Shown: piece by piece, positions 1-64,000 of the stretch
Layout of the letters: each line of letters begins with the position of its first letter
Position numbering within the stretch: position 1 is the stretch's first letter
Assembly: GCA_008802785.1 (NCBI GenBank)
Contig: VUYT01000008.1
Span: forward strand, 186,001 to 250,000
Length of the DNA stretch: 64,000 nucleotides
Reading direction: 5' to 3'
Source: Symmetrospora coprosmae
Taxonomy: Eukaryota > Basidiomycota > Cystobasidiomycetes > Symmetrosporaceae
Notes under the pieces: model-generated
The model's database searches: none
What the model was told of the DNA's origin: nothing
What the model saw: the letters and a program-made list of their open reading frames with translations, nothing else
Program-made: the position numbers and the translations under genes

Positions 1-1442
1 TCGAGATGGTGAACCGGCTCCGAAAGTGGAGGCGTACGCGTAATGTACATGCGCCGCTGTACATGGCGACGATTGCAATGGAGGAGAAGGGGGAGCGGCG
101 GTAAACGTGCTGCTTCGCCCGCTGTAGCTGCCTAGCGGAGTGACGTCGAACTCGTTGCTGCCGCTGAGGTAGGCAGTGCTGAAGGAGCTGCTGCGGGGGA
201 GGCCTTCGTCCTTGAAGCTGCCGCAAGGATGCAAGTCGTAGTTCTCGCCCTCGTCATAGCTGGGATGGGTCTCATATCGGGACGTGCGATAGAGCCTCTC
301 GTCATCTTCGTCTGTGGAGGAGTCACCGCCACAGAGCGACCGGCCAAGCTGTTGTTGCTGTCGCATCTGCTCGAGCGTGGCGAGGACATCGTCGGCATCC
401 GGCACGTAGTCGTCTACCTCGTTCAGGCCATCGTCGCATTCCTGGAAGTGCAGAACAGGTGCGCCACAGGGCTCCTCGAATGCTTCTGCAGGAATGACAT
501 CGCCTTCGGTGCAGTCTGCAATGGTCTGACACCGCTTGATGTCGAGCGACTCTGCAACATCGATAGGAGCCTGAGCGGGTGTGGAAACGCGTCAGAAAGG
601 CTGGTATGAGCAAGCAAGAATGCTCGGCTGTTGCTCACCCGGTCGTACGTCGCTGCCGCCCATGTGAGGTTCACAGCCGTGATGACGCATCCTCGCTTGA
701 AGCGAACTCTAGGGGTGTGTGCCCCGCTACTAGAGCGCCGGGATGACGAAGCCGAGTTGCACGAGAGCAGCGAAGGGGTTGCGCTTGTCGGGGGCGTATA
801 AGAGTCGCTCGAAGAGGCCGAGGCAGACGTGCCATTGGCGTTCATGTAGTCATCCTCTGACAGGAGCGGGGAGATGGGCCCCGGTCCAGGTGAGACGGAT
901 CGGGCGGAGAGGCACGACACGAGGGTCGTCTTGCTGCAGGCTGGCTTGGTGCGCGAAATGAAGGACGCCTCGATCTCGACGGCGAACTGAGAGGCCCTGT
1001 CCTCCTCCTCATCGTCGCCGCCGCCCTCCCGCTCATCATCGTCCTCTTCGGCTTTATCCGTCTCATGATCGTCTTCGTCGTCCTGCTCGTTGCCGAGCTC
1101 GCTGCATAGCTCTTCCTCCTCCTCGTCCTCCGCTCGTTCCGGATATCTTCGGTATTCGAGTACCTCGAACCCTGTCTTCCGCTCCACCGCGTGCACTGCT
1201 GCTTCGGTCTCCTGCTGCCCATCATAGTCGTACTGGTCGACGTGCATGGGCGAGCAGACGTTCTTGTCGTCGTCTCGGACGTCCATGCTCTCCGTCAAGG
1301 TGAGCGTGAGCCTCGGTATATCGGGATCAGTCGGGCCTGCTGGTGCCACTTCGTCGGACGCTGATCCCGCTGTGGTGGCGGTGGCGGAGGTGCAACCGCC
1401 GGTCGACGCTGGCACCGTATTGGTGTTAGGGATATGAGACAT
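1..1442 (-). CDS. Acidic hypothetical protein with RVRF motif (3' end outside window)
   Basis: Two exons are seen: 1442-639 and 570 to beyond position 1. The intron (638-571) starts GTGAGC, has a CTGAC branch site and ends CTCAG, and the reading frame is kept. The start is the first ATG of the frame. At least 458 residues are encoded. The middle is strongly acidic (long Glu/Asp runs, about residues 100-155), followed by Ser-rich stretches and then HTPRVRFKRG and the segment around LTWAAATYDR / APIDVAES. The RVRF fits the RVxF consensus by which regulators dock on protein phosphatase 1, and it sits next to a conserved-looking tyrosine-aspartate-arginine segment. A PP1-regulator role is only an inference from that motif. 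No enzyme domain is visible. The gene is cut by the window edge. Confidence 0.6.
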
Positions 1443-3384
1443 GCTGGATGGAGGGGCGTTGGTGTGAAAAGAAGGACCTTGTGATGTTGTGTACACGCTC
1501 TGTTCCTGTGTCCTGACGGTTTGGCTAAGAGACCGGACCTCTCCGGAGTGATGACGCCCAGACGCTCCTGCCGGGGGTCGGTGCTGTGCTTGCTCGAAAA
1601 GCGGGCGCGCCGGTCGGGGAACTTGCCAAGGCGATTCGGTGATGGTGTAGTGCGTGTATGTATGTGCACGGTCGAGGATGTGTCTAGCACAGGTGCGTCT
1701 CGCTCTCTTGTCCTGCTCTCTCTTATTCCTCTCCTGCCCTAAAGGGGGAAGACGGGACTGGCCAATGCTGGGCTGAAGGGGTTGAAGCCCGTGGGGTTAT
1801 GCTGAGAGGAACATGGCTGACGGCGCAATGAAGGGTTGAACAGATAGGAAGTGCTACGACTCCTCTGATCTGGCCTCTCTGCTGGCGTCGTGACGTTTTT
1901 TGAGCGCGCGCGCGTGTGGGATTGCGTCGATTTCGATGGGTCGGGACCGTCCGTCGGGCGGAAGCGGAGGCGGTCAGACAGCGGGCAGCGGCCAGCGGCC
2001 AGCACGCACAAAGCACAGCGCGCGCGACGACATGAGTTGGGAGTGAGGTAGAATGACAGAAGCCAGAGTGAGCATCCATTGGCTGCAGATAGCTGACGAT
2101 GCTAGACGCTTGTGCTGCTCACGTCGATGCGCCTGTCGCTCGCCTCTTGAACCCGCAGGCAGCTCGAAAAGCTCACTGAGCGGGATGGGCGACCCTGTTG
2201 ATCCCTGGCTGTCTCCTCCCTCTCTATCCCTCTCCTCGCACTCTCTCCTCTATCGCTCCACCACGCGTGTATGATCGTCGCTGCGTTCTTGTCCTTCCTC
2301 TCTCTCTATGCTGTTTGCTTTGGTGTTTGCGATCCGGGAAGGGAGAGGACGGGCAGTGCAGGCCGCACCGGGATGGGCAGGCCCAGCAGCCCTGCGCGCG
2401 AGGAGGAAGGAATGTCGGGTGGCAAATCGGCTTTGTCGGAGCTCCAGGTCCAGAAGGTCTCACTGCGATTGAGAAGCCAACGCGCTGATCACCCTGATGC
2501 AGATGCTAGATACTGACGGCAGTCTAGAGATGCCTGCAACTGCGCTGACCGTCTGTCGGCGGAACGGAAGTCGAGACTGACGGACGTCAATTGTGCCTTC
2601 AGCAATTCCCCGCAGACTTGTTCGGAACAAACAACGCCTACTTACGAAAAGCGAGTGTGTGGTTTCCGCCTGCTCGCACTGCCTGCAATGGACTTCGAAG
2701 TACCACGACGGCAATACGAGCTGCGCTCTAGGAACAAAGATGCGCGACAGGTGCCCCGAAGTTCCCCTCAACACCCGACACGCCTGGACCCAAGACTTTG
2801 GACGGCTTGCACCGGCATCAGTGGCTGTGACGATCTGCGTCGTCGTCCACATGTCTACGAGGGCTCGACTGGCCGCTCTTCAGCCGTTCGGGGCGCGACC
2901 CTTTGAAGACTGACTCGCATAGGACACTCACCGTGCCGGACCTGTCGGTCCACCTCCTGCCGCCAGCTAGCTAAGGCTGCGCACGCACATCAGCGCGCGA
3001 AGAGCCCTCACGGAATGCCACCCTTTGAGGCAGCCAATCAGGTTGGCCTCCGAAACTTGCTCGGAAATCAGCCAAAGCTCCCCGGGCTGAAGTCACACAT
3101 CCCATTGTGCACCGCAACTGCGAGTCCGTTTGGCATCCATTTGCACTAGCGCCAGGCAGGCATCAAGGGAGACCCCGCATCACGGCCGAGATGCGTCACC
3201 TCACCTCCTCCACCATTGCCAGCTCTCCCGCTCTCTCTCTCTGCTTTCCTTCTGCCAAGGCATCTGTCCTCTCCACCCCTCCTCTACCTCCACCTTGCCG
3301 TCTTCGCACCCACCATCCTCGCCCCTCACGCCTCTTCCTCGCCTACTTCGCGTCATATCATAGCTGCACTAAACCACATCCAAC
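1443..3384. other. Intergenic region, about 1.9 kb, no gene seen
   Basis: This stretch separates two divergent genes. The open frames in it are short, overlap on both strands and lack splice-supported continuation or a recognisable family. It has pyrimidine-rich tracts (for example 2215-2265 and 3220-3330) of the kind found upstream of fungal start codons. The second tract is probably part of the leader of the surface-protein gene. Confidence 0.5.
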
Positions 3385-5511
3385 ATGCCGTCCATGTCGA
3401 CTCTGCGGACCGCCTCAGGGCTCTCGCTACTTGGTCTCCTCCTCGTCTCGCAAGGCATCGATTACGCCGACGCCTGCAAGGGCTTCCCGGTCCAGCCAAA
3501 GGTCGAGTCTGGCAAGGGCTGCGATGTTGGATGGAAGCAGGAAGGCGGAGGTGAGAAGGGAGGCGACAAGGGCGGCGACAAGCCCTCTCTCCCTGCGCCC
3601 GGACCTAGCAAGGGCCCGGAGGACTCGGGCAGCACCGGCGGTTGGCCAAGCGGTGACAAGCCCTCGGACAACACCCCGCCCGCCCCTTCTACGCCGCCCG
3701 CTGAGACGGACACCAACACTGGCGGGTGGCCTGGGAGCAGCTCGCCTCCTTCGGAGACCGAAACCAATACTGGTGGTGCTCCAGGCCCAACTCCGAGCCC
3801 GAGCACTGGACCTTCGGACTCCAATGCGAGCACAGGCGGATGGCCCTCTTCGGGCGGACCCTCGGAGTCGAACACCAACACGGGCGGATGGCCAGGCAAG
3901 GACCAACCCTCCGAGGACAACACCAAGACTGGCGGCTGGCCTGGACAGAACGGCGATTCATCCTTTTCGACACCTTCGGATTCCTCGACTGCTTCCACTC
4001 CTAGCATCACTACTCCTTCAGACAGCGCGACCGCTTCGACACCCACAGAGACGCCATCTCCCTCTCCCGGAAGCGATACCGCTCTGCCGACTGACACGGA
4101 TACGCTGACCGGTACCAACACGCTCACGGACAGCAACTCCAGCAGCGAGCTTTCGACTGACAGCACCGGCGTCGAGACGGGAAGCGAGACTGCATCCGAC
4201 ACTGCCAGCGACACATCGACGCTGCCCTCGGTCACGCCCACGTCTACGCTTCCTGTCGACTCTGCTAGCACCCCTCTGGCGAACGAATCCACACCCACTC
4301 CTTCTCCCTCGAACGTAAACGAGAACACCAATGTCAATAACAACACAAACACCAATATCAACAGCAACACGAACGTCAACAACAACAGCAACACGAATGT
4401 CAACGTCAACTCGAACTACGAGGAGTGGAAATCGACCAGCATCACCCTCATGGTCGGCTCGGCCGACAACAGGCAAGCGATTGTTGACATTGCCGTCAAC
4501 GTCGACATGTCGGCCGAGGAGGGACAGTACTCGATCCCTCAGGCTCCCTTCCTCAGCTGTTACTCGAGCGCATTCTACGTGAGTCGTGGTGTCCTGCTTC
4601 TCATTCTGCTTTTCCCCATGCTCAAGGCAATGCCTCCCTCGTGCCTGCAGTACAAATTCGTGTCTAGCACTGGGACAGAGGTCTTTACCGACACATTCGA
4701 GATCACCGGCGCAGACAAGGCCGACATGTCGGAAGAGTGCGGTGAGGAGAAGGCGCCCGAGGTCAAGGACAGCCCCGATGGCTACTCGTGGAGCGCCGTG
4801 AACAATGTGTCGTTCGGCTACACGTGCGTTCTCCCGTCTCTCGCTCCGATGAGAGTGCTCGACTAACGCCGACGAGCCTCATCCCCTTTAACGATACACA
4901 GGATCATCCAAAACATCACAAACATCTACAACGAGGTGGTGACGACTGTCGAGAAGGGCGAAACCGTCACCAAGACTGTGCCTACGTCCATCATCGAGAC
5001 GGCGACCATCCCAGCCGCCACTGTCACGCAGACGCAGGCAGGCAAGGACGTCACTCAGACGTCGACCGTTACGCAGTCGGACGTGTCAACGACGACGCTC
5101 ACCACGGAGAAGGTCGTCACTGGCCCCTCTGGCACGGCTTCGACCGTCACTGTTACCTCATACGAGGTCTCGCACACAGGCGCTCCGCCCGCTGCCGTCG
5201 GCCCTTCGGCACCCGCAAGCAGCTCGACGCCCGTTGCCGCTTCCTCGGAGCCTGCAGCTGCCCCGGAGCCCACCTCGGCGCCCGCTCCAACCGCCTCGGA
5301 CGACTGGGACGACTGGGAGGACGCACCTTCCGAGCCGTCGGCCTCTGCTACCGCCTCTGCTTCGAGCACCGGCGGGTCCAGCAGCGATGGCGGCGAGTGG
5401 GACGGCGACTTCTTTGGCGCTGCGCCCGATGGACCCAAGGCTTCGCTTCTCTTCTCTGTCGGAACCGCCCTCGTGGCAGCTTGTGCTGGCAGCTTTCTCG
5501 TCTTTACCTAA
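3385..5511 (+). CDS. Secreted Ser/Thr/Pro-rich repeat cell-surface protein
   Basis: Exons 3385-4578, 4651-4823 and 4902-5511 give 658 residues. The N-terminus has a basic start and a hydrophobic core (SLLGLLLVSQG) ending near an Ala-Asp-Ala site, a clear signal peptide. Residues about 80-195 hold a degenerate repeat around TNTGGWPG, separated by Pro/Ser/Glu-rich spacers. A Ser/Thr-rich stalk and then an Asn/Thr/Val run of alternating N-x-N residues (about 310-350) follow. The middle part (about 350-480) is the only non-repetitive region, with several Cys. The C-terminus is Ala/Ser/Pro-rich, has a DDWDDWED patch and ends in a hydrophobic tail (SLLFSVGTALVAACAGSFLV), consistent with a GPI signal or membrane anchor. 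A wall-bound adhesin-like or coat protein is likely. Intron 1 is a multiple of three without a stop (see findings). Confidence 0.8.
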
Positions 5512-6160
5512 CCGCTAGCCTTCTCCCTCGTCCCTCTCTTGAGTTTCAGCAATTCGCTGCCTCGCATCTTCCAGTTCTTCGTCGTTCCGCACCCTGCGAT
5601 CCACATACCATCGTCGACGGTCAAGCAATCCGACCGACGACGTTTCCTCGCAGACATCGTAGACAGAACCTGCCTAGACATTCAGCAGCTCTCCGGACCC
5701 CTCTTAGACCCAGCGTCGATACATTCCGGGACATATTGGAAGCGACTCTATGCACCTCGCGCTCCGACTCTCTTCTCCTCACCTCTCACTCTCCCTTTCG
5801 AAACCCGTCAGCACCTTCCCGCCGTTGCCACCCCTTCGCTCAACAAACCTTTTGTGCCTGTATCATATGCCCTCAAGCGCTTCGACTCGGACCGACACAC
5901 TCGCTCATGGTCGACTGCAGGCTCCATCTGTCGGTTTGTCCAACCCTGTGACAGTAGCCCGGCGATCTGACCCGCTGTAGCCCTTTCTGGCACTGCTTTG
6001 TAGCTCGCTTGTTGTACGGGCTTGCGCTCCTTGTCGTGACAACAACATCATACTGGCTGTCCAGTCGCCCCTAAGCGCATCTGTTTGCCTTTCCCACTCT
6101 GACATCCTGACCGTGCCAAGGTCCATGCACCTCCCCTTCAATAATCGTTCCGCTCCACTC
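5512..6160. other. Convergent 3' intergenic region
   Basis: About 650 bp lie between the stop codons of the surface-protein gene and the FHA gene. Only small overlapping frames with no family signal are present. It is expected to hold the two 3' untranslated regions. Confidence 0.5.
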
Positions 6161-7801
6161 TTACCGTGGAAACACCTCCTTCCACCTCCTCTCCTTTGCC
6201 GTGTCCCGCCAATCGATCTTCGCCCCACTGGACGACGGGCCCGCTTGACTAGCAAAGCTCTCGACGCCCTCGCGCATTGTCCCGCTGCCCAGCCCTGCGC
6301 CTCTCCGCTCCGTCGTCCGCACCTCGACCACCTTGCCCATCTGTCGCTGCGGTTGCATAGAAATGGGCGGCTGCGTGGCTGAATGTTCAGACGCAGGCGG
6401 CGGTACGACTCCCAAAGCACTAGAGCTGTGCAATGAGGTGCTCGACAGGGATGGTGCTGCCGAGGCGGCCGTCCCGCTGCCCGACATCATTTTGGCGAAG
6501 AGAGCCTGACCTGGCCCGTAGGATGGCGGGACTGGGACAGGCGGCGCGCTGATGGTCGGTCCGGCAGAGATTGTCGGTGTGCGAAGGAAGGGTGTCGGCA
6601 TTGATGGGCCGTGTACTCTCCTCCGAGCCTTTGCGCGGTCCAGGTATTGAGCCTCTGGGCTGGCCTTGCCTCGGCCTTCAGAAATAGGCTGGCCACTCCC
6701 CTCGGCGACCGAACCCGGCGCATGGGCCTTTCGCTTTCCTCCTCCGCTTGCATGCATTCCTCGCCCTTGTCCGCCATCTGCGCTAGCCAGCAGACTGGCC
6801 TTCAGCGATTTGAGATCGCTCTTGTAGTCCTGCCATTTTTCGTCCTTTGTCTTTGCGCGGTTGTCGGCATAGCTCGTGGCAGCCTTCTCGGTTTCGGAGA
6901 CCGCCGAGCCAGCGGGTTGCGTAGAGGTGAGCGGGACGAGGTTGCTTCCGTCGTGTGCTTCGGAACAGTCGATACAGGGCGGTGCTTGCCCGTGCAGATG
7001 AACCACAAAGCGCTGGTTTGCGATCTTGATGGTGCTGTTTTTGGCCCACGCAGTTTTCACGAGGAGAGGAGAGCAGATGATCGAGGGAGAGCTGAAGTCA
7101 GTATTCTCGCACGCGTGTCGACTTCAGGGATACGGTCGGGCAGGCAAAGCATTTCAGGCGGGCTTGCGGAGAGAATGGAGACAGAAGGACGGGGAGAATA
7201 TGCACTCGAGATGAAAGAGGGGCCTTGGCAGGCTTGCTTGGCCTTTGCTGCTGAGGCGGAGGTAGGGCTGCTGCTCTCCTTTCCCCCTGTCGGACGCTCG
7301 GACGAAGGTGCCGTGTGTCGAGGCTGCGTCGACAATGCACCACACGCCTTCGTCGTCGTTATAGTATAGCGTTGCGTGGGTCTTGGAGACCTCGAGGCTT
7401 TTCAAGCGTATGCGGGGGTCGTAGGAGCGGTCCCTGCCTATGGATGTGGTTTCTGTGATGACGGCCAGCGTCTGTCCCGGCGGGAGGAGGTTGCTCGATG
7501 GCGACAGGCTGCTCTGATGCACGACCAAGCGCAAGACGGCGGGAGGGGGTGGTGGCAGCATGGCAGCATGGTCGTGTTGCTCCTGTTCTTCTCGCTCGAG
7601 CTGCCCATGTCGATGCATTGCTGTTGCTGCCTCTGCTGCCTCGCGCTCCTCTGCCGTCTCGGCCTCCTCGCCGTCCTCGAGCTGGCCTTCTGCCTCCTCC
7701 TCCCCTCCCGCATGCGCATATTCGCGCCTGAGTGTGCTGTGTGACTGTCCAGCAGTGCTGCTGCTGCTTCCTCCTCCTCCTCCTTCTTCTTCCATCCTCA
7801 T
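6161..7801 (-). CDS. FHA-domain protein, AGGF1-like
   Basis: Two exons, 7801-7206 and 7034-6161, encode 489 residues. The intron (7205-7035, 171 nt) was placed so that the FHA strand LFHLD continues into TIKIANQRFVVHLH, as in related fungal proteins; its donor is GTGCAT. Residues about 20-80 are Glu-rich. The FHA domain spans about 89-225 with the phosphothreonine-binding signature: IGRDRS, EVSKTHA and STHGTFV. It is followed by a short C-I-D-C motif seen in fungal FHA proteins of this type. The C-terminus ends RRGAGLGSG and a Trp-rich tail (KIDWRDTAKERRWKEVF) that resembles the G-patch end of AGGF1-like proteins. FHA domains read phosphothreonine on partner proteins; an RNA-processing role is an inference from the AGGF1 likeness. 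It starts 176 bp from the divergent p24 gene. Confidence 0.8.
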
Positions 7802-7816
7802 CGCGATAATTGTGGT

Positions 7817-7925
7817 CAGAGAGAGAGAGAGAGGCGACCCGACTCCCCTCGAAGCGCCGTCCTCCTCCTCCTCCCATCTACTCTGTCCCACCCGCGACAG
7901 ACGCATCAACAAATAGCGAGAGACG

Positions 7926-7954
<29 letters not shown>
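7817..7954. repeat. (GA)n and (CAG)9 simple repeats in a divergent promoter
   Basis: A GA dinucleotide run lies at about 7817-7833 and nine CAG units at 7928-7954. Both fall between the divergent starts of the FHA gene and the p24 gene. The CAG run is 23 bp upstream of the p24 start codon, so it is probably in that gene's leader and not translated. Confidence 0.85.
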
Positions 7955-7958
<4 letters not shown>

Positions 7959-7977
7959 GACAACAACGGCGACGACC

Positions 7978-9118
7978 ATGACGATATCCACAATGACGCG
8001 CATCCCTCTGCTCTCCTCGCTGCTCTCCCTCCTCGCCGTCGCCTTCCTCGTGTCGACAACATCACATCCAGGCGCACTCGTCAACGCCTCGGCACTCACA
8101 ACGACAATCTCCGCGCACGAACGGTCCTGCTTCTATGCGTGGGTAGACAAGCAGGGCGAAAAAGTCGGATTCTACTTTGCGGTGCGTCGTCTTTTCCACG
8201 AGAGCGCTTTGGCTGGTGCCGGGCTGGCTTGAGCGTCGCGTCGTCCAAAGGGAGGGAGGGCTCTCGCTCCAGGCTGGCCAAGCTGTCGTCAACGACGCAG
8301 GCAGCAGGAGCGCACAAGGTGGCTGGCACAATCGTTGGACACCCCACTGATGGCCAGTCATACCCACTTGCATAACTCCCCAGGTCCAGTCAGGAGGCTC
8401 GTTCGACGTCGACTGGGTCATTACCGATCCCAACGATACCATCCTCCTCGAAGGGGAGCGGGACCGGCAAGGGGACTACATCTTTACTGCTCAGAGCGTG
8501 GGCGAGTACTCGTTCTGCTTCTCGTGCGTCCCCATTCTCGTTCCCCAAGCTGCCGAGGAGGCTGTGCCCTGTCTGCAACCGCCACATCTTGCCGCTGCAC
8601 GCCCGCTGGCCTGGCTGATGCGCATTGTCTCCCAATCTCATCTCCCTTGGTGCCCTGGTCCACCCCCACATACGGATTGCATGCTCACACAGAAACGACA
8701 TGTCGTCCTTCTCGGAAAAGCTCGTCGATTTTGACATCATGGTCGAGACCGAGCCTCGAAACGTCGCGCCTGCAAAGCCCACTTCTCTCGTCGAGCAGAC
8801 GTCGAGCTTGGAGGAGAGCATCTACAAGCTGTCGGGGAGCTTGAGCAGCATACAGCGGACACAGAAGTGTAGGTTCAGGCTATGTCAAACGTCTCTTGGT
8901 GATGCCGTCCGTGCGCATGCTGACACGCGCCCCGTGGGGGACTTGTCCCAGACTTCCGCACTCGAGACCACCGCAACAAATCGACAGTCACGTCCACGCA
9001 GTGGCGCATCACCGTCTTCAGCCTCGGCGAAGCAGCACTCATGGTCGCAATGTCCACGTTCCAAGTCTTTGTCGTCAGGCATTTCTTCTCGGCACCGGGC
9101 AAACGCCGCTTGGTGTAG
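7978..9118 (+). CDS. p24/emp24-GOLD family cargo receptor (gamma type)
   Basis: Exons 7978-8181, 8384-8523, 8693-8868 and 8952-9118 give 228 residues. Order: a signal peptide (LLSSLLSLLAVAFLV), a GOLD lumenal domain starting at SCFYAWVD and running through GFYFA / VQSGGSFDVDW / RQGDYIFTA / EYSFCFS, a coiled segment (LEESIYKLSGSLSSIQRTQKY), and a C-terminal membrane helix ending in the tail VRHFFSAPGKRRLV. The double Phe plus basic tail is the COPI/COPII sorting signal of this family. The two Cys expected for the GOLD disulphide are present. p24 proteins cycle between ER and Golgi as hetero-oligomers and help load cargo into COPII vesicles. The sequence is closest to the gamma group (Erp-type) because of the DFDIMVE segment. 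Membership is firm; the exact yeast counterpart is not. Confidence 0.92.
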
Positions 9119-9337
9119 GTGCGATCAATGCTGGCTCAAGCTGGGAGAATGTGTAGGCAGTGGGGATGGCCCAGCCTGCTATGCGAGGGAGGTGACGATC
9201 GGAGCCATGCGGCAGCAGCAGTATACGATACATCACGAGAAGGGCGCAATGTTGTGACGATCATGCAGATGCCGATGCAAGGACACGATACCCGGTAACT
9301 ATGCGTGCGAGGACCAGCGAGCTTCCAAGACAACGAA

Positions 9338-11386
9338 TCAGTCAAATTTGCCCCAGTCGTCATCGTCATCGTTGGTCTTCCTCGATATGGGTGTCGCCTT
9401 CTGTGCCCCGAGGCCTTTCCGTCCCAATGGCGATTTGCGACCAGCAGTAGCAGAGACTGGCGGTGTCGGCTGGAGCGTGTCGCTACTCGCACTCGTAGGG
9501 TTCAAGCTGAGTCCAGCGAGGCCATTCCCGCCTCCGCCAAGCTGCGAGTCGAAAAAGTCGTCATGCGCGCCCTGGCGCTGCTGCTGCTCGGCCTGGGTGT
9601 ACGACATGTCGGCCCTCCCGCTCTCCTGGCTCTCGAGGCTCGTCTGCCCCGCTGCGCCGTACCCGCCGTACCCGCTGTGGCCGGCACCAGGCGCGCCGTA
9701 CCCGTCGTACGCCTGCCCGTTCCCGGCGCCCGTGTACTTGTCGACATAGTTGGCGCCGAGATCGCCGACCTGCAGGCCCTGCTGCCGCGCGTACCCGTTA
9801 CCCGCGCGCAGCCCATCGCCGAGCACGGCCCCACCCCGCCGCGCGCCCTCGCCGAGCACCTCCTTGGCCGAGGACACATAGCTGTACAGGTTCTCCTGCA
9901 AGGCTGGGTCCGCAGCCCGGCTGATCCCCGGCTGGATGACGCTCTCGTTGATTGTCTTGCTCGCCTGCGCGACCGTCGACGAGAAGAGGCCCCACCCTCG
10001 GCCTAAGGCGCGCAGCGGGTCCGCCTGCAGCTCGTTGAGCGATGGGAGCGCGCGAGACGAGAGCATCGCTGAAGGGTGCGCACTGTTCCCGCCCGCCGTC
10101 GAGCCAGATCCGGGAGATGGGAACGGGTCGCTGCCGAATCCACCGTACTTGCCGCCCTGCGAAGGAGGGAGGTCCTCGCTTCTCCCCGCGTTCGCCGCGC
10201 CCATGGTCGCAAAGAACGCCTCGTTGGCTGTCTTTTGCACGTTCGTTGCGTACGGGTTGGACTGTCCGCCGAGGGCGCTCGAGGCGGAGACGGGCGTGCC
10301 CGAGCGCGATGGCCCGTTCCCGAACGAGGAAGGGGACGTGTGTCCGCTGCCCACTCCTGCTCCTGCTCCTGCTCCCGATCCACCGCCGCCGCGCGGTTTC
10401 CGCAGAGAGGCAGAGGCAGACTCGCCGGGAGGTGGAGCAGCAGAAGGGACAAATGGCTTGCCCTCGACTTCACAGCGGAGCTGCGGCCGTTACGAACGAA
10501 TACATCAGGAGGGGCGCCAGCAACTCTATATGAGACGCGAACCCACCTTTTCACGGTACTGCGAGGCGAAGTGGGTGTTGTATTTTTCGGTGATGCTCAT
10601 CTTGTCCGAGTACTCGGGCGACTCCTTGAAGAAGGCCAGCGCCTTGGCTGCAGGTGTACAGAACATGTCAATGAGCCATCTGACACTATGCGTCGAGGTT
10701 AGCTGGCTGTACCTCACTTACCGTTCCCTCCCGTCCGCATCTTTGTTAGCTGTTCCTCGGACCCTGCATCGCGCATAGATTAGGCGTCGCTGCGTAAACG
10801 GGATGTGATCGACGCGGATCTACGCCACTCACATTTGTCCATTGTCAGACTTCGGACGAATGAGATGTGCACGCCGAGCGAGCGGTGTTCTCCGGAGCAG
10901 TTCAGGCACACAAAGATGCCGTGGCTGGAGGGGCGGGTCAAGGGGAGAGCAGGTCAGCTGGGGCGTCGCCCTTGCGCTAGATAGTGCACCTTCGCTGTGT
11001 GTTCAGATACGGTCTGGTAGTCAGGCAGCCTTACTTTACGCTTGCCCACTGGCAACGCGAGGAATACAGCGGCGACACGCGTTCAGCCACGCGCGCATGT
11101 CTTGGTGTTGCGCGATGACCTGAATCGGACGCACCTGCGGGTGAGGGGCATTGCAGTCTATGCAGCGGTTGTTTCCGGGCTGCTTCATGAGCTGTGGGGG
11201 AAAGAGTGAGAGTGGGCATGGATGGATGGATGGATGGATGGATGGATGGATGGATGGATGGATGGGTGGATGTGAGCAGTCCGTCTGTGTGAGCGGGTCC
11301 CCCGTTGGGCCCCGAAAGAGCGTCGCCTCTGCAACGACGGGGCGGCTCACGTCCAAGAGGACCGTCTTGTCATATTCTGCCGTCAT
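9338..11386 (-). CDS. GCS1: ADP-ribosylation factor GTPase-activating protein (ArfGAP1/Gcs1 type)
   Basis: Seven exons: 11386-11351, 11191-11135, 11048-11035, 10924-10833, 10763-10722, 10647-10547 and 10480-9338, 494 residues. Splice sites were chosen so the ArfGAP domain is continuous: [11 protein letters not shown], the zinc finger C-IDC ... [15 protein letters not shown], the arginine-finger region [17 protein letters not shown], then [13 protein letters not shown] and [12 protein letters not shown]. Exon 3 is only 14 nt. The remainder is a Gly/Ser-rich tail with amphipathic stretches ([16 protein letters not shown]) like the curvature-sensing motifs of ArfGAP1, and it ends in an acidic [10 protein letters not shown]. 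The enzyme stimulates GTP hydrolysis on Arf1 and drives COPI uncoating at the Golgi. Intron 1 contains a (TGGA)n microsatellite. The gene diverges from DPH1, with 239 bp between starts. Confidence 0.93.
11218..11270. repeat. (TGGA)n tetranucleotide microsatellite in ArfGAP intron 1
   Basis: About thirteen near-perfect copies of a TGGA unit lie within the first intron (11350-11192) of the minus-strand ArfGAP gene, immediately upstream of its acceptor tract. A shorter TGGC run (about 11451-11470) is in the shared ArfGAP/DPH1 promoter. Confidence 0.9.
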
Positions 11387-11625
11387 TGTGGTGTGTGCAG
11401 TTGTATATGCTCTTCCTTCCTTTGCGGTTGGATGCGCGTCAACGCTGTCGTGGCTGGCTGGCTGGCTGGCTCCCGTCCGTCCCCTCCCTCCCTTGCAGCT
11501 GCCGGTCTCCTTCGCTCGCACTCTCCGAGAGAGGGACGACATCATGGGTGCATGCTCGTCAGACAGCACAGCGCGGCAGCATCAGCATACATATCCTCAG
11601 TAGCATCAGTAGAACGCCTTTCGCT

Positions 11626-13724
11626 ATGGCCTCGCCAACGCCAATGCCAGCAGCAGCGGGAGCAGCACCCCCAGCCGTCAAGCGCCGCTTCATCGGTCGA
11701 AATCCTGCAACTCCCTCATCCGCAAAGACAGCAAGAGTGCCACTACCACCTCTGCTGAACCAGATACCAGCAGAGATACAGGATGACCCGCTCATCAACG
11801 CCTCCATCGACGCCCTCCTGCCCAAGAACTACAACTTTGAGGTCAAGAAGACGATATGGCAGATCCGCAAGTTTGGGATCCAGCGCGTCGCCCTCCAGAT
11901 GCCGGAAGGGCTCGCCATGTTTGGGACGAGCATCACGGATCTGGTGGAGATGCACACCGATGCAGAGTGGGTCTTCGCTTCGCTGCGTTGGGCCGCCTGA
12001 TTCCCGCGAGAGAGGGCACCGGTCGAAAATTTGGATTGATCCAGCTCACCGTGACCGCTGGTACCGCACCTCCTCGCAGAGCCGTCATCTTGGCAGATGT
12101 GACCTACGGAGCCTGCTGCGTCGACGACTACACGGCCAAAGCTCTGGGCTGCGATATGCTCGTCCACTACGGTCACAGCTGTCTGAGTGAGTGCGCGCGC
12201 TTTCTTCCCGGAGACCTGCGACCATCCATCCACACCTCCATCCCACCCCCGCACCGATGAATAACAATAATTCAAAATGGTTCGATTAAGCGAGGGGCTT
12301 TTAGTCGAGTCCAGCATGAGCGGTACATTATGATCTCCGTCGGGAGGTCAACTGTCTGAGCTTTCTCGTACATCACCCTTCTCGCGCCGCGGAACAATCA
12401 CAATGGTCACAATGGCACATGTTGATCAGCACGCTGACAATTTGCAATCACCCTCGCGGCAGTTCCCATCGATACTACCACTATTCGCTGCCTCTACGTC
12501 TTTGTTGAAATAGCCGTCGACACGAGCCACCTCCTAGACACTGTCAAGCTCAACTTTCCATCCTGCCTGCCATCGTCGTCATCCTCGGCTTCCCGAGCAT
12601 CGATCTCTGGCGCACCAGCAGTCAGCATCGATGGTCCCGAAGAGACAGCTTCGTCAGCCAGCTCGGAGGGTTCAGAGCCGTCCGCACAGATGTGCCATCT
12701 GGCCGTCGTCGGCACGGTCCAATTCCTCGCTGCCGTACACGGTCTGAAAGCCTCGCTCGAAGGCCCCGATGCGGACTCCGGCGCTGAGCAGATCCCTCAG
12801 CTAGCCATCACGTCCGGCGAAGCTGGATCGAGCTCGACAACCCAGCGCAAGTCGACCAAATGGCAGATCACCATCCCGCAAGTCAAGCCTCTCTCCCCCG
12901 GCGAGATCCTCGGCTGCACTGCGCCGCGCCTCACAGGGCAGGGCGTCGATGCGCTTCTCTACGTGGGCGACGGTCGCTTTCACCTCGAAAGCATCATGAT
13001 CGCCAATCCGACCCTCCCCGCGTACCGCTACGACCCGTACAGCAAGAAGCTCACGCGGGAAGAGTACGACCACACGGAGATGCTCCGCGTGCGCAGCGAC
13101 AGCATCACTGCCGCTCGCCGCTCCCTGCCTGCCGAGGAGGCAACTCCGCCCGTCTCGTCATCGACGGAAGAGCCCGACCGCCCCTCGCCTAATTGGGCCG
13201 TCGTCCTCGGTACGCTCGGCCGGCAAGGCTCGCTGCCCGTTCTCAAGACGGTCACCTCGTCCCTCCCGCTCAGCTCAACTGTTCCAATCCTCCTCTCGGA
13301 GCTGAGCCCCGCGAAACTCAGCATCCTCGCACCCTTCATCGACACCTTCGTCCAGACATCGTGTCCGCGCCTCAGCATCGACTGGGGCTATGCCTTCCCG
13401 CGCCCGCTGCTCAGCACGTACGAGGCGAGCGTCGCCCTCGGCAAGGTCAAGAGCCGCTGGCTAGCGGATGCTCAAGCACAACCGCAGTCCGCGAACAGGG
13501 GAAAGGGAAAGGCGAGGAAAGCAGCTAGCGGAGGTGTGGCGGAGGAGAACCGTGACTACCCCATGGACTTCTATGCAGATGAGAGCTTGGGCAGCTGGAC
13601 GCCACGCTGGCATGTCGGCGAGCGCGAGAAGGAGCGTCGAGCCAAGCGCGAGCAGCGGGAGAAGGAGCGCGCGGCTGCCGCTGCCGGGAGCATACAGCCT
13701 GCAGTCACAACAGCCGCTGCATAG
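11626..13724 (+). CDS. DPH1: 2-(3-amino-3-carboxypropyl)histidine synthase subunit 1
   Basis: Exons 11626-11966, 12080-12186 and 12463-13724 give 569 residues. It carries the DPH1/DPH2 domain. The signature VALQMPEGL, the first iron-sulphur Cys region [22 protein letters not shown], the second Cys in SPGEILGC and the third in [15 protein letters not shown] are all present. With DPH2 the protein forms a [4Fe-4S] radical-SAM-like enzyme that transfers the aminocarboxypropyl group of S-adenosylmethionine to a histidine of translation elongation factor 2, the first step of diphthamide synthesis in the cytosol. At 569 residues it is longer than usual because of Ser/Ala-rich insertions (about 190-240 and 355-375) and a charged Arg/Glu-rich C-terminal tail. 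Intron 2 is long for this window (276 nt). Confidence 0.93.
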
Positions 13725-14360
13725 AGTGCAGCCCGCATCTGTCCACGTCAGTCATCATTGTGAGTCTTCCTCCGCTGCTCATCGCGTCTGCCCTGCCCTC
13801 TTCTGCACCTTCCTCCACTCGACAAGATGATACAATCATCGGAGCGAACAACTCCAGGATCGACCTTCACCATACGTGGGAGGTCTGCGATGACATCCTT
13901 TCACGTTTACCTATTAGCCTGATCCCTATCGCTTCCTCCAACCCTCCTGAGTGTCGGTGAAATCTGGAACGTTCGATGAGCTGACTCTGACTTCGCTTTC
14001 TCGACGCTTGTAGACACATATTCCGCAGCAGCCATCTAGCAGCTCTCCTGTAGCATTCATTCAGGGGGCGTGTCGCACCCGCTGTAGCATAGACAAAGTG
14101 AGTCATTGGAAGCATCCGCCACCTCCCCTCCATATCATGATGGACCAAGAATTCTGCAATGCGGACTCCTTGTCTTGTCGAGGTTTCTCGCAAGCGGGAT
14201 GCATGCCGATAGACCTTTTCTCTATACAAACACATTACAAACTGCTCTGATCTCCTTCGTCTCCGCCATCCTCGCGGCAATGACCGGTCAGCGAGACATC
14301 CATGCTGACTTTCTCGATTCTGCCTGGTGATTGCGCATCCAGCCAAGATGTCGTGTAACG
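13725..14360. other. Convergent 3' intergenic region
   Basis: About 640 bp between the DPH1 and TIP41 stop codons. Only small open frames without family signal are present on both strands; nothing else is recognised. Confidence 0.5.
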
Positions 14361-15946
14361 CTAGCCCAGTCTTGCAACTTCGAGCTTCGTCCCTAAACCC
14401 TGCCATGCTTTGCGCCCCTTCGCTTGCGGTGATTGCGTCTGCGCGGAAGCTCCTACAGATGGGGAGGCTGTCGATGTGATTGAAGCGGCTTGCGGTTGAG
14501 GGAGCATCGGCGTCCGCACGGGCAGCGACACGCCAGGTGCGACCTGTCTCCTGCCGTTCATGGCATTGTTCGTCAGCGCACTAGCGGCCCACGGTGCGCC
14601 TGTCCCGCCCATCTCAGCGCCAGGAGCCCTTGTGAATGACGCGGCACCGGTGGCTGACGACTGGCTCGTGGTCGTCCGTGCATCCTGCTCGAGCATGCCG
14701 AGTACATTCGCTACCCAGTTCGAGTCCGTGAGCGGTGTGAGGTCGTCTGGACGCTCGCCGGGTATGCGCTGTGTCGTACGAAGACCCTCGTCAGGCTTGA
14801 TGGCGCGTAACATAGATAGCGGCGCTCACCTTCTTGACCTCGGCATATGTCGCCTCCTTGCCCTTTGTCTCGCGGATGACTTCGCTGCTCGCAAACTCGT
14901 GGTACAACCGGACATCGTGGATGCGGAAGAGGACGTTGTCGACTCGGAGGAAGAAGCGTGCGAGGAGGAAGAAAGAGGAAGGCATGACGCGCTGTGAGCG
15001 CCAGGCGGCAGACGCGTACCAGTTCAGCTTCCATCGCCAATCATGACAGCCGGTACGGCCCAACGAAACGTGAACCCACAATCTTGACGCTCAGGTTGGC
15101 GATCCCGTTGTCGTGCAGCTCGTCTTCGAAGAGTGTGACATCGTCATAGAAGAGAATCGGCTCGTCCTGTCGGGCGAGCTTGTGCAGCGGGATACCAGGG
15201 TGGTCTGGCGAAGCCTCCTGGAACACTGCTGCATTATCGTCCGTGGCAGAGTTGCCATCCGCAGCTGCTGATGCACTGCTACCATTACCGGCAGTCGAGC
15301 CAGGGTACGTGTTTGTGTAGGTCCAGTCAAAGTTCTTGACGGTCCCAATCTCCGACCCATCCGCGAGCAACCGCGTTGATCCCGTCTCGTCACCGCCAGT
15401 CCCCGGAGCGGACGAAGCAGTACTCCGGCTAGAAGCCCACTCATCGGCGTATGCCACCTTGACGTTGTTGGACCCGGTTTCGTCGACTGTAGCGAGCGCG
15501 TCGAGCGAGTCGAAGATGATGCGGAAGCGGGGCGTGGCTGTTGCCGTGGCGGGTTTAGCCTCGCCTTGCTCGCCATCGTCGTGGGCCGATGTACCCGCAC
15601 GCTGCTTGCCCTTGTCGAGGCCATCGCTGCTCTTGCGAACAAGCGAGACGAGGTTGTTCCCGAACGTGATTTCGGGCAGCGGGATGCTCAGCCGGGTCCC
15701 GGCCCTGCGAGTGCGGGGTTGGTTGGAGCGGCTCTAGGTAAACGAGCTGCACCGATGAGCACAGCGTAGTCTTTGAGCGTACACGCACTCTTCGATCTCT
15801 GTCGCGTTAAGGATTGGCTTCTTGCGCGTCGAGATGTCCCATCCTGTGATGCTGATGCCCCGGGTCGACGAGGATGGGTCGTCCCACAGCTGATGAGGCG
15901 TCTGGTGCGATGGCTTCACTACCGATGGCATACTTGTCCTCTGCAT
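14361..15946 (-). CDS. TIP41: TIP41-like (TIPRL) PP2A/TOR signalling protein
   Basis: Exons 15946-15783, 15704-15080, 14991-14830 and 14795-14361 give 461 residues. The TIP41 domain is recognisable through GWDISTRKKPILNATEIEE, SIPLPEITFGNNL, FDSLDALATV, VKVAYADEWASSR, FDWTYTNTYPG, DEPILFYDDVTLFEDEL, NGIANLSVKI joined to RVMPSSFFLLARFFLRVD, and VLFRIHDVRLYHEF. Members bind type 2A phosphatase catalytic subunits or the Tap42/alpha4 partner, and act in TOR signalling. The protein is longer than the human homologue because of Ser/Ala-rich inserts near 60-90 and 150-215 and a disordered tail of about 140 residues. The last intron (14829-14796) would be only 34 nt; reading through it meets a stop. 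An alternative is that the protein ends there, so the C-terminal exon is less certain than the rest. Confidence 0.9.
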
Positions 15947-16136
15947 GGTGCAACAGAAAGGCGCGAGAGTGTACGAGGATCCGTTGCAGAGCAGAGCAGA
16001 GCAGCGCAGAGAGAAGCTGAAGACGATCCCGTGACACCAGGCACCGAAGAGCCGGCACGTGGTCAACTCGAAGCGCTTCTTGACCGGTCTTTGCAAGCCC
16101 TACACATGCGCCTCGGACACCACTGCAGCCCTTGGC

Positions 16137-18052
16137 CTACAGCTTACTTCTGCCGCTACCCGACTGCTCCTCAAGCACCCGTTTGATGCTACGCCTGAAA
16201 TCCTCCTTCAGGTCATCCAGCTCCTCGAGACCAATGGAGAGCCGGACTGAATGCGGAGATTCCGAAGTCAGCTCGTGAGCTCTCCTCCAAGAGTGCCGTA
16301 CCATGCTTGAGATGAGACTTACTGAGGCAGGGATCTGCACCAGCGTCAGAAAGGATGCGGTGCTCGATGAGCGATTCGACTCCGCCTAGCGAAGTGGCGT
16401 GCTAAGACCCACCACACCCATCAGCAGCGCTCATTGTCCGCATCGCTGAGGCACACCCACCACCATGAGGTTCATGTAGTTGGGCAGCCACTTAGCCTGC
16501 TCTTTCTCGCTCGTCAGGAACGCGAAGCATGCGGGTCCTCCCGTCATCTGCGCCTTCTGGACGTGCGCCTGGTCGCCGGTGGCACTACCGCCGAGCGGGT
16601 TGAAGCCATCGCCCGTCGTGCCGTCCAGACCCTGCAGAGCGGCGTGCCAGACTTTCTTGATGACGCCGCCGGGACACCCGTCGTACGACTCGCCTGCATT
16701 TGGAGCGTTGGTCGCGACCTGGTTCAGCCAGATGGCTAGTGCCGTACCAGTTGACGACTGGCGTTGCACTCGCTGCAGGAGGGAAGTGTGGCATATTTAG
16801 CGCAAGCATGATGTGGGATCTTGCACCACGACTCACCAGCGTCAAGGTGCGCAGAGAGCGCAAGAGAAGCCAGGTTTCAAGCGATCCAGGGCACATTCCC
16901 GTATACGTGCGGATCTCCCAGAGCTGCAAGAAAGCCACCCAAGCTGTCAGCTGACACCTGCCACTTTACGTCCGCAGGCCGCTCCCCTCACCTTGGTGTA
17001 TTCCTCCTCCTTCTGCACGGCAAGCACGCCGACGAGAGCGTCGGAGTGGCCAGAAAAGTATCTGCGGACATTCGACCGCATCTTTAGCCTTGATAAGGTG
17101 GAGATAGAGCGTGAATGGATAGATGCCTCACTTTGTTCCGCTGTGCATGACCATGTCCACGCCCCAAGCAAAGGGATCCTGGAGGGGCGGAGGGCCGAAA
17201 GTCGCATCTACCGCAATTTTGGCGTTCGGAATAGCGCGCGTCTTCTTCACGACTGGAGTCCGACGAAAGATCAGTACGGGTCAGCCAAGAACACTCTGGC
17301 GCTCGCTCTCTATACGCACACTTCTCCATGTCGCGGCAGATGCCCTTTGGGTTCACGGGAGTCTCCAGCCAGCAGAGCAGCCTCTTTCCCTTGTACTGAG
17401 AGTAATCATCCTCAATGCCGATGATCTGGACTCCGGGCCGTGTCTGCTTGTAGACGGAAATGGCGCCGTGCGTGCCATGGTATCCTTCCTCGATGGCGAT
17501 CACCTCGGGCTGGTACAGAAGGAAGACGGCGAACACTGCCGAGAGACCAGAAGACCATGCGAGTGCCTTGCCCTTCTACGCAAGCCATCCATGGAGGGCA
17601 GGACGTCAGGCATGGCGTCTCGGGCCGATGGGAGCGCTCAACAACCTACCAGCAGCGCACACAGCACTTTCTCGACGCGGGTAAGGTTGGGCTGCGATTC
17701 GCGAGAGTAGATGTGCCTTTCGCTGTCGGCGGGCGGTGGAAACTCAGAAAGCTGTCCCTCAGCCGACCCGGCGGGATCGTCGGAGGATGGGACAGGATGA
17801 CGGAAAGTTGTCGAAACGCTGCAGGATCGCGCAGACACATAGGCGTACATGTGTCAGCGCTTCCTGTGCGGAGGCGTGTCATGCCCGCCGTCTGGCGAGG
17901 AGACCAGAGCCTCGGGCGCACCTGATGGGGACCCCGACCGGGATCTCATCTTTGCCGAGCGTGTCGGCATGGATGAGGAGCGAAGCTATGTCTAGCTCGT
18001 TAACCCGCAGAGCGTTTGCGTTCAAGTGCTTCTTCGGTGCTGGAGTCGACAT
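16137..18052 (-). CDS. Cystathionine gamma-synthase-like PLP enzyme (Cys/Met metabolism family)
   Basis: Nine exons: 18052-17922, 17818-17650, 17575-17320, 17252-17132, 17061-16992, 16923-16837, 16772-16461, 16401-16323 and 16246-16137, 444 residues. Landmarks run in order: LLIHADT, VPISVSTTFRHP, HIYSRESQPNLTRVEKVL, SSGLSAVFAVFLL, PVNPKGICRDMEK, KIAVDATFGPPP, the pyridoxal-phosphate lysine in VMHSGTKYFSGHSD (about residue 226), PGSLETWLLLRSLRTL, HATSLGGVESLIEHR and RLSIGLEELDDLK. The family makes or breaks cystathionine or makes homocysteine by gamma-replacement. The long C-terminal layout, with an extra stretch near GFNPLGGSATGDQAHVQKAQ, resembles the fungal branch that includes yeast STR2-like proteins, but the exact reaction is not fixed by sequence. 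The junction after NLMV is one of two near-equal donors. MET2 lies 11 kb away. Confidence 0.88.
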
Positions 18053-18341
18053 GGCTATAGGTATACTATCGCACAAGTGGTTGGAGACTCGGAGCGGAGA
18101 CAAACCGCCAGCGGACTGGAGGAAGCCGACAATCTGACTCGAATGACCGCCGAAGCTTGAGCTTTCGAAACGCGGTGTGTATTCCTTTACAAGGGCTGCT
18201 TGATCTGATACACAGTCTGGACTGCTACATCGGGGTCAAATCTGCAAAGAAGGCGTGTAGCCCAATTGGGCTGCCTCGATAAAACGACATATTGCTGAAG
18301 CGGGCAAATCCACGCTCCCACAGCTATTTCACTGACTACTG

Positions 18342-19742
18342 TCAGACTTGAGATCTACCGACTCTTGACGCTCTGGCCTCGAGCTTGGAAGCTGCAGCAC
18401 CGGGACCGGATCCGCAGGTGCATCAGGCATTGTCAGCCGTGTACTCCGCACCTTTCACGCATGATCAGAGCGCGCGGGCAGACATATCGGAAGCCCACCC
18501 TGATTGTCACACCGGTATATGCAGTCCCATCGGGCGCAACTGTCCGCTTGGATCGTTCGGTTACAACCTGGTCGTTGGTGACACCCATCCCGGTGATCTC
18601 GATTCGCGTCCGAAAGGGCGAGGCAGTGTAGCCGTACGTTTCGAGCGAGATGAAGTCGTAGTGATCCGTCCTGATCTTCTCTTCCCGCTCAAACTCCCAG
18701 CTCTGAATCTGCTCTTTGACGTTTTGAGGAATGTATGGCGAGTCAAGCGCCTCGCTTGGGGAGTAGAGCCACTGCATCACACCATAGAGCCAGACGATGC
18801 GTAGGTTCAGCTGTGACCATCTTTCAGTTGTCCACATCGAGTCTGCATCGCTCTCACCCGGACTTTTAGAAAGCCTAATGCAGCTCCGTCTGTTCTTGGG
18901 GTCGTGACAGCACAGCAGTCGATAACCTCGGCCGTCCAGTGCGACTTGAGTGGCAGGCTACACGGCTGGATCACCTTGCCTCCAGCGGGTACGGGAAGCG
19001 TATGTGGGTCCGGCAAGACGTAGATGTGCAAGCCTCGTCGGAAGGTCACTGCCTGGAAACCGCCTTCCTCATCCTCGAGCTCGGCTGCAGGGAAGGAGGC
19101 AGAGATGAAGAGCAGCGTGAGCATGGCTCTTCGTGGAGTCGGTTGGGACTGCGTACTACGGATTTTATCGCTGTTTACGAGGTTGAGCGTAGGTCGCATA
19201 TCAGCATTGCGAAATCTGCCGCGTAGAGGCGACTGCAGAGATCAGAACGAACTGGAACTTGACGGCCTGCCGTTCGAAGTCATCTGGAGTGACGAGGCGG
19301 CCTTGTACGTCCCAAGTGTACTGATGAGAGGCCAAAAGAAGGGCCGTGTCGGTGCGCGTTCAACCTGTCTGTCCGAACACCTCTCGCGGTGTAGTAATCA
19401 AGGCGGAACAGCTCGACGCACGTTCGGATACGCATGCGGTCCTCTGTGAGCTTCGCTCTCGTTCGTCGGAAGCAGCGCCTCGTCCCCTGCGAACCCGAGG
19501 CGAGATCAAGGTGGCATCTGGATCAGCTCCGCTCGTCCCGGCACAGAGCCATCCTCGCTTGCACAGGACTTCCAACGCTCACATATGGCAGGCAACGAGC
19601 GCTCGGCGCCTACAACTGCGAGGTATGGTGTTGGGATTGCGCCAGGGGACCCTCGCGGGATACGGGTACCACCAGACGCGGGTGCCGACTTCCGGGCTGC
19701 CCGCGTGGCCAGGAAAGGCCTCGGAACAGTGCCCTCTGCCAT
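18342..19742 (-). CDS. Unrecognised multi-exon protein with histone H3-tail-like N-terminus (downstream copy)
   Basis: Proposed exons: 19742-19583, 19486-19422, 19320 to about 19225, about 19148-18858, 18810-18513 and 18391-18342. The third-to-fourth junction is not resolved; the others keep frame and have GT-AG ends. Residues 1-25 (MAEGTVPRPF, LATRAARKSA, PASGG) align without gaps to H3 residues 10-34, with 16 of 25 identical. After it come an ERSLPAI / DEALLPT segment, HAYPN joined to YTWDVQGRLVTPDDFERQAV, a hydrophobic stretch (MLTLLFISASFPAA), GGFQAVTFRRGLHIYVLPDP, and FISLETYGYTASPF / RTRIEITGMGV near the end. I recognise no domain and claim no function. A different frame over exon 1 is also open (see rejected items), so the N-terminus needs transcript evidence. 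Two 5'-end copies lie upstream. Confidence 0.45.
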
Positions 19743-20139
19743 ACAGCAGTTCCTTCCCTTGACCGAGGTGATGAAGACTGCTCTGCTGCTGTGTGAGATG
19801 CCAGAAGGTCCATGACCGGTGGTGGTCTGAAGCAAAGAACCCAAACACGTGCCGACTGTCGCCGTCGCGCGACGTGAGAGACGCAAGGGCTCTCATCCGA
19901 GTCGCGAGCGTCCGACACAGACTGGCAGACTATGTGGATGCGTACATCGTCTGGTGTACATACGCTGAACCGCCTACAGGATAGTCGAGCAACACGGCTA
20001 GTCTGCCCGTCTAGGGTCCGGGGATTGCGAGGTGGAGGCCTATAACGAGCGTCGCGAAAGCAGCCGAGCAGTCAGTCAGTGACGATTCGACTGCTTCAGG
20101 AAGGCCCGCAATGCCCAAGCTGGCAAAGACTCAACTCAC

Positions 20140-20455
20140 ATGCGATCAGCACTGCCACTGCGACTCGCCATCAAGTCACCACGGGGCCCAGCGCCTCGAC
20201 GTCTGTGACTGAATAATAGCGAGGATGCGGATCAGCTCCGAGTCCGCTCCACGCGATGGTGTAGCATCCGTAGGGCTCTGCAGCGCTGGCTCTGCACAAA
20301 GCCATACGGGTCTATACTTACAGATGGCGGCTCTTCAGCGCTAGACTCAAGCGACGGCGGAACGAAGGCGTGTTGCGCACACCCCGGCCAGCTGGATTAG
20401 ATCTCCGCGCTGCGACAGCATTGACCTGTTTCCGTGGTGCTATCCCGCCCGTCAT
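20140..20455 (-). pseudogene. Middle copy: H3-tail-like 5' gene fragment
   Basis: Exon 1 is 20455-20322 and exon 2 is 20208-20140, with a strong GTAAGT donor and a TATTCAG acceptor, and a strong GTGAGT donor after exon 2. The first residues are MTGGIAPRKQ, then VNAVAARRSN and PAGRG; 15 of 25 match H3 residues 10-34 without gaps. No equivalent of the later exons of the downstream gene is seen before the next unit begins, and the exon 1 to exon 2 phase differs from the other two copies. It is either a truncated copy or a short independent gene; its frame is open for 113 codons or more across the two exons. Confidence 0.4.
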
Positions 20456-20854
20456 GTTGTATTGCTCTATGTGTGATATGAAGGGCTTGCTTCTGTAATG
20501 TTCAAGCGAAGTGCGCGAGTGGGTGTCGGAGCGGACCAGGGCGAGAGAATGCGGGGCCCGCGCGGGTGCATGAACCGGACGATGAGAGAGATGCACGGGG
20601 CAGATTTGCGAGAGCTCTTCTGGGTACACGAAGAGGTGGACGTGTTCGTCACATGGAGCGACAGACTAAGGGTATGTACGCCGTTCATTAACCGACACGC
20701 GCGATCTCCTGACAACTGCCCGAAGCCCGCGTGGCTAAGCTATGGAAGTGAGGAGGGATGCGGGGATCATGAGGATGCAGCTAGAATAATCAGTTGCGAG
20801 TCGTTTCCTTGGGGGATGTACGCGCCGGCATAGGCTGATGGCGGCTCGACTAAC

Positions 20855-21165
20855 CTTCCGACGGGACGAAGATCCACTCTGCTCGCTTCCGCTGGGTGAA
20901 GCGCCTCATCGTCTGCGACTGGGCGAGGGGGCCGCAAGCGAGTCAGCTCGCTGGACCTAATCGCCTCGCCTTGCTTCGTACTGTACGCACAGACGGGAGG
21001 AACGGCGCGTTCGAATCTGCTGGAACCGTTGTAAGGCGTCAAGGTAGGATGTCGACTATTAGACGTTGACGACGAGGTCGGACCTCGTGCCTCCCGCGCT
21101 GCCGGAGCAGTCTTTAGGGCCGCGACAGGGTTAATGAGATGCCTGGGTGCTTTCCCGCCTGTCAT
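20855..21165 (-). pseudogene. Upstream copy: H3-tail-like 5' gene fragment
   Basis: Exon 1 is 21165-20991 and exon 2 is 20918-20855, with a GTGCGT donor, a CTGAC branch site, a CGCCCAG acceptor and a following GTTAGT donor. The protein begins MTGGKAPRHL, then INPVAALKTA and PA; 13 of 25 match H3 residues 10-34, including TGGKAPR. It shares TPY ... ER..P..C spacing in exon 1 and ADDEALHP in exon 2 with the downstream copy (TPY ... ER..P, WDEALLP), in the same intron phase. The later exons are missing, so this looks like a 5' duplicate. Confidence 0.4.
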
Positions 21166-21487
21166 GTTGTGGTTGTCTGCTCGATCTGTGTCTTCTTTCC
21201 TTTGCTGTTTGATATGCGCGTGAGTGGGGTGTTGGAGCAGATGAGAATGAAACCGCCGGTTGAGAGAAGGGGGACTAACGGATGTCGACTTGACAACAGG
21301 GAGACGCAGAGTGCGGATCTGCGAGACCGCCACCACAGCAGACGTCAGTTCATCGTGAGGCAAGGCTCTATGATCCCACCGGCATTCTGTATCGCTACAC
21401 AGCCGCCCGCTAGGCGCTTTCCGTCATCCGCGTCCCATCCTACATAGTTCTTGCTGACTGCGGCGGCTTGCGCGCGACAATCCTGCA

Positions 21488-23347
21488 TCACAGTCTCCTG
21501 ACCGGATCATGCAGACCTTCGCGCTTATCTGCTCCTGCCGCCACGGACGTTCCCTTCTTCAGACCAGCTGTAAGCTTTTGCACGGTCAAGCGAGCTGTTG
21601 ACCCGTTGCTCTCCTGCCTTTGCTCCTCTTGCTGCCGAGAGACAGGTGCATCCGATACAGCCGGCACACCTTGTGGCACAGCTGCGGCAGGCATGGCTGC
21701 TGGACCGGCCTGCGGGCCCCACTCGACCGGCAGCATCGATCCTTGCCTCTCCATCCGCTTGACGATGACGCCAACTGCGACGGGCCCGAGGATGGTGCAA
21801 ACCAGGGTGGCCCAGATGACGAGGTAGAACAGGTCCGCTGGCATCAGTTCCGGCGATGTCTCCCGCGCCACGTTGGCGATCAGCAGCGAGATCTCGCCGC
21901 GTGCGACCATGGCGGATCCGAGCAGGGTGGTCACGGGCCAGAGGGACGGTGTGCGCTGCTTGTCGGTGTTCGCTGTGGCAGGGAAGGTGCTGTCGCTGGT
22001 GTTCGCTGGCTCGTTCTGGCCTGCTGGCTCTGATGTGCCCTCTGACGGCACGCTAGCCGTAGATGCGGTTGGCGGGCGCGCCCGCCGGGGCTTGCTCGTG
22101 CGCCACTTCTTCCAGACGTGGTCCACGAGGACGAAAACACCGCAAGCCAGCTTAGAGACGAGGCACACTAGGCTGTAGACCACGCCCTGCCAGACTGTCG
22201 TGCCACCAAAGAGCGACCGGATAGGGATGGCGTACCCGATGGACGCGAAGAAGAGTGGGCGGAGGATATACGATTGTACGGGATGAACGTAGTCCTCGTA
22301 GGTCTCCAAGAAGGTCGGGTTGTCTGGGTAGAGGGCTCTGAGCGAGTTGCCGAGCGAGCAAAGGACCAGGCCTGCTACGAATGCTCCGAGCAAGACTGAG
22401 GCTGCAGGATGGACCTGGGCGGTCAGCCATTGTCGCCATCTATCGGAGCTTTGTACAGGACCACGTACTGCCAGAAAGTGAGGCGACCGCAATGTAGGCA
22501 GAAGCTACGAGGACGGCCACAACGATCTGGAGCGGCAGGAGCTGTCAGTTTGGACGAACGCAAGTCAGCGTGAGTAAAGGTTGCTCACGTTGTATATGTG
22601 CGCACGCTCATGGGTCAGTCGGGGAATGATCTTCTTCGACTGCCAGACGTAGATGGGGTCGACCACCCATCGCAGGAGAGCGTAGCTGACTCCGAGCATG
22701 GCGAGCGAGGCCAGTAAGGGCCGGCCGACTGCCCATCCAATGAGACCTGCCTGGTCCGCCTGACTGCCGCCGGCAGCATTGTTGGCTGTGACCTGCCCAA
22801 GACTGATGACGACCTGGAGCAGGACGAGCCCTACGACATCGTCTGCGACTGCCGCGCTCGTGAGAACCGCTCCAAGACGGGTCGTCCCGAATCCGGCTTG
22901 CGAGATGACGCTGAAGGTCGTCCCGAGCGACGTCGTCGACATTGCCGCTCCTGCCGTAAAGGCTTGCACGAGGGTGAAGTCCAGGACGAGGTGGATGAGG
23001 ACGAGGGATAGGAGGATGGGCGCAAGCAAGCCGGTGAGGGCCACCAGGGAGGACAGGGCGAGGTTGCGTCTGGCTAGGGCCAGATTGGTGCTCATCCCGC
23101 CTTCAAGGACGAGGATGATTAGGCCGAGGTATCCTACAGCGGTGAAGGTCGCCTCCCAGTCTTCAAGCAGGATGTCGGCTAGTGGGGCGCCATACACGAG
23201 GCCAACGAAGAGCTCCCCGAGAATTCCGACATTGGCTAGGTAGTCGCAAACGACGCGGGCGAGTTGTAGAAAGACGAAGAAGCTGGTAAGGATGAGGATC
23301 TGTACGAGGTTCGGCTCGTGGTAGGGAAAGTAGCCCAGCGATGACAT
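21488..23347 (-). CDS. Monovalent cation/proton antiporter (CPA family)
   Basis: Exons 23347-22589, 22526-22469 and 22401-21488 give 576 residues. The first 440 residues are a chain of hydrophobic helices typical of Na+/H+ exchanger or KefB-like proteins: GILGELFVGLVYGAPLADIL, GLIILVLEGGMSTNL, the unwound-helix region STTSLGTTFSVI, the acidic pair in SAAVADDVVGLVLLQ (the ion-binding aspartates of this family), VASLSGTSVLLGAFVAGLVL, FFASIGYAIPI and MVARGEISLLIANVA. A Ser/Thr/Pro-rich loop interrupts the last helices and the cytosolic tail is Gln/Ala-rich. Residues fit proton exchange for Na+ or K+ across the plasma membrane or an organelle; which ion is not decided by sequence. The third exon was joined at CATCCTGCAG to keep GTSVLLGA. 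It diverges from the F-box gene, 261 bp start to start. Confidence 0.9.
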
Positions 23348-23608
23348 GTCGCGAGTGGTTGCAGCTGCTCAAGTCGCGGCTCTAGAGGCGGCTCAAGTCA
23401 TGCGAGCTCGTGGAACACTCTGATGCTCGAGTCAGCGCTATGGTAGTTGGTCAACCCTGCTGTGACTCGCTTTCCCTTGAGCTTCGTGCAATGCTTTCCG
23501 TTGGGTGTGCTTGGCGAGTGACGAAGAAGCGGAAAGTGCAAAGCCGTCGCCGTGGGCTGAGACAGGGTTGGCCTCCGGCCTCGTCAGCGGGGATCATATT
23601 TACACAGC

Positions 23609-26342
23609 ATGGCGGATGGCAGCCACAAGGGAGACATCATCACGAGCGTCCCCTCAGAGCTCCTCATCCAGATCATCGACAACCTCATCGAGCCTGGCGA
23701 TGTTCTGCGACTGGGGCGGACGTGCAAGGCACTCCAGACCATCACGAGCTCTAACGATGTCTGGCGATCCAGGGTGGAGCGGCTAGTGAATGCACACAGG
23801 CGGCAGGAGCAGAAGCAGTGCCAGCAAGAGTGGAAGGCAACAGCGGACCTGCACGTCGATGAGAGCGTGTACGGGCGTCACATTCAGAGCGTGCTCGGCA
23901 GGGGAGCGCGGTACCTGGGTGAGTAGGCCGCCGCCCGCGTGTACCTGTTCGCTCACCGAGCATCGCAAGCTGACACTCCGTTCTCTGCTGCAACAGGATG
24001 GTGGGCCACGACACTAGCGTACAAGGGAAGGCTCGTCAGGGTATCTGTCAGCCTTGATGCAGCGAGCTCTGCCATTGCGAGCATCGTGGGCGAGGAAGTC
24101 GGCTGCCTCAATGCCTTCAGCAGCCAGGCACTCGAAGCAGCCGGGCCCGACGACAGCGTCGCAGCTCTCAAGTGGAAACCTCTGGCAGCGATGTGGCACG
24201 GCCAAGGCTTGCTCAGCTACAGGTGCGTGCGCTCTGCTCGACAGCCTTCCAACGAGCTCGATGGGCGGTGCTGTTGCTGCTGCGTGGGTCTGATGAGGCT
24301 GATTTGCATGTGCTCCTCTCGCTGGCTCCCCGCCGAAACTCGCCGCTGATCCCGCTTCTGGGACACGTGACGCGCACGGACACAGGCTCCCATCAAACCA
24401 CCCTTCGCCAGACGCTGGCTTTTCCGTGGATACGCTACATCCAGTCCTGCAGTACACACCCATCTTCAAGATGACCTCGGCCGACGAGGGTTTCGACCTG
24501 GTCTCCAGCCTGGTCGACGCCCCTTTACCTGGCTCAAACCTCCCAGACGAGCGAGCAGCAAGAAGCAGCCCTGATGGGCCGGGAACACTATCGCCCAGCT
24601 TGCCCATCGATCTGCCTTTAGTTGACGCGTATCGACGCCGCTTTCGAGATACAGGCGGCAGCACCGAGCAGGCACCCATGCGCTACAGCAGCATGGAGAC
24701 CGGGCCAACCTTCCCAAGCAAAGACGCGGTGCGCGGTGACGCCCTGCGGAGTCTGGCGGTATGGGGCGAGGGAGTACGGAAGGCAGACGATGACGGGGAA
24801 GGCATTTCTATACAAGGGGACTACCTTACAGCACCCTGCTTCTCACTGCAGGCCAGGCGGGATCCGACCGAGCCGCCTTTGCAGCAGCAGGCTCAGCACA
24901 GCAACAGTATGGACTACATATTCCAAGAACGCTCAGAGACTATTGTCGCGCTACACTCAGATTCTGGCAGCGACGATGATGCCATCATGCCGGAGCTGGA
25001 GGAAGCACCCGCGGGGAATGGCTATTCACAGCAGCATATACCGCCAACAGTCTTCAGCGTCACGGGCACGGGCGGCAATGCGCTCTTCCGCGCCTTCCTG
25101 GAAGGCATCGGTGCCAATCTCCCTCCCGACATCCACGAGAACCTAGTCCGACAGCATCAGCAGCAGATGCAGCAGCATTCGCCCCCAATTGTCGGCAATG
25201 GTACAGGCGGCGCAGGTTCATCGCGTTCAGGCTCAACGCCTGCTGGAGATATCTCCATGCACCAGTCGCCCCTGCCCTCACCGCACGAGGAAGAGCCAGA
25301 GCTGTTCTACCCCATCAACGGCCCGCTGCACACAGGACCGCTACCAAGCATCCCGCTCAGTGAGCCCGTCCTAGCGAGCTCGCTAAAGGGCATGTGGGTC
25401 GGCTGCTACTCGGCTCATGGGTACGAGTTCGGCACGATTGCCTTGCGGAACGTCTGGACGCGAATCCACACTGCAGATGAAGTAGCCTTGGAGCAGATCT
25501 ACGGTGACGAAGAAGGAGATCACGATGGCGCGTACTTTGACGGCGCTTTCGACCCTCGGCAGAATCTAAACGCTGACCCGCGTATGGCGAGGGAACCGCT
25601 CGTGCCGGGCTTGGACGGCAGCCTCAGGCGGCGGAGGACCGTCCTCGAGTTCATCAAACTCACGGGCGACGTGAACGTGCCGGCTGGCCAGGTTTCCTGG
25701 GTTGCTATGCTTCCGTCTGCATCGGAGACTAGCAGCAGCAGTTCGCGACCACCTGCGGCATCGCGAGCTTCATCCTCGTCGTCAGCAGTGCCTCAGAGCA
25801 TTGCACGGCGCTCTGCTTCACCGGCCGCAACCGGATCTGGCTTGAACTCCGCGCGGATCTCTCCGCATCAGCAGCATGTCGAGCCCGATCTCGAAACGCT
25901 GCAGCTGCCCACGGTTCGCCGAGCAGACTGGCAAGCTTGGTCTGATCTCCCGCCGCATACGGCTCGCTTGTCGAGCATCGACACTGCGCCTGCGCCGCGC
26001 TGGGACGAAGGCTCAGTTCAGGCGGCAGGTCGGGTTGCCTTCACAGGCTTCCTAGATACGAGATTCATCGATGCGCAGGCTACATTCGTCCGCGAGGACA
26101 ATGGGCACGTCGATGAGATTAGGGTCAAGTGGTGAGTGGACGGCTCGATCGCTTATTTCTCGGTGTAGAGATGCGAATGCTGATGCTGGTTACTCGCACA
26201 TTTCCTTGCTGTTACAGGCATGAGATGGTGAGCACGGCACCTTTAGCTCGTTTCTCGTGCACGTACATGACTGACGATACGGACCCGCTCCTATCTGGCT
26301 GCTCAGGGCAAGGTGTCTACATTCCGGCGCATCCGACTGTGA
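23609..26342 (+). CDS. F-box protein, FBXO31-like
   Basis: Exons 23609-23918, 23997-24222, 24386-26131, 26218-26227 and 26307-26342 give 775 residues. An F-box sits at about 10-60 (ITSVPSELLIQIIDNL ... LGRTCKAL). After a long Ser/Gln-rich middle there is an FBXO31-type domain: LKGMWVGCYSAHGYEFGTIAL, FIKLTGDVNVPAGQVSW, AGRVAFTGFLDTRF, and the ending HVDEIRVKW / HEMGKVSTFRRI. The last part needs a 10-nt micro-exon (26218-26227); its splice keeps the conserved WHEMGKVS. F-box proteins recruit substrates to SCF ubiquitin ligases through Skp1; the second domain would bind the substrate. The target is unknown. The central disordered part (about 150-420) is unusually long compared with animal FBXO31. 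Confidence 0.87.
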
Positions 26343-26664
26343 GGGAGCACTGCACACGCCATGGAACTCGCGCGGATGAGGGCCCATCAGCCCTTTCGCG
26401 ATATCGCTCTGTCCGGGTTCGGCAGGCTCCCGGAGTTGCATATGACGGAGAGATGCCGGACCGCGGTGTGTCCCGTTGTCGTCCACCGTGGTCCTGCAGC
26501 AGCCGGCCTGGGCAGCACCGAGGGTAGCAAGAGCTGGACTCTTGACACTAGATCGCTGCCTGCCCTTTGACTATCGACCTTCACGACTGGTCGAAATCAG
26601 CCCAAAGGCTCTCAAATACACCACGCTCGTTACAGCACACGTACCCACACGCACGCCGCATGAC

Positions 26665-28249
26665 ATGGTCGGCATTCCCCGTATCGCTCTCACACTCTCG
26701 CTCGTCTGCATGGCATCTGCATCAGCTGGCTCCATTAAGACCGAGATACCCACTCCCTTGGCATCTGCTTCATCTATCAGCTCCCCTCGTCACCCGCCAG
26801 ATCAAAGGTCTCCACGCCACCCTCACCGCGATCGCCAGCGACGATACCTGCCTCTGGATGGCAATGATCAGTTAGCACCCACGCCGGCCAGTCCCATGCC
26901 TGCGGGAGCTGTCCAGCTTTCAGGCATGCCGGAGTTGCCGGCTTTTGCTCAGGATGCACTGGAGGATCTGCAGAACGGGCGGATACCGAACGCGCCTCCT
27001 TTGCTGCCTGTACCACCCGGGGTAGTTCCGGATGAGCAGGCTAGTAGTGGTCCTGAAGAATATGTGCAGCCGCCGTTCCCGTCACCTGCGATGGATATTA
27101 TACCCTTCACCAACGGAACGTCCGTCGCGAGTGGCAGCACGTCCACATCGACGAGTCTCACACTACCTGGTGGGGGCGTTGTTCATATCGAGCATTCCGT
27201 CAGCCTCGGTCACACTATTGGCGGAACAGACCTGCCGCCGCCCGCGCTACAAACGACGACTATCATCTCGACATTGTCGAAGCCGTCCGTAACTCCTACA
27301 CGATCATGTGCGCCAAAGCCGGAGCCTGTCACGAGCACCATCACGGTGACGCAGGGTGCCGGGCGGTGTGGTGCGAGCCAGAGCATTGTCGTCCTGACAG
27401 AGACGAAGATTGTTGTCGAGACCCGTACGCGTACAATTAGCCCGGGCTCAGCCGCTACGACCGCCCTATCGCCTCGCCCGCCACCCAAGCCTGCAACGAC
27501 CCGCAAAACGACAGCATACACCACTTCCCGGTGGAGATCGTCCGCCACTGTCTCGCACAGCTCATTGAGCTCTGCTAGCACTGCTAAACCACCAGTCGCA
27601 GCACCACCTTCGTCCAGCGCCAAGCCGCCTCCTCCCGCACCGAGCAAGCCCTCCAGCAACACCTTCGAAGGGCAAGTCTTAACAGCGCACAATGAATGGC
27701 GCGCAAAGTACGGTGCGGGCCCTCTAGCGTGGGATGCTGCGCTCGCGAGCCAGGCGGACGCGTGGGCTGCGCGGTGCGAATGGGATCACGGGCCCGGCGC
27801 GAGCAATCTCGACTCTGCGGCCAACTCGGAGGGGACGGCCAAGCTGGATGGCGCGGCTGTGCTCGAGCACTGGATCTCTGGGCCGAATGAGGCGAGCAGC
27901 TATAACCCGGATGCTCCGGTGGGGAGTCACTTCACGCAGGCTGTGTGGAAGGGCGCTACCAAGGTCGGGTGCGTCGTTACCACCTGTAACCTCGCAATCT
28001 ACGACCCATCGTGGTGGCCGGCTGCCTTGGCAGTATGCTACTATGACACGGGTGAGTTGCCTCGGGGGCCGCACGAAGGCTTTCTTAACATCGCTGATTA
28101 TTAGAGCTTCGGTTCCTCTCTCGATCTTGCAGGCAATGTTGTCGGCCAATACGGGTGAGGGCTAAGCTACATTGTTTCGCTTACGTCCAGCAGCCCGACT
28201 GACATATCGGCTCAACCTTCACAGGGACAATGTCGGCATCCTCAAATGA
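26665..28249 (+). CDS. Secreted CAP/PR-1 (SCP/TAPS) domain protein
   Basis: Exons 26665-28051, 28133-28154 (22 nt) and 28225-28249 give 477 residues. A signal peptide (RIALTLSLVCMASASAGS) is followed by a Pro/Ser-rich region of about 300 residues and a C-terminal CAP domain of about 145 residues. CAP signatures are HNEWRAKYG, LASQADAWAARC, HFTQAVWKGATKVGC and, across the two last introns, VCYYDTGNVVGQYGDNV. The family includes yeast Pry proteins, which bind sterols and export lipids, and plant PR-1. Location outside the cell or in the wall is inferred from the signal peptide and the stalk. Reading through the first intron would end after GFLNIADY and lose the last CAP motif, so the spliced form is preferred. 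Confidence 0.9.
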
Positions 28250-28450
28250 CACGGACACTTTTCTTGCCTCTAGCACAGGTACCATTGTACGGCCAGCAGC
28301 AGCTTGGTTTGCATCTGCTCATGGTTCTTCGCGCCTGGCGGGCTTGTGTGGATCCGCCATTGCGATACCTGTTGTTGTCTTTGTGCCAATGCTACACCCA
28401 GTGTGTTGATGACTCCGCTCCGACCTGCGGATGGACAATTGGCTCGCGTC

Positions 28451-29134
28451 CTATGCCGCGGTCATTGTGATCTTTTTGCGCATGAGGATGTGGGGTGTCC
28501 CGTCCTCCCTGCGTTGCCCAGCAAACAGGGTCAGCGCCCGAAGGCGAGGTAAGTCAGGTTGAAGCAGAAGCAGACCCACAGGAACTCTTCGCCTTCCGTG
28601 ATGTAACCCAGACCCTTGTAGAATGGCACGACTGGCACTGCGTGAAGGGAGAAAAGCGCGACTTCTCTCAGCACGTACGGAGATCCGGCCACTGGCTGGG
28701 CAAGCCTGTGGGCCTGGCCTGGCCGCGACGCGCTCACCTTGGGCATTGCACTGGATCTCTGTGACCTTCTTCCCCCTGCACGCCTCCAGATCTCCCTCCA
28801 CAAGCATACGCTCGAGCTCCTTGAGCAGCTTTGACGCGAGTCCTTTGCCCCTGTACTGCTTTGCGACTGCAAGTCTCCCCATCTTCTCGGACTTGGTCGT
28901 GTCGCTCGGCGGGAAGTAGCGCAGCGTCCCTGCTGGTGTCTGCGTGCCATTGCCGTCGTCCTCGACCAGCAGGAGGTGGACGCAGCCGTCGTCGTACCCG
29001 TCAAACTCGTCGCTCGCTGCATAGCCCTGCTCGTCGACAAAGACGGCGACGCGTATCTGCTTGACGAGCTCAAAGAGGGGAGAGTCGTACGGCGCTTCCA
29101 GTATTTGGAAGGACGAGCTGCTGGACGATGTCAT
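28451..29134 (-). CDS. GNAT-family N-acetyltransferase
   Basis: Exons 29134-28738, 28637-28580 and 28508-28451 give 170 residues, a normal length for a single GNAT domain. Motifs: IRVAVFVDEQGY, HLLLVED, GTLRYFPP, the acetyl-CoA loop MGRLAVAKQYRGKGLASKLL, EIQCNAQ and, after splicing, VPVVPFYKGLGYITEGEEF and DGTPHILM. The FVDEQ and HVxM-like ending place it close to yeast YJL055-like and GNA/ElaA-type small GNAT proteins; the substrate cannot be deduced. The open frame continues upstream, but Met at 29134 starts where the domain begins. It is divergent from MET2 by 214 bp. Confidence 0.88.
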   Translation of the reverse strand: MTSSSSSSFQILEAPYDSPLFELVKQIRVAVFVDEQGYAASDEFDGYDDGCVHLLLVEDDGNGTQTPAGTLRYFPPSDTTKSEKMGRLAVAKQYRGKGLASKLLKELERMLVEGDLEACRGKKVTEIQCNAQGERVAARPGPQACPASGRISVRAERSRAFLPSRSASRAILQGSGLHHGRRRVPVGLLLLQPDLPRLRALTLFAGQRREDGTPHILMRKKITMTAA

Positions 29135-29348
29135 GGCGGGATGGACTATTCTGTCTGTGCGAATGTCCTGTTGTTGTTGCTGCGAGGAAGAAGAAAGAGC
29201 CGTGGGAGGGGGATGTCCATGCGAGGGTGAAGGAGGTCGCACTGACAGAGTGACGCAGCTCTCCATGCTCTCACCCACTTCCTCCCTCTGCACAAGCAAG
29301 CGCACATCCCACACCACCAAGAGCATACCACAGTCATAAGCGGGCACA

Positions 29349-31020
29349 ATGAGCACCGACAGACCGAGAGTGACAATCCCCTCGTCCCACGCGGAACTCT
29401 CCGACAACCGCTTCAGCCGACTCATCCCCTCGCAGCGGATAGCCAACGTCGACACATTCGAGCTCGAGGAAGGCACAGTCCTGGAGAATGTACAGGTCGC
29501 ATTCAAGACATGGGGGAAGCTCAATGCACGCCGGGACAATGCCATGGTCATCTGCCATGCGCTAACGGGATCCGCCGACGTTGAAGACTGGTGCGTCACG
29601 AGTCATCATCATCTTCATGCGCGACGCGTGCGAGCAAGCGGGCGGCCGCCTCCTTGATCCAACACGCGTCAAGTGACGGGGTTGAGCTGACGTAGGTGAC
29701 TCTGCTACTGCTGCTCTCGTCAGGTGGGGACCCATGATGGGCCGCGGTCTGGCCTTTGACCCATCACGGTACTTCATCTTCTGCGCGAACGTCCTCGGCT
29801 CGCCATATGGCACAACCTCACCTGTGACGCTCAACCCGGCAACGGGCGAAAGATGGGGACCAGAGTTCCCGCTCGCTACAATTCGAGACGACGTCCGGCT
29901 GCACCGCTTGATCCTGGACCACCTCGGAGTGTCAAGCGTAGCTGCCGTCATTGGCGGGTCCATGGGCGGGATGCAGGTGCTCGAGTGGGCCATGCTGCAT
30001 GGCAAATCATACGTGCGCAACATCGTGCCCATCGCCACATCGCCGCACCACTCCGCATGGGGCATATCGTGGGGCGAGGCTCAGCGGCAGGCCATCTACA
30101 GCGATCCCAGCTACGAGGAAGGGTACTACGATGACGACAAGCCGCCCTCAATCGGTCTAGCTGCTGCGAGGATGGCTGCACTTCTCACATACCGAAGCAG
30201 GGACAGCTTCGAGAGCCGGTTCGGGCGGAGAGAGATGGAGAGCCGGGTGCCTAGCCCGACAGGCGTGCTCGCGAGTGCGACGAGTCTGGCCAACACCAGC
30301 AGCGGGAGCGACAGTGGGAGGGAGCGAGCACGGGAAGCGCACAATGACGGCTACCGGATACCGCCCAGCGGCTCCTCTCGGCGGAAGGGCTCTTCATCCT
30401 CTCTGGCATCATTGGGCGGCTCTTCCGGCTCCGCACCGACTGTCCCGGCATCGCCGCACGTCCCCGCGCCCGCCTCGCCCTCATTGACGGGCAACCCTGG
30501 CTCACTCACTGGCGCAGCCAAGCGGCCTTTCATCTACACGGCGCAGTCCTACCTCCGCTACCAGGGCGACAAATTCACCTCGCGCTTTGACGCAAACTGC
30601 TACATTGCCATTGGGCGCAAGATGGACTCGCACGATGTGTGCAGGGGCCGCATGCCAAAGTCTGTGGATGCATCATCGTTGTGGCACCCGCTGAATGAGG
30701 CACCACCGCATACTCTGGTGCTGGCCATCTCGTCAGACGCACTCTTCACCCTCGACGAGCAGCGAACGATGGTCTCGCAGCTGCCAGACGCCCGCTTGGT
30801 CGTCGTCGAGTCGCCAGAAGGGCACGATGGCTTTCTGCTTGAGTTTGAGCAGATCAACAAGCACATTCTGGACCATCTCAAGCAGAGACTGCCGGAAATC
30901 TATGCTGTCGAGCCGCTCGTCGAAGAGGATGAGACTGGCGAGGACGAGGCGGATGGCGTCAGAAAGATACAGAAGGATTCAGTCTTTGGGGAGGCAGAGG
31001 CAGATGTTACAGCTTGGTGA
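29349..31020 (+). CDS. MET2: Homoserine O-acetyltransferase
   Basis: Exons 29349-29590 and 29724-31020 give 512 residues. It is an alpha/beta hydrolase-fold acetyltransferase: VAFKTWGKLN, NAMVICHALTGSADV, WWGPMMGRGLAFD, FIFCANVLGSPYGTTSP, the nucleophile-elbow GGSMGGMQVLEWA, IATSPHHSAWG, ISSDALFT (acid) and the catalytic His in EGHDGFLLE are all present. It transfers acetyl from acetyl-CoA to homoserine, making O-acetylhomoserine for methionine and cysteine synthesis. A low-complexity Ser/Pro-rich insert of about 110 residues (roughly 270-390) splits the lid region and is absent from bacterial MetX. This is the only other methionine gene besides the gamma-synthase-like one in the window. Confidence 0.95.
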
Positions 31021-31132
31021 TCGGGTCTAGGGAGCGGTACAACTTTCGGCAGACGTCAGGCGTAATCAATCAGCGTGTATGCTGAGCCCTCTTTTGATGG
31101 GTGGTTGGCAGACTCGCGGACTTGGAGGAGCC

Positions 31133-32768
31133 CTAGTCTTCGGCGTCCGGCTCGTACGGCAGCCGTTTCTCGCGCGAGAACTCCCCTCTAATATCACGCT
31201 CCTTGCGGTCCGAGTCAATGAGCACGATCCTGGCTCTGGGGTTCTGCCAGTAGATGCCTTTCTTGAAGGTGAAGCCCGTGATTCTGATTGAGCATAGGGG
31301 ACCCTTTAACGGCTTGTGCGGATATTGCAGGATCTGCTGGTCGGATCTGCCCGGGTCGGCAGCGGGAGTAACGACGAATGTGAAGCGAGCAGCGTCCTTT
31401 TTGCCGTCAGGTCCTATGACCGGTTCCGGTTTGTACTTGCCCAATACGCGAAAGTCCGGCCGCACAAGATATTGCTGCCCAGCCAGTTGCTTGCGGAAGA
31501 AGTAGAAAACCTCGTCGCGGCGTTGCGGGTTATAAGTTGCCTCATAGACAAGATATTGGAGCCGTTTGTCATACATGAGCACAGCGCCTTTGGGCAGCCA
31601 AGCTTGATACGTGGGTACGATGGGCGGGGTACCCCGAGGGCCAGACACTGGCTTCCGCAGAGGCTGGTTGCTTAAAGTTGAAGGTCCGCCACTGGCCCCT
31701 TGCGGTGGCACGTCACCGCCTTGAGTAGCTGACACTGACACAGGCCGCACAGACCGCTGCCGGTCCTGCGATGAGTCTCTGGCGGCAATCGGCGTTTGGG
31801 AGACTTTGATACCTCCGCGGTCTTTGGACCTGGAGTTACCGCGAGACATCGAGGAAGTCTGAGCAGAGCGGGTTGATTCAGTCCGTCCCGTACCAGACGC
31901 CTTGTGAAGCTGTCGCCCACGGAAGATGACTTCCGGTCCGGTTTCGGTTTTACACGACCGGGAAGTCCCCGCCTCGATCCTAATTCCGCCAACATCAGAG
32001 CCAGAGCTACTGCTCGATGTCGCCCTTCTTCGCTCGGCGCCGGACGGAGAGCCGTGCTTGTGGCCGATTGGCGATTCAGCCGCGTCCGTGTAGGAGGCGA
32101 GCTCACGGACCCCAGGCATTGGGCTTCTCCGGGCAGGTGCACAAGACGTGGCGCGAGATGTTGGTGTCTTCTCCAGAGCCGAGTTGCGCCTCTTTTCCTC
32201 TTTGATGGCCAGTCGATCTGCTGTGTGCTTGGCCAGATCCGCCTTAGCATCTTCTTGCACTTGCTGTGATTGACGGACGAGCTCCTGGATGCCATCGAAT
32301 CTGCCGTTGAGCTCCGTTATAGAAGGCTGCAGGCTTGCCGGAATGTTCGAGCTAGGCTCTACAGGAAGTAGCGCAGGGATAGAGGGAGGACTGAAATGGA
32401 GGCCAATGCCTCCGTCAGATCTGAATATACCGGAGGTGACTGTTGATTCTGCCGAGCCACGAGGGAGCAACTCACCGCTCGTGAGACCATCGGCCACCCG
32501 ACAGACGCCATAACTGCACTGGATCCCTAAAGTTCTTCACTTGCTTGGGGTCAAGCAGGTGACGCCGAGTCGCCTGTATCACCTTCGAGCTTACGATCGA
32601 GCTCAGTGATGCGTCAATAGGTCCACGTGGTGCTACGCTACAATTCAGCGCAAGCGGACGATTTTGACGTCGTGTTGTCGCCTTATGCACCCAGCAGGCA
32701 GTGGGCACTTCAGACGCGGTGCGGCCCGGTCCATGCGAAGGAGACGATGTCGATCTAACCACGCTCAT
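31133..32768 (-). CDS. Unrecognised protein, first of two paralogues with a shared C-terminal domain
   Basis: The main exon runs from about 32411 to 31133 and a 5' exon from 32768 to about 32466; the intron (about 55 nt) joins WSHER to SDGGIGLHF in frame. The 5' end is uncertain. The N-terminal and middle parts are Ser/Arg-rich and disordered, with one helical patch (FDGIQELVRQSQQVQEDAKADL). The last 170 residues are conserved with the gene at 33767: PDFRVLGKY, ITGFTFKKGIYWQN, ARIVLID, ERDIRGEF and RLPYEP have counterparts there. I do not recognise the domain. It is rich in aromatic and basic residues and ends in a conserved acidic stop. The two genes are tandem on the same strand, so local duplication is the likely origin. 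Confidence 0.6.
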
Positions 32769-32852
32769 GGCGTAGTTTGAGCTTTGTTCCGGCTGTTGCG
32801 GGAGGAGTGTGCTCAGAGTTGGTGAGGTTGTCGGAAGCGGTAGCGGCAGCAA

Positions 32853-33766
32853 TGACGCCTAGGTTGTGATGGGAGCGGCTGTCTGGCTGCGGTAAGAATG
32901 GAGAGAGAGTGCGAGGCAATAGACCCTAGATCTTGAATGATCCGACAGCCGCCTGGATAGTCGGGAGGAGTTGGACCCAACACCTAGGCTTTATAGCAGC
33001 AGGCGGGCCGTACTGGCGATGCATTTCCGAACGGTCAAGGGGAGCCCTTTTCCCACGGTGCTCGCTGGAGCGGTCCAGAGCTAGCAGGGACAGCTGTCAG
33101 GCTGAATTCGCCACTCGTCCGACTGTCGTGGCAGAGTATTCGTCGAGTCCAACGGAGCGGAGGGGAGGGTGGCAAGGGTGGTGGTCGGACTTGGTCACCT
33201 GCCACCGTACTGGCCGACAGCGACACGCATGCCGCTCCAGGATGGAGTATGCAGACAGTGGCACAGGATGAAGATCTATATGTCTTCTTACCTGCTTTCC
33301 TTTGATTGCGAGCGTTTAGCGGATGATCAGGGATCTCGAGCTCCCAACGTCTATTCAGGGCGGGCTCTCCGTCTTGTCGTGGCGTGCGCGCTCGTCTGAT
33401 GGAACTCGTGCCATGCTCCGATGTACTCTGGTGCCCTGGCAGGTCGTCGTGAGTGGAATGGGCCTCGGGCCCACGACATCGATGCCTCCGACTCCTGGCC
33501 GACTTAAGCTAGCCGAGGCGCTATGAGAGCTGTCCAGTGCAGACACCCACCACATTGATCAGTTTATATTGACAGTCTCATCGCTTAGAAAGAGCAATGG
33601 AGGCATAGCGAACTTTATAATGTTGGCAGGAGGTCAAGGAATTGCATGGGCTGCAAGGTCTGGGTTTCAAGGCATGTAACAGCGGCGAGCACGGGACGAG
33701 ACGGAAGACAGATGGATGAATGGCATCAGAATCAGCTGCAGCTCTTTCCTCCTAGTCTGGTCCTTC
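32853..33766. other. Intergenic region between the paralogues
   Basis: About 0.9 kb with no gene seen. The few open frames (up to 112 codons) are not continued by splice signals and overlap on both strands. It is expected to include the promoter of the 31133-32768 gene and the 3' end of nothing else, because the next minus-strand stop codon is at 33767. Confidence 0.45.
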
Positions 33767-35185
33767 TCACGCCAGCTCGTTCGACGTCGGCTCGAATGGT
33801 AGGCGATCCTGCAGGGCGAATTCGGGTCTGATGTCCTTTTCCGTGCCATCTGGGCCAATCAGGACGATTTTGGCTTTCTTGTTCTGCCAGTAGATGCCCC
33901 TTTTGTATGTGAAGTTGGTGATGCGCACCCGGGAGTCAGGTCCCTCGGGGCTATGGGCCTTGTGCTTGTATGTGAAAACGACACGGCCGTCCTTGAATCG
34001 CTCGACCACTCCGCCGACAGCAGCCGATTCGTGATCCCGATACTTATCAAGGACACGGAAGTCCGGGCAGATGTAGATGCCTGGTCCTCCCTTGGGATTG
34101 TTCCAGTAGTACTCGAGGAAGACCCGTCTGTCGGTTTTCAAAGGATTGTTGTAGACCTTGAAGTTCTGGAGCTTCGTCGAATCTGCCAACGGCCGAGGGA
34201 TTTCTCCACCGGATGGCAACCAGTCTGCATACGGATGGAGCACGTATAATCCTGCAGTGTTGACCTTAGTAGCAGTCGCTCCCGGTGACTGTGTACGGGG
34301 GAACGAGTTCGGACTGGTCTTGGCAGCCACCGCGGATGTTGCAGGGATACCGGCAGCGACAGGTTGAGGCGGTTGCCCACTCAAGTGTCTCATAGTGCGC
34401 ATGCCAGCTCCGGCGGTAAAGATCTGGGTCCGCTGCGGAGGGGAAGTATTGCGAGGGCTCTGCTGCTGTGCAGGGCTCCCTGGCGGCGAACGCTTGCGTG
34501 GCGTACTGGCTGCGGAGGAGCGACCGCGGACTGTTGGGCTGACATTACCGGAGCCGCTGGAGGCTGCAGGGATGTCGTGAGCAGGCCCAGCGGAGCTTGA
34601 TCGAGCGAGGGCGGTGGGCGACTTGGCCCGAGGCGTGGTGCTGCCCGAACTGACAGAACTGCTCACACAGGGAGATTGATGACGGGAACCAGGGCTTCCC
34701 GGCTGGGAGGGAGGGTACTCTCCGTGCTTCAGAAAGTACTCCAGTGCCGCCTTCTCTCGGCGCACTGTCTCATTGTGCCCGTCCAGGATGCCCTGGAGCC
34801 TCGCGTTCAGCTGTGCCGTGGCGCTGCTCGGCCCGGACATTCGGTTTGTGGGAGAGGGCGTGCGCGAGGCGCGCCTCGCGGATGATGATGGACCACGGCT
34901 GGGTTGTCGAGGAATCATGATGCTGTCTGACACAGACGGATCAGGCAGAGGAGCGGAGTGTTCGGGAGAGGAGGGCTCGAAGGCGGGAGAGCAGGGGGGA
35001 GGGTGGGGGGGTGATCTATCTGGATCTGCGGGTGCGGGTGACTCAGAGGGGGAGAGAGAGGGAGGACCGCCGAACTCGAGCTTTTGTAGCGATCGCTGGG
35101 CAGAGCGACCGAGGCCCAAGGTGCGCGCTGAAAGGGAGGCTAGAGCCTTTCCCGGCGGTGAGTTCAGGCTGTGCGCCCGAGGCAT
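33767..35185 (-). CDS. Unrecognised protein, second paralogue with the shared C-terminal domain
   Basis: A single exon is proposed from an ATG at 35185 (other in-frame starts at 34918 are possible, and the frame stays open upstream to 35584). The stop is at 33767, giving up to 472 residues. The first 300 residues are Ser/Pro/Arg-rich and disordered with one helical patch (NARLQGILDGHNETVRREKA). The C-terminal 150 residues hold PDFRVLDKYRD, RITNFTYKRGIYWQN, AKIVLIGPDG, KDIRPEF and RLPFEP, matching the preceding gene. A YxxDWLPSGGEIPRP and YYWNNPKGGPGIY stretch is more strongly aromatic than the relative. No function is claimed. Position relative to COX7 (start of COX7 is 756 bp upstream) makes a shared promoter unlikely. 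Confidence 0.65.
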   Translation of the reverse strand: MPRAHSLNSPPGKALASLSARTLGLGRSAQRSLQKLEFGGPPSLSPSESPAPADPDRSPPHPPPCSPAFEPSSPEHSAPLPDPSVSDSIMIPRQPSRGPSSSARRASRTPSPTNRMSGPSSATAQLNARLQGILDGHNETVRREKAALEYFLKHGEYPPSQPGSPGSRHQSPCVSSSVSSGSTTPRAKSPTALARSSSAGPAHDIPAASSGSGNVSPTVRGRSSAASTPRKRSPPGSPAQQQSPRNTSPPQRTQIFTAGAGMRTMRHLSGQPPQPVAAGIPATSAVAAKTSPNSFPRTQSPGATATKVNTAGLYVLHPYADWLPSGGEIPRPLADSTKLQNFKVYNNPLKTDRRVFLEYYWNNPKGGPGIYICPDFRVLDKYRDHESAAVGGVVERFKDGRVVFTYKHKAHSPEGPDSRVRITNFTYKRGIYWQNKKAKIVLIGPDGTEKDIRPEFALQDRLPFEPTSNELA

Positions 35186-35584
35186 AGAGGTCTTTGCCAC
35201 CAGGGCCGTCGGACAGGCTTGCCATCTGTAGTGCGGGTGTAGCGCAGTCGGGGCAGTGTGCATGCGGGCGTGGCGACGGACGGCCATATGGTCGTCTGAC
35301 CAGGAGCGCCTGCCTGCACTGGGATGGCCAGAGCCGGGGCTGTGAGCTCGATTCGAGCGGGTGCAGAGCAGCAGTGTCAGAGTAGCTGTTAGGTGAGTCA
35401 GTAGGTGGCATAGAGCCGCGCCGCGATGCTGCAGCATGATGATGCCTCCGATGCTCTTGCTCCGATCGGACAGCCGGCGGCGGCAGTCGGAAATGAGAGC
35501 GAGCCTTGCACATGCGGGGGGCTGAGCCATGTACAATAGTACAGAGCAGCACGATAGGTCCATCCATCCATCGTTGTCCTCCAT

Positions 35585-35941
35585 CTAGCTTCCACCCTTC
35601 TGGACCTTGCCGACTCCGCGAGCCCTGTTTGTAGCAGTTATCCCCATCAGCCTCGAGCCCCTCCTCCATGAGCCGAAAGGGCAAGAGAGAGAGGTGAAAC
35701 GCACATGTTGGTCATTCCGTACATGGAGCCAGCGAGGCCGACAGAGAAGAGGACCATGTATGCGCGCAGGTAGAGCGGTCCTCGTGGATTCTTCTGTTGA
35801 ATCTCTCTGTGCATCAGCTCTGTTCCATCCTTCGGGGCAGGTGGGATGGATGGGACGGACCTGGTGGATGAAACCGGGAGCTGCCTGGAGCTGCCTCTGC
35901 ATCTCTGGGACGCGGTTCGGGCGGTTGACGAGGGCGTCCAT
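35585..35941 (-). CDS. COX7: Cytochrome c oxidase subunit 7 (COX7A-like)
   Basis: Exons 35941-35861, 35793-35705 and 35651-35585 give 78 residues. The small size, the N-terminal RVPEMQRQLQ, the KNPRGPLYLRA motif before a single membrane helix (YMVLFSVGLAGSMYGM) and a short basic matrix-side tail match the fungal COX7 family. The subunit stabilises complex IV in the inner mitochondrial membrane. The join at AAG/ATC after the second intron was placed because it gives a continuous helix and retains frame. No separate targeting peptide is obvious. Confidence 0.85.
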   Translation of the reverse strand: MDALVNRPNRVPEMQRQLQAAPGFIHQVRPIHPTCPEGWNRADAQRDSTEESTRTALPARIHGPLLCRPRWLHVRNDQHVRFTSLSCPFGSWRRGSRLMGITATNRARGVGKVQKGGS

Positions 35942-36627
35942 GGTGGTCTATGTAATGTGTGCAGATGTGTGCGAATATGTGGTGTTGTCGGACGAAGCGG
36001 TGCGCAGAGGGGGGAAAGCAGACCTCTCGGTGCTCATCCTGCCTGTCCGCCTGCGGGCTGCTGCCTGCCGTGCTCAGGCTGACCACCGACTCCATCCTTC
36101 CGCCAACAGCATGCATACTACAAGGGTGATTACAGCTCGGGCGCTATGCCCATGTGCACAGGCAGCGAGAGAGCATCGCAATGACCTACATAGCTTTCCA
36201 TCGGGGCTGCCCCGCCATGATTGCTTATCGCAACCTTGCCCGTCCGTCCTCCCTGACCCTCCTCGTGTCGGTTTCGTCGCTGCTGCTCTGTCCTTGCCTC
36301 TACGACCAATGCTCCGGATGCAACTACAAAGCTGCTCCACCCGCGCCTCCTGAAGAGACGCTGTTCTGCATCCACCCGTTAAACGCCTCCGCTCCATCGC
36401 AACTCCCGTCAATGCTCCTGTCGCTGCGGCATCGGCATACGGGACCCTGACGCGCACGCCACAGAGCTCGAGGGTCACGCCGCTGCTGCTGCTCAGTCCG
36501 TCAAGACAGTCGAGCCGGCCTATCTGAGGCATCGGGACAGGGCAACGGAAGAGGGCACAGCCCAGTCTCGCGTCTGGCCACACTGCTCTGAGGGGTCCTC
36601 TCCATCAGGTCACGAGTCACTGCGGCC
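35942..36627. other. Divergent promoter region
   Basis: About 690 bp between the divergent starts of COX7 and ATG13. Small frames on both strands lack family signal. It should hold both promoters and leaders. Confidence 0.5.
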
Positions 36628-39600
36628 ATGTCGGACTACAGCCATCGCCTAGCGAGCGCAGCGGCACAAGCAGCTCAGCCGCTGCTAGGCTACCTGTCCG
36701 GGCACAATCCCTACAGTAGCAGCTCCTCGTCGAGCCCTGCAGCAGGCCCGTATGCCTCCTCGTCCGCCCCGAACCGACCAGGAACAGCCCCGCCCGGTTC
36801 AAGGGGTGGCGTCGTCACCGCGTCATCAGGCGCTGCGAGTTCTCCACAGCAGCAGCCTCCTCGGTCCTCGTCTGCGAGCAGGCATCGTGCAACATCCGTA
36901 GGAGCCGGTAATACGGGGACATCGGTGACCGGAGCTGGAGGAAGCGGTCGCGGACGGAGCGGGGATGCTCAACCAGCGGCGAGACGGCAGGACTCGATAA
37001 GCGAGGAGGCACGCAGGAAAGAGAGCAAGAACCTGGACAGCATCGTTTCGGTAGGTCTAGAGTGGCACCACCATATGCGAGAAGCTCGTGGGGCCCCGTT
37101 TCCTATGCGCAGCAGGATCGGCAGGCTGATCTCCGCCACCTCGATGTTGGTGTCCTACAGCAATTCCACTCCAAGGCCGCCCAGGTCGTCACCCAAGCGC
37201 GCTTCACGCATCTTCAGACGAGCCCGTCAGACACCTCAGCGGAAGCAGGTCCATCATCGCGTCGAGAAGCCAGCACAAGCAGCGGCGCTACCACACCGGC
37301 GAAACGGACGCGCAATAGATGGTTCAATCTAGAAATGGAGGAGAGCGAGATATTCAAGGAGGAGCTGCGGACATGGAGATCTGTCACCAATCTGCTCGGC
37401 TCCGCCCCTCCGCTACCCTCAGCGCGCTCGTCTCGCTCGGCTTCCAGCTCGCCCTCCTCGTCCGGCTCGCTGGCCGGGCAAGCTAATTACTCTGCAGTAC
37501 CAGCCATGGTCATCGATGTCATTCTCGACACTTCCGACATATCCGGCAACCAGGTGCTCATCCTCAACGACCCGAACGGCAAGCGGCACAAGGTCGACCT
37601 GTCGGGCTCGGGGCGGCATTCACGACGAGCCGGGATGGGGATACCAGGACCTGACGAGGGCAGCCCGAAGAAGTGCAACATCGTCCTCGAGCGCTGGACG
37701 GTATCGCTAAAAGGACCGCCTCCAGCAACACCGCCAGAATTACCGACTGTCTATAAGCACTGCATCATTGTGCGTCTACGGATGAACGTAGGGTCACCGG
37801 TAGGACAGATTAGGGCTGACCAGCCCTCTTGATCTTTCACAGCTGTTTCGTGCGCTATACACCCTCACTCGGGCGCTGCCCGCATTTGAGCTTCACCGAC
37901 GGCAGAAGCGGCGGCAAGGCCGTGCAGAGCTCAAGATCGGCTGCCGGCTGAGCGCGAGTGACCTCTCTGCCAGCTCGAGCAGCAGTGGAAGATCTGTGCC
38001 ACCTCGTTCGCGTGGGAGTAGCGGGCAGGACGCACGGTATCACTCCGACTCGGCAGTTGACGACAGCGCCGACAATTCTGCCGATGCCATGGAGCTTGGC
38101 CTGGACGACTCGCTGGGCGAGGGCAGCTCGTCTTTCTCGGTACAGGACTTTGCTTTCATGCCCATCGTCACGCCATTAGGGTGAGCTCTGCCGTCCCGTC
38201 AAAGCCGATACATCCGCTGCTGACCTCGCTGGTGTCCCGTGGCGGTCGGGCTGCAGACTGCTCGATGTGCGGTGTAGATATCGCAGCTGTGTCGACTTTT
38301 CTGTCGAGGAGATCGAAGCACTCCTCAGCTCGCGCTTCATCGACGAGGACTTCTTCCGACCCACGATGCGCAAGTACAGCACCAGTACAGGGGTGAGTAT
38401 CTTCCGCTGTAAGCGCGTCTTCTGCGGCCTGAACTGACAGCCCTACACAGGCTGGATCGCTGCCTATTCGAGGCTCGCTCGGTTCCCACAGTCCCCACAC
38501 GCATTCGGTCCTATCCTCCCAGCGACCGCAGTACGGCTCGCTCCCACGGCCTCTAACCCAGACAGGGCAACCAACGTCCATCGCTCCTTCGCACGACGAA
38601 GGCGCGTTTGCAAGCTATGGCAGAGCTGGAGGAGCGCAAGCCCTCTCTCGAATGCACTCGGTAAGTAATCTGCGGAAGAGATAGCTTGCGCCGCGACTAA
38701 CGCGATCTTCGAACATGTAGTATCAGGGCACGTCACCGTCGGGGGGCGCTACTACATTGCCATCGGGGGCGCCAGCTCTCATTCGCCGCCCGTCAGTGGG
38801 TACTTCGCATCCTTTCAAGCCGGGCCCATCCGCCGCAGTAGCAGCTGCACCACCTCAACGTCAGCTGTCGTCGACACCACCCATGGCCTCAGCCGTCTCG
38901 GTAACTCCTCCGCAAGAAGCACTACCGCCTGCTCAGCCAGTCAGCCGGGTAGCGAGCAGTCCCGGGTCATCGCTAAGGTATAGCTTGGGCCAGGGACCAA
39001 CACAGCAGCAGCAGCAGCAGCAGGCCTGGTCGGGCGCGGGAAGCTTCACTCCGCTGTCAGGAGCAGCCGGCGCTTCCTCCTCGCAGCTTTCGTACACAAA
39101 GCGCTCCATACCGTCCCCTATAAGCGCCCATCCGCCAATTTCTGGACTGACCGCTATGAACCTCGGCAGCTCCCCTTCGTCTTTCCAGACTGCCCCATCT
39201 TCTCTACCAGCGTTTGCTTCCGCACCATCAGGCACAACTGCGCCGGCTGCTGCGGGGTCAAGCGGAGGGGCCGCGTCAGCCCCTATCGCCCTATCTGCGT
39301 CCCCTACGCCAAGCCTCATCAAGCGCTACTCCAGTTCTCGGTATTCGAGGAGCTTTGGTCGCGAGAGCTCGGGCAGCAGTCCGGGTGGCCAGTCTTACTG
39401 GCCTGGCGACGTTCTCGACAGGCGTTCACGGCTCTCGTCGACTGGCAGTCGAGAGGATGCGCATCAGCGCTTTCGAAGCGACAACGCCGGCACAGCGGGC
39501 TTGCCGAGTCGGAGCGGAGGCACTGGCACGGAAGGTCTCCCTGAGATTGTGGCTGGCGATGCGGAGGACATCCGCTCTTTCCTGGGCCTGCTCGATAGCC

Positions 39601-40541
39601 AAGCGCAGCTGCCATCGCACTCGGTGCTCATGGGCGGGCCTGGCGCAGGTGCCGGGCGCCGTCAGGGGCGAGGTGGCGGTGTCGAATCGGAGATGGGAGC
39701 TGGCAGCACAGTACTCAGTCGGACACTGGCAGAAGAGAAGTTGCGCAACCTGGCCAACTCGGTCTACAGGGACATAGGCGGATCACGGCCCGGGCAGACC
39801 ATGTTCTCGCAACAGCAGTCGAGCGTGCCGCCGTCGGCCGGCAGCAGTGCAAGCGGAAGCGGGAGTGGGAGCCGGCCGCTGTCTATCATCCGGCAGCAGC
39901 ATCAACGCAGGCGGTCCGGCGGGGGCGGCGAAGCGTCGCCTACCTCCTTCCCTCCGTCTCGCTCGGCACTCACACCATCGCCAGACCAGTACTACGCCTA
40001 TTCTGCTAGTCCGAGCGAGCTACCTGGCAGTGCGTCTGGCAGCATCAGCGGGAGCGGCGGAGGCGGCGCACTTGCGCCCTTTGCTTCCCGTATACGCGCT
40101 TCGCAGCCACCCATGTCGAGCAGTATACCAGAGGAGGACCCGCACATTGCTCATCGCCAGGGTCATCCGCCATCACAAGCTGAACGGCCTTCTAGTGCCT
40201 CTCCGAGAACGACGACCCCGCCATACGGCTCGCTGGGCGCCCACTCGCCGTTCCCGCGGTACGTGTCGAGCTCGATGCGGAGGCGCGAGTCGAGCCAGAG
40301 CAGCGGCGCCGGGCCGTCTCGCCCGTCCATTCTGCCTGCTTCGCGGGGAGGGAGCGCATCCAACAGCCAGATCGCGGCAGACCAGCATCGTCAGGGGCAG
40401 ACCAGCGATGAGCTGGACACGTCCTCCCGCCTCAGCCCGAGCATGAGCCCCAGCGCTAGTCCGAGCCCGTCGACGCAGATCGAAGACGCGGAGGAGCAGA
40501 CGATGGGGACCCTTGACTTGGGGCTATCAAGCTCTAGCTAA
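36628..40541 (+). CDS. ATG13: Autophagy-related protein 13
   Basis: Exons 36628-37050, 37161-37769, 37843-38180, 38257-38392, 38451-38660 and 38721-40541 give 1178 residues. The HORMA-type domain begins after exon 1 with QFHSKAAQVVTQAR and TRNRWFNLEMEE; MVIDVILDTSD, VLERWTVSLKG, YKHCII / LFRALYTLTRALPAF, IGCRLSASDL and the ending FAFMPIVTPLG / LLDVRCRYR are in order. The C-terminal 650 residues are Ser/Gly/Pro-rich and disordered, as usual for Atg13, and would carry TOR phosphosites and the Atg1- and Atg17-binding sites. Atg13 scaffolds the Atg1 kinase complex at the phagophore assembly site. It is larger than the yeast protein (738 residues), mainly through the tail. Confidence 0.92.
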
Positions 40542-41301
40542 GTGTAGATAGTTCGCATGCTGATACGCGCTCTTTGATCGAATTGACCGGCGTGTGCCCA
40601 TGCACGATCGTCCGCTCTTTTGCTCTACTCGACCCACAACATACTGCCAGTGTACAGGTCACTTGCTGTATGATCGCTTAGCGCGAGTTAACAGCAAGTC
40701 TCAATGGAGCGACAAAACTGACACGACGGACGCGTACGCGCCTACATGCTGCATGTGCCTTTGTTTGGCTTCGCGAGGGCTTTCGAGGCATTGCGATCGA
40801 CAAGATGCGCAAGCTGGGAGTCTCATGCCCTGGTCTCCAGATTTCTTTCCCGTTCTCATCACTGAGTCTCAAGCCTCAAGCCGCTTTGCTTGCCTATTCT
40901 TGCGATGTCTGCCAAAGGTCCCGACGCGGTAGTCGTCGCCCGAGCCGATGGCTTCGCAGTCGAGCCGCAGCAGGGCCGTGACATGACTGCCGCGATCGCC
41001 CATTCAAGCAGTGTGGGCATTGCTTCGTATCAGCATTCATGTGGGACACCAAGACATTTCAACAATGTGCTGGGTGCAAGGGTGGGTCGGCCCTGCCCCG
41101 TAAAAACCCTTCGACTTTGTCCTGGCCCAAGTGAGGCCCACCGGTCGTCCGGCGCATATCTTCGGCGTTCAGCCCAACCGTATTGCGTACGTGGCTGCGC
41201 GCAATCGGTAGTGTGCTGAGCGCGAACCACTGCCGGGCTGACACGGCGACCGTCCGCCCAATCGCAGAGCTTGGTGTGCCAGAAGGCACACTGGCCCATC
41301 C
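40542..41301. other. Intergenic region, about 760 bp
   Basis: This lies downstream of ATG13. Open frames of up to 112 codons have no splice-supported extension or family signal. I see nothing to annotate. Confidence 0.45.
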
Positions 41302-41922
41302 ATGAATCTGCAGTGCGTCGCTACGAGCTCCGTGATTCGCGGTTGCGAGCAATGTCACAGGCTGAAGGTTTGATGTCCCCATCGCCACACCATACAGTGC
41401 AGAGCGACTCGCGCACGAAAGGCGACGCTGCCGTCCGACCTGGTCGACCTGCAGAAGATGGTCTCGCACTGGAGCGCGCTTTTCGACGGGCGTCTCAGGA
41501 GATTGACTACGAGCGTCGTCGGGACGCTGTCCCTCGAAGAGCAGCTGAATCCTGCGGGACCGCCCAAGCCGCACCTCGTACCCATCGTCCAGCTCGAAGC
41601 TGTCCGCTTGCTCACGGGCGTGTCGGAGGCCGGTATTGAAGTATCGGCCTTAACGATTGTGCCGGTCCGAGTGGATCTTTGGCCTTGGGCGAAAGTTGTT
41701 GCCTACAAGCCGGACATGGAGGACCTTTGGAGCGGGTTCATGCACGACGTGCAAGGACTGCCCAAGAACCGCACCTTCATCTTCACACTTGTCCAGTGTG
41801 ACAGGCTCAGCTACATCAGCAGGCACGCTATCGAGAGCGATGTAGCCATTCCAGCCGTGCCGAATCTCGAGAGTATCGACTGGGTCGCTTTTCTCAGGAC
41901 TGGCATCACGGTACATCGATGA
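41302..41922 (+). CDS. Hypothetical protein with a possible zinc-binding Cys cluster at the N-terminus
   Basis: The main exon is 41398-41922. A first exon 41302-41367 with a 30-nt intron (41368-41397, GTTTGA ... TACAG) would put GCEQCHRLK next to CRATRARKA. That Cys-x2-Cys ... Lys-Cys pattern resembles half of a fungal Zn(2)-Cys(6) cluster but the other Cys residues are missing, so it is not a normal DNA-binding domain. The C-terminal part (LQKMVSHWSALFDGRLRRL ... PVRVDLWPWAKVVAYKPDM ... ESDVAIPAVP) is compact and ends at a stop at 41922; I do not recognise it. The true start and the short intron are unproven. Confidence 0.4.
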
Positions 41923-42408
41923 AGGTGGGGCTCCAATTCGATGCTTCGGTCACATGTCCGGGGCAAAGAGAGGCTGGCGGTTGAGCAAGGTGGCGAGCGG
42001 AACGGCCAGTTCTGGGAGGAGGTCAAGGAAGGGTGCGAATGCGGGCGATGCAGCCAGACGACGTCTTCATACGTGTGCGCCTTTTTGAATTTGAGCCGCG
42101 AGTTCATTGGAAGAGGCAATGCATCGAGTTTGCGGGATCATCCTCTTGATTACCCTCTAAACCGGGGAAAGGGATCGCACAACGACATACTGTCGCCATG
42201 AATACCCCTCTTCAGGAACACAAGATCAGCAATAGCAATATGGTGGAAGCCTTGGTATCGGGTAGTCCGAGGGGACTGGAAGGAGGCTCGAAAGGGGAGG
42301 CGAGATGGCTCGTCGCTTTGGGTATGCATCTTCAGGTAGCGGGCTGATCGCAAAGTGGCATGGCGACCGCTTTTCTGTTGCGGGGCCATGCTTCGTCGCC
42401 ACTTTCCC

Positions 42409-43504
42409 TCACTCCTTCTTCTCCTCCGTATCGCCCTTGGTGCTCTTGATAAACTCGAGAGCGAGCCTGGTGCTATCCTTGGGCGACACCGTGTACTTGG
42501 CGTCGATGATCTTGCCGCCTTTCTCTACGACATAGTGCGAGCGCTGGTTGGACTTGGCGCTCTTTACGGCTCCGAGGAGGCTAAGGAGGATCTGACCCGG
42601 GTCGCAAAGGAGGTGGTAGGGCAGGTTCTTGCTCTGCTTCCACGAGAGCTGCGCCTTGGGCGAGTCGCCCGAAAGGCCATATACTGAAGAGAGCAACATG
42701 AATCAGCACTTGTGTCAGTCAAGATAGCTAGAAGGTTGCAGAATGGCAGGAGCTGGACTCACCATCGTACCCGAGCGGGCCAAAGTCAGCGTACTGATCC
42801 CTGTAGTCGCAGGCCTGGGTGGTGCAGCCAGGGGTGTTGGCCTGTGCATGAAGCATTCTTATGGAATCAGTCCCGTGTCGACAGAGCACCGCTTGACGTT
42901 TCATGCGGAGAAGACAGCTAGCAGCCATGGCCCACGTGCCTTATGCACGCACCTTTGGGTAGACGAAGAAGACGGCGCCCTTCTCCTTGACAATGTCGGC
43001 TATCGAGACGTCCTCGTCGTTCTCGTTCTTGAGGATGAGCCCTTCGGGAAGGGACTCGCCGACCTCGAGGCGCTTCTTGGACTTTGAAGCCTCCTTATCG
43101 CCAGAAGTCGCCTCTGCCTCCGCGGCTCTGGCAATCTCCTTGTTCTCCTCTGGAACAGTGACGCCCTTCTCCTCGGTAGGGATTCCCTCTGCTACGCCGT
43201 CCTTCGTGGGCTCCGTAGGACCCGCAGGGGCAGCCTCCTCCTCCTTGCCGTTGCCATTGGCGTTCGCATCTGCCGCCTTCTCGCCTGCCTCATCGGCGGC
43301 GTCCGCGGTTTTGGCCTTCTTTGTCGCGCGCGGCTTGGCTGCAGAAGGAGCAGCAGCGGCCTTGGGCTCTGGTGCAGGGTGTCCACCTCCGCGCGTGGAT
43401 CTGCGCAACTCGCCCGCGGCAGCTGGCGCTTTCTTGTCGTCGCTGCCGTTCGCAGGCGGCGCCTCCTCGGCGTCGCGCTTCTTTGAGGATCCCTTGGGAG
43501 GCAT
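42409..43504 (-). CDS. DOT5: Nuclear thiol peroxidase, peroxiredoxin Q/BCP type
   Basis: Exons 43504-42953, 42841-42763 and 42683-42409 give 301 residues. The AhpC/TSA domain covers about 150-300: GESLPEGLILKNEND, KGAVFFVYPK / ANTPGCTTQACDYRD, VYGLSGDSPKAQLSWK, LPYHLLCDPGQILLSLLGAV, and SHYVVEKGGKI. The peroxidatic Cys is at 190 and the resolving Cys at 195, the five-residue spacing of PrxQ/BCP. About 150 residues precede it: Ala/Lys/Glu-rich with a basic patch (KPRATKKAKT) that looks like a nuclear signal, as in yeast Dot5. It reduces hydroperoxides with thioredoxin. The start is the first Met of the exon. It diverges from the TRAF-type gene by 301 bp. Confidence 0.93.
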
Positions 43505-43805
43505 GGTGCTTTGTTGCGGTTCACTGGCAGTGACTGAAGTGCGTATTCTCCTTGCTGCGAATTGCTATACCCTGCCTGTAATGCGTCGAGAAGCAACCTG
43601 GACGAGGAGAAGCTGCAGGCGGAGAAGCCATAGGCGGCGGCGGCGGCGGCTGCTCCGGGAAGCCCGGCGGTCGCGCGGCTTGCTTGCCGTCACATCCTTC
43701 CCAACCCAATTGCAATTCAGAGCATAGCAGAGCAAGACGGCATGGATATCACGTCGACATTGCTTGCAGCCGTCACCGTCACCGTTGACCCGCTCATCGC
43801 CCAGG

Positions 43806-45073
43806 ATGGCCGCACCTCCACGCTCTGGCCTTGACCGCGAATACTGGCGTGCGCGAGACAGGAAGCAACGGCAGCAGGACAACTACCTCGACGACGACGA
43901 AACCGACCGCAAGTCAGATCCCATGCTCGAGGGGCGCCAGCACAGCGACAGCTTAGGCTCCACGCTGTCGTCCGGCTTCTCTGCAAAGACGCCTGCTCGC
44001 GAGGTGCCCTTTTCGCCACCATCCGCGTCGTCAGCAGCACGCTCGTCGTCAAAGACCGCCCAGTCACCTCATGCAGGCTGGCGCAGTCCACCCGAGCGCA
44101 AGTACGAGCCTGGATATGAGGGGGAGGAATACATTGTGCCATTACCGACAGCCCGCTCGACTCGACCTCTGCCGGCAGCATCGACCACCCTGTCCTCCCG
44201 AGCCTCTTTCCCTATCGTACGGACATGCAAGTTTGCCAAGGCTGGGTGCGTGCAGCACTCCTGACAATTTGGTCATGGCCTGGCACCTAACTTTGCAGTT
44301 CAATATCATATCTTTCAGCTGTCCGTTCCAAGGCGCGCCGCATGAGGTCGAGCACCATGAAGCAAGCTACTGCACGCCCCTATACACTCAGCTAGCACAT
44401 TACAAGATGCTGGCCTCCACCAGCGCCTCATCATCATCAGAATCAAGATTCCGCTCACCGACGCGAAAAGCCAAACGACTGCCCAACCCGAGTACTTCTG
44501 CCAAACCAGAGCTGCCTGTGCCTGGACATGCTGAAGGAGCAGAAGAAGCACCTTGTTCGCTCAAGGAGCAAATAGCACGTCTGCAGTCGGATCTATCGCG
44601 CGCGCAGAAGGAGCTGGAGGAGGAGAAGCGGCTGCGGACGGAGCGTCTGCGCCGAGCAGGAGAGCGGGTCCTCGAGCTCATGAGCATATCCTCGCTTGGG
44701 GAGGGCAAGGTCGAGGTACTGCAGGCGCAGGTGGGCACGTTTCTACCTTCTCTAGACTGGCGATCTCCTTGCGCTGATATGGCAATTCCCGCGCCCGCAG
44801 CTCCACGCCGAACGAGAATTGCGCGAGAAGCTAGAAGAAGAGCTCGACTCGCTCAGACCGCCACCGCATACTTCAGCGCCGAAGGGCAATCACCGATCGC
44901 GAAGGGAGCGACGCCTGTCCAGTAACAGCACAGTCCGGTTTCTCATCCCTTCAAGCCCGGAAAAAGTGCCGCATGAGCCGCTCAGCGAAGCCGCTCACCG
45001 GAAGAAACGGGAGAGATCAGCCAGCGAGGAGCTGGTCGAGGAGCAGCGCAGGGTGCAGAGGGCGCGATGGTGA
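43806..45073 (+). CDS. TRAF-type zinc finger and coiled-coil protein
   Basis: Exons 43806-44245, 44319-44730 and 44801-45073 give 374 residues. A disordered N-terminus (about 1-145) leads to TCKFAKAGCPFQGAPHEVEHH and EASYC, the C-x6-C-x11-H-x6-C spacing of a TRAF-type zinc finger. A long heptad-rich helix follows (LKEQIARLQSDLSRAQKELEEEKRLRTERLRR ... LHAERELREKLEEELDSL) and then a basic Arg/Lys/Glu tail (HRKKRERSASEELVEEQRRVQRARW). The acceptor for exon 2 was moved from TTTGCAG to CTTTCAG because it restores the finger. Protein-protein scaffolding is a reasonable inference; no pathway is shown. Confidence 0.75.
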
Positions 45074-45462
45074 GGAGCAGATACATTTCGAAGTGCGTTA
45101 CACCTGATTGCAGGTCAAGGTCAAGGGTATGGCAGGCAGTCGGTGACGAGCAGGAGACCCGCATCAGGGTCGCAGATTCGCAGAGCACGCCAGCGCGCAA
45201 TTGCATTTCGTTCGATCTTCAGTCCAGTGCAGTCATACATCGTTGTAGCATCACATGCGCACTCATCTAAGCTTATCTAAGGTCATTCAGGCTCCCAGCA
45301 ATCAAGAAGTCAATCTTTCTCTTGATGCGGGTCTCGCATTCCAAACAGTGTCACCCACTGAAAAGACACGGTAGTGCTGCATGCCTCCGCTGACGCAATG
45401 CCACGCATGCATTAGCGTCCACGACGTCTAAAGAATAGGTCCCGCAGGCCAAGGCGCCCCCG

Positions 45463-46989
45463 TTACACTGGCTTGCTGTCTGAACCTCCGTTTGTGGGCA
45501 CACTTGCCCGCTTGGAAACACTAGGACTCGGGGCCTGTGCCTGAACCGACGGCCCATGGCCAGTGGACACTTTGCGGGGCGGAACTGCCTCGGGCACTGT
45601 AATGGTGGAGACTGCCTGATGCATGCGATCCGTCGTCTTCAGAAGTCGCGTATTCTTTGCGGTCGACGGATTGCGCATGTCCGATATGGACCTATGCGGG
45701 ACCAGTGACCTACGCGAGCCGGCAGTCGAAGGCACACCTACACTACTTGAGCGCGACGCCGAAGTGTAGACAAGGCTCGATGGTCGCTCCTTACTCGGCG
45801 GAATGCTCGCCGAACGAGGCACTGCAAGTTTGACGGGAGTAATGAGGGCAGACACCTGCTGGCCGCCTCGTATAGGCTGGTCAGTGGCATTCTTGCGTCG
45901 AAGAGACACGACTGCGGCGGCATTGTACTTCTCGAGCGCTGTCCAGGGCTCTTGCCATGCCGCGTTCTCGCCTGGAGGAGGAACAAGACGGGCTCGCAAG
46001 AAACCGGGAACGTTCGCAGTTTGCGCACCTGGCTTGAGCTGGAAGAACGTCTCGAAGAAGAGCATCTGCTCTTGAAAGGGTAGCCAGAATGCTTAACAAC
46101 CTGCCTTGACTTTGGCTTCGAACGAGTCCCGGCTATCCAGGTTGGGGTTGACCAGAGACGCTGAGCCAGTACTGACGCGTCTGCCTCTGCTGGGGATCTG
46201 CATCAGCTCATGGTTGTATTCTAAGACGCTGCAAAGCCAATTCGTCTCAGCTAGGCTCGTAGGTGAACTCTCGGTCCAGCCCCGGCACATTTGGGTCCCA
46301 CATGTCGATATCAACGATCAGCCAGCGTATTTTGAGCCAGTCGAGAAAGAGCTCGTGATGTGCATGATCGCTCTCCATCAACCGCTCTCGTAGAGCAGGG
46401 AGCGGTGACATTTGCTGGACAGCTGTGTAGGCCTCCTTTACCTGCCGCAGTTCTTGCGTGATCTGTTTGTCTGCTGAAAGACCCGAAACAGACCGCTTGT
46501 TTCTGTGTCTCAGCACGAGCTCGCACATGGCAAAGCGCATGATATAGTTGACGACATTGCAAAGATCTTGGACTGCGCTTCCAGAATGTAGAAAGGCAAA
46601 GAGGGAGGAAAGGGAGATGAGTGAGCGGAATGAGCTCAGTCGCATAGCAGACCTCGATTGGCACGCGAGGGGAGAACCTAGGACAGCTCAGACTCGCCAT
46701 CGTCAGAAGACTGCTTTGCGCGAAGCAATAAGACTGATAGTCGCGGTAGCTCCTCGGCCAGTTCTGTTTGAGACTTGACGACTCCGCCTAGGAAGCGGAG
46801 CAGTTCTGTGGCTCTCCACTGACAATTCTTGCGTATCGGTCCCTCAATGCGCCTCTTGTCGCCGATTGACGGCATCTTCGAGGCTGCGATATCGTTGCGT
46901 ATACCTTTCATGGCTTTCATGATGTCGTAGATGGCCAGCTTCAATCGAACGATGGTCGGGATAGTCGGAGGTGACTGCGAGCGAGACAT
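45463..46989 (-). CDS. Hypothetical protein, helix-rich with disordered C-terminus
   Basis: Proposed exons: 46989 to about 46690, about 46577-46302, 46228-46101 and 46070-45463. The first junction is unresolved (the frame of exon 1 stops at a TAG near 46678). The intron after exon 2 (46301-46229) is well supported: it joins DWLKIRWLIVDIDI to VLEYNHELMQIP. The next intron would be 30 nt (46100-46071) and joins AKVKAE to QMLFFETFFQLKPG. The helical part is rich in Leu, Lys and Glu (LVLRHRNKRSV, LRQVKEAYTAVQQM) and the last 180 residues are Ser/Thr/Pro-rich. No family is recognised. Confidence 0.45.
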
Positions 46990-47422
46990 TCTGCACTGGG
47001 ATTGAGTGATGATTGATCACAAGAGGTCCGCGGCCGATTAGTGGAGAGATACGGGAACCCCCTGTGACTATGTAGTATGGCTATATTGATGTGGGGAGAG
47101 TCAACCAGAGGTGTTAGAGAGAGAGAGAGGAACAGCAAGCCTCGGGCGGTCCACTGTAGACTCGTAGGCACCGGGCTTCCTTTGTATTTGCCCTGCTCGG
47201 ACCAGAGCGTGTCTCTAAGCCGAGTTCCCACCGCTTGCATCGCTTCCCTGTTTAGCAAACGCCCTTGATCAGAAGTAGCTGCTGTCGATCCCGTAGGGGT
47301 CATGCACGACGAGCAACCCGGTAAGTAGAATTCTATGCTCTTATATGTCAGTGGGGGATAGGACCAGAGCAATCAATTGCGGATGTTGTACAATAACAAC
47401 GTGACATCAGGTCTGGACTACC
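46990..47422. other. Intergenic region, about 430 bp
   Basis: Between the start of the hypothetical gene at 46989 and the SIKE stop at 47423. No gene is seen; a leader or promoter is expected. Confidence 0.45.
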
Positions 47423-48869
47423 TCAGCTTGCTTGCGCGCTATGCTTCGCCGGGGGAGGTGGCGGACCATCGGGGTTTGCGGTCGGGGCGGATGAGGCATC
47501 GCCACCTTGCTTATGCGCTGTGGACGTCGAGCCTGCTTCCTCGAGCGGAGCAGGCAGCTCGCTCGCAATGCCGAGCAGCTCTCGCAGCTCTCTGTTCTCC
47601 CTCTCCAGCCGCTTCAGCTCCGTCTCTCTCGCCAACGCCTTGTCCGCCCGGTTAAGCAGCCTGCCCGATGCTTCGTCGTTATTGAGCAGGCGCAGGTAGC
47701 CTCCTTCGGAGCGATCATACTTGCTGTCGAGTCGTGCGCGGTAGCGCGGCTTCTTTGTGCCATTGCTGCTGGCGTGCGAGGAGGCCCTCTGGAACGATCC
47801 TGCATGTTGCTCCGATAGCGTACTACCGGCTGCACTGTCGGAGCTGCCGCCAATGGGCACCGCTAGGCGTCGCCGCGCATCGCTGCTGCCGTTCGAGGAG
47901 GAAGAGGACGAGTCGTCTTCATCGTCATCTGATGAAGACGAGTCCTCCGTGTCCTCGCCCTGCAGGCTCCGCATGGCGCGCCGCAGCAGCGATGACAAGT
48001 GGGCGAGCGACATCTGCGTCGAAAGAGGATCGGAGAAGAAGGGCGAGCCGGATCCTGGCATCCTGGGCATTGCGCTCATCGGTTCTGACGCCTGCGGGAT
48101 GCCGTTGATGGCGAGGGCGCTCGAGCCGCTGTGCTGAAGGAGCAGGGTCTCGTAGTGCCGGGCGGAGTCGAGCTCGTGCTGCTGCGTGGAGTGCTGCGAG
48201 TTGAAGACGTACGACACAGGATCAGTATGCGAATGCTACGGCATTAGCAGGAGCCTGCCCATGCTGTCGAGTAGCGGGTCCAGGTCTCAGCATCCTCGAC
48301 ATCACGAACCGCAAAGCTCCTGAACTTGGCCATGATGCCATCCATGGTGGTCTCGTACTCCTTGAGCAGCATGCTCAGCTGCTTGTTCTCGTATTGCAGC
48401 GTCTGGTTCTCGACGACGAGGTGCGCGTTGAAGCGTTCAATCTCCGACTCAAAGGCCTCTGTTTCAGCACGCCAGACACGGGTAGAAGGCGCCCTCCGTC
48501 AGAAGTACGTCACCGGCTGCAAGGAATACCAGATTGAGGCGCACCCTTTGTGATATCCGTGTTGAAGCGCCTCAGGGCGAATCCAGCGCCCGCATGGACG
48601 GCTCGGGCCTGTTGTGACGCGGGCGGGGGCATCAGGCAAGGGCAGCGCGAGGGCGTCTCGCATCGCAAACAGCATGCCGACGCCCACCTTGAGCTCGTCG
48701 ATATGCGCTCTGAGCTTCTCTGCGTGCTCCCTGTTCTCGGACAGCTGGTTCGACAGCTCGGTGAGCAGGCCCCACAGTCTGCGAGACACCTCAGCAGCTG
48801 TCGGCCAGGATAGCCAGCACCAGCAGCGATGGCCACCCACCGCGATACCTCATCGTCCACCATGGCCAT
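47423..48869 (-). CDS. STRIPAK-complex SIKE/FGFR1OP2-family coiled-coil protein
   Basis: Exons 48869-48849 (21 nt), 48789-48688, 48608-48545, 48458-48310 and 48235-47423 give 382 residues. Landmarks: [24 protein letters not shown], then [21 protein letters not shown] joined to [22 protein letters not shown], and [21 protein letters not shown] ending in a conserved stop-helix. The C-terminal exon has [23 protein letters not shown], then Ser/Asp-rich linkers and [21 protein letters not shown], the ELRELL motif of SIKE proteins. In filamentous fungi the SIKE orthologue PRO45 is part of the STRIPAK signalling complex at the nuclear envelope and ER and is needed for cell fusion. The exon 1 acceptor is the weakest point of the model. 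Confidence 0.85.
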
Positions 48870-49079
48870 GTTGGCAGGTGCAATGCTGGATGCTGCAGTG
48901 GACTGTACTTGTTCGTGCGAGCGCAAGAGCGGGAGTGCAAGACCGTCACAGCCAACGCAGGCACACGCACACGTGCAGAGGCGAGAGACTGCAGAAAGCA
49001 GAATGACGGCAGGCTGAGACGTGATGATGACAACAACGCTGATGCGAGTGTACTGAGCTCGCTCTTCCGTATCCGGGCA

Positions 49080-49915
49080 CTACTGTCCTGCTGCCGTGCG
49101 CTGCGCTTGCAGCTCCTTGAGCATCGGGTCCTGGAACGCCTTGCTACACCGGCTACGGGAAGGTCGAGGCAAGCCGGTTAGCCAGAGTATGGGCGGACAG
49201 CAGGCTTGATACATGACCCACGTGCACACGTAGAAGAGCGTCATGCGCGACTCTGCTCGTTTCGTCTGCTGATCCTGGTAGAAGACGGCTCTGTGAACGC
49301 AGATGCACGGGAGGCGTCAGCAGCTGGCCGCTGGCTTTCGATGGCATGGACGTGCACGCACTCTCCGTTACCGCATCTTGGACAAGTCATGGGTGCGCGA
49401 GGCTGTGAGCGCAGCGGAATTGTCAGTAACGTATTGTAAGGGCTGAGCCAGCCCTAGACAGAGCCGCGCCTCACAAGAGTCGGATCCGTCGCAATATCCT
49501 GCGTGACTCCGGCGGTCTCCCTGTGTGTGCAAGTGAGACGGGCAGTACATGCTCAGCATCCTAACCGACACGGCCGCATTGCTGCTTCCTCGTCGGTCAC
49601 TCACTTGAGCTCGGTGATGAGCTCGTTCCGATAGACGCAGATGTTGGTCGCCTCCTCGAACCCTGCCCACCCGGAAAGGCAGCCGTCAGTCCTGCTATCG
49701 CGCATACGAGCGCATACTGAAGCTGAGCTTGCGTACATTCGCAGTTCTTGCAGTGGTACAGGAGCACCTTGTGCACCTTGTCTGCCTTTGGGTACACTGC
49801 GCGGATGCCGCGTTCGACAGCTTGATCAGCAGACGGACAAGCCCTGTCGAGTAACCTCGAGCAATGTGCGCTCACGGCAGTTGTTGCACTCTCCGCAGAA
49901 GCGAGTGCTGCTCAT
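49080..49915 (-). CDS. RPB9: DNA-directed RNA polymerase II subunit RPB9
   Basis: Seven exons: 49915-49876, 49796-49737, 49662-49605, 49520-49475, 49402-49362, 49290-49222 and 49152-49080, 128 residues in 836 bp. The order is RFCGECNN, LYPKADKVHKVLLYHCKNCE, NICVYRNELITELK, VTQDIATDPTLPRAP, then TCPRCGNGEAVFYQDQ and ESRMTLFYVCTRC. The N-terminal zinc ribbon (two CxxC pairs) and the C-terminal ribbon (CPRC ... CTRC) are both complete, which fixed the splice choices at 49361 and 49221. RPB9 sits at the jaw of RNA polymerase II and supports start-site choice and transcript cleavage with TFIIS. Confidence 0.95.
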
Positions 49916-50237
49916 CGTGCCTATGCGAGGGGAATGAGGCTAAGTCGATCCAGTCGAGCGCTGGACAAGTCGTCAACTCAGCAGAAGCTCGGGAGATGTC
50001 CGGCACCACTTGATTAAGCCACAGCGTTCTGCTGCTATTCCAATATATATATCTAAGTCCGCCGTACGAGTCTACCGATAGTTCGTACGGCTATCGCTAC
50101 ATCGCTGATCCCGTCCTGCTATCCGGTACTCGCATTGTAGGCCGGCACGCAAGTGACAACTGCCTTCCATCGACTCGCGGTCGGAAAAAGGCTAGCCACC
50201 CTCAAGCCATGTACACCGACACCTCAGCTGGGGCATC

Positions 50238-53200
50238 TCAGCGCTTGCTTCTCGCCCTTGTATTCCTGCGCGTCGTGCCGCCCGCACCAGGACTGGCGGC
50301 ATTGCCTGCGGCTGTCCCGTTGCTGGCCCCCTGCTCCTGCATCGACTCTGGTCCCTTCTCGTACGTGCCCCTCCGCGTCCGCGTACTTGGTCGTGCATCA
50401 GATACAGTGCCAGATTTTGCAGAGGGGTCGGGCGACGGTGCTGACTCCTCCTTGACGGCAGGGACCGCTTCGTTCGGCTGGTCAGCGCTCAAAGCTGGCT
50501 GCTCCGTCGATCCGAGACCAAAGTGGTCCGCAGGCAGAGCTTGATCCGCATTCAGGTATGCTGCAAGCGGATCTTCCTCCTGGCTGTACAGGCTGCTGTC
50601 GCCGATGCCGCCGAGCGAGTCCATGCTCGTATCGCCCAGGGAGAATCCGTTGGTAGCTGGCATTGCATCTCCGGAGGGCGGCACGAAGGCACTGGCATTT
50701 GCATTTTGCACTGAAGGGAATGAACAGGAAGAACATCAGCGGCGGTACCGGCCATTCAGATGTCCGTATTGGCTGGACTCACAGTACTGCTCAAAGTCAA
50801 AATCGTCGTCATCGAACCCGCCGCCAGGGACAGCGCTCGTACCGGATCCCTGAGCAAGACCGTCCCTCGCCTGCGATGCACCCGGACTCGCACCCGTCAG
50901 TGCAGCCTGATCCCATTGGAATCCTTCCGGCAACTGCGCAACCAGCCGGTCTATCGCGCCTGACAAGCTGTCCATCCGCTCCTTGAGCTTGACATTCTCG
51001 TCCGAGACACTCGTGAGCGTGTTGTTGTACTTTGTCAGAGCCTGCTCGGCATTCGAGCTGGGACCGGCACCGTTCTGATAAGGCGTGTGAGCCAGTAGAT
51101 TATTCGGGTTCGATGGTGAGAGGGCAAGGGAGAAAGCGGAAGGATTGCTGTAATTGACCCCAGATGCAGAGGTCCCATCATACGGCAGTGTCCCGGCTTG
51201 AGGGGTGAGACCGGTTCCGCCTGCACTTCCCTGCTGGGCATTGGCAAACGCGCTCAAAGAAGCTAGGAAAGCCGGGTCATTGAAATCGAACGGCGATGCA
51301 GCTGGCGTCGCGGCTCGCTGGTTGTCCCCTCGCGTGCCATTGAGGATCGACGATACCGACGACCAGTCAATGCCGTTCGCGCTCTGCGATCCTTGCTGCT
51401 GATCTTGTAGCTGGCGCCAGAGCTGGAGCTGCTGGTCGCTCGTTGATGGCTCAGACTGTGCTTGTCCTGCGAGGGTGCTTTCCGCCTGCTCAGGCCGCGA
51501 CGTGGACGCTTCATTCGGCGGGCCCGCTTGACGTGAACGCTGCAATGGGCCTCCCTCGCTGTGCTTTGTTTGTCGCTTGCGCTCACCCTGGTGCGAGGTA
51601 GCCGCGATCGATGGAGGCGACACTGCGGGACTATCTGTGCCCGCTGTGCTAGACGTTGCAGCCGTGCTTCCCCGGATCCTTCCAATGACGGGTAGCTCGT
51701 CGTCCGAGTGCAGCTCCTCGAACTGACTCATCGCAAGATCACGGGCGGAGGCTCCCGCTGGAGACTCTACATCCATGATATCCGGCATCATCTCCTTGCG
51801 CTTGTTTTTGCCACTCGACCCCGAAGCCTGCTGCGAGACCGGAACGTCGCGTTGCAGCTTGTCAGGGGACGAGCCTTCGATCATCAAGCGTTGCCGTTTC
51901 CGCGGTGCAGCCTTGACGACCTCGTACCCGCTCGCCCCTCGCCGCACTACGCCCGGTCGAGCTGCTGGACTTGGCCCCTTCCAACTCTGTTGGTGCGATG
52001 CCTGCCTATTCTCCTGTCGCTGCTGCCCAGCTACGCTGTTGACGTACGTCTGCCACCCGCCGTTGTTATAGTTACCGAGTCCGAGGCCAGATATCGAGTC
52101 TGCCATGGCGACGTTCCTTTCGGCTGGCGATAGCCCGTCGTCGCCGTCACCCTGCTCGTCTCCATCTACTGACACCGACACGATGTTGCTCCCGTTGCCG
52201 TTGCCAGACACGTGTGCTGCGCCCGTCCCGCTCGTGCTGGCCTCTGACCCGCCATTGTTGCCGTTCAGAGCGCGCCCGCCAAAGACGCCAGCAAGGAACT
52301 TGAGGATCTTGTCAATCATCTCTGCGTTCTTGTCGTTCTTGACCTTTTCCTCGAAGTTGTCCTGCCACAAAGTCCTGTTGGATCCCTGCAGGTCGCGCAG
52401 CTCTGACGAGAGGATCGTCTGGTGCCGCTTGATCGCCTGCACCTCGGCTAGGATCTGCGATAGCTCTCCCTGGAACTTGATGAGGGCATGTTGGTTGCTC
52501 GCTGCGATGCTGTTGCTCGGTCCGCTGCCAGACGCGACGGCTCCTGCGCTGTGCCCTGACGTGCCGTCCGCACCGTCGCCGGCGCCCGACCCGCTCCCTC
52601 CCGCTCCCTCGTCGTGCTCGCCTCCCGCGCCCAGACCCGCTCCTACAGCCAGATTGGCCCCATTACCCTTCTTCCGCTGTATCAGATACAGGAGATCCGG
52701 CTGGCCACGCTGGAAGTTATCGGAGCGGAACTCGAGGACCTCTGCGCGCTCCTTCTCCTCCTCGTCTTCGAGCTTGAGCACCCCTTGCTGCAGGTGCGGC
52801 ACCTTGTGGAAGCCGTACATGTTGAGCTGGCGCACGAAAGAGCCAAAGTTCGAGTGCTTGAAGAAGCGAGGGAGCAGCTCCTTGCCGAACCGCTCGGCCG
52901 AGGGAACGATGAACGAGCTGCCGGACTCGGTCCAGCGGATGAGCGGATCCGTCGCTGGGTCGTTGACCATGCTGGAGACGTACGAGCATGGCGTCAGCTC
53001 CTTGTATGCAGTATGCGACGACCACAGCCGCCGGGCCTTTGCTCGGTCTTCAAACAGGCTGCCCGAGCGAACCTCCGCCCGACTCACCTGAACAGTTTAT
53101 TCAGGAAGGCTGGTATGTTTCGAGTCGTAGGGTTCATCGGGTTCGTAGAGCTGGGCGTAGATGTGCTCCTGCCGCCTGCCGGTGCAGCCGCTGCTGTCAC

Positions 53201-53449
53201 TGCTGTCGAGTCGCTCCCTTTGCCCTTGCCCTTGCTGGACCTGGACGAGCTGCTGGCGCCTGCTTTGGCCGGCCCTCCTCCCGAGGCTGATGGCAGCGTT
53301 GTGAGCTGGAAGTTGAGCGGGTTCGAGTTGTCGATGAAGGCATTGCTGGCATTGCTGTTGCCCATATTGCTGCTGCTGTCGTGCTCAGTGCCGTGGTGGC
53401 TTCTCAGAGCGAGAGCCATCGATGACGGACCCCCGCCGTCGGTGTCCAT
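50238..53449 (-). CDS. HSF1: Heat shock transcription factor
   Basis: Exons 53449-53088, 52971-50783 and 50710-50238 give 1007 residues. The HSF DNA-binding domain starts at NIPAFLNKLF / SMVNDPATDPLIRW and continues with GSSFIVPSAERFGKELLPRFFKH, SNFGSFVRQLNMYGFHKV and LEFRSDNFQRGQPDLLYLIQRKK. After a Gly/Ser linker a heptad region (LSQILAEVQAIKRHQTILSSELRDLQ) forms the trimerisation coil. The long remainder is Ser/Gln-rich and disordered and ends in an acidic, proline-rich activation-like part. HSF trimers bind nGAAn repeats in heat-shock promoters in the nucleus. The start is the ATG at 53449; an in-frame TTG lies three codons upstream. The large size is usual for basidiomycete HSF. Confidence 0.93.
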
Positions 53450-54119
53450 GACAATCAATGGCCTTTGCCCTGCGCTGGGCTGTGCTTTCGCGTGCGTCTG
53501 TCCACTGTGCTAGCTGGTGTCGAACTGCGCAACTCCTCCCTTCTGATGCATCTCTTTGTTCCTCACTCGTTGATGGAGTGCGCAAGAGCTTGTAGATCAC
53601 GTCACGAGCGAGTTCCGCCTCGCCTCGGAGGTTCGGACACAGAGTCGCAAGAAAAAGTGCTTGCAAGTATCAGTCCTACGGATACACAGGTCTAGCTATC
53701 ATCGCGTGTTCTGTGTGGAGAGGGGCGACATGCACATTGTGCAGGCTCGCGAGGCAGCCTTACGCAGTCCTGGAGCTGCCCGCTGGGTAGATCCTCGAGG
53801 ATGTAAAGCAGGAATCAGCAATATGGCTGAGCCAGATTGAGAGACAGCCAGTGTGCAAGTTGATGTCCAGTCGGATGCCTTCGCGCAGGCGAAACTTCCT
53901 TTCCAGTATAGCCAGGAGGACCCGGCCTGAGCTTGAGCCAAAGCTGCGCGAAGGTAATGGAGACGGGGGCGAGTCGGTCGACTACTCGCACCTAAGCTCG
54001 GTATTGCAGACGTACGGATGTCACCCGACTTGTCCGTTACGCGGTATGGCTAGGGTTGTCCCGCGAGTCCGAACGCCGTGGCACCGACAGCCACCTGTGC
54101 CTGCTGTGTCTCAGGCGCC
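53450..54119. other. Intergenic region, about 670 bp
   Basis: This lies upstream of the HSF start and downstream of the holo-ACP synthase stop. Frames of up to about 100 codons have no family or splice support. It should hold the HSF promoter. Confidence 0.45.
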
Positions 54120-54666
54120 TCAGGTCTCTTCGGCAATCACGACGCTTGTAACGTAGTCGCCATCATGGGACACGCTGAGGTGCATCTTTACGTCTCCGCA
54201 TGCCTTTGTGCTCGGTACGGTGCGATGGAGTGTCAAGACAGGCTTCTTGGCTTGGGTGTCGACGAGGACGTTGCCCTCGCCGGGAGCTGAGGCCGGCTGG
54301 CCAGCCTTGAGAACCGAGACGTCCTTCCAGGTCAGTTTCAGGTGTGGGTAGAGTGCCTTGTACGCGGCCTCTTTGGCGGTCCACCTGCATTACGCGTGAA
54401 CAAAGCGGAGACGTTTCAGCTCGTGACGACCTGCCGTGCGTATCTTCGGCCGAGATGGCTCACCGGACCGCAAGGTACTTGAGCGAGGTCGCAGAAGCAT
54501 TGATCTGATCCTGTGCCGCTGTCGAGACGCCCGTGAGTGCCTCGAATTCGGCGAGCTCGTGCGTCGAGAGGATCCTCCGTGCCAGTCTCGACGGACCTCC
54601 TTGCCTTCTGACGAGTCCCACCAGACGAGGGAAGTGGAGCAGATCGATACCAACGCCGAGGATCAT
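54120..54666 (-). CDS. PPT2: Holo-[acyl-carrier-protein] synthase (4'-phosphopantetheinyl transferase)
   Basis: Exons 54666-54464 and 54384-54120 give 155 residues, the normal AcpS length. Motifs: GVGIDLLHFPRL with the magnesium-binding Asp near the N-terminus, ARRILSTHELAEF, then WTAKEAAYKALYP (the WxxKEAxxK signature, completed across the intron) and HLSVSHDGDYVTSVVIAEE. The enzyme moves phosphopantetheine from CoA to a serine of acyl carrier protein; the small AcpS-type fungal enzyme serves the mitochondrial carrier protein. It starts 78 bp from the divergent OCA1-type gene. A short, poorly resolved targeting region is possible, but no classic presequence is seen. Confidence 0.93.
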
Positions 54667-54744
54667 CGTTTCGGCGCTGTACTATCCAGGCTAGCCGGCA
54701 TCGTTGCCCTCTTGAACGGCCTTGGTATCCCATTCGAGCGGAGG

Positions 54745-55851
54745 ATGGACGGGCAAGTCGACTGCAGCCCGGAGGTCGCGCGCGCCATTGATGCAGTCCG
54801 GCAAGACGGGGAGGCAGATACGGCTGGGAACCCCGAGGAAGGCGTCTCGGTTGCAGCACAGCAGGCATCGCAGAGCCCCAGCACCTCTCCCGCCGCTTTG
54901 AACGGAGCCGCGACGGATCCCGAGTCGGCGGCTCGAGACCTCCACGCTCGGCGTCAGTCTCAACTGAGGAAGCAGAACCGCTTCACGCAAGCGAGCGTCA
55001 TCATCCCACCCGAGAACTTTGCCTACGTCGAGGACGGCCTGTACCGGAGTGTGCGTTGGACTGGCCTTCAAGATTCACAGCCGAGCTCCGGCGGCGAGAG
55101 GCACACACCGGCTGACCCGCTTCCCTATTCCTGTCCGCGTGAAACAGGGGCAGCCGACAGAGCTCAACTTCCCTTTCCTCCAGCGTCTGCGGCTCAAGAC
55201 GCTCATCTGGCTTGCTCCCGAAGAGCCCGAGCAGCAGTTGTGAGTCGCCCCGGCGTAGACACGACGGCTACTCCGGGCGCCAATGCCTGGACTGGAAGCT
55301 GAATAACCCTTGCACGCCTCCTCAGTCTCGACTTTATGGACGAGGAGCGGATTACCTTGGCGCACTTGGGCATGCTTCAAGCGGCCAACGCGAGAGATCC
55401 GGTGGCAGAGGATGTAGTCCTCAGGGCACTGTAAGCTCGCTCGTCTCCATTACAGCCGGTCTACGAGGCAGTCCGCTCCACGCTACTGATCGCGCGGATC
55501 TGCATTTCCCCGCTGTCTACGCACAGGGACATCCTCCTTCAGCCTAGCTCGTACCCGATCATGGTGATGTGCAACCTGGGCCGCCACCGTACGGGGACAG
55601 TCATTGGCTGCTTCAGGCGGCTGCAGCGCTGGAACCTCGCCTCTACCTTCGAGGAGTACAGGCGGCACGCTGGTGCACGCGTCCGACTCGTTAACGAGCA
55701 GGTGCGCCAACGAGCTCGCCGAATCTATAGTCCATGAAAGCTGACTGCGACCTGCAAACAGTTCATCGAGCTCTTCGACCTCGACCTCGTCAGAGTCCCG
55801 CAGCTCCCACTCGCTGATCAGGCGGAATCGCAGGGCGACGGAGCGGCTTGA
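54745..55851 (+). CDS. OCA1: Atypical protein tyrosine phosphatase, OCA1/SIW14 type
   Basis: Exons 54745-55050, 55148-55239, 55326-55430, 55527-55701 and 55762-55851 give 255 residues. Landmarks: [15 protein letters not shown] / [59 protein letters not shown] with the catalytic CX5R loop (CNLGRHRTG), [27 protein letters not shown] and NEQ / [10 protein letters not shown]. Exon 4 was joined at CGCACAG because this restores the LDILLQP lead-in. The yeast homologues (Oca1, Siw14) hydrolyse phosphotyrosine or inositol pyrophosphates and take part in stress and cell-cycle responses. The first 90 residues are disordered. Confidence 0.92.
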
Positions 55852-56684
55852 GCACGGCATCTCTGCCAGAATTCGCAATTGCCGTCTTTACAAAGCAAGC
55901 ACCGTATTAAGACGCGCCCATCGCCTTTTCAACAACAACTCCAGGCTGTCAGGGGGTTGCGCGTATACACAAGGAGAAAGCCGGCTCGGCACTTCCCCCT
56001 TCTGGGAGTCCTGCCTTCGTGGACCTAATGCGCATGCTACACGAGCGCAAAACCAAGCAGGAGAGTCAGCCAATTCACGACATCGTTGCGCGCTGTTCAG
56101 CCCAATGTGCCAGGCTGTGTGTGGGATCTCGAAGCTGGGAAGAAAGGATAGGAGGGAAGGGATGGATCTAGCCCCGGTATCTGTCGGGCTCTTCGTGAAG
56201 CTCTGATATAGAAGGCCTGTCAATTGGCGGGGCAGATATATGGAAGGAACGGCGTGGAGGTGGAAACGGCGCGGGGTGCCAGGAGCCTGCATCTAAGGTC
56301 ACCGGCCAACGGCAAGACAAGCTAGCTGGGATGCAGAGTGGTGGCGGATAGCTCGGTCTACTTTGGCAAAGAGTGTGGGGGTTGCATGAATGGCTGAGGG
56401 GGAATGCATGCACTTACTTCGGCCTTTCTTTCCTGCGCATCCTTGATATCTCGCTGAGCGAGGCGTCTGTCTTCCGCCCGTCTGATGTCCGATCGGGGCC
56501 TGGAGTATGGTGCGACATACGCACAGGGTGCCTTTACTGGCGGCACCCCTGGCTTTGCCCGGTAGCTGGCTGACATCTCGCTGGTGAGGCCGACCGAGCA
56601 GGGGTGGGCGATGCCCATTGGAGACAGCAGGTATGTAGCCTGGCCGGCCTGGCTGGCTGGCCGGCTCGGATTGAGGAACAGCCT
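55852..56684. other. Convergent 3' intergenic region, about 830 bp
   Basis: Between the OCA1 and TRAPPC2L stops. The region has overlapping frames on both strands but none with splice or family support. A short GGCT-type run lies near 56648-56672. Confidence 0.5.
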
Positions 56685-57477
56685 TTATGTGGCATTCTGA
56701 GCGTCGACCAGCTCCTTCAGCCTGCGCTCGAACTTGGCGCTCCGGATAGGCGGCTGGACAGCGTCTGCCACTGCGAGAGCTGCATCTGATGAGCCGGGCG
56801 CAACAGCATCGGTAAAAGGGTTCGACAGATATGCGATGTAGGCGTTGTGGAGCGCTTTGAATAGCTGCTCGACCAGGAAGTGTTAGCGACACGATGGCAG
56901 GGTCAGCATCACTGGTCATGATCGTGCAGAAGAAGAAATTCACAGTCTTGACATCGACGTCCTTCACGGTCTCCTCCTCCAGCGCGAGGCAGATGACCAT
57001 CTTGACGCGGGTGCTGGTTGTGTAGCCGTATCTGCTCGCGAGTGCGGGCTGACAAGGTCAGCCGAGACCGAATATGCAGGTGGACTGCATGAACGTACAC
57101 GGCATAGTCGTCCATGACCTGAAGCAGTCCTGCGTAGTGGTCCATCTGACGCGGGTTGGCGGCCTCTGCAGACGCGCAAGATGGTCAATTTGAGCCTGGC
57201 AAAGGCGAGTTGGCCAGGCCACTGCGATGCTGTAGATCACGCACCCCGCTCCTCGAACACGTCAAGACTGGTATGCGCGACAAAGTGCCATTTCAAGTCC
57301 TCCTCTGCTGTCGCGGGGCGTGATGCGATGCGGCTGTTGGGCGGGTACGAGCTGATGAAGAGGGGTTGGTTATGGCGGCCTTTTTCAGACAGTGGAGACA
57401 AGGGTCAGCCTAGGTTGAGAGGAAAGCTACACCAATCAGGTCGCCTCACCGATGAGTGCAATGCTGAGGATCCGCAT
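56685..57477 (-). CDS. TCA17: TRAPP complex subunit 2-like (TRAPPC2L/Tca17)
   Basis: Five exons: 57477-57450, 57379-57245, 57165-57099, 57031-56944 and 56864-56685, 165 residues. The order MRILSIALI / GRHNQPLFISSYP, LKWHFVAHTSLDVFEER, YAGLLQVMDDYAV / YGYTTSTRVKMVICLALEEE, DVKT / LFKALHNAYIAYLSNPF matches the longin-like fold of TRAPPC2L. The junctions were set by that alignment. TRAPP complexes act as Rab (Ypt1/Ypt31) exchange factors in ER-Golgi and Golgi traffic; Tca17 helps assemble TRAPPII. The C-terminal part is slightly longer than in animals (about 25 extra residues). Confidence 0.88.
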
Positions 57478-57861
57478 GCTGATACCCTTTCGTGGCTGAT
57501 GGCAAGCGGCAGAGGGGAGTTGTCAGTTCGCGAAACAAAGTCCTGGCTTGTCCTCTTGTCGGACACTCGCAAGACTGGGTCCAGGACTTCTCCTCCTCAC
57601 CTTCCTTCTTCTCCGCTGTCCATAGCACACTGTCGCACAGTACTCAATCTCCTCACTTCGTTTCGTTCACTCTTCTCTGCATCGCGGGCTCGCGTTGAGT
57701 CGACGTCCTCGAGACACGTGCTCCGCTTCTACAATCTACTCGACTCGGAGCAGCAATCCGCGAGTCTCTCTAGCGCTGCCGTAGCCCACACCAGACTACT
57801 GGCCGCACTTCGACAACGTTCCGTGGAGTTCCAAGCTTTCGCCCACACGTCATCCCCTCTC

Positions 57862-58989
57862 ATGGCGCCGACCGACTCTCACGGCCAGACGGGAAATTCC
57901 GGTTCGCGTCGCGTCCTCTTCGTCACGGTGTGCTTGCCGTCTGAGCAGAGCGACTGGCACACTAAGATGGAGGAGTACTGCTCCCCTCTTCCGAACCACC
58001 TCCGCGCTGCCGGCGCGTCCGTCACTTTCGCCTCTATCCTCGATCCTATTCTCACTCCCGACTATCTCGCGACTTCGTACGACAGCATCATGTGCATCTC
58101 GCTCGACGGGTACACGAAGCACTATGCCGCCTTCTTGAGCTTCATGCGAGACACCCTCCCTGCAGCCCGCCAAGCCAATCCACGCTTGAGGGTCGTCAAC
58201 CACGAGAGTGTGCTGGTGTGGAACAGCGATAAACGCTACCTGGCGGAGCTGCAGCTCTACCAGGAACAGCGGCGCTCAACAGCAGGAGCCACATCATCCT
58301 GGAGAGTACCGAGGACGGAATACCTCGAGTTCACCCAACCCACAGAGGATGCCTTCGCTTCCTTTCAGAGTCACTTACGCACAAGCTGGGCAAGCGAGGC
58401 AATCACCCGCCCCGTAGTCTTGAAGTCATCGGTCTCGGCTTCCGGCACGTCGACGCATCTGATCAAGAACCCGCACCGGCTCAGCGCAGGTGATCGGGCC
58501 TGGTTGACAGGTCTGAGCGGGCGAAGTCCAGCCAAAGCTGCAGGCTCGTTAATACTGCAGGAGTTCCTGGATGGGATCCTGCGCTCCAGCCCTGGCGGTG
58601 GAGGCGAGTGGTCTGTCGTCTACGTCGGCGGCGAGTGCACACATGTCGCCCGCAAGCTGCCGCATGGCGACGAGTATCGTGTCAACAGCGCCATGCAGGG
58701 CAAAGGTACACCGTACCCGCCAAATCACGATGCGATACCTCCGAGCGCGCTCGCTGCAGCCGCGGAGGTATGGGACTATCTGCAGACCCGCTTCCCCGAC
58801 GGTGCCATTGCTTTTGCTAGGATCGATGGGGTTGTCCAGCAAAACGCGCAGGAAGAGTTCGTTATCATGGAGATTGAAGCGATAGAGCCGTATCTCTGGC
58901 TGAAGGAGGGGGAGGAACAGACTGGTGGAACGGGAAGGGCGCCGGGTACTCTTGCTGCGAGGAAGTTGTGCGAGCTGCTTCTCGTCTGA
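57862..58989 (+). CDS. ATP-grasp domain protein
   Basis: A single exon from ATG 57862, 375 residues; the frame is open far upstream, but the Met precedes the first domain strand (RRVLFVTVCLP). Landmarks: HLRAAGASVTFASI, YDSIMCISLDGYTKHY, LRVVNHESVLVWNSDKRYL, TRPVVLKSSVSASGTSTHLI, GSLILQEFLDGI, EWSVVYVGGECTHVARKLP, RFPDGAIAFARIDGVVQ and FVIMEIEAIEP. The last segment keeps the acidic metal ligands (D..., E-x-E) of the ATP-grasp fold, and the arrangement resembles DcsG-like or glutathione-synthase-like ligases. Such enzymes couple a carboxylate to an amine or thiol with ATP; the substrate cannot be named from sequence. Confidence 0.85.
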   Translation: MAPTDSHGQTGNSGSRRVLFVTVCLPSEQSDWHTKMEEYCSPLPNHLRAAGASVTFASILDPILTPDYLATSYDSIMCISLDGYTKHYAAFLSFMRDTLPAARQANPRLRVVNHESVLVWNSDKRYLAELQLYQEQRRSTAGATSSWRVPRTEYLEFTQPTEDAFASFQSHLRTSWASEAITRPVVLKSSVSASGTSTHLIKNPHRLSAGDRAWLTGLSGRSPAKAAGSLILQEFLDGILRSSPGGGGEWSVVYVGGECTHVARKLPHGDEYRVNSAMQGKGTPYPPNHDAIPPSALAAAAEVWDYLQTRFPDGAIAFARIDGVVQQNAQEEFVIMEIEAIEPYLWLKEGEEQTGGTGRAPGTLAARKLCELLLV

Positions 58990-59518
58990 GTGGGGAAGAT
59001 CGACACCTGTCTCATTCGGCGCGCGCATTGCGGGGGGATCTGCAGACAGCAGATTCACGGAGAAAGAGATGTGCGAGGGGACTTGCACACGAGCAATTTA
59101 CAATCTGCGAATAGAGCGAGGACCTGACAGGAGGATGTGCAGCGGTCATCGTTCCGAAGTGACTGTCTCAGTGCCGAAGATGCACGGTCGAGAGCTGGCT
59201 CGGCCCGCTGGATCCGCCCCGAGCGCGATCGAAGCTCTTTCGGCCGGGCCGAAGCGCTATACTGGCGCACAAAGCCAGGGTCACTCCATTAATTTTAGTA
59301 CGCTGGTGATGCCAGTTAGTCGCTCCCTCCCTGCGTCGATATCGCCCTCGTTCTCCTCTCGCCGTCATGCACCAGCTCTCCTCTGCTCTGCGTTTTCTCT
59401 CCTGTGTGCGCATCGCTCTTGTCTCCACTAGTACTTCGCTTGGATCGCTCCAGATCAGCGCTGCATCGCACACTCTTCCCCGTCCCCTTTCACGAGCATC
59501 ATTCTCTCGCTGCGAGAT
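58990..59518. other. Intergenic region, about 530 bp
   Basis: Between the ATP-grasp stop and the next start; no gene is seen. It has pyrimidine-rich stretches (59330-59510) that would serve as leader of the next gene. Confidence 0.45.
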
Positions 59519-60363
59519 ATGGACCAGGCAGCTTGCAATCGCCAGAACGGCCGTCGCGGGTCGAGCGATGCTACAGCTACACAGCACAGTACTTCTACAG
59601 CTTCTGCACCAAACACGGGCGCCCACTCGCATGTGCCCACCTCCACTCCTGGCCCTCTGTATGTCGCCAGCGCGGAGTGGCGACGCGAGCCCCGCTTGCT
59701 TTACCTGTCCACCCTGGGATACGCCGCTGTCCCTGAAGCTCAGGAGGAGCAGGAGCTGCAGGCAGCACTAGCCGCATCGGTCAGTAACGTCCCTTTGTCC
59801 CTCGCCGCTGCCGATTGCCGCGCTGAAACGTTCGCATCTTCGGCGGCTTGGTGCAGATCTCGGCTGCTGCGGCCCCAATGGCAGGCACCTCCGCAGCCAC
59901 TGCGAACCTGGCATCCTCTTCCTCATCCTCTACCTCCAGCTCGTCCACCGGGACTTCCTCTCGGCAGGGCAGCAATGCCTCATCCAGTTCCCTCCCAGAG
60001 TCGACCGCGGCTACGGGCACCATCCTCTGGACGGATGAGCCGCCCACCTACACTGAACTCGTTGCGCTAGAGGGCAGACGCGCAGATGCGCCAGTGTACT
60101 ACCACGAGAGGAGCGGGGCGGTCTCGTCCCTGCCAATTCGAAAGTGAGTTTCCAGAGGCGCTGACACCGGTAGTGCTTGCTCTGCCAAGGTGCCGATGCG
60201 GCGAGCTTGAGCTCACTTTAATGGCTCTCATCTCTGTAGTGGGCCCGAAAGCAACCGCTCGCCGCAACGCAACGGTCCACTTGCCTCCTCGCCCAAGAAG
60301 CCGAGCTCCTTCGGCTTCATCAAGAAGAGGCTGTCGCTGGGCAGCTCTGGCTCAAGCCCTTGA
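59519..60363 (+). CDS. Small Ser-rich hypothetical protein
   Basis: Exons 59519-59779, 59857-60143 and 60240-60363 give 223 residues. The introns (77 and 96 nt) start GTCAGT and GTGAGT and keep frame. The sequence is Ala/Ser/Thr-rich with a long Ser run in exon 2 and two short compact parts: EWRREPRLLYLSTLGYAA with an acidic Glu/Gln stretch, and LWTDEPPTYTELVALEGRR. A basic Ser/Lys/Pro-rich end (PKKPSSFGFIKKRLSLGSSG) closes it. No domain or signal peptide is recognised; no function is claimed. Confidence 0.6.
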
Positions 60364-61275
60364 AGGCTCGTCCATGGACGATAGCACGGCCAACCGCGCA
60401 GTGTGCCGCTCGCGTGCTACGCTGCACCTGTACTTGGTGTTCTCCCTTGTCGATGTACAATCGGGATATGGTCTGGCCTGCGCCTGCCACTCAAGTAGGG
60501 CATTTTTGGCACCTCCGCAATGTAGTGACCCGTATCTGTCGTGCAGGTCGTGTGAAGGGTGCGTGCTCTCCTGGTAATGCTGCTTCCCAGAGCTGGAAGA
60601 CTGGCGCGCCGGACGGCGATGGCCCAAAGGTGGGGGAGGGAGGCACGTCTGTCGCCGGCGGCTGGGCCCATCGACGAGCACAGATCCGTCCCATGCAGGT
60701 GCACTGCTATCTGATTTTCATGGAAGCAGCACGGCTGTCCTTGATGTGTTGTTGTATAGCGCGGCGCGGCCTTGCGAGGGTTGCCCACCCGCTGGATGTC
60801 AGCTCATGGCAAATCTCCTTGGCCCTTCACCTTGTAGCGCTCAGCTGCAGCGAGGGAGGGCTGCAGCGGTGAAGCATATGCATAGCTATATAGACGAGAT
60901 ACGAGCCGTTGATGCGCATGTCCATAGCATGCATCTGCGTGACGATGAAGGCGGTCTGGAGCCAAGCCGGCCACGATGGATGCCCTTTTCCTTTCTCGGA
61001 TGCAGCCTGAAACCTGCATGGGAGGAGAGAGGGGGAGGCGCGGCGGGTGCAGATTGCCGCAGGATGCAGGGAGAGAAAGCTGACAGCAGCAGCATATCAG
61101 CTCCACTTCGTTTCGTTGAGCTGTCCATCCCCTCTCTTCTCTGCTTCATCTTACAACTGCACACCATCCTTGATACCCTCTACAGGCCTCATCTCCTCTC
61201 GTCTGACATCTTCTCGAGGCCGTCTTCCAGGCCCAATTTGCCACTGACAGCTGCACTGCAACTTGCGCACGCAGC
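60364..61275. other. Intergenic region, about 910 bp
   Basis: Upstream of the GT92 gene. Frames of up to about 199 codons across 60746-61345 look fortuitous because they do not join the GT92 frame and lack family signal. Confidence 0.4.
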
Positions 61276-63263
61276 ATGCTCTCCGGTCGCAAGGAGCCAG
61301 TGTGTGCGTGTCATGAGAGCGGGCGTGAGCACAAACGCTAAGTGAGCAAGACTGACGCACCTGCACCGTCTAGGGCTCCCCAAGGACGAGCAGTCCTCTT
61401 CTTTGGAGCTCGACGCCGCTCGCTCAGAAGAGCCCTTCCTGTCCGAGCCATACTCCGATGACTTGTCATCACCTCGGTCCAGCTCCTTTCCATACCACAG
61501 CAACCGATACTTGAACTCGACAAGCCGGCCGGGCCGCCGCTTCTGGTCGAAAGGGGTCCTCGTCGGGACGGTCTCCGCCCTGTTCGTCCTTGCCGCTGCT
61601 GGCGGACTGCTCTCATCTCCAGAACACACTGCAGTAGCGCGAGAGCACCTCGAGAAAGCTGGAACGCACCTTGGCAAGGCTGCTTGCTATGTTCAGGGCA
61701 AGCTGGGCATGGATTGCACAGTGGGAGCGGGAGCGCACAACAGCGCAAATGCAGACCTCATGAGCGAGCCGCCGACGCATTACGTTCCAGTGTGGACGAG
61801 TGACCGGTTCCCAGCTGGCTTTGTCAAGGAGGAAGTGCCCGTCCCGGCCGCTGCGAAAGCCGCCAAGAACATTACCACCGTGCAGGCCGTCATGCGGACC
61901 GCCGTCATCGACACGCATCCCTGGTGGGAAGGATGGGTCATGCTCCGCCTCGTAGCAAGCATCTACGATCTTCCCATCACCGACGACCGTCACGTTGGCC
62001 TGTCGGGCTTGTTCTGGGACAATTGGGAGCAGTACGAGCTGCGCGCGAGCGTCCCCAAGAATATCTCAAACCCAGATACCGACAGCAACGGGCCCAATGT
62101 CGTTCTCGGCAAGGCCGATTTCAAGGATGGCAGAGATATCCAGTTTGCCTTCCCGGCGGATCTGTTCAATATCACCGATGCTGCCCGCCCGACTGACGGG
62201 AGCGACACGGGAGACGTCGTCATCCCGCTCAAATTCGAGATTTTCTGGGAGAAGAAGCTGCTCAACACGTTCAACTTTGAGCTGCGCCAGAAGTGGATCC
62301 CATATGCCAAGATGGCCATCTGCATGAAGCCTCTCTTCGGCGAGGCGGTGCCAAAGATGTTTGTCGAATGTGAGTCGGGATCTCTGGCTGCCGGCTAGGG
62401 TTGGGCTGATGCATCTTCTGTTTTCTTTCAGGGAGGGAACACCACCGACAGTTGGGCTTCCCTCTGGTCCATTGGTCTTCGCGAACAACGCAGATGGGCA
62501 AGGCGATCGAGAAGCTCAACGAGCTCACCGGCGGATACGATACCTTCGAGTGAGGTTGTTCGATTCGAGAAATGACATACATCCGCTAATGCATGTCATC
62601 TCACGCAGCCACACTCCGCTCTTCCAAGAAGCCGAGAACGACAACCCTTGGTGGGACGAGATGCAGACGTTCAACGAGTGCTACGTCCGGTACAAGCAGG
62701 CATCGGAGTTCATTGCCGTGCACGATCTAGACGAGCTGCTGGCACCTCACACCGACTTCCCGTGGACCAAGGAGTTTATTCACGAGTACCTCACAGTCAA
62801 CTGGACATCTGTCGATCCAGACGCTGCCTCCTTGCAGATGCCTATGACCTGGGTAGACAAGAAGCGATACGGTCAAATGCCAGACTCGCGGTTCCTCGAT
62901 GTGGATCCGACTCTATCCGCGAAGGATGTGAGCGAGATGCAGCAGCTCCTCCTCACCACGGATGGTATCGTCGAGAAGCATGACTGGAAGCCAACGTACA
63001 TCAAGTCGCTGCACCGCTCTGCCAAGGCACGAGGAGCGAACATCCACTGGGGATGGCCTGGCCCCAGCACTGAGCAATCCCCATACAGCCTCATTATCTA
63101 CCACGCGCGCAGCGAGCAGTTTTGGCCGAAGAGCGAATACCACGCTTGGCCGTTGGAGAACAAGAGCATTGTGGCGCACTGGGCGAACCTGGTCAGGCGG
63201 ATACGGCGACTCAACCTCAATTCCGTGTATAAGACGGACGTCACCTCCGGCAACGAAGTATAG
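61276..63263 (+). CDS. Family 92 glycosyltransferase (DUF23), type II membrane protein
   Basis: Main exons: about 61386-62369, 62432-62549 and 62609-63263. A short first coding exon from ATG 61276 (MLSGRKEP) joined at CCCCAAG/GAC is the best guess; a start at 61310 (MRAG) is an alternative. Length is about 595 residues. An N-terminal helix (GVLVGTVSALFVLAAAGGLL) after a Ser/Asp-rich tail anchors it with the catalytic part in the lumen. GT92 motifs: FVE / WREHHRQLGFPLVHWSS, the DxD-like HDLDELLAP, WKPTYIKSLHRS and AHWANLVRR. GT92 enzymes add a sugar to glycans; animal members act on N-glycan cores. Substrate here is unknown. Both internal introns (62 and 59 nt) are clean GT-AG. Confidence 0.85.
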
Positions 63264-63795
63264 ACAGTCCAAATGTATCTATCACTCCACCCTGCAGTAA
63301 ATAGACGCGCTATAATACGGTCGGCTTGTTTGGGCCGCGCTACCCCTTTGACGACGTGGGACAAGGCAGGCAGCTGCTACTTTCTCACGATCTGTGGCGA
63401 GACAGATATGGATTACTTTGAAGCAGCTGATTAGACGTCACAGCAGCATCTGGCTGTTCGGGCAGTTGCTCCAACGTATGTCAGCTGTCAGGCTTCGCCT
63501 TGACGCGTGCTCTGCAGCAAAGCCGCGAGGCGACGACGAGGTCTATTTCAAGACGGCTCTCTGGCCTCTTACAGACTATAAAGCGCAGTCAACTGCTCTG
63601 ATGATGTTCCTTTCCTCTCTAACAGTCACCACCTACTCCATCCCCGCCTCCAGCACATCTCCCACTTTTACTGCTCCTTGCCTTTCTAACGCACCACCAG
63701 CTCACCCGCCCTCTTACTCCACATCATCAGCAACACCAGGCCAGACCTAACTGACCATTGCATTGTCTGACCAGCCCACTCTCATATCCGGCACC
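63264..63795. other. Intergenic region, about 530 bp
   Basis: Between the GT92 stop and the last gene start; no gene is recognised. Confidence 0.4.
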
Positions 63796-64000
63796 ATGAC
63801 TTATCAGCCACTCCGCCAGCGAAGTCCTCCACGTCAGGCTGATGCGACTGTCATCAGTCTGTCCCGCAAAGCGGAAACATATGGGGCCAGCAGACAGGAC
63901 CGCTATTGGTCTGGGCGTACTGGAATGACCCCGACGCCGAACCCGACGAAGTGGAGATTGCGTGGTATGTAGGAAAGGCAGCGTTGCGGAGATTGGAGCA
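63796..64000 (+). CDS. Start of a gene running off the right edge (unresolved)
   Basis: An ATG at 63796 opens a short frame that stops at 63972. A second, more compositionally ordered frame starts after a possible acceptor at 63857 (CTGAT branch, CATCAG) and runs to the window end with Trp/Tyr/Asp-rich residues (GNIWGQQTGP, LLVWAYWNDPDAEPDEVEIA, WYVGKAALRRLE). A two-exon gene is likely, but the donor is not evident. No family is recognised. Confidence 0.3.

Follow-up and report, generated by a model that had tools for sequence, protein, structure and literature searches.

Three diverged tandem units carrying a histone H3 tail-like segment in Symmetrospora coprosmae

The stretch of Symmetrospora coprosmae DNA analyzed here (64,000 nucleotides, called the window) comprises bases 186001-250000 of a 735-kb contig, C75, in a genome of 20.05 Mb and 77 contigs. 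An array of three homologous units occupies positions 19293..21425 of its minus strand, each unit measuring about 710 bp and running from 260 bases ahead of an ATG to 450 bases beyond it. The three ATGs, at 21165 (copy 1), 20455 (copy 2), and 19742 (copy 3), are spaced by 710 and 713 bp, as a first-pass annotation of this DNA had claimed. The array lies 3' of two Na/H exchanger open frames on the same strand. Directly 3' of the array are two overlapping open frames of 174 and 144 aa (18433-19241, minus strand) that may be one spliced gene, with a sub-threshold, CUB-like Pfam match (E = 0.005). The window also encodes a Met2-like homoserine O-acetyltransferase (29686-31017), in which a Ser/Gly/Pro-rich low-complexity stretch of ∼80-90 residues was seen by eye inside the alpha/beta-hydrolase. 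Among the best 120 of its 4,145 matches, one relative shares 98% identity and a dozen share 63-71%; the first assigned to an organism are a partial Racocetra persica protein (42%) and then Mixia osmundae (57%), after which come mainly other basidiomycetes.

Each ATG opens a segment resembling the tail of histone H3 (MTGGKAPRHLINPVAALKTAPAARE in copy 1, MTGGIAPRKQVNAVAARRSNPAGRG in copy 2, and MAEGTVPRPFLATRAARKSAPASGG in copy 3). Recounting gave the 13, 15, and 16 identities of 25 to canonical H3 residues 10-34 that had been reported for copies 1, 2, and 3, and comparison with the H3 genes of the same genome, which had been suggested, gave 14, 16, and 15 of 24 for residues 11-34. These tail residues are degraded in every copy. 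The motif TGGxAPR, previously ascribed to all copies, is present in copies 1 and 2 but not in copy 3, which has EGTVPR. When every 25-codon window free of stops in the 64 kb (74,359, counting both strands) was ranked by identity to H3, the copies took ranks 1-3; two windows scored 9, and all others scored 8 or less.

A search of the whole 20-Mb genome with canonical H3 returned 20 stretches. Eighteen lie in genes labeled, by reading, as H3, CENP-A-like, or divergent H3, and the other two are copy 3 (E = 0.001) and copy 2 (E = 0.02); copy 1 was absent from the 20. With the copies themselves as queries, H3 genes were the best matches outside the own unit for copies 2 and 3 (E = 0.001 and 0.005), and for copy 1 the matches listed included neither H3 genes nor the other two copies. 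A PDB sequence search with copy 3 matched 121 chains with E-values of 10 or less. Of these, the 60 listed were H3, H3 chimeras, or H3 peptides, and in the best match (E = 1e-4) residues 4-37 of copy 3 align to residues 13-46 of H3.

Past the tail segment the units do not look like H3, in agreement with the first-pass annotation. No Pfam family, including the histone fold PF00125, matched any of the three copies at E 10, and a divergent fold of the CENP-A kind likewise left no histone-fold family match in the copies. The canonical H3 query listed no globular H3 stretch in contig C75. The N-terminal ARTKQTARKS of H3 is missing, with the gene models beginning at the position of S10/T11. The units are therefore unlike ordinary histone or CENP-A genes, having no detectable fold and no residues 1-10.

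The H3 tail is rich in Ala, Lys, Arg, Pro, Ser, and Gly, a composition that is common in GC-rich DNA, and the whole-genome E-values of single copies (0.001 and 0.02) are modest; both points would suit a chance likeness that was duplicated along with its unit. This explanation is nonetheless hardly credible in view of the distance to the next best window (9/25) and of the way in which the copies complement each other. Jointly, the copies hold 23 of the 24 residues at positions 11-34 of the genome's own H3, K23 alone being kept by none. Scored on canonical H3 they hold 22 of 24, whereas 20,000 random triples drawn from other ATG windows never exceeded 13 (mean, 5.0). Of the 6 positions at which both copy 1 and copy 2 deviate from canonical H3, copy 3 matches it at 4 (P = 4e-4), and where copy 3 deviates, copy 1 or copy 2 matches at 6 of 8 (P = 2e-4). 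Given these complementary residues, the common ancestor of the copies must have been close to H3 in this segment. A single chance match that was then duplicated would show independent loss in each copy from a mediocre start; complementary retention is not explained by such an origin, but it is by descent from an H3 gene.

Convergence, in which an unrelated small protein was selected toward the H3 tail, also appears improbable. It would accommodate the non-H3 remainder of the protein. It would also accommodate the synonymous sites of copy 1, which differ from those of the genome's H3 genes at a pS of 0.86-0.94, so that the descent of this copy is visible at the protein level only. However, the colinear match extends without gaps for at least 24 residues, 23 of 24 positions are recovered jointly, and lysines are the residues most often lost, whereas mimicry of histone marks would predict the opposite.

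Alignment of the three units at the DNA level had been set as a test of their relationship, and the homology does extend outside the 25 codons. Local alignment scores were compared with those of random segment pairs from the window. For full units, random pairs scored as high in 0/592 cases for copies 1 and 2, 1/592 for copies 1 and 3, and 12/592 for copies 2 and 3; for the segment after the tail (+75 to +450) the corresponding counts were 7/588, 2/588, and 3/588. The part before the ATG exceeds random for copies 1 and 2 only. The upstream DNA of copy 3 was not above random against copies 1 and 2 (144/597 and 60/597 as high), and neither was exon 1 when copies 2 and 3 were compared as DNA (263/598 as high). 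A 20-nt repeat at the start of exon 2 was detected independently, with spacings of 716 and 710. The homology of the units is that of old and patchy tandem repeats. When the genome was searched with each copy as protein and with the array as DNA, only weak matches were listed beyond the array and the H3 genes, among them C34:13500 (E = 0.09, copy 3) and C31:107695 (E = 0.56, copy 2). Two further matches to copy 1, at C75:616087 (E = 0.14) and C44:198224 (E = 2.1), have no H3-like start when translated and were dropped as chance.

Gene models were predicted for the three copies, with splice sites and the branch block recognized as consensus matches. For copy 1, translation and splice modeling place exon 1 at 20991..21165 on the minus strand (175 nt, MTGGKAPRHLINPVAALKTAPA...TPYNGSSRFERAVPPV), followed by a putative 78-nt intron at 20913..20990 (GTGCGT ... 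GAGCTGACT ... TCGCAG) that stays open in frame if retained, and by a modeled exon 2 at 20767..20912 (YDEALHP...), which reaches the stop codon of a predicted 106-aa protein. The copy 2 model, from the same kinds of evidence, has exon 1 at 20322..20455 (minus strand, 134 nt, MTGGIAPRKQVNAVAARRSNPAGRG...) and exon 2 at 20136..20202, joined through a GTAAGT donor and a CACAG acceptor to give 66 aa. Exon 1 of copy 3 was placed at 19583..19742 (minus strand, 160 nt, MAEGTVPRPFLATRAARKSAPASGG...TPYLAVVGAERSLPAI) from the splice model and the database relative P0002 described below. Its putative intron at 19487..19582 (96 nt, GTGAGC ... GAGCTGATC ... TTCGCAG) contains a stop, and the modeled exon 2 at 19398..19486 (WDEALLPTNE...) runs to the stop codon of an 82-aa protein.

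The sequence plan TPY...ER..P followed by DEALxP, earlier ascribed to the units in general, holds for copies 1 and 3, whose models share TPY..ER..P, an intron, and (Y/W)DEALxP and have predicted pI values of 9.7 and 10.7, but not for copy 2. The GTAAGT donor of copy 2 is a good one but is in phase 2, which puts its exon 2 in a frame other than that of copies 1 and 3. Matching donor positions, also claimed, were not borne out, with exon 1 models of 175, 134, and 160 nt and intron phases of 1, 2, and 1 in copies 1, 2, and 3. The branch site and the exon 2 start do match, GAGCTGAY ... CAG followed by GAGGCGCT being common to all three. Copies 1 and 2 have ATG contexts (CACAACATG and TACAACATG) that resemble those of the H3 genes; the context in copy 3 does not. 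On these models copy 2 is probably degenerate, and copies 1 and 3 still look translatable into basic proteins of the predicted 106 and 82 aa.

Relatives of the units were sought by a profile search of 5.8 billion proteins, in which 545 candidates yielded 100 hits at an E cutoff of 10. One of these, P0001, is copy 3's own open frame, from two contigs with lengths up to 8,040 bp. A second, P0002 (59 aa, source JGI, E = 2e-11), is a relative of copy 3 and comes from a single contig of 1,128 bp that is presumably metagenomic. Over 54 residues P0002 shows 7 differences from copy 3, besides one in-frame insertion of 3 residues, and a 16-residue block, PFLATRAARKSAPASG, is unchanged (0 of the 7 changes fall there, P = 0.07). 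All other profile matches had E-values of 5.6e-4 or worse; many have a histone domain or are named as H3, and the nine that were inspected all carry an H3 tail. Copy 1 alone, used as a protein-database query, found no relative among 14 candidates.

In tail codons 2-25, the difference between copies 1 and 2 amounts to 13 of 21.2 synonymous sites versus 14 of 50.8 nonsynonymous sites (Fisher P = 0.007), that between copies 1 and 3 to 15 of 21.7 versus 19 of 50.3 (P = 0.017), and that between copies 2 and 3 to 19 of 22.2 versus 22 of 49.8 (P = 0.0007). The pS values are 0.61, 0.69, and 0.85 and the pN values 0.28, 0.38, and 0.44, in the same order, with the nonsynonymous counts biased downward because the 24 codons were noticed for their H3 likeness. 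Copies 1 and 3 also differ at 9.5 of 14.0 synonymous versus 7.5 of 37.0 nonsynonymous sites in two downstream blocks of 17 codons, which were picked for protein similarity. Together with the database relatives, codon usage, and neutral simulation, these comparisons give moderate evidence of past protein-level constraint on the tail rather than proof of a present function; such constraint, like the coding status and splicing of the units, is supported but not proven. The array also overlaps several further open frames of 60-153 aa, located on both strands, and the units could in principle belong to some longer transcript or gene read in another frame, the tail frame being incidental today. This is very improbable, given that the synonymous bias sits in the tail frame and that the predicted protein P0002 uses the same frame.

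The units may be decaying relics, a truncated H3 copy that was tandemly duplicated and is untranslated now or was never translated, with a likeness that awaits erasure; we regard this as possible but do not favor it. Copy 2 has lost the downstream frame, the codon usage of all three models is no different from the spread seen in random stop-free windows, and the lack of a database relative of copy 1 is likewise what relics would show. In a neutral simulation starting from the H3 tail, at least 14 of 24 identities survived with a probability of 0.50 at 0.3 substitutions per site, 0.06 at 0.5, and 0.0005 at 0.8, and in 0 of 4,000 runs at 1.0 per branch. The synonymous distance of 1.27 between copies 1 and 2 is the sum of two branches, or ∼0.6 per branch since their split, at which neutral survival would be rare but not negligible; the simulation alone thus leaves room for relics. 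The distances of the copies from the genome's H3 genes are longer, however, at least 1.48 (two branches summed, partly saturated), and improbable neutral survival would be needed in three copies. Relics are also hard to reconcile with the synonymous bias in all three pairs, the open spliced frames of copies 1 and 3 with their common plan, and the open frame of P0002 with its in-frame indel.

The genome's canonical H3 genes lie on contigs C44, C15, C26, and C4. Three of the four (C44:837936-838483, C4:1906-2577, and C15:7392-7934) are within ∼0.5 to 8 kb of a contig end, a position that is either subtelomeric or due to the assembly breaking where histone genes are repeated. The gene on C4 (900-3800, minus strand) has many short introns, including one near the start codon and one within the T11 codon, so that, as judged by eye, a single exon encodes residues 11-42. 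By the same kind of reading, the genes on C44, C15, and C26 lack the start-codon and T11 introns, which suggests intron loss among the H3 paralogs. A divergent H3 variant was read by eye at C8:128300-130800 (minus strand), with a histone fold, a rebuilt tail (SGKTPRKTPMLSAAGSKSTGGVKKP), and a longer C terminus ending in KGKSKR; this locus is possibly an H3 variant gene of the species.

An exon such as that of the C4 gene, encoding residues 11-42 and so covering nearly the same span as the H3 similarity, could have been captured singly to found the array. We keep exon capture only as a possibility, because T11 is retained in copies 1 and 2 although the intron splits its codon; a donor at the 3' end of a C4-type exon was not seen in the copies. 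Upstream DNA was compared with that of the C44 H3 gene, using random segments rather than other gene promoters as the reference; random segments scored as high in 0/400 cases for copy 2, 9/400 for copy 1, and 218/400 for copy 3. The other three H3 genes gave mixed results (8-359 of 400 random segments as high). CT-rich leaders are common, which complicates any upstream likeness to H3 genes.

The reading that we favor, with a probability of roughly 0.55, is that a 5' fragment of an H3 gene fused with other sequence, underwent tandem duplication, and has been retained in part in the form of small basic proteins. The first-pass annotation had proposed a degraded H3 5' copy, fused and then duplicated, as one of two origins, and it is this one that complementary retention, tandem DNA homology, and the missing histone fold favor. 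Specifically, a 5' piece of an H3 gene, encoding approximately residues 11-40 but neither residues 1-10 nor the histone fold, would have joined non-histone sequence to yield a small two-exon gene. The M-T-G-G-K start could have arisen if, as one route, H3 residues 1-10 were lost behind the frame's own ATG. Two tandem duplications would have followed, with the lineage of copy 3 probably splitting first and copies 1 and 2 afterward, and, for much of the subsequent period, selection would have preserved the tail segment at the amino acid level. We infer that the product is a short, disordered basic protein able to occupy a partner of the H3 tail.

What such a partner would recognize may be judged from the retained residues. 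G13, P16, R17, A24, A25, P30, and A31 are present in all three copies, and lysines are kept at 4 of 12 positions compared with 41 of 60 for other residues (Fisher P = 0.046, uncorrected). This loss speaks against a lure for lysine marks. A lure aimed at acetyl- or methyl-lysine enzymes would be expected to keep its lysines, so a partner, if there is one, more likely engages the Pro/Arg/Ala framework or nucleic acid than acetylated or methylated lysines. Lysines kept in individual copies (K27 in copies 1 and 3, K14 in copy 1, and K18 in copy 2) leave a mark-based role for single copies possible. The other origin that had been proposed, a tail mimic binding H3 readers, is a possible one: the synonymous bias and the unchanged core of P0002 fit a selected peptide, and the lost lysines tell against a lure for lysine marks. 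A tail-decoy role for the units is possible. It is doubtful that they form a full H3-descended decoy family, in which the tail, cut from its fold and tandemly multiplied, would be kept to occupy chromatin enzymes or readers with a different submotif in each copy (TGGKAPR in copy 1, APRKQ in copy 2, and AARKSAPA with its flanks in copy 3).

Few proteins are as constrained as histone H3, and a freed, tandemly copied H3 tail would reveal the tail residues that are important when there is no nucleosome. Provided that they are translated and nuclear, the products would be natural H3-derived tail competitors and a test of whether eukaryotes build histone mimics from histones. If the units are relics, they would be a clean example of a partial gene copy joining new sequence and decaying.

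Compared with histone H3 itself, as encoded by the same-genome genes, the units share residues 11-34 (14-16 of 24 per copy) but differ in lacking residues 1-10 and the fold and in having a non-histone C terminus and a different gene structure. CENP-A/CenH3 and the divergent H3 variants (contigs C20 and C8, labeled by reading) are, like the units, H3-derived with a changed tail; these proteins keep histone-fold sequence, and the units do not. EZHIP/CXORF67 is described as an H3K27M-like inhibitor of PRC2 (PMC6513997). On that description the units, if translated, would share with EZHIP the property of a non-histone protein with an H3-tail-like peptide. They would differ from it in that their peptide appears to be H3-descended and has Lys or Arg rather than Met at position 27. 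A further difference is that no PRC2 component was detected here by VEFS-box and preSET_CXC searches, though these gave no match in control genomes either. The 20 SET stretches listed for the genome included ones that by eye, from their motifs, read as SET1-like and SET2-like, and none that read as EZH2. Among the literature matches listed, which cover few subscription journals, no fungal gene built on an H3-tail fragment was reported, nor was a case such as the units would represent, in which a partial gene copy is chimeric and carries a mimic-like peptide. In general, chimeric new genes and partial duplicates arise when a parental fragment is joined to new sequence and then tandemly amplified. 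The units differ from the general case in that the parent is among the slowest-evolving proteins and the part retained is the tail without the fold.
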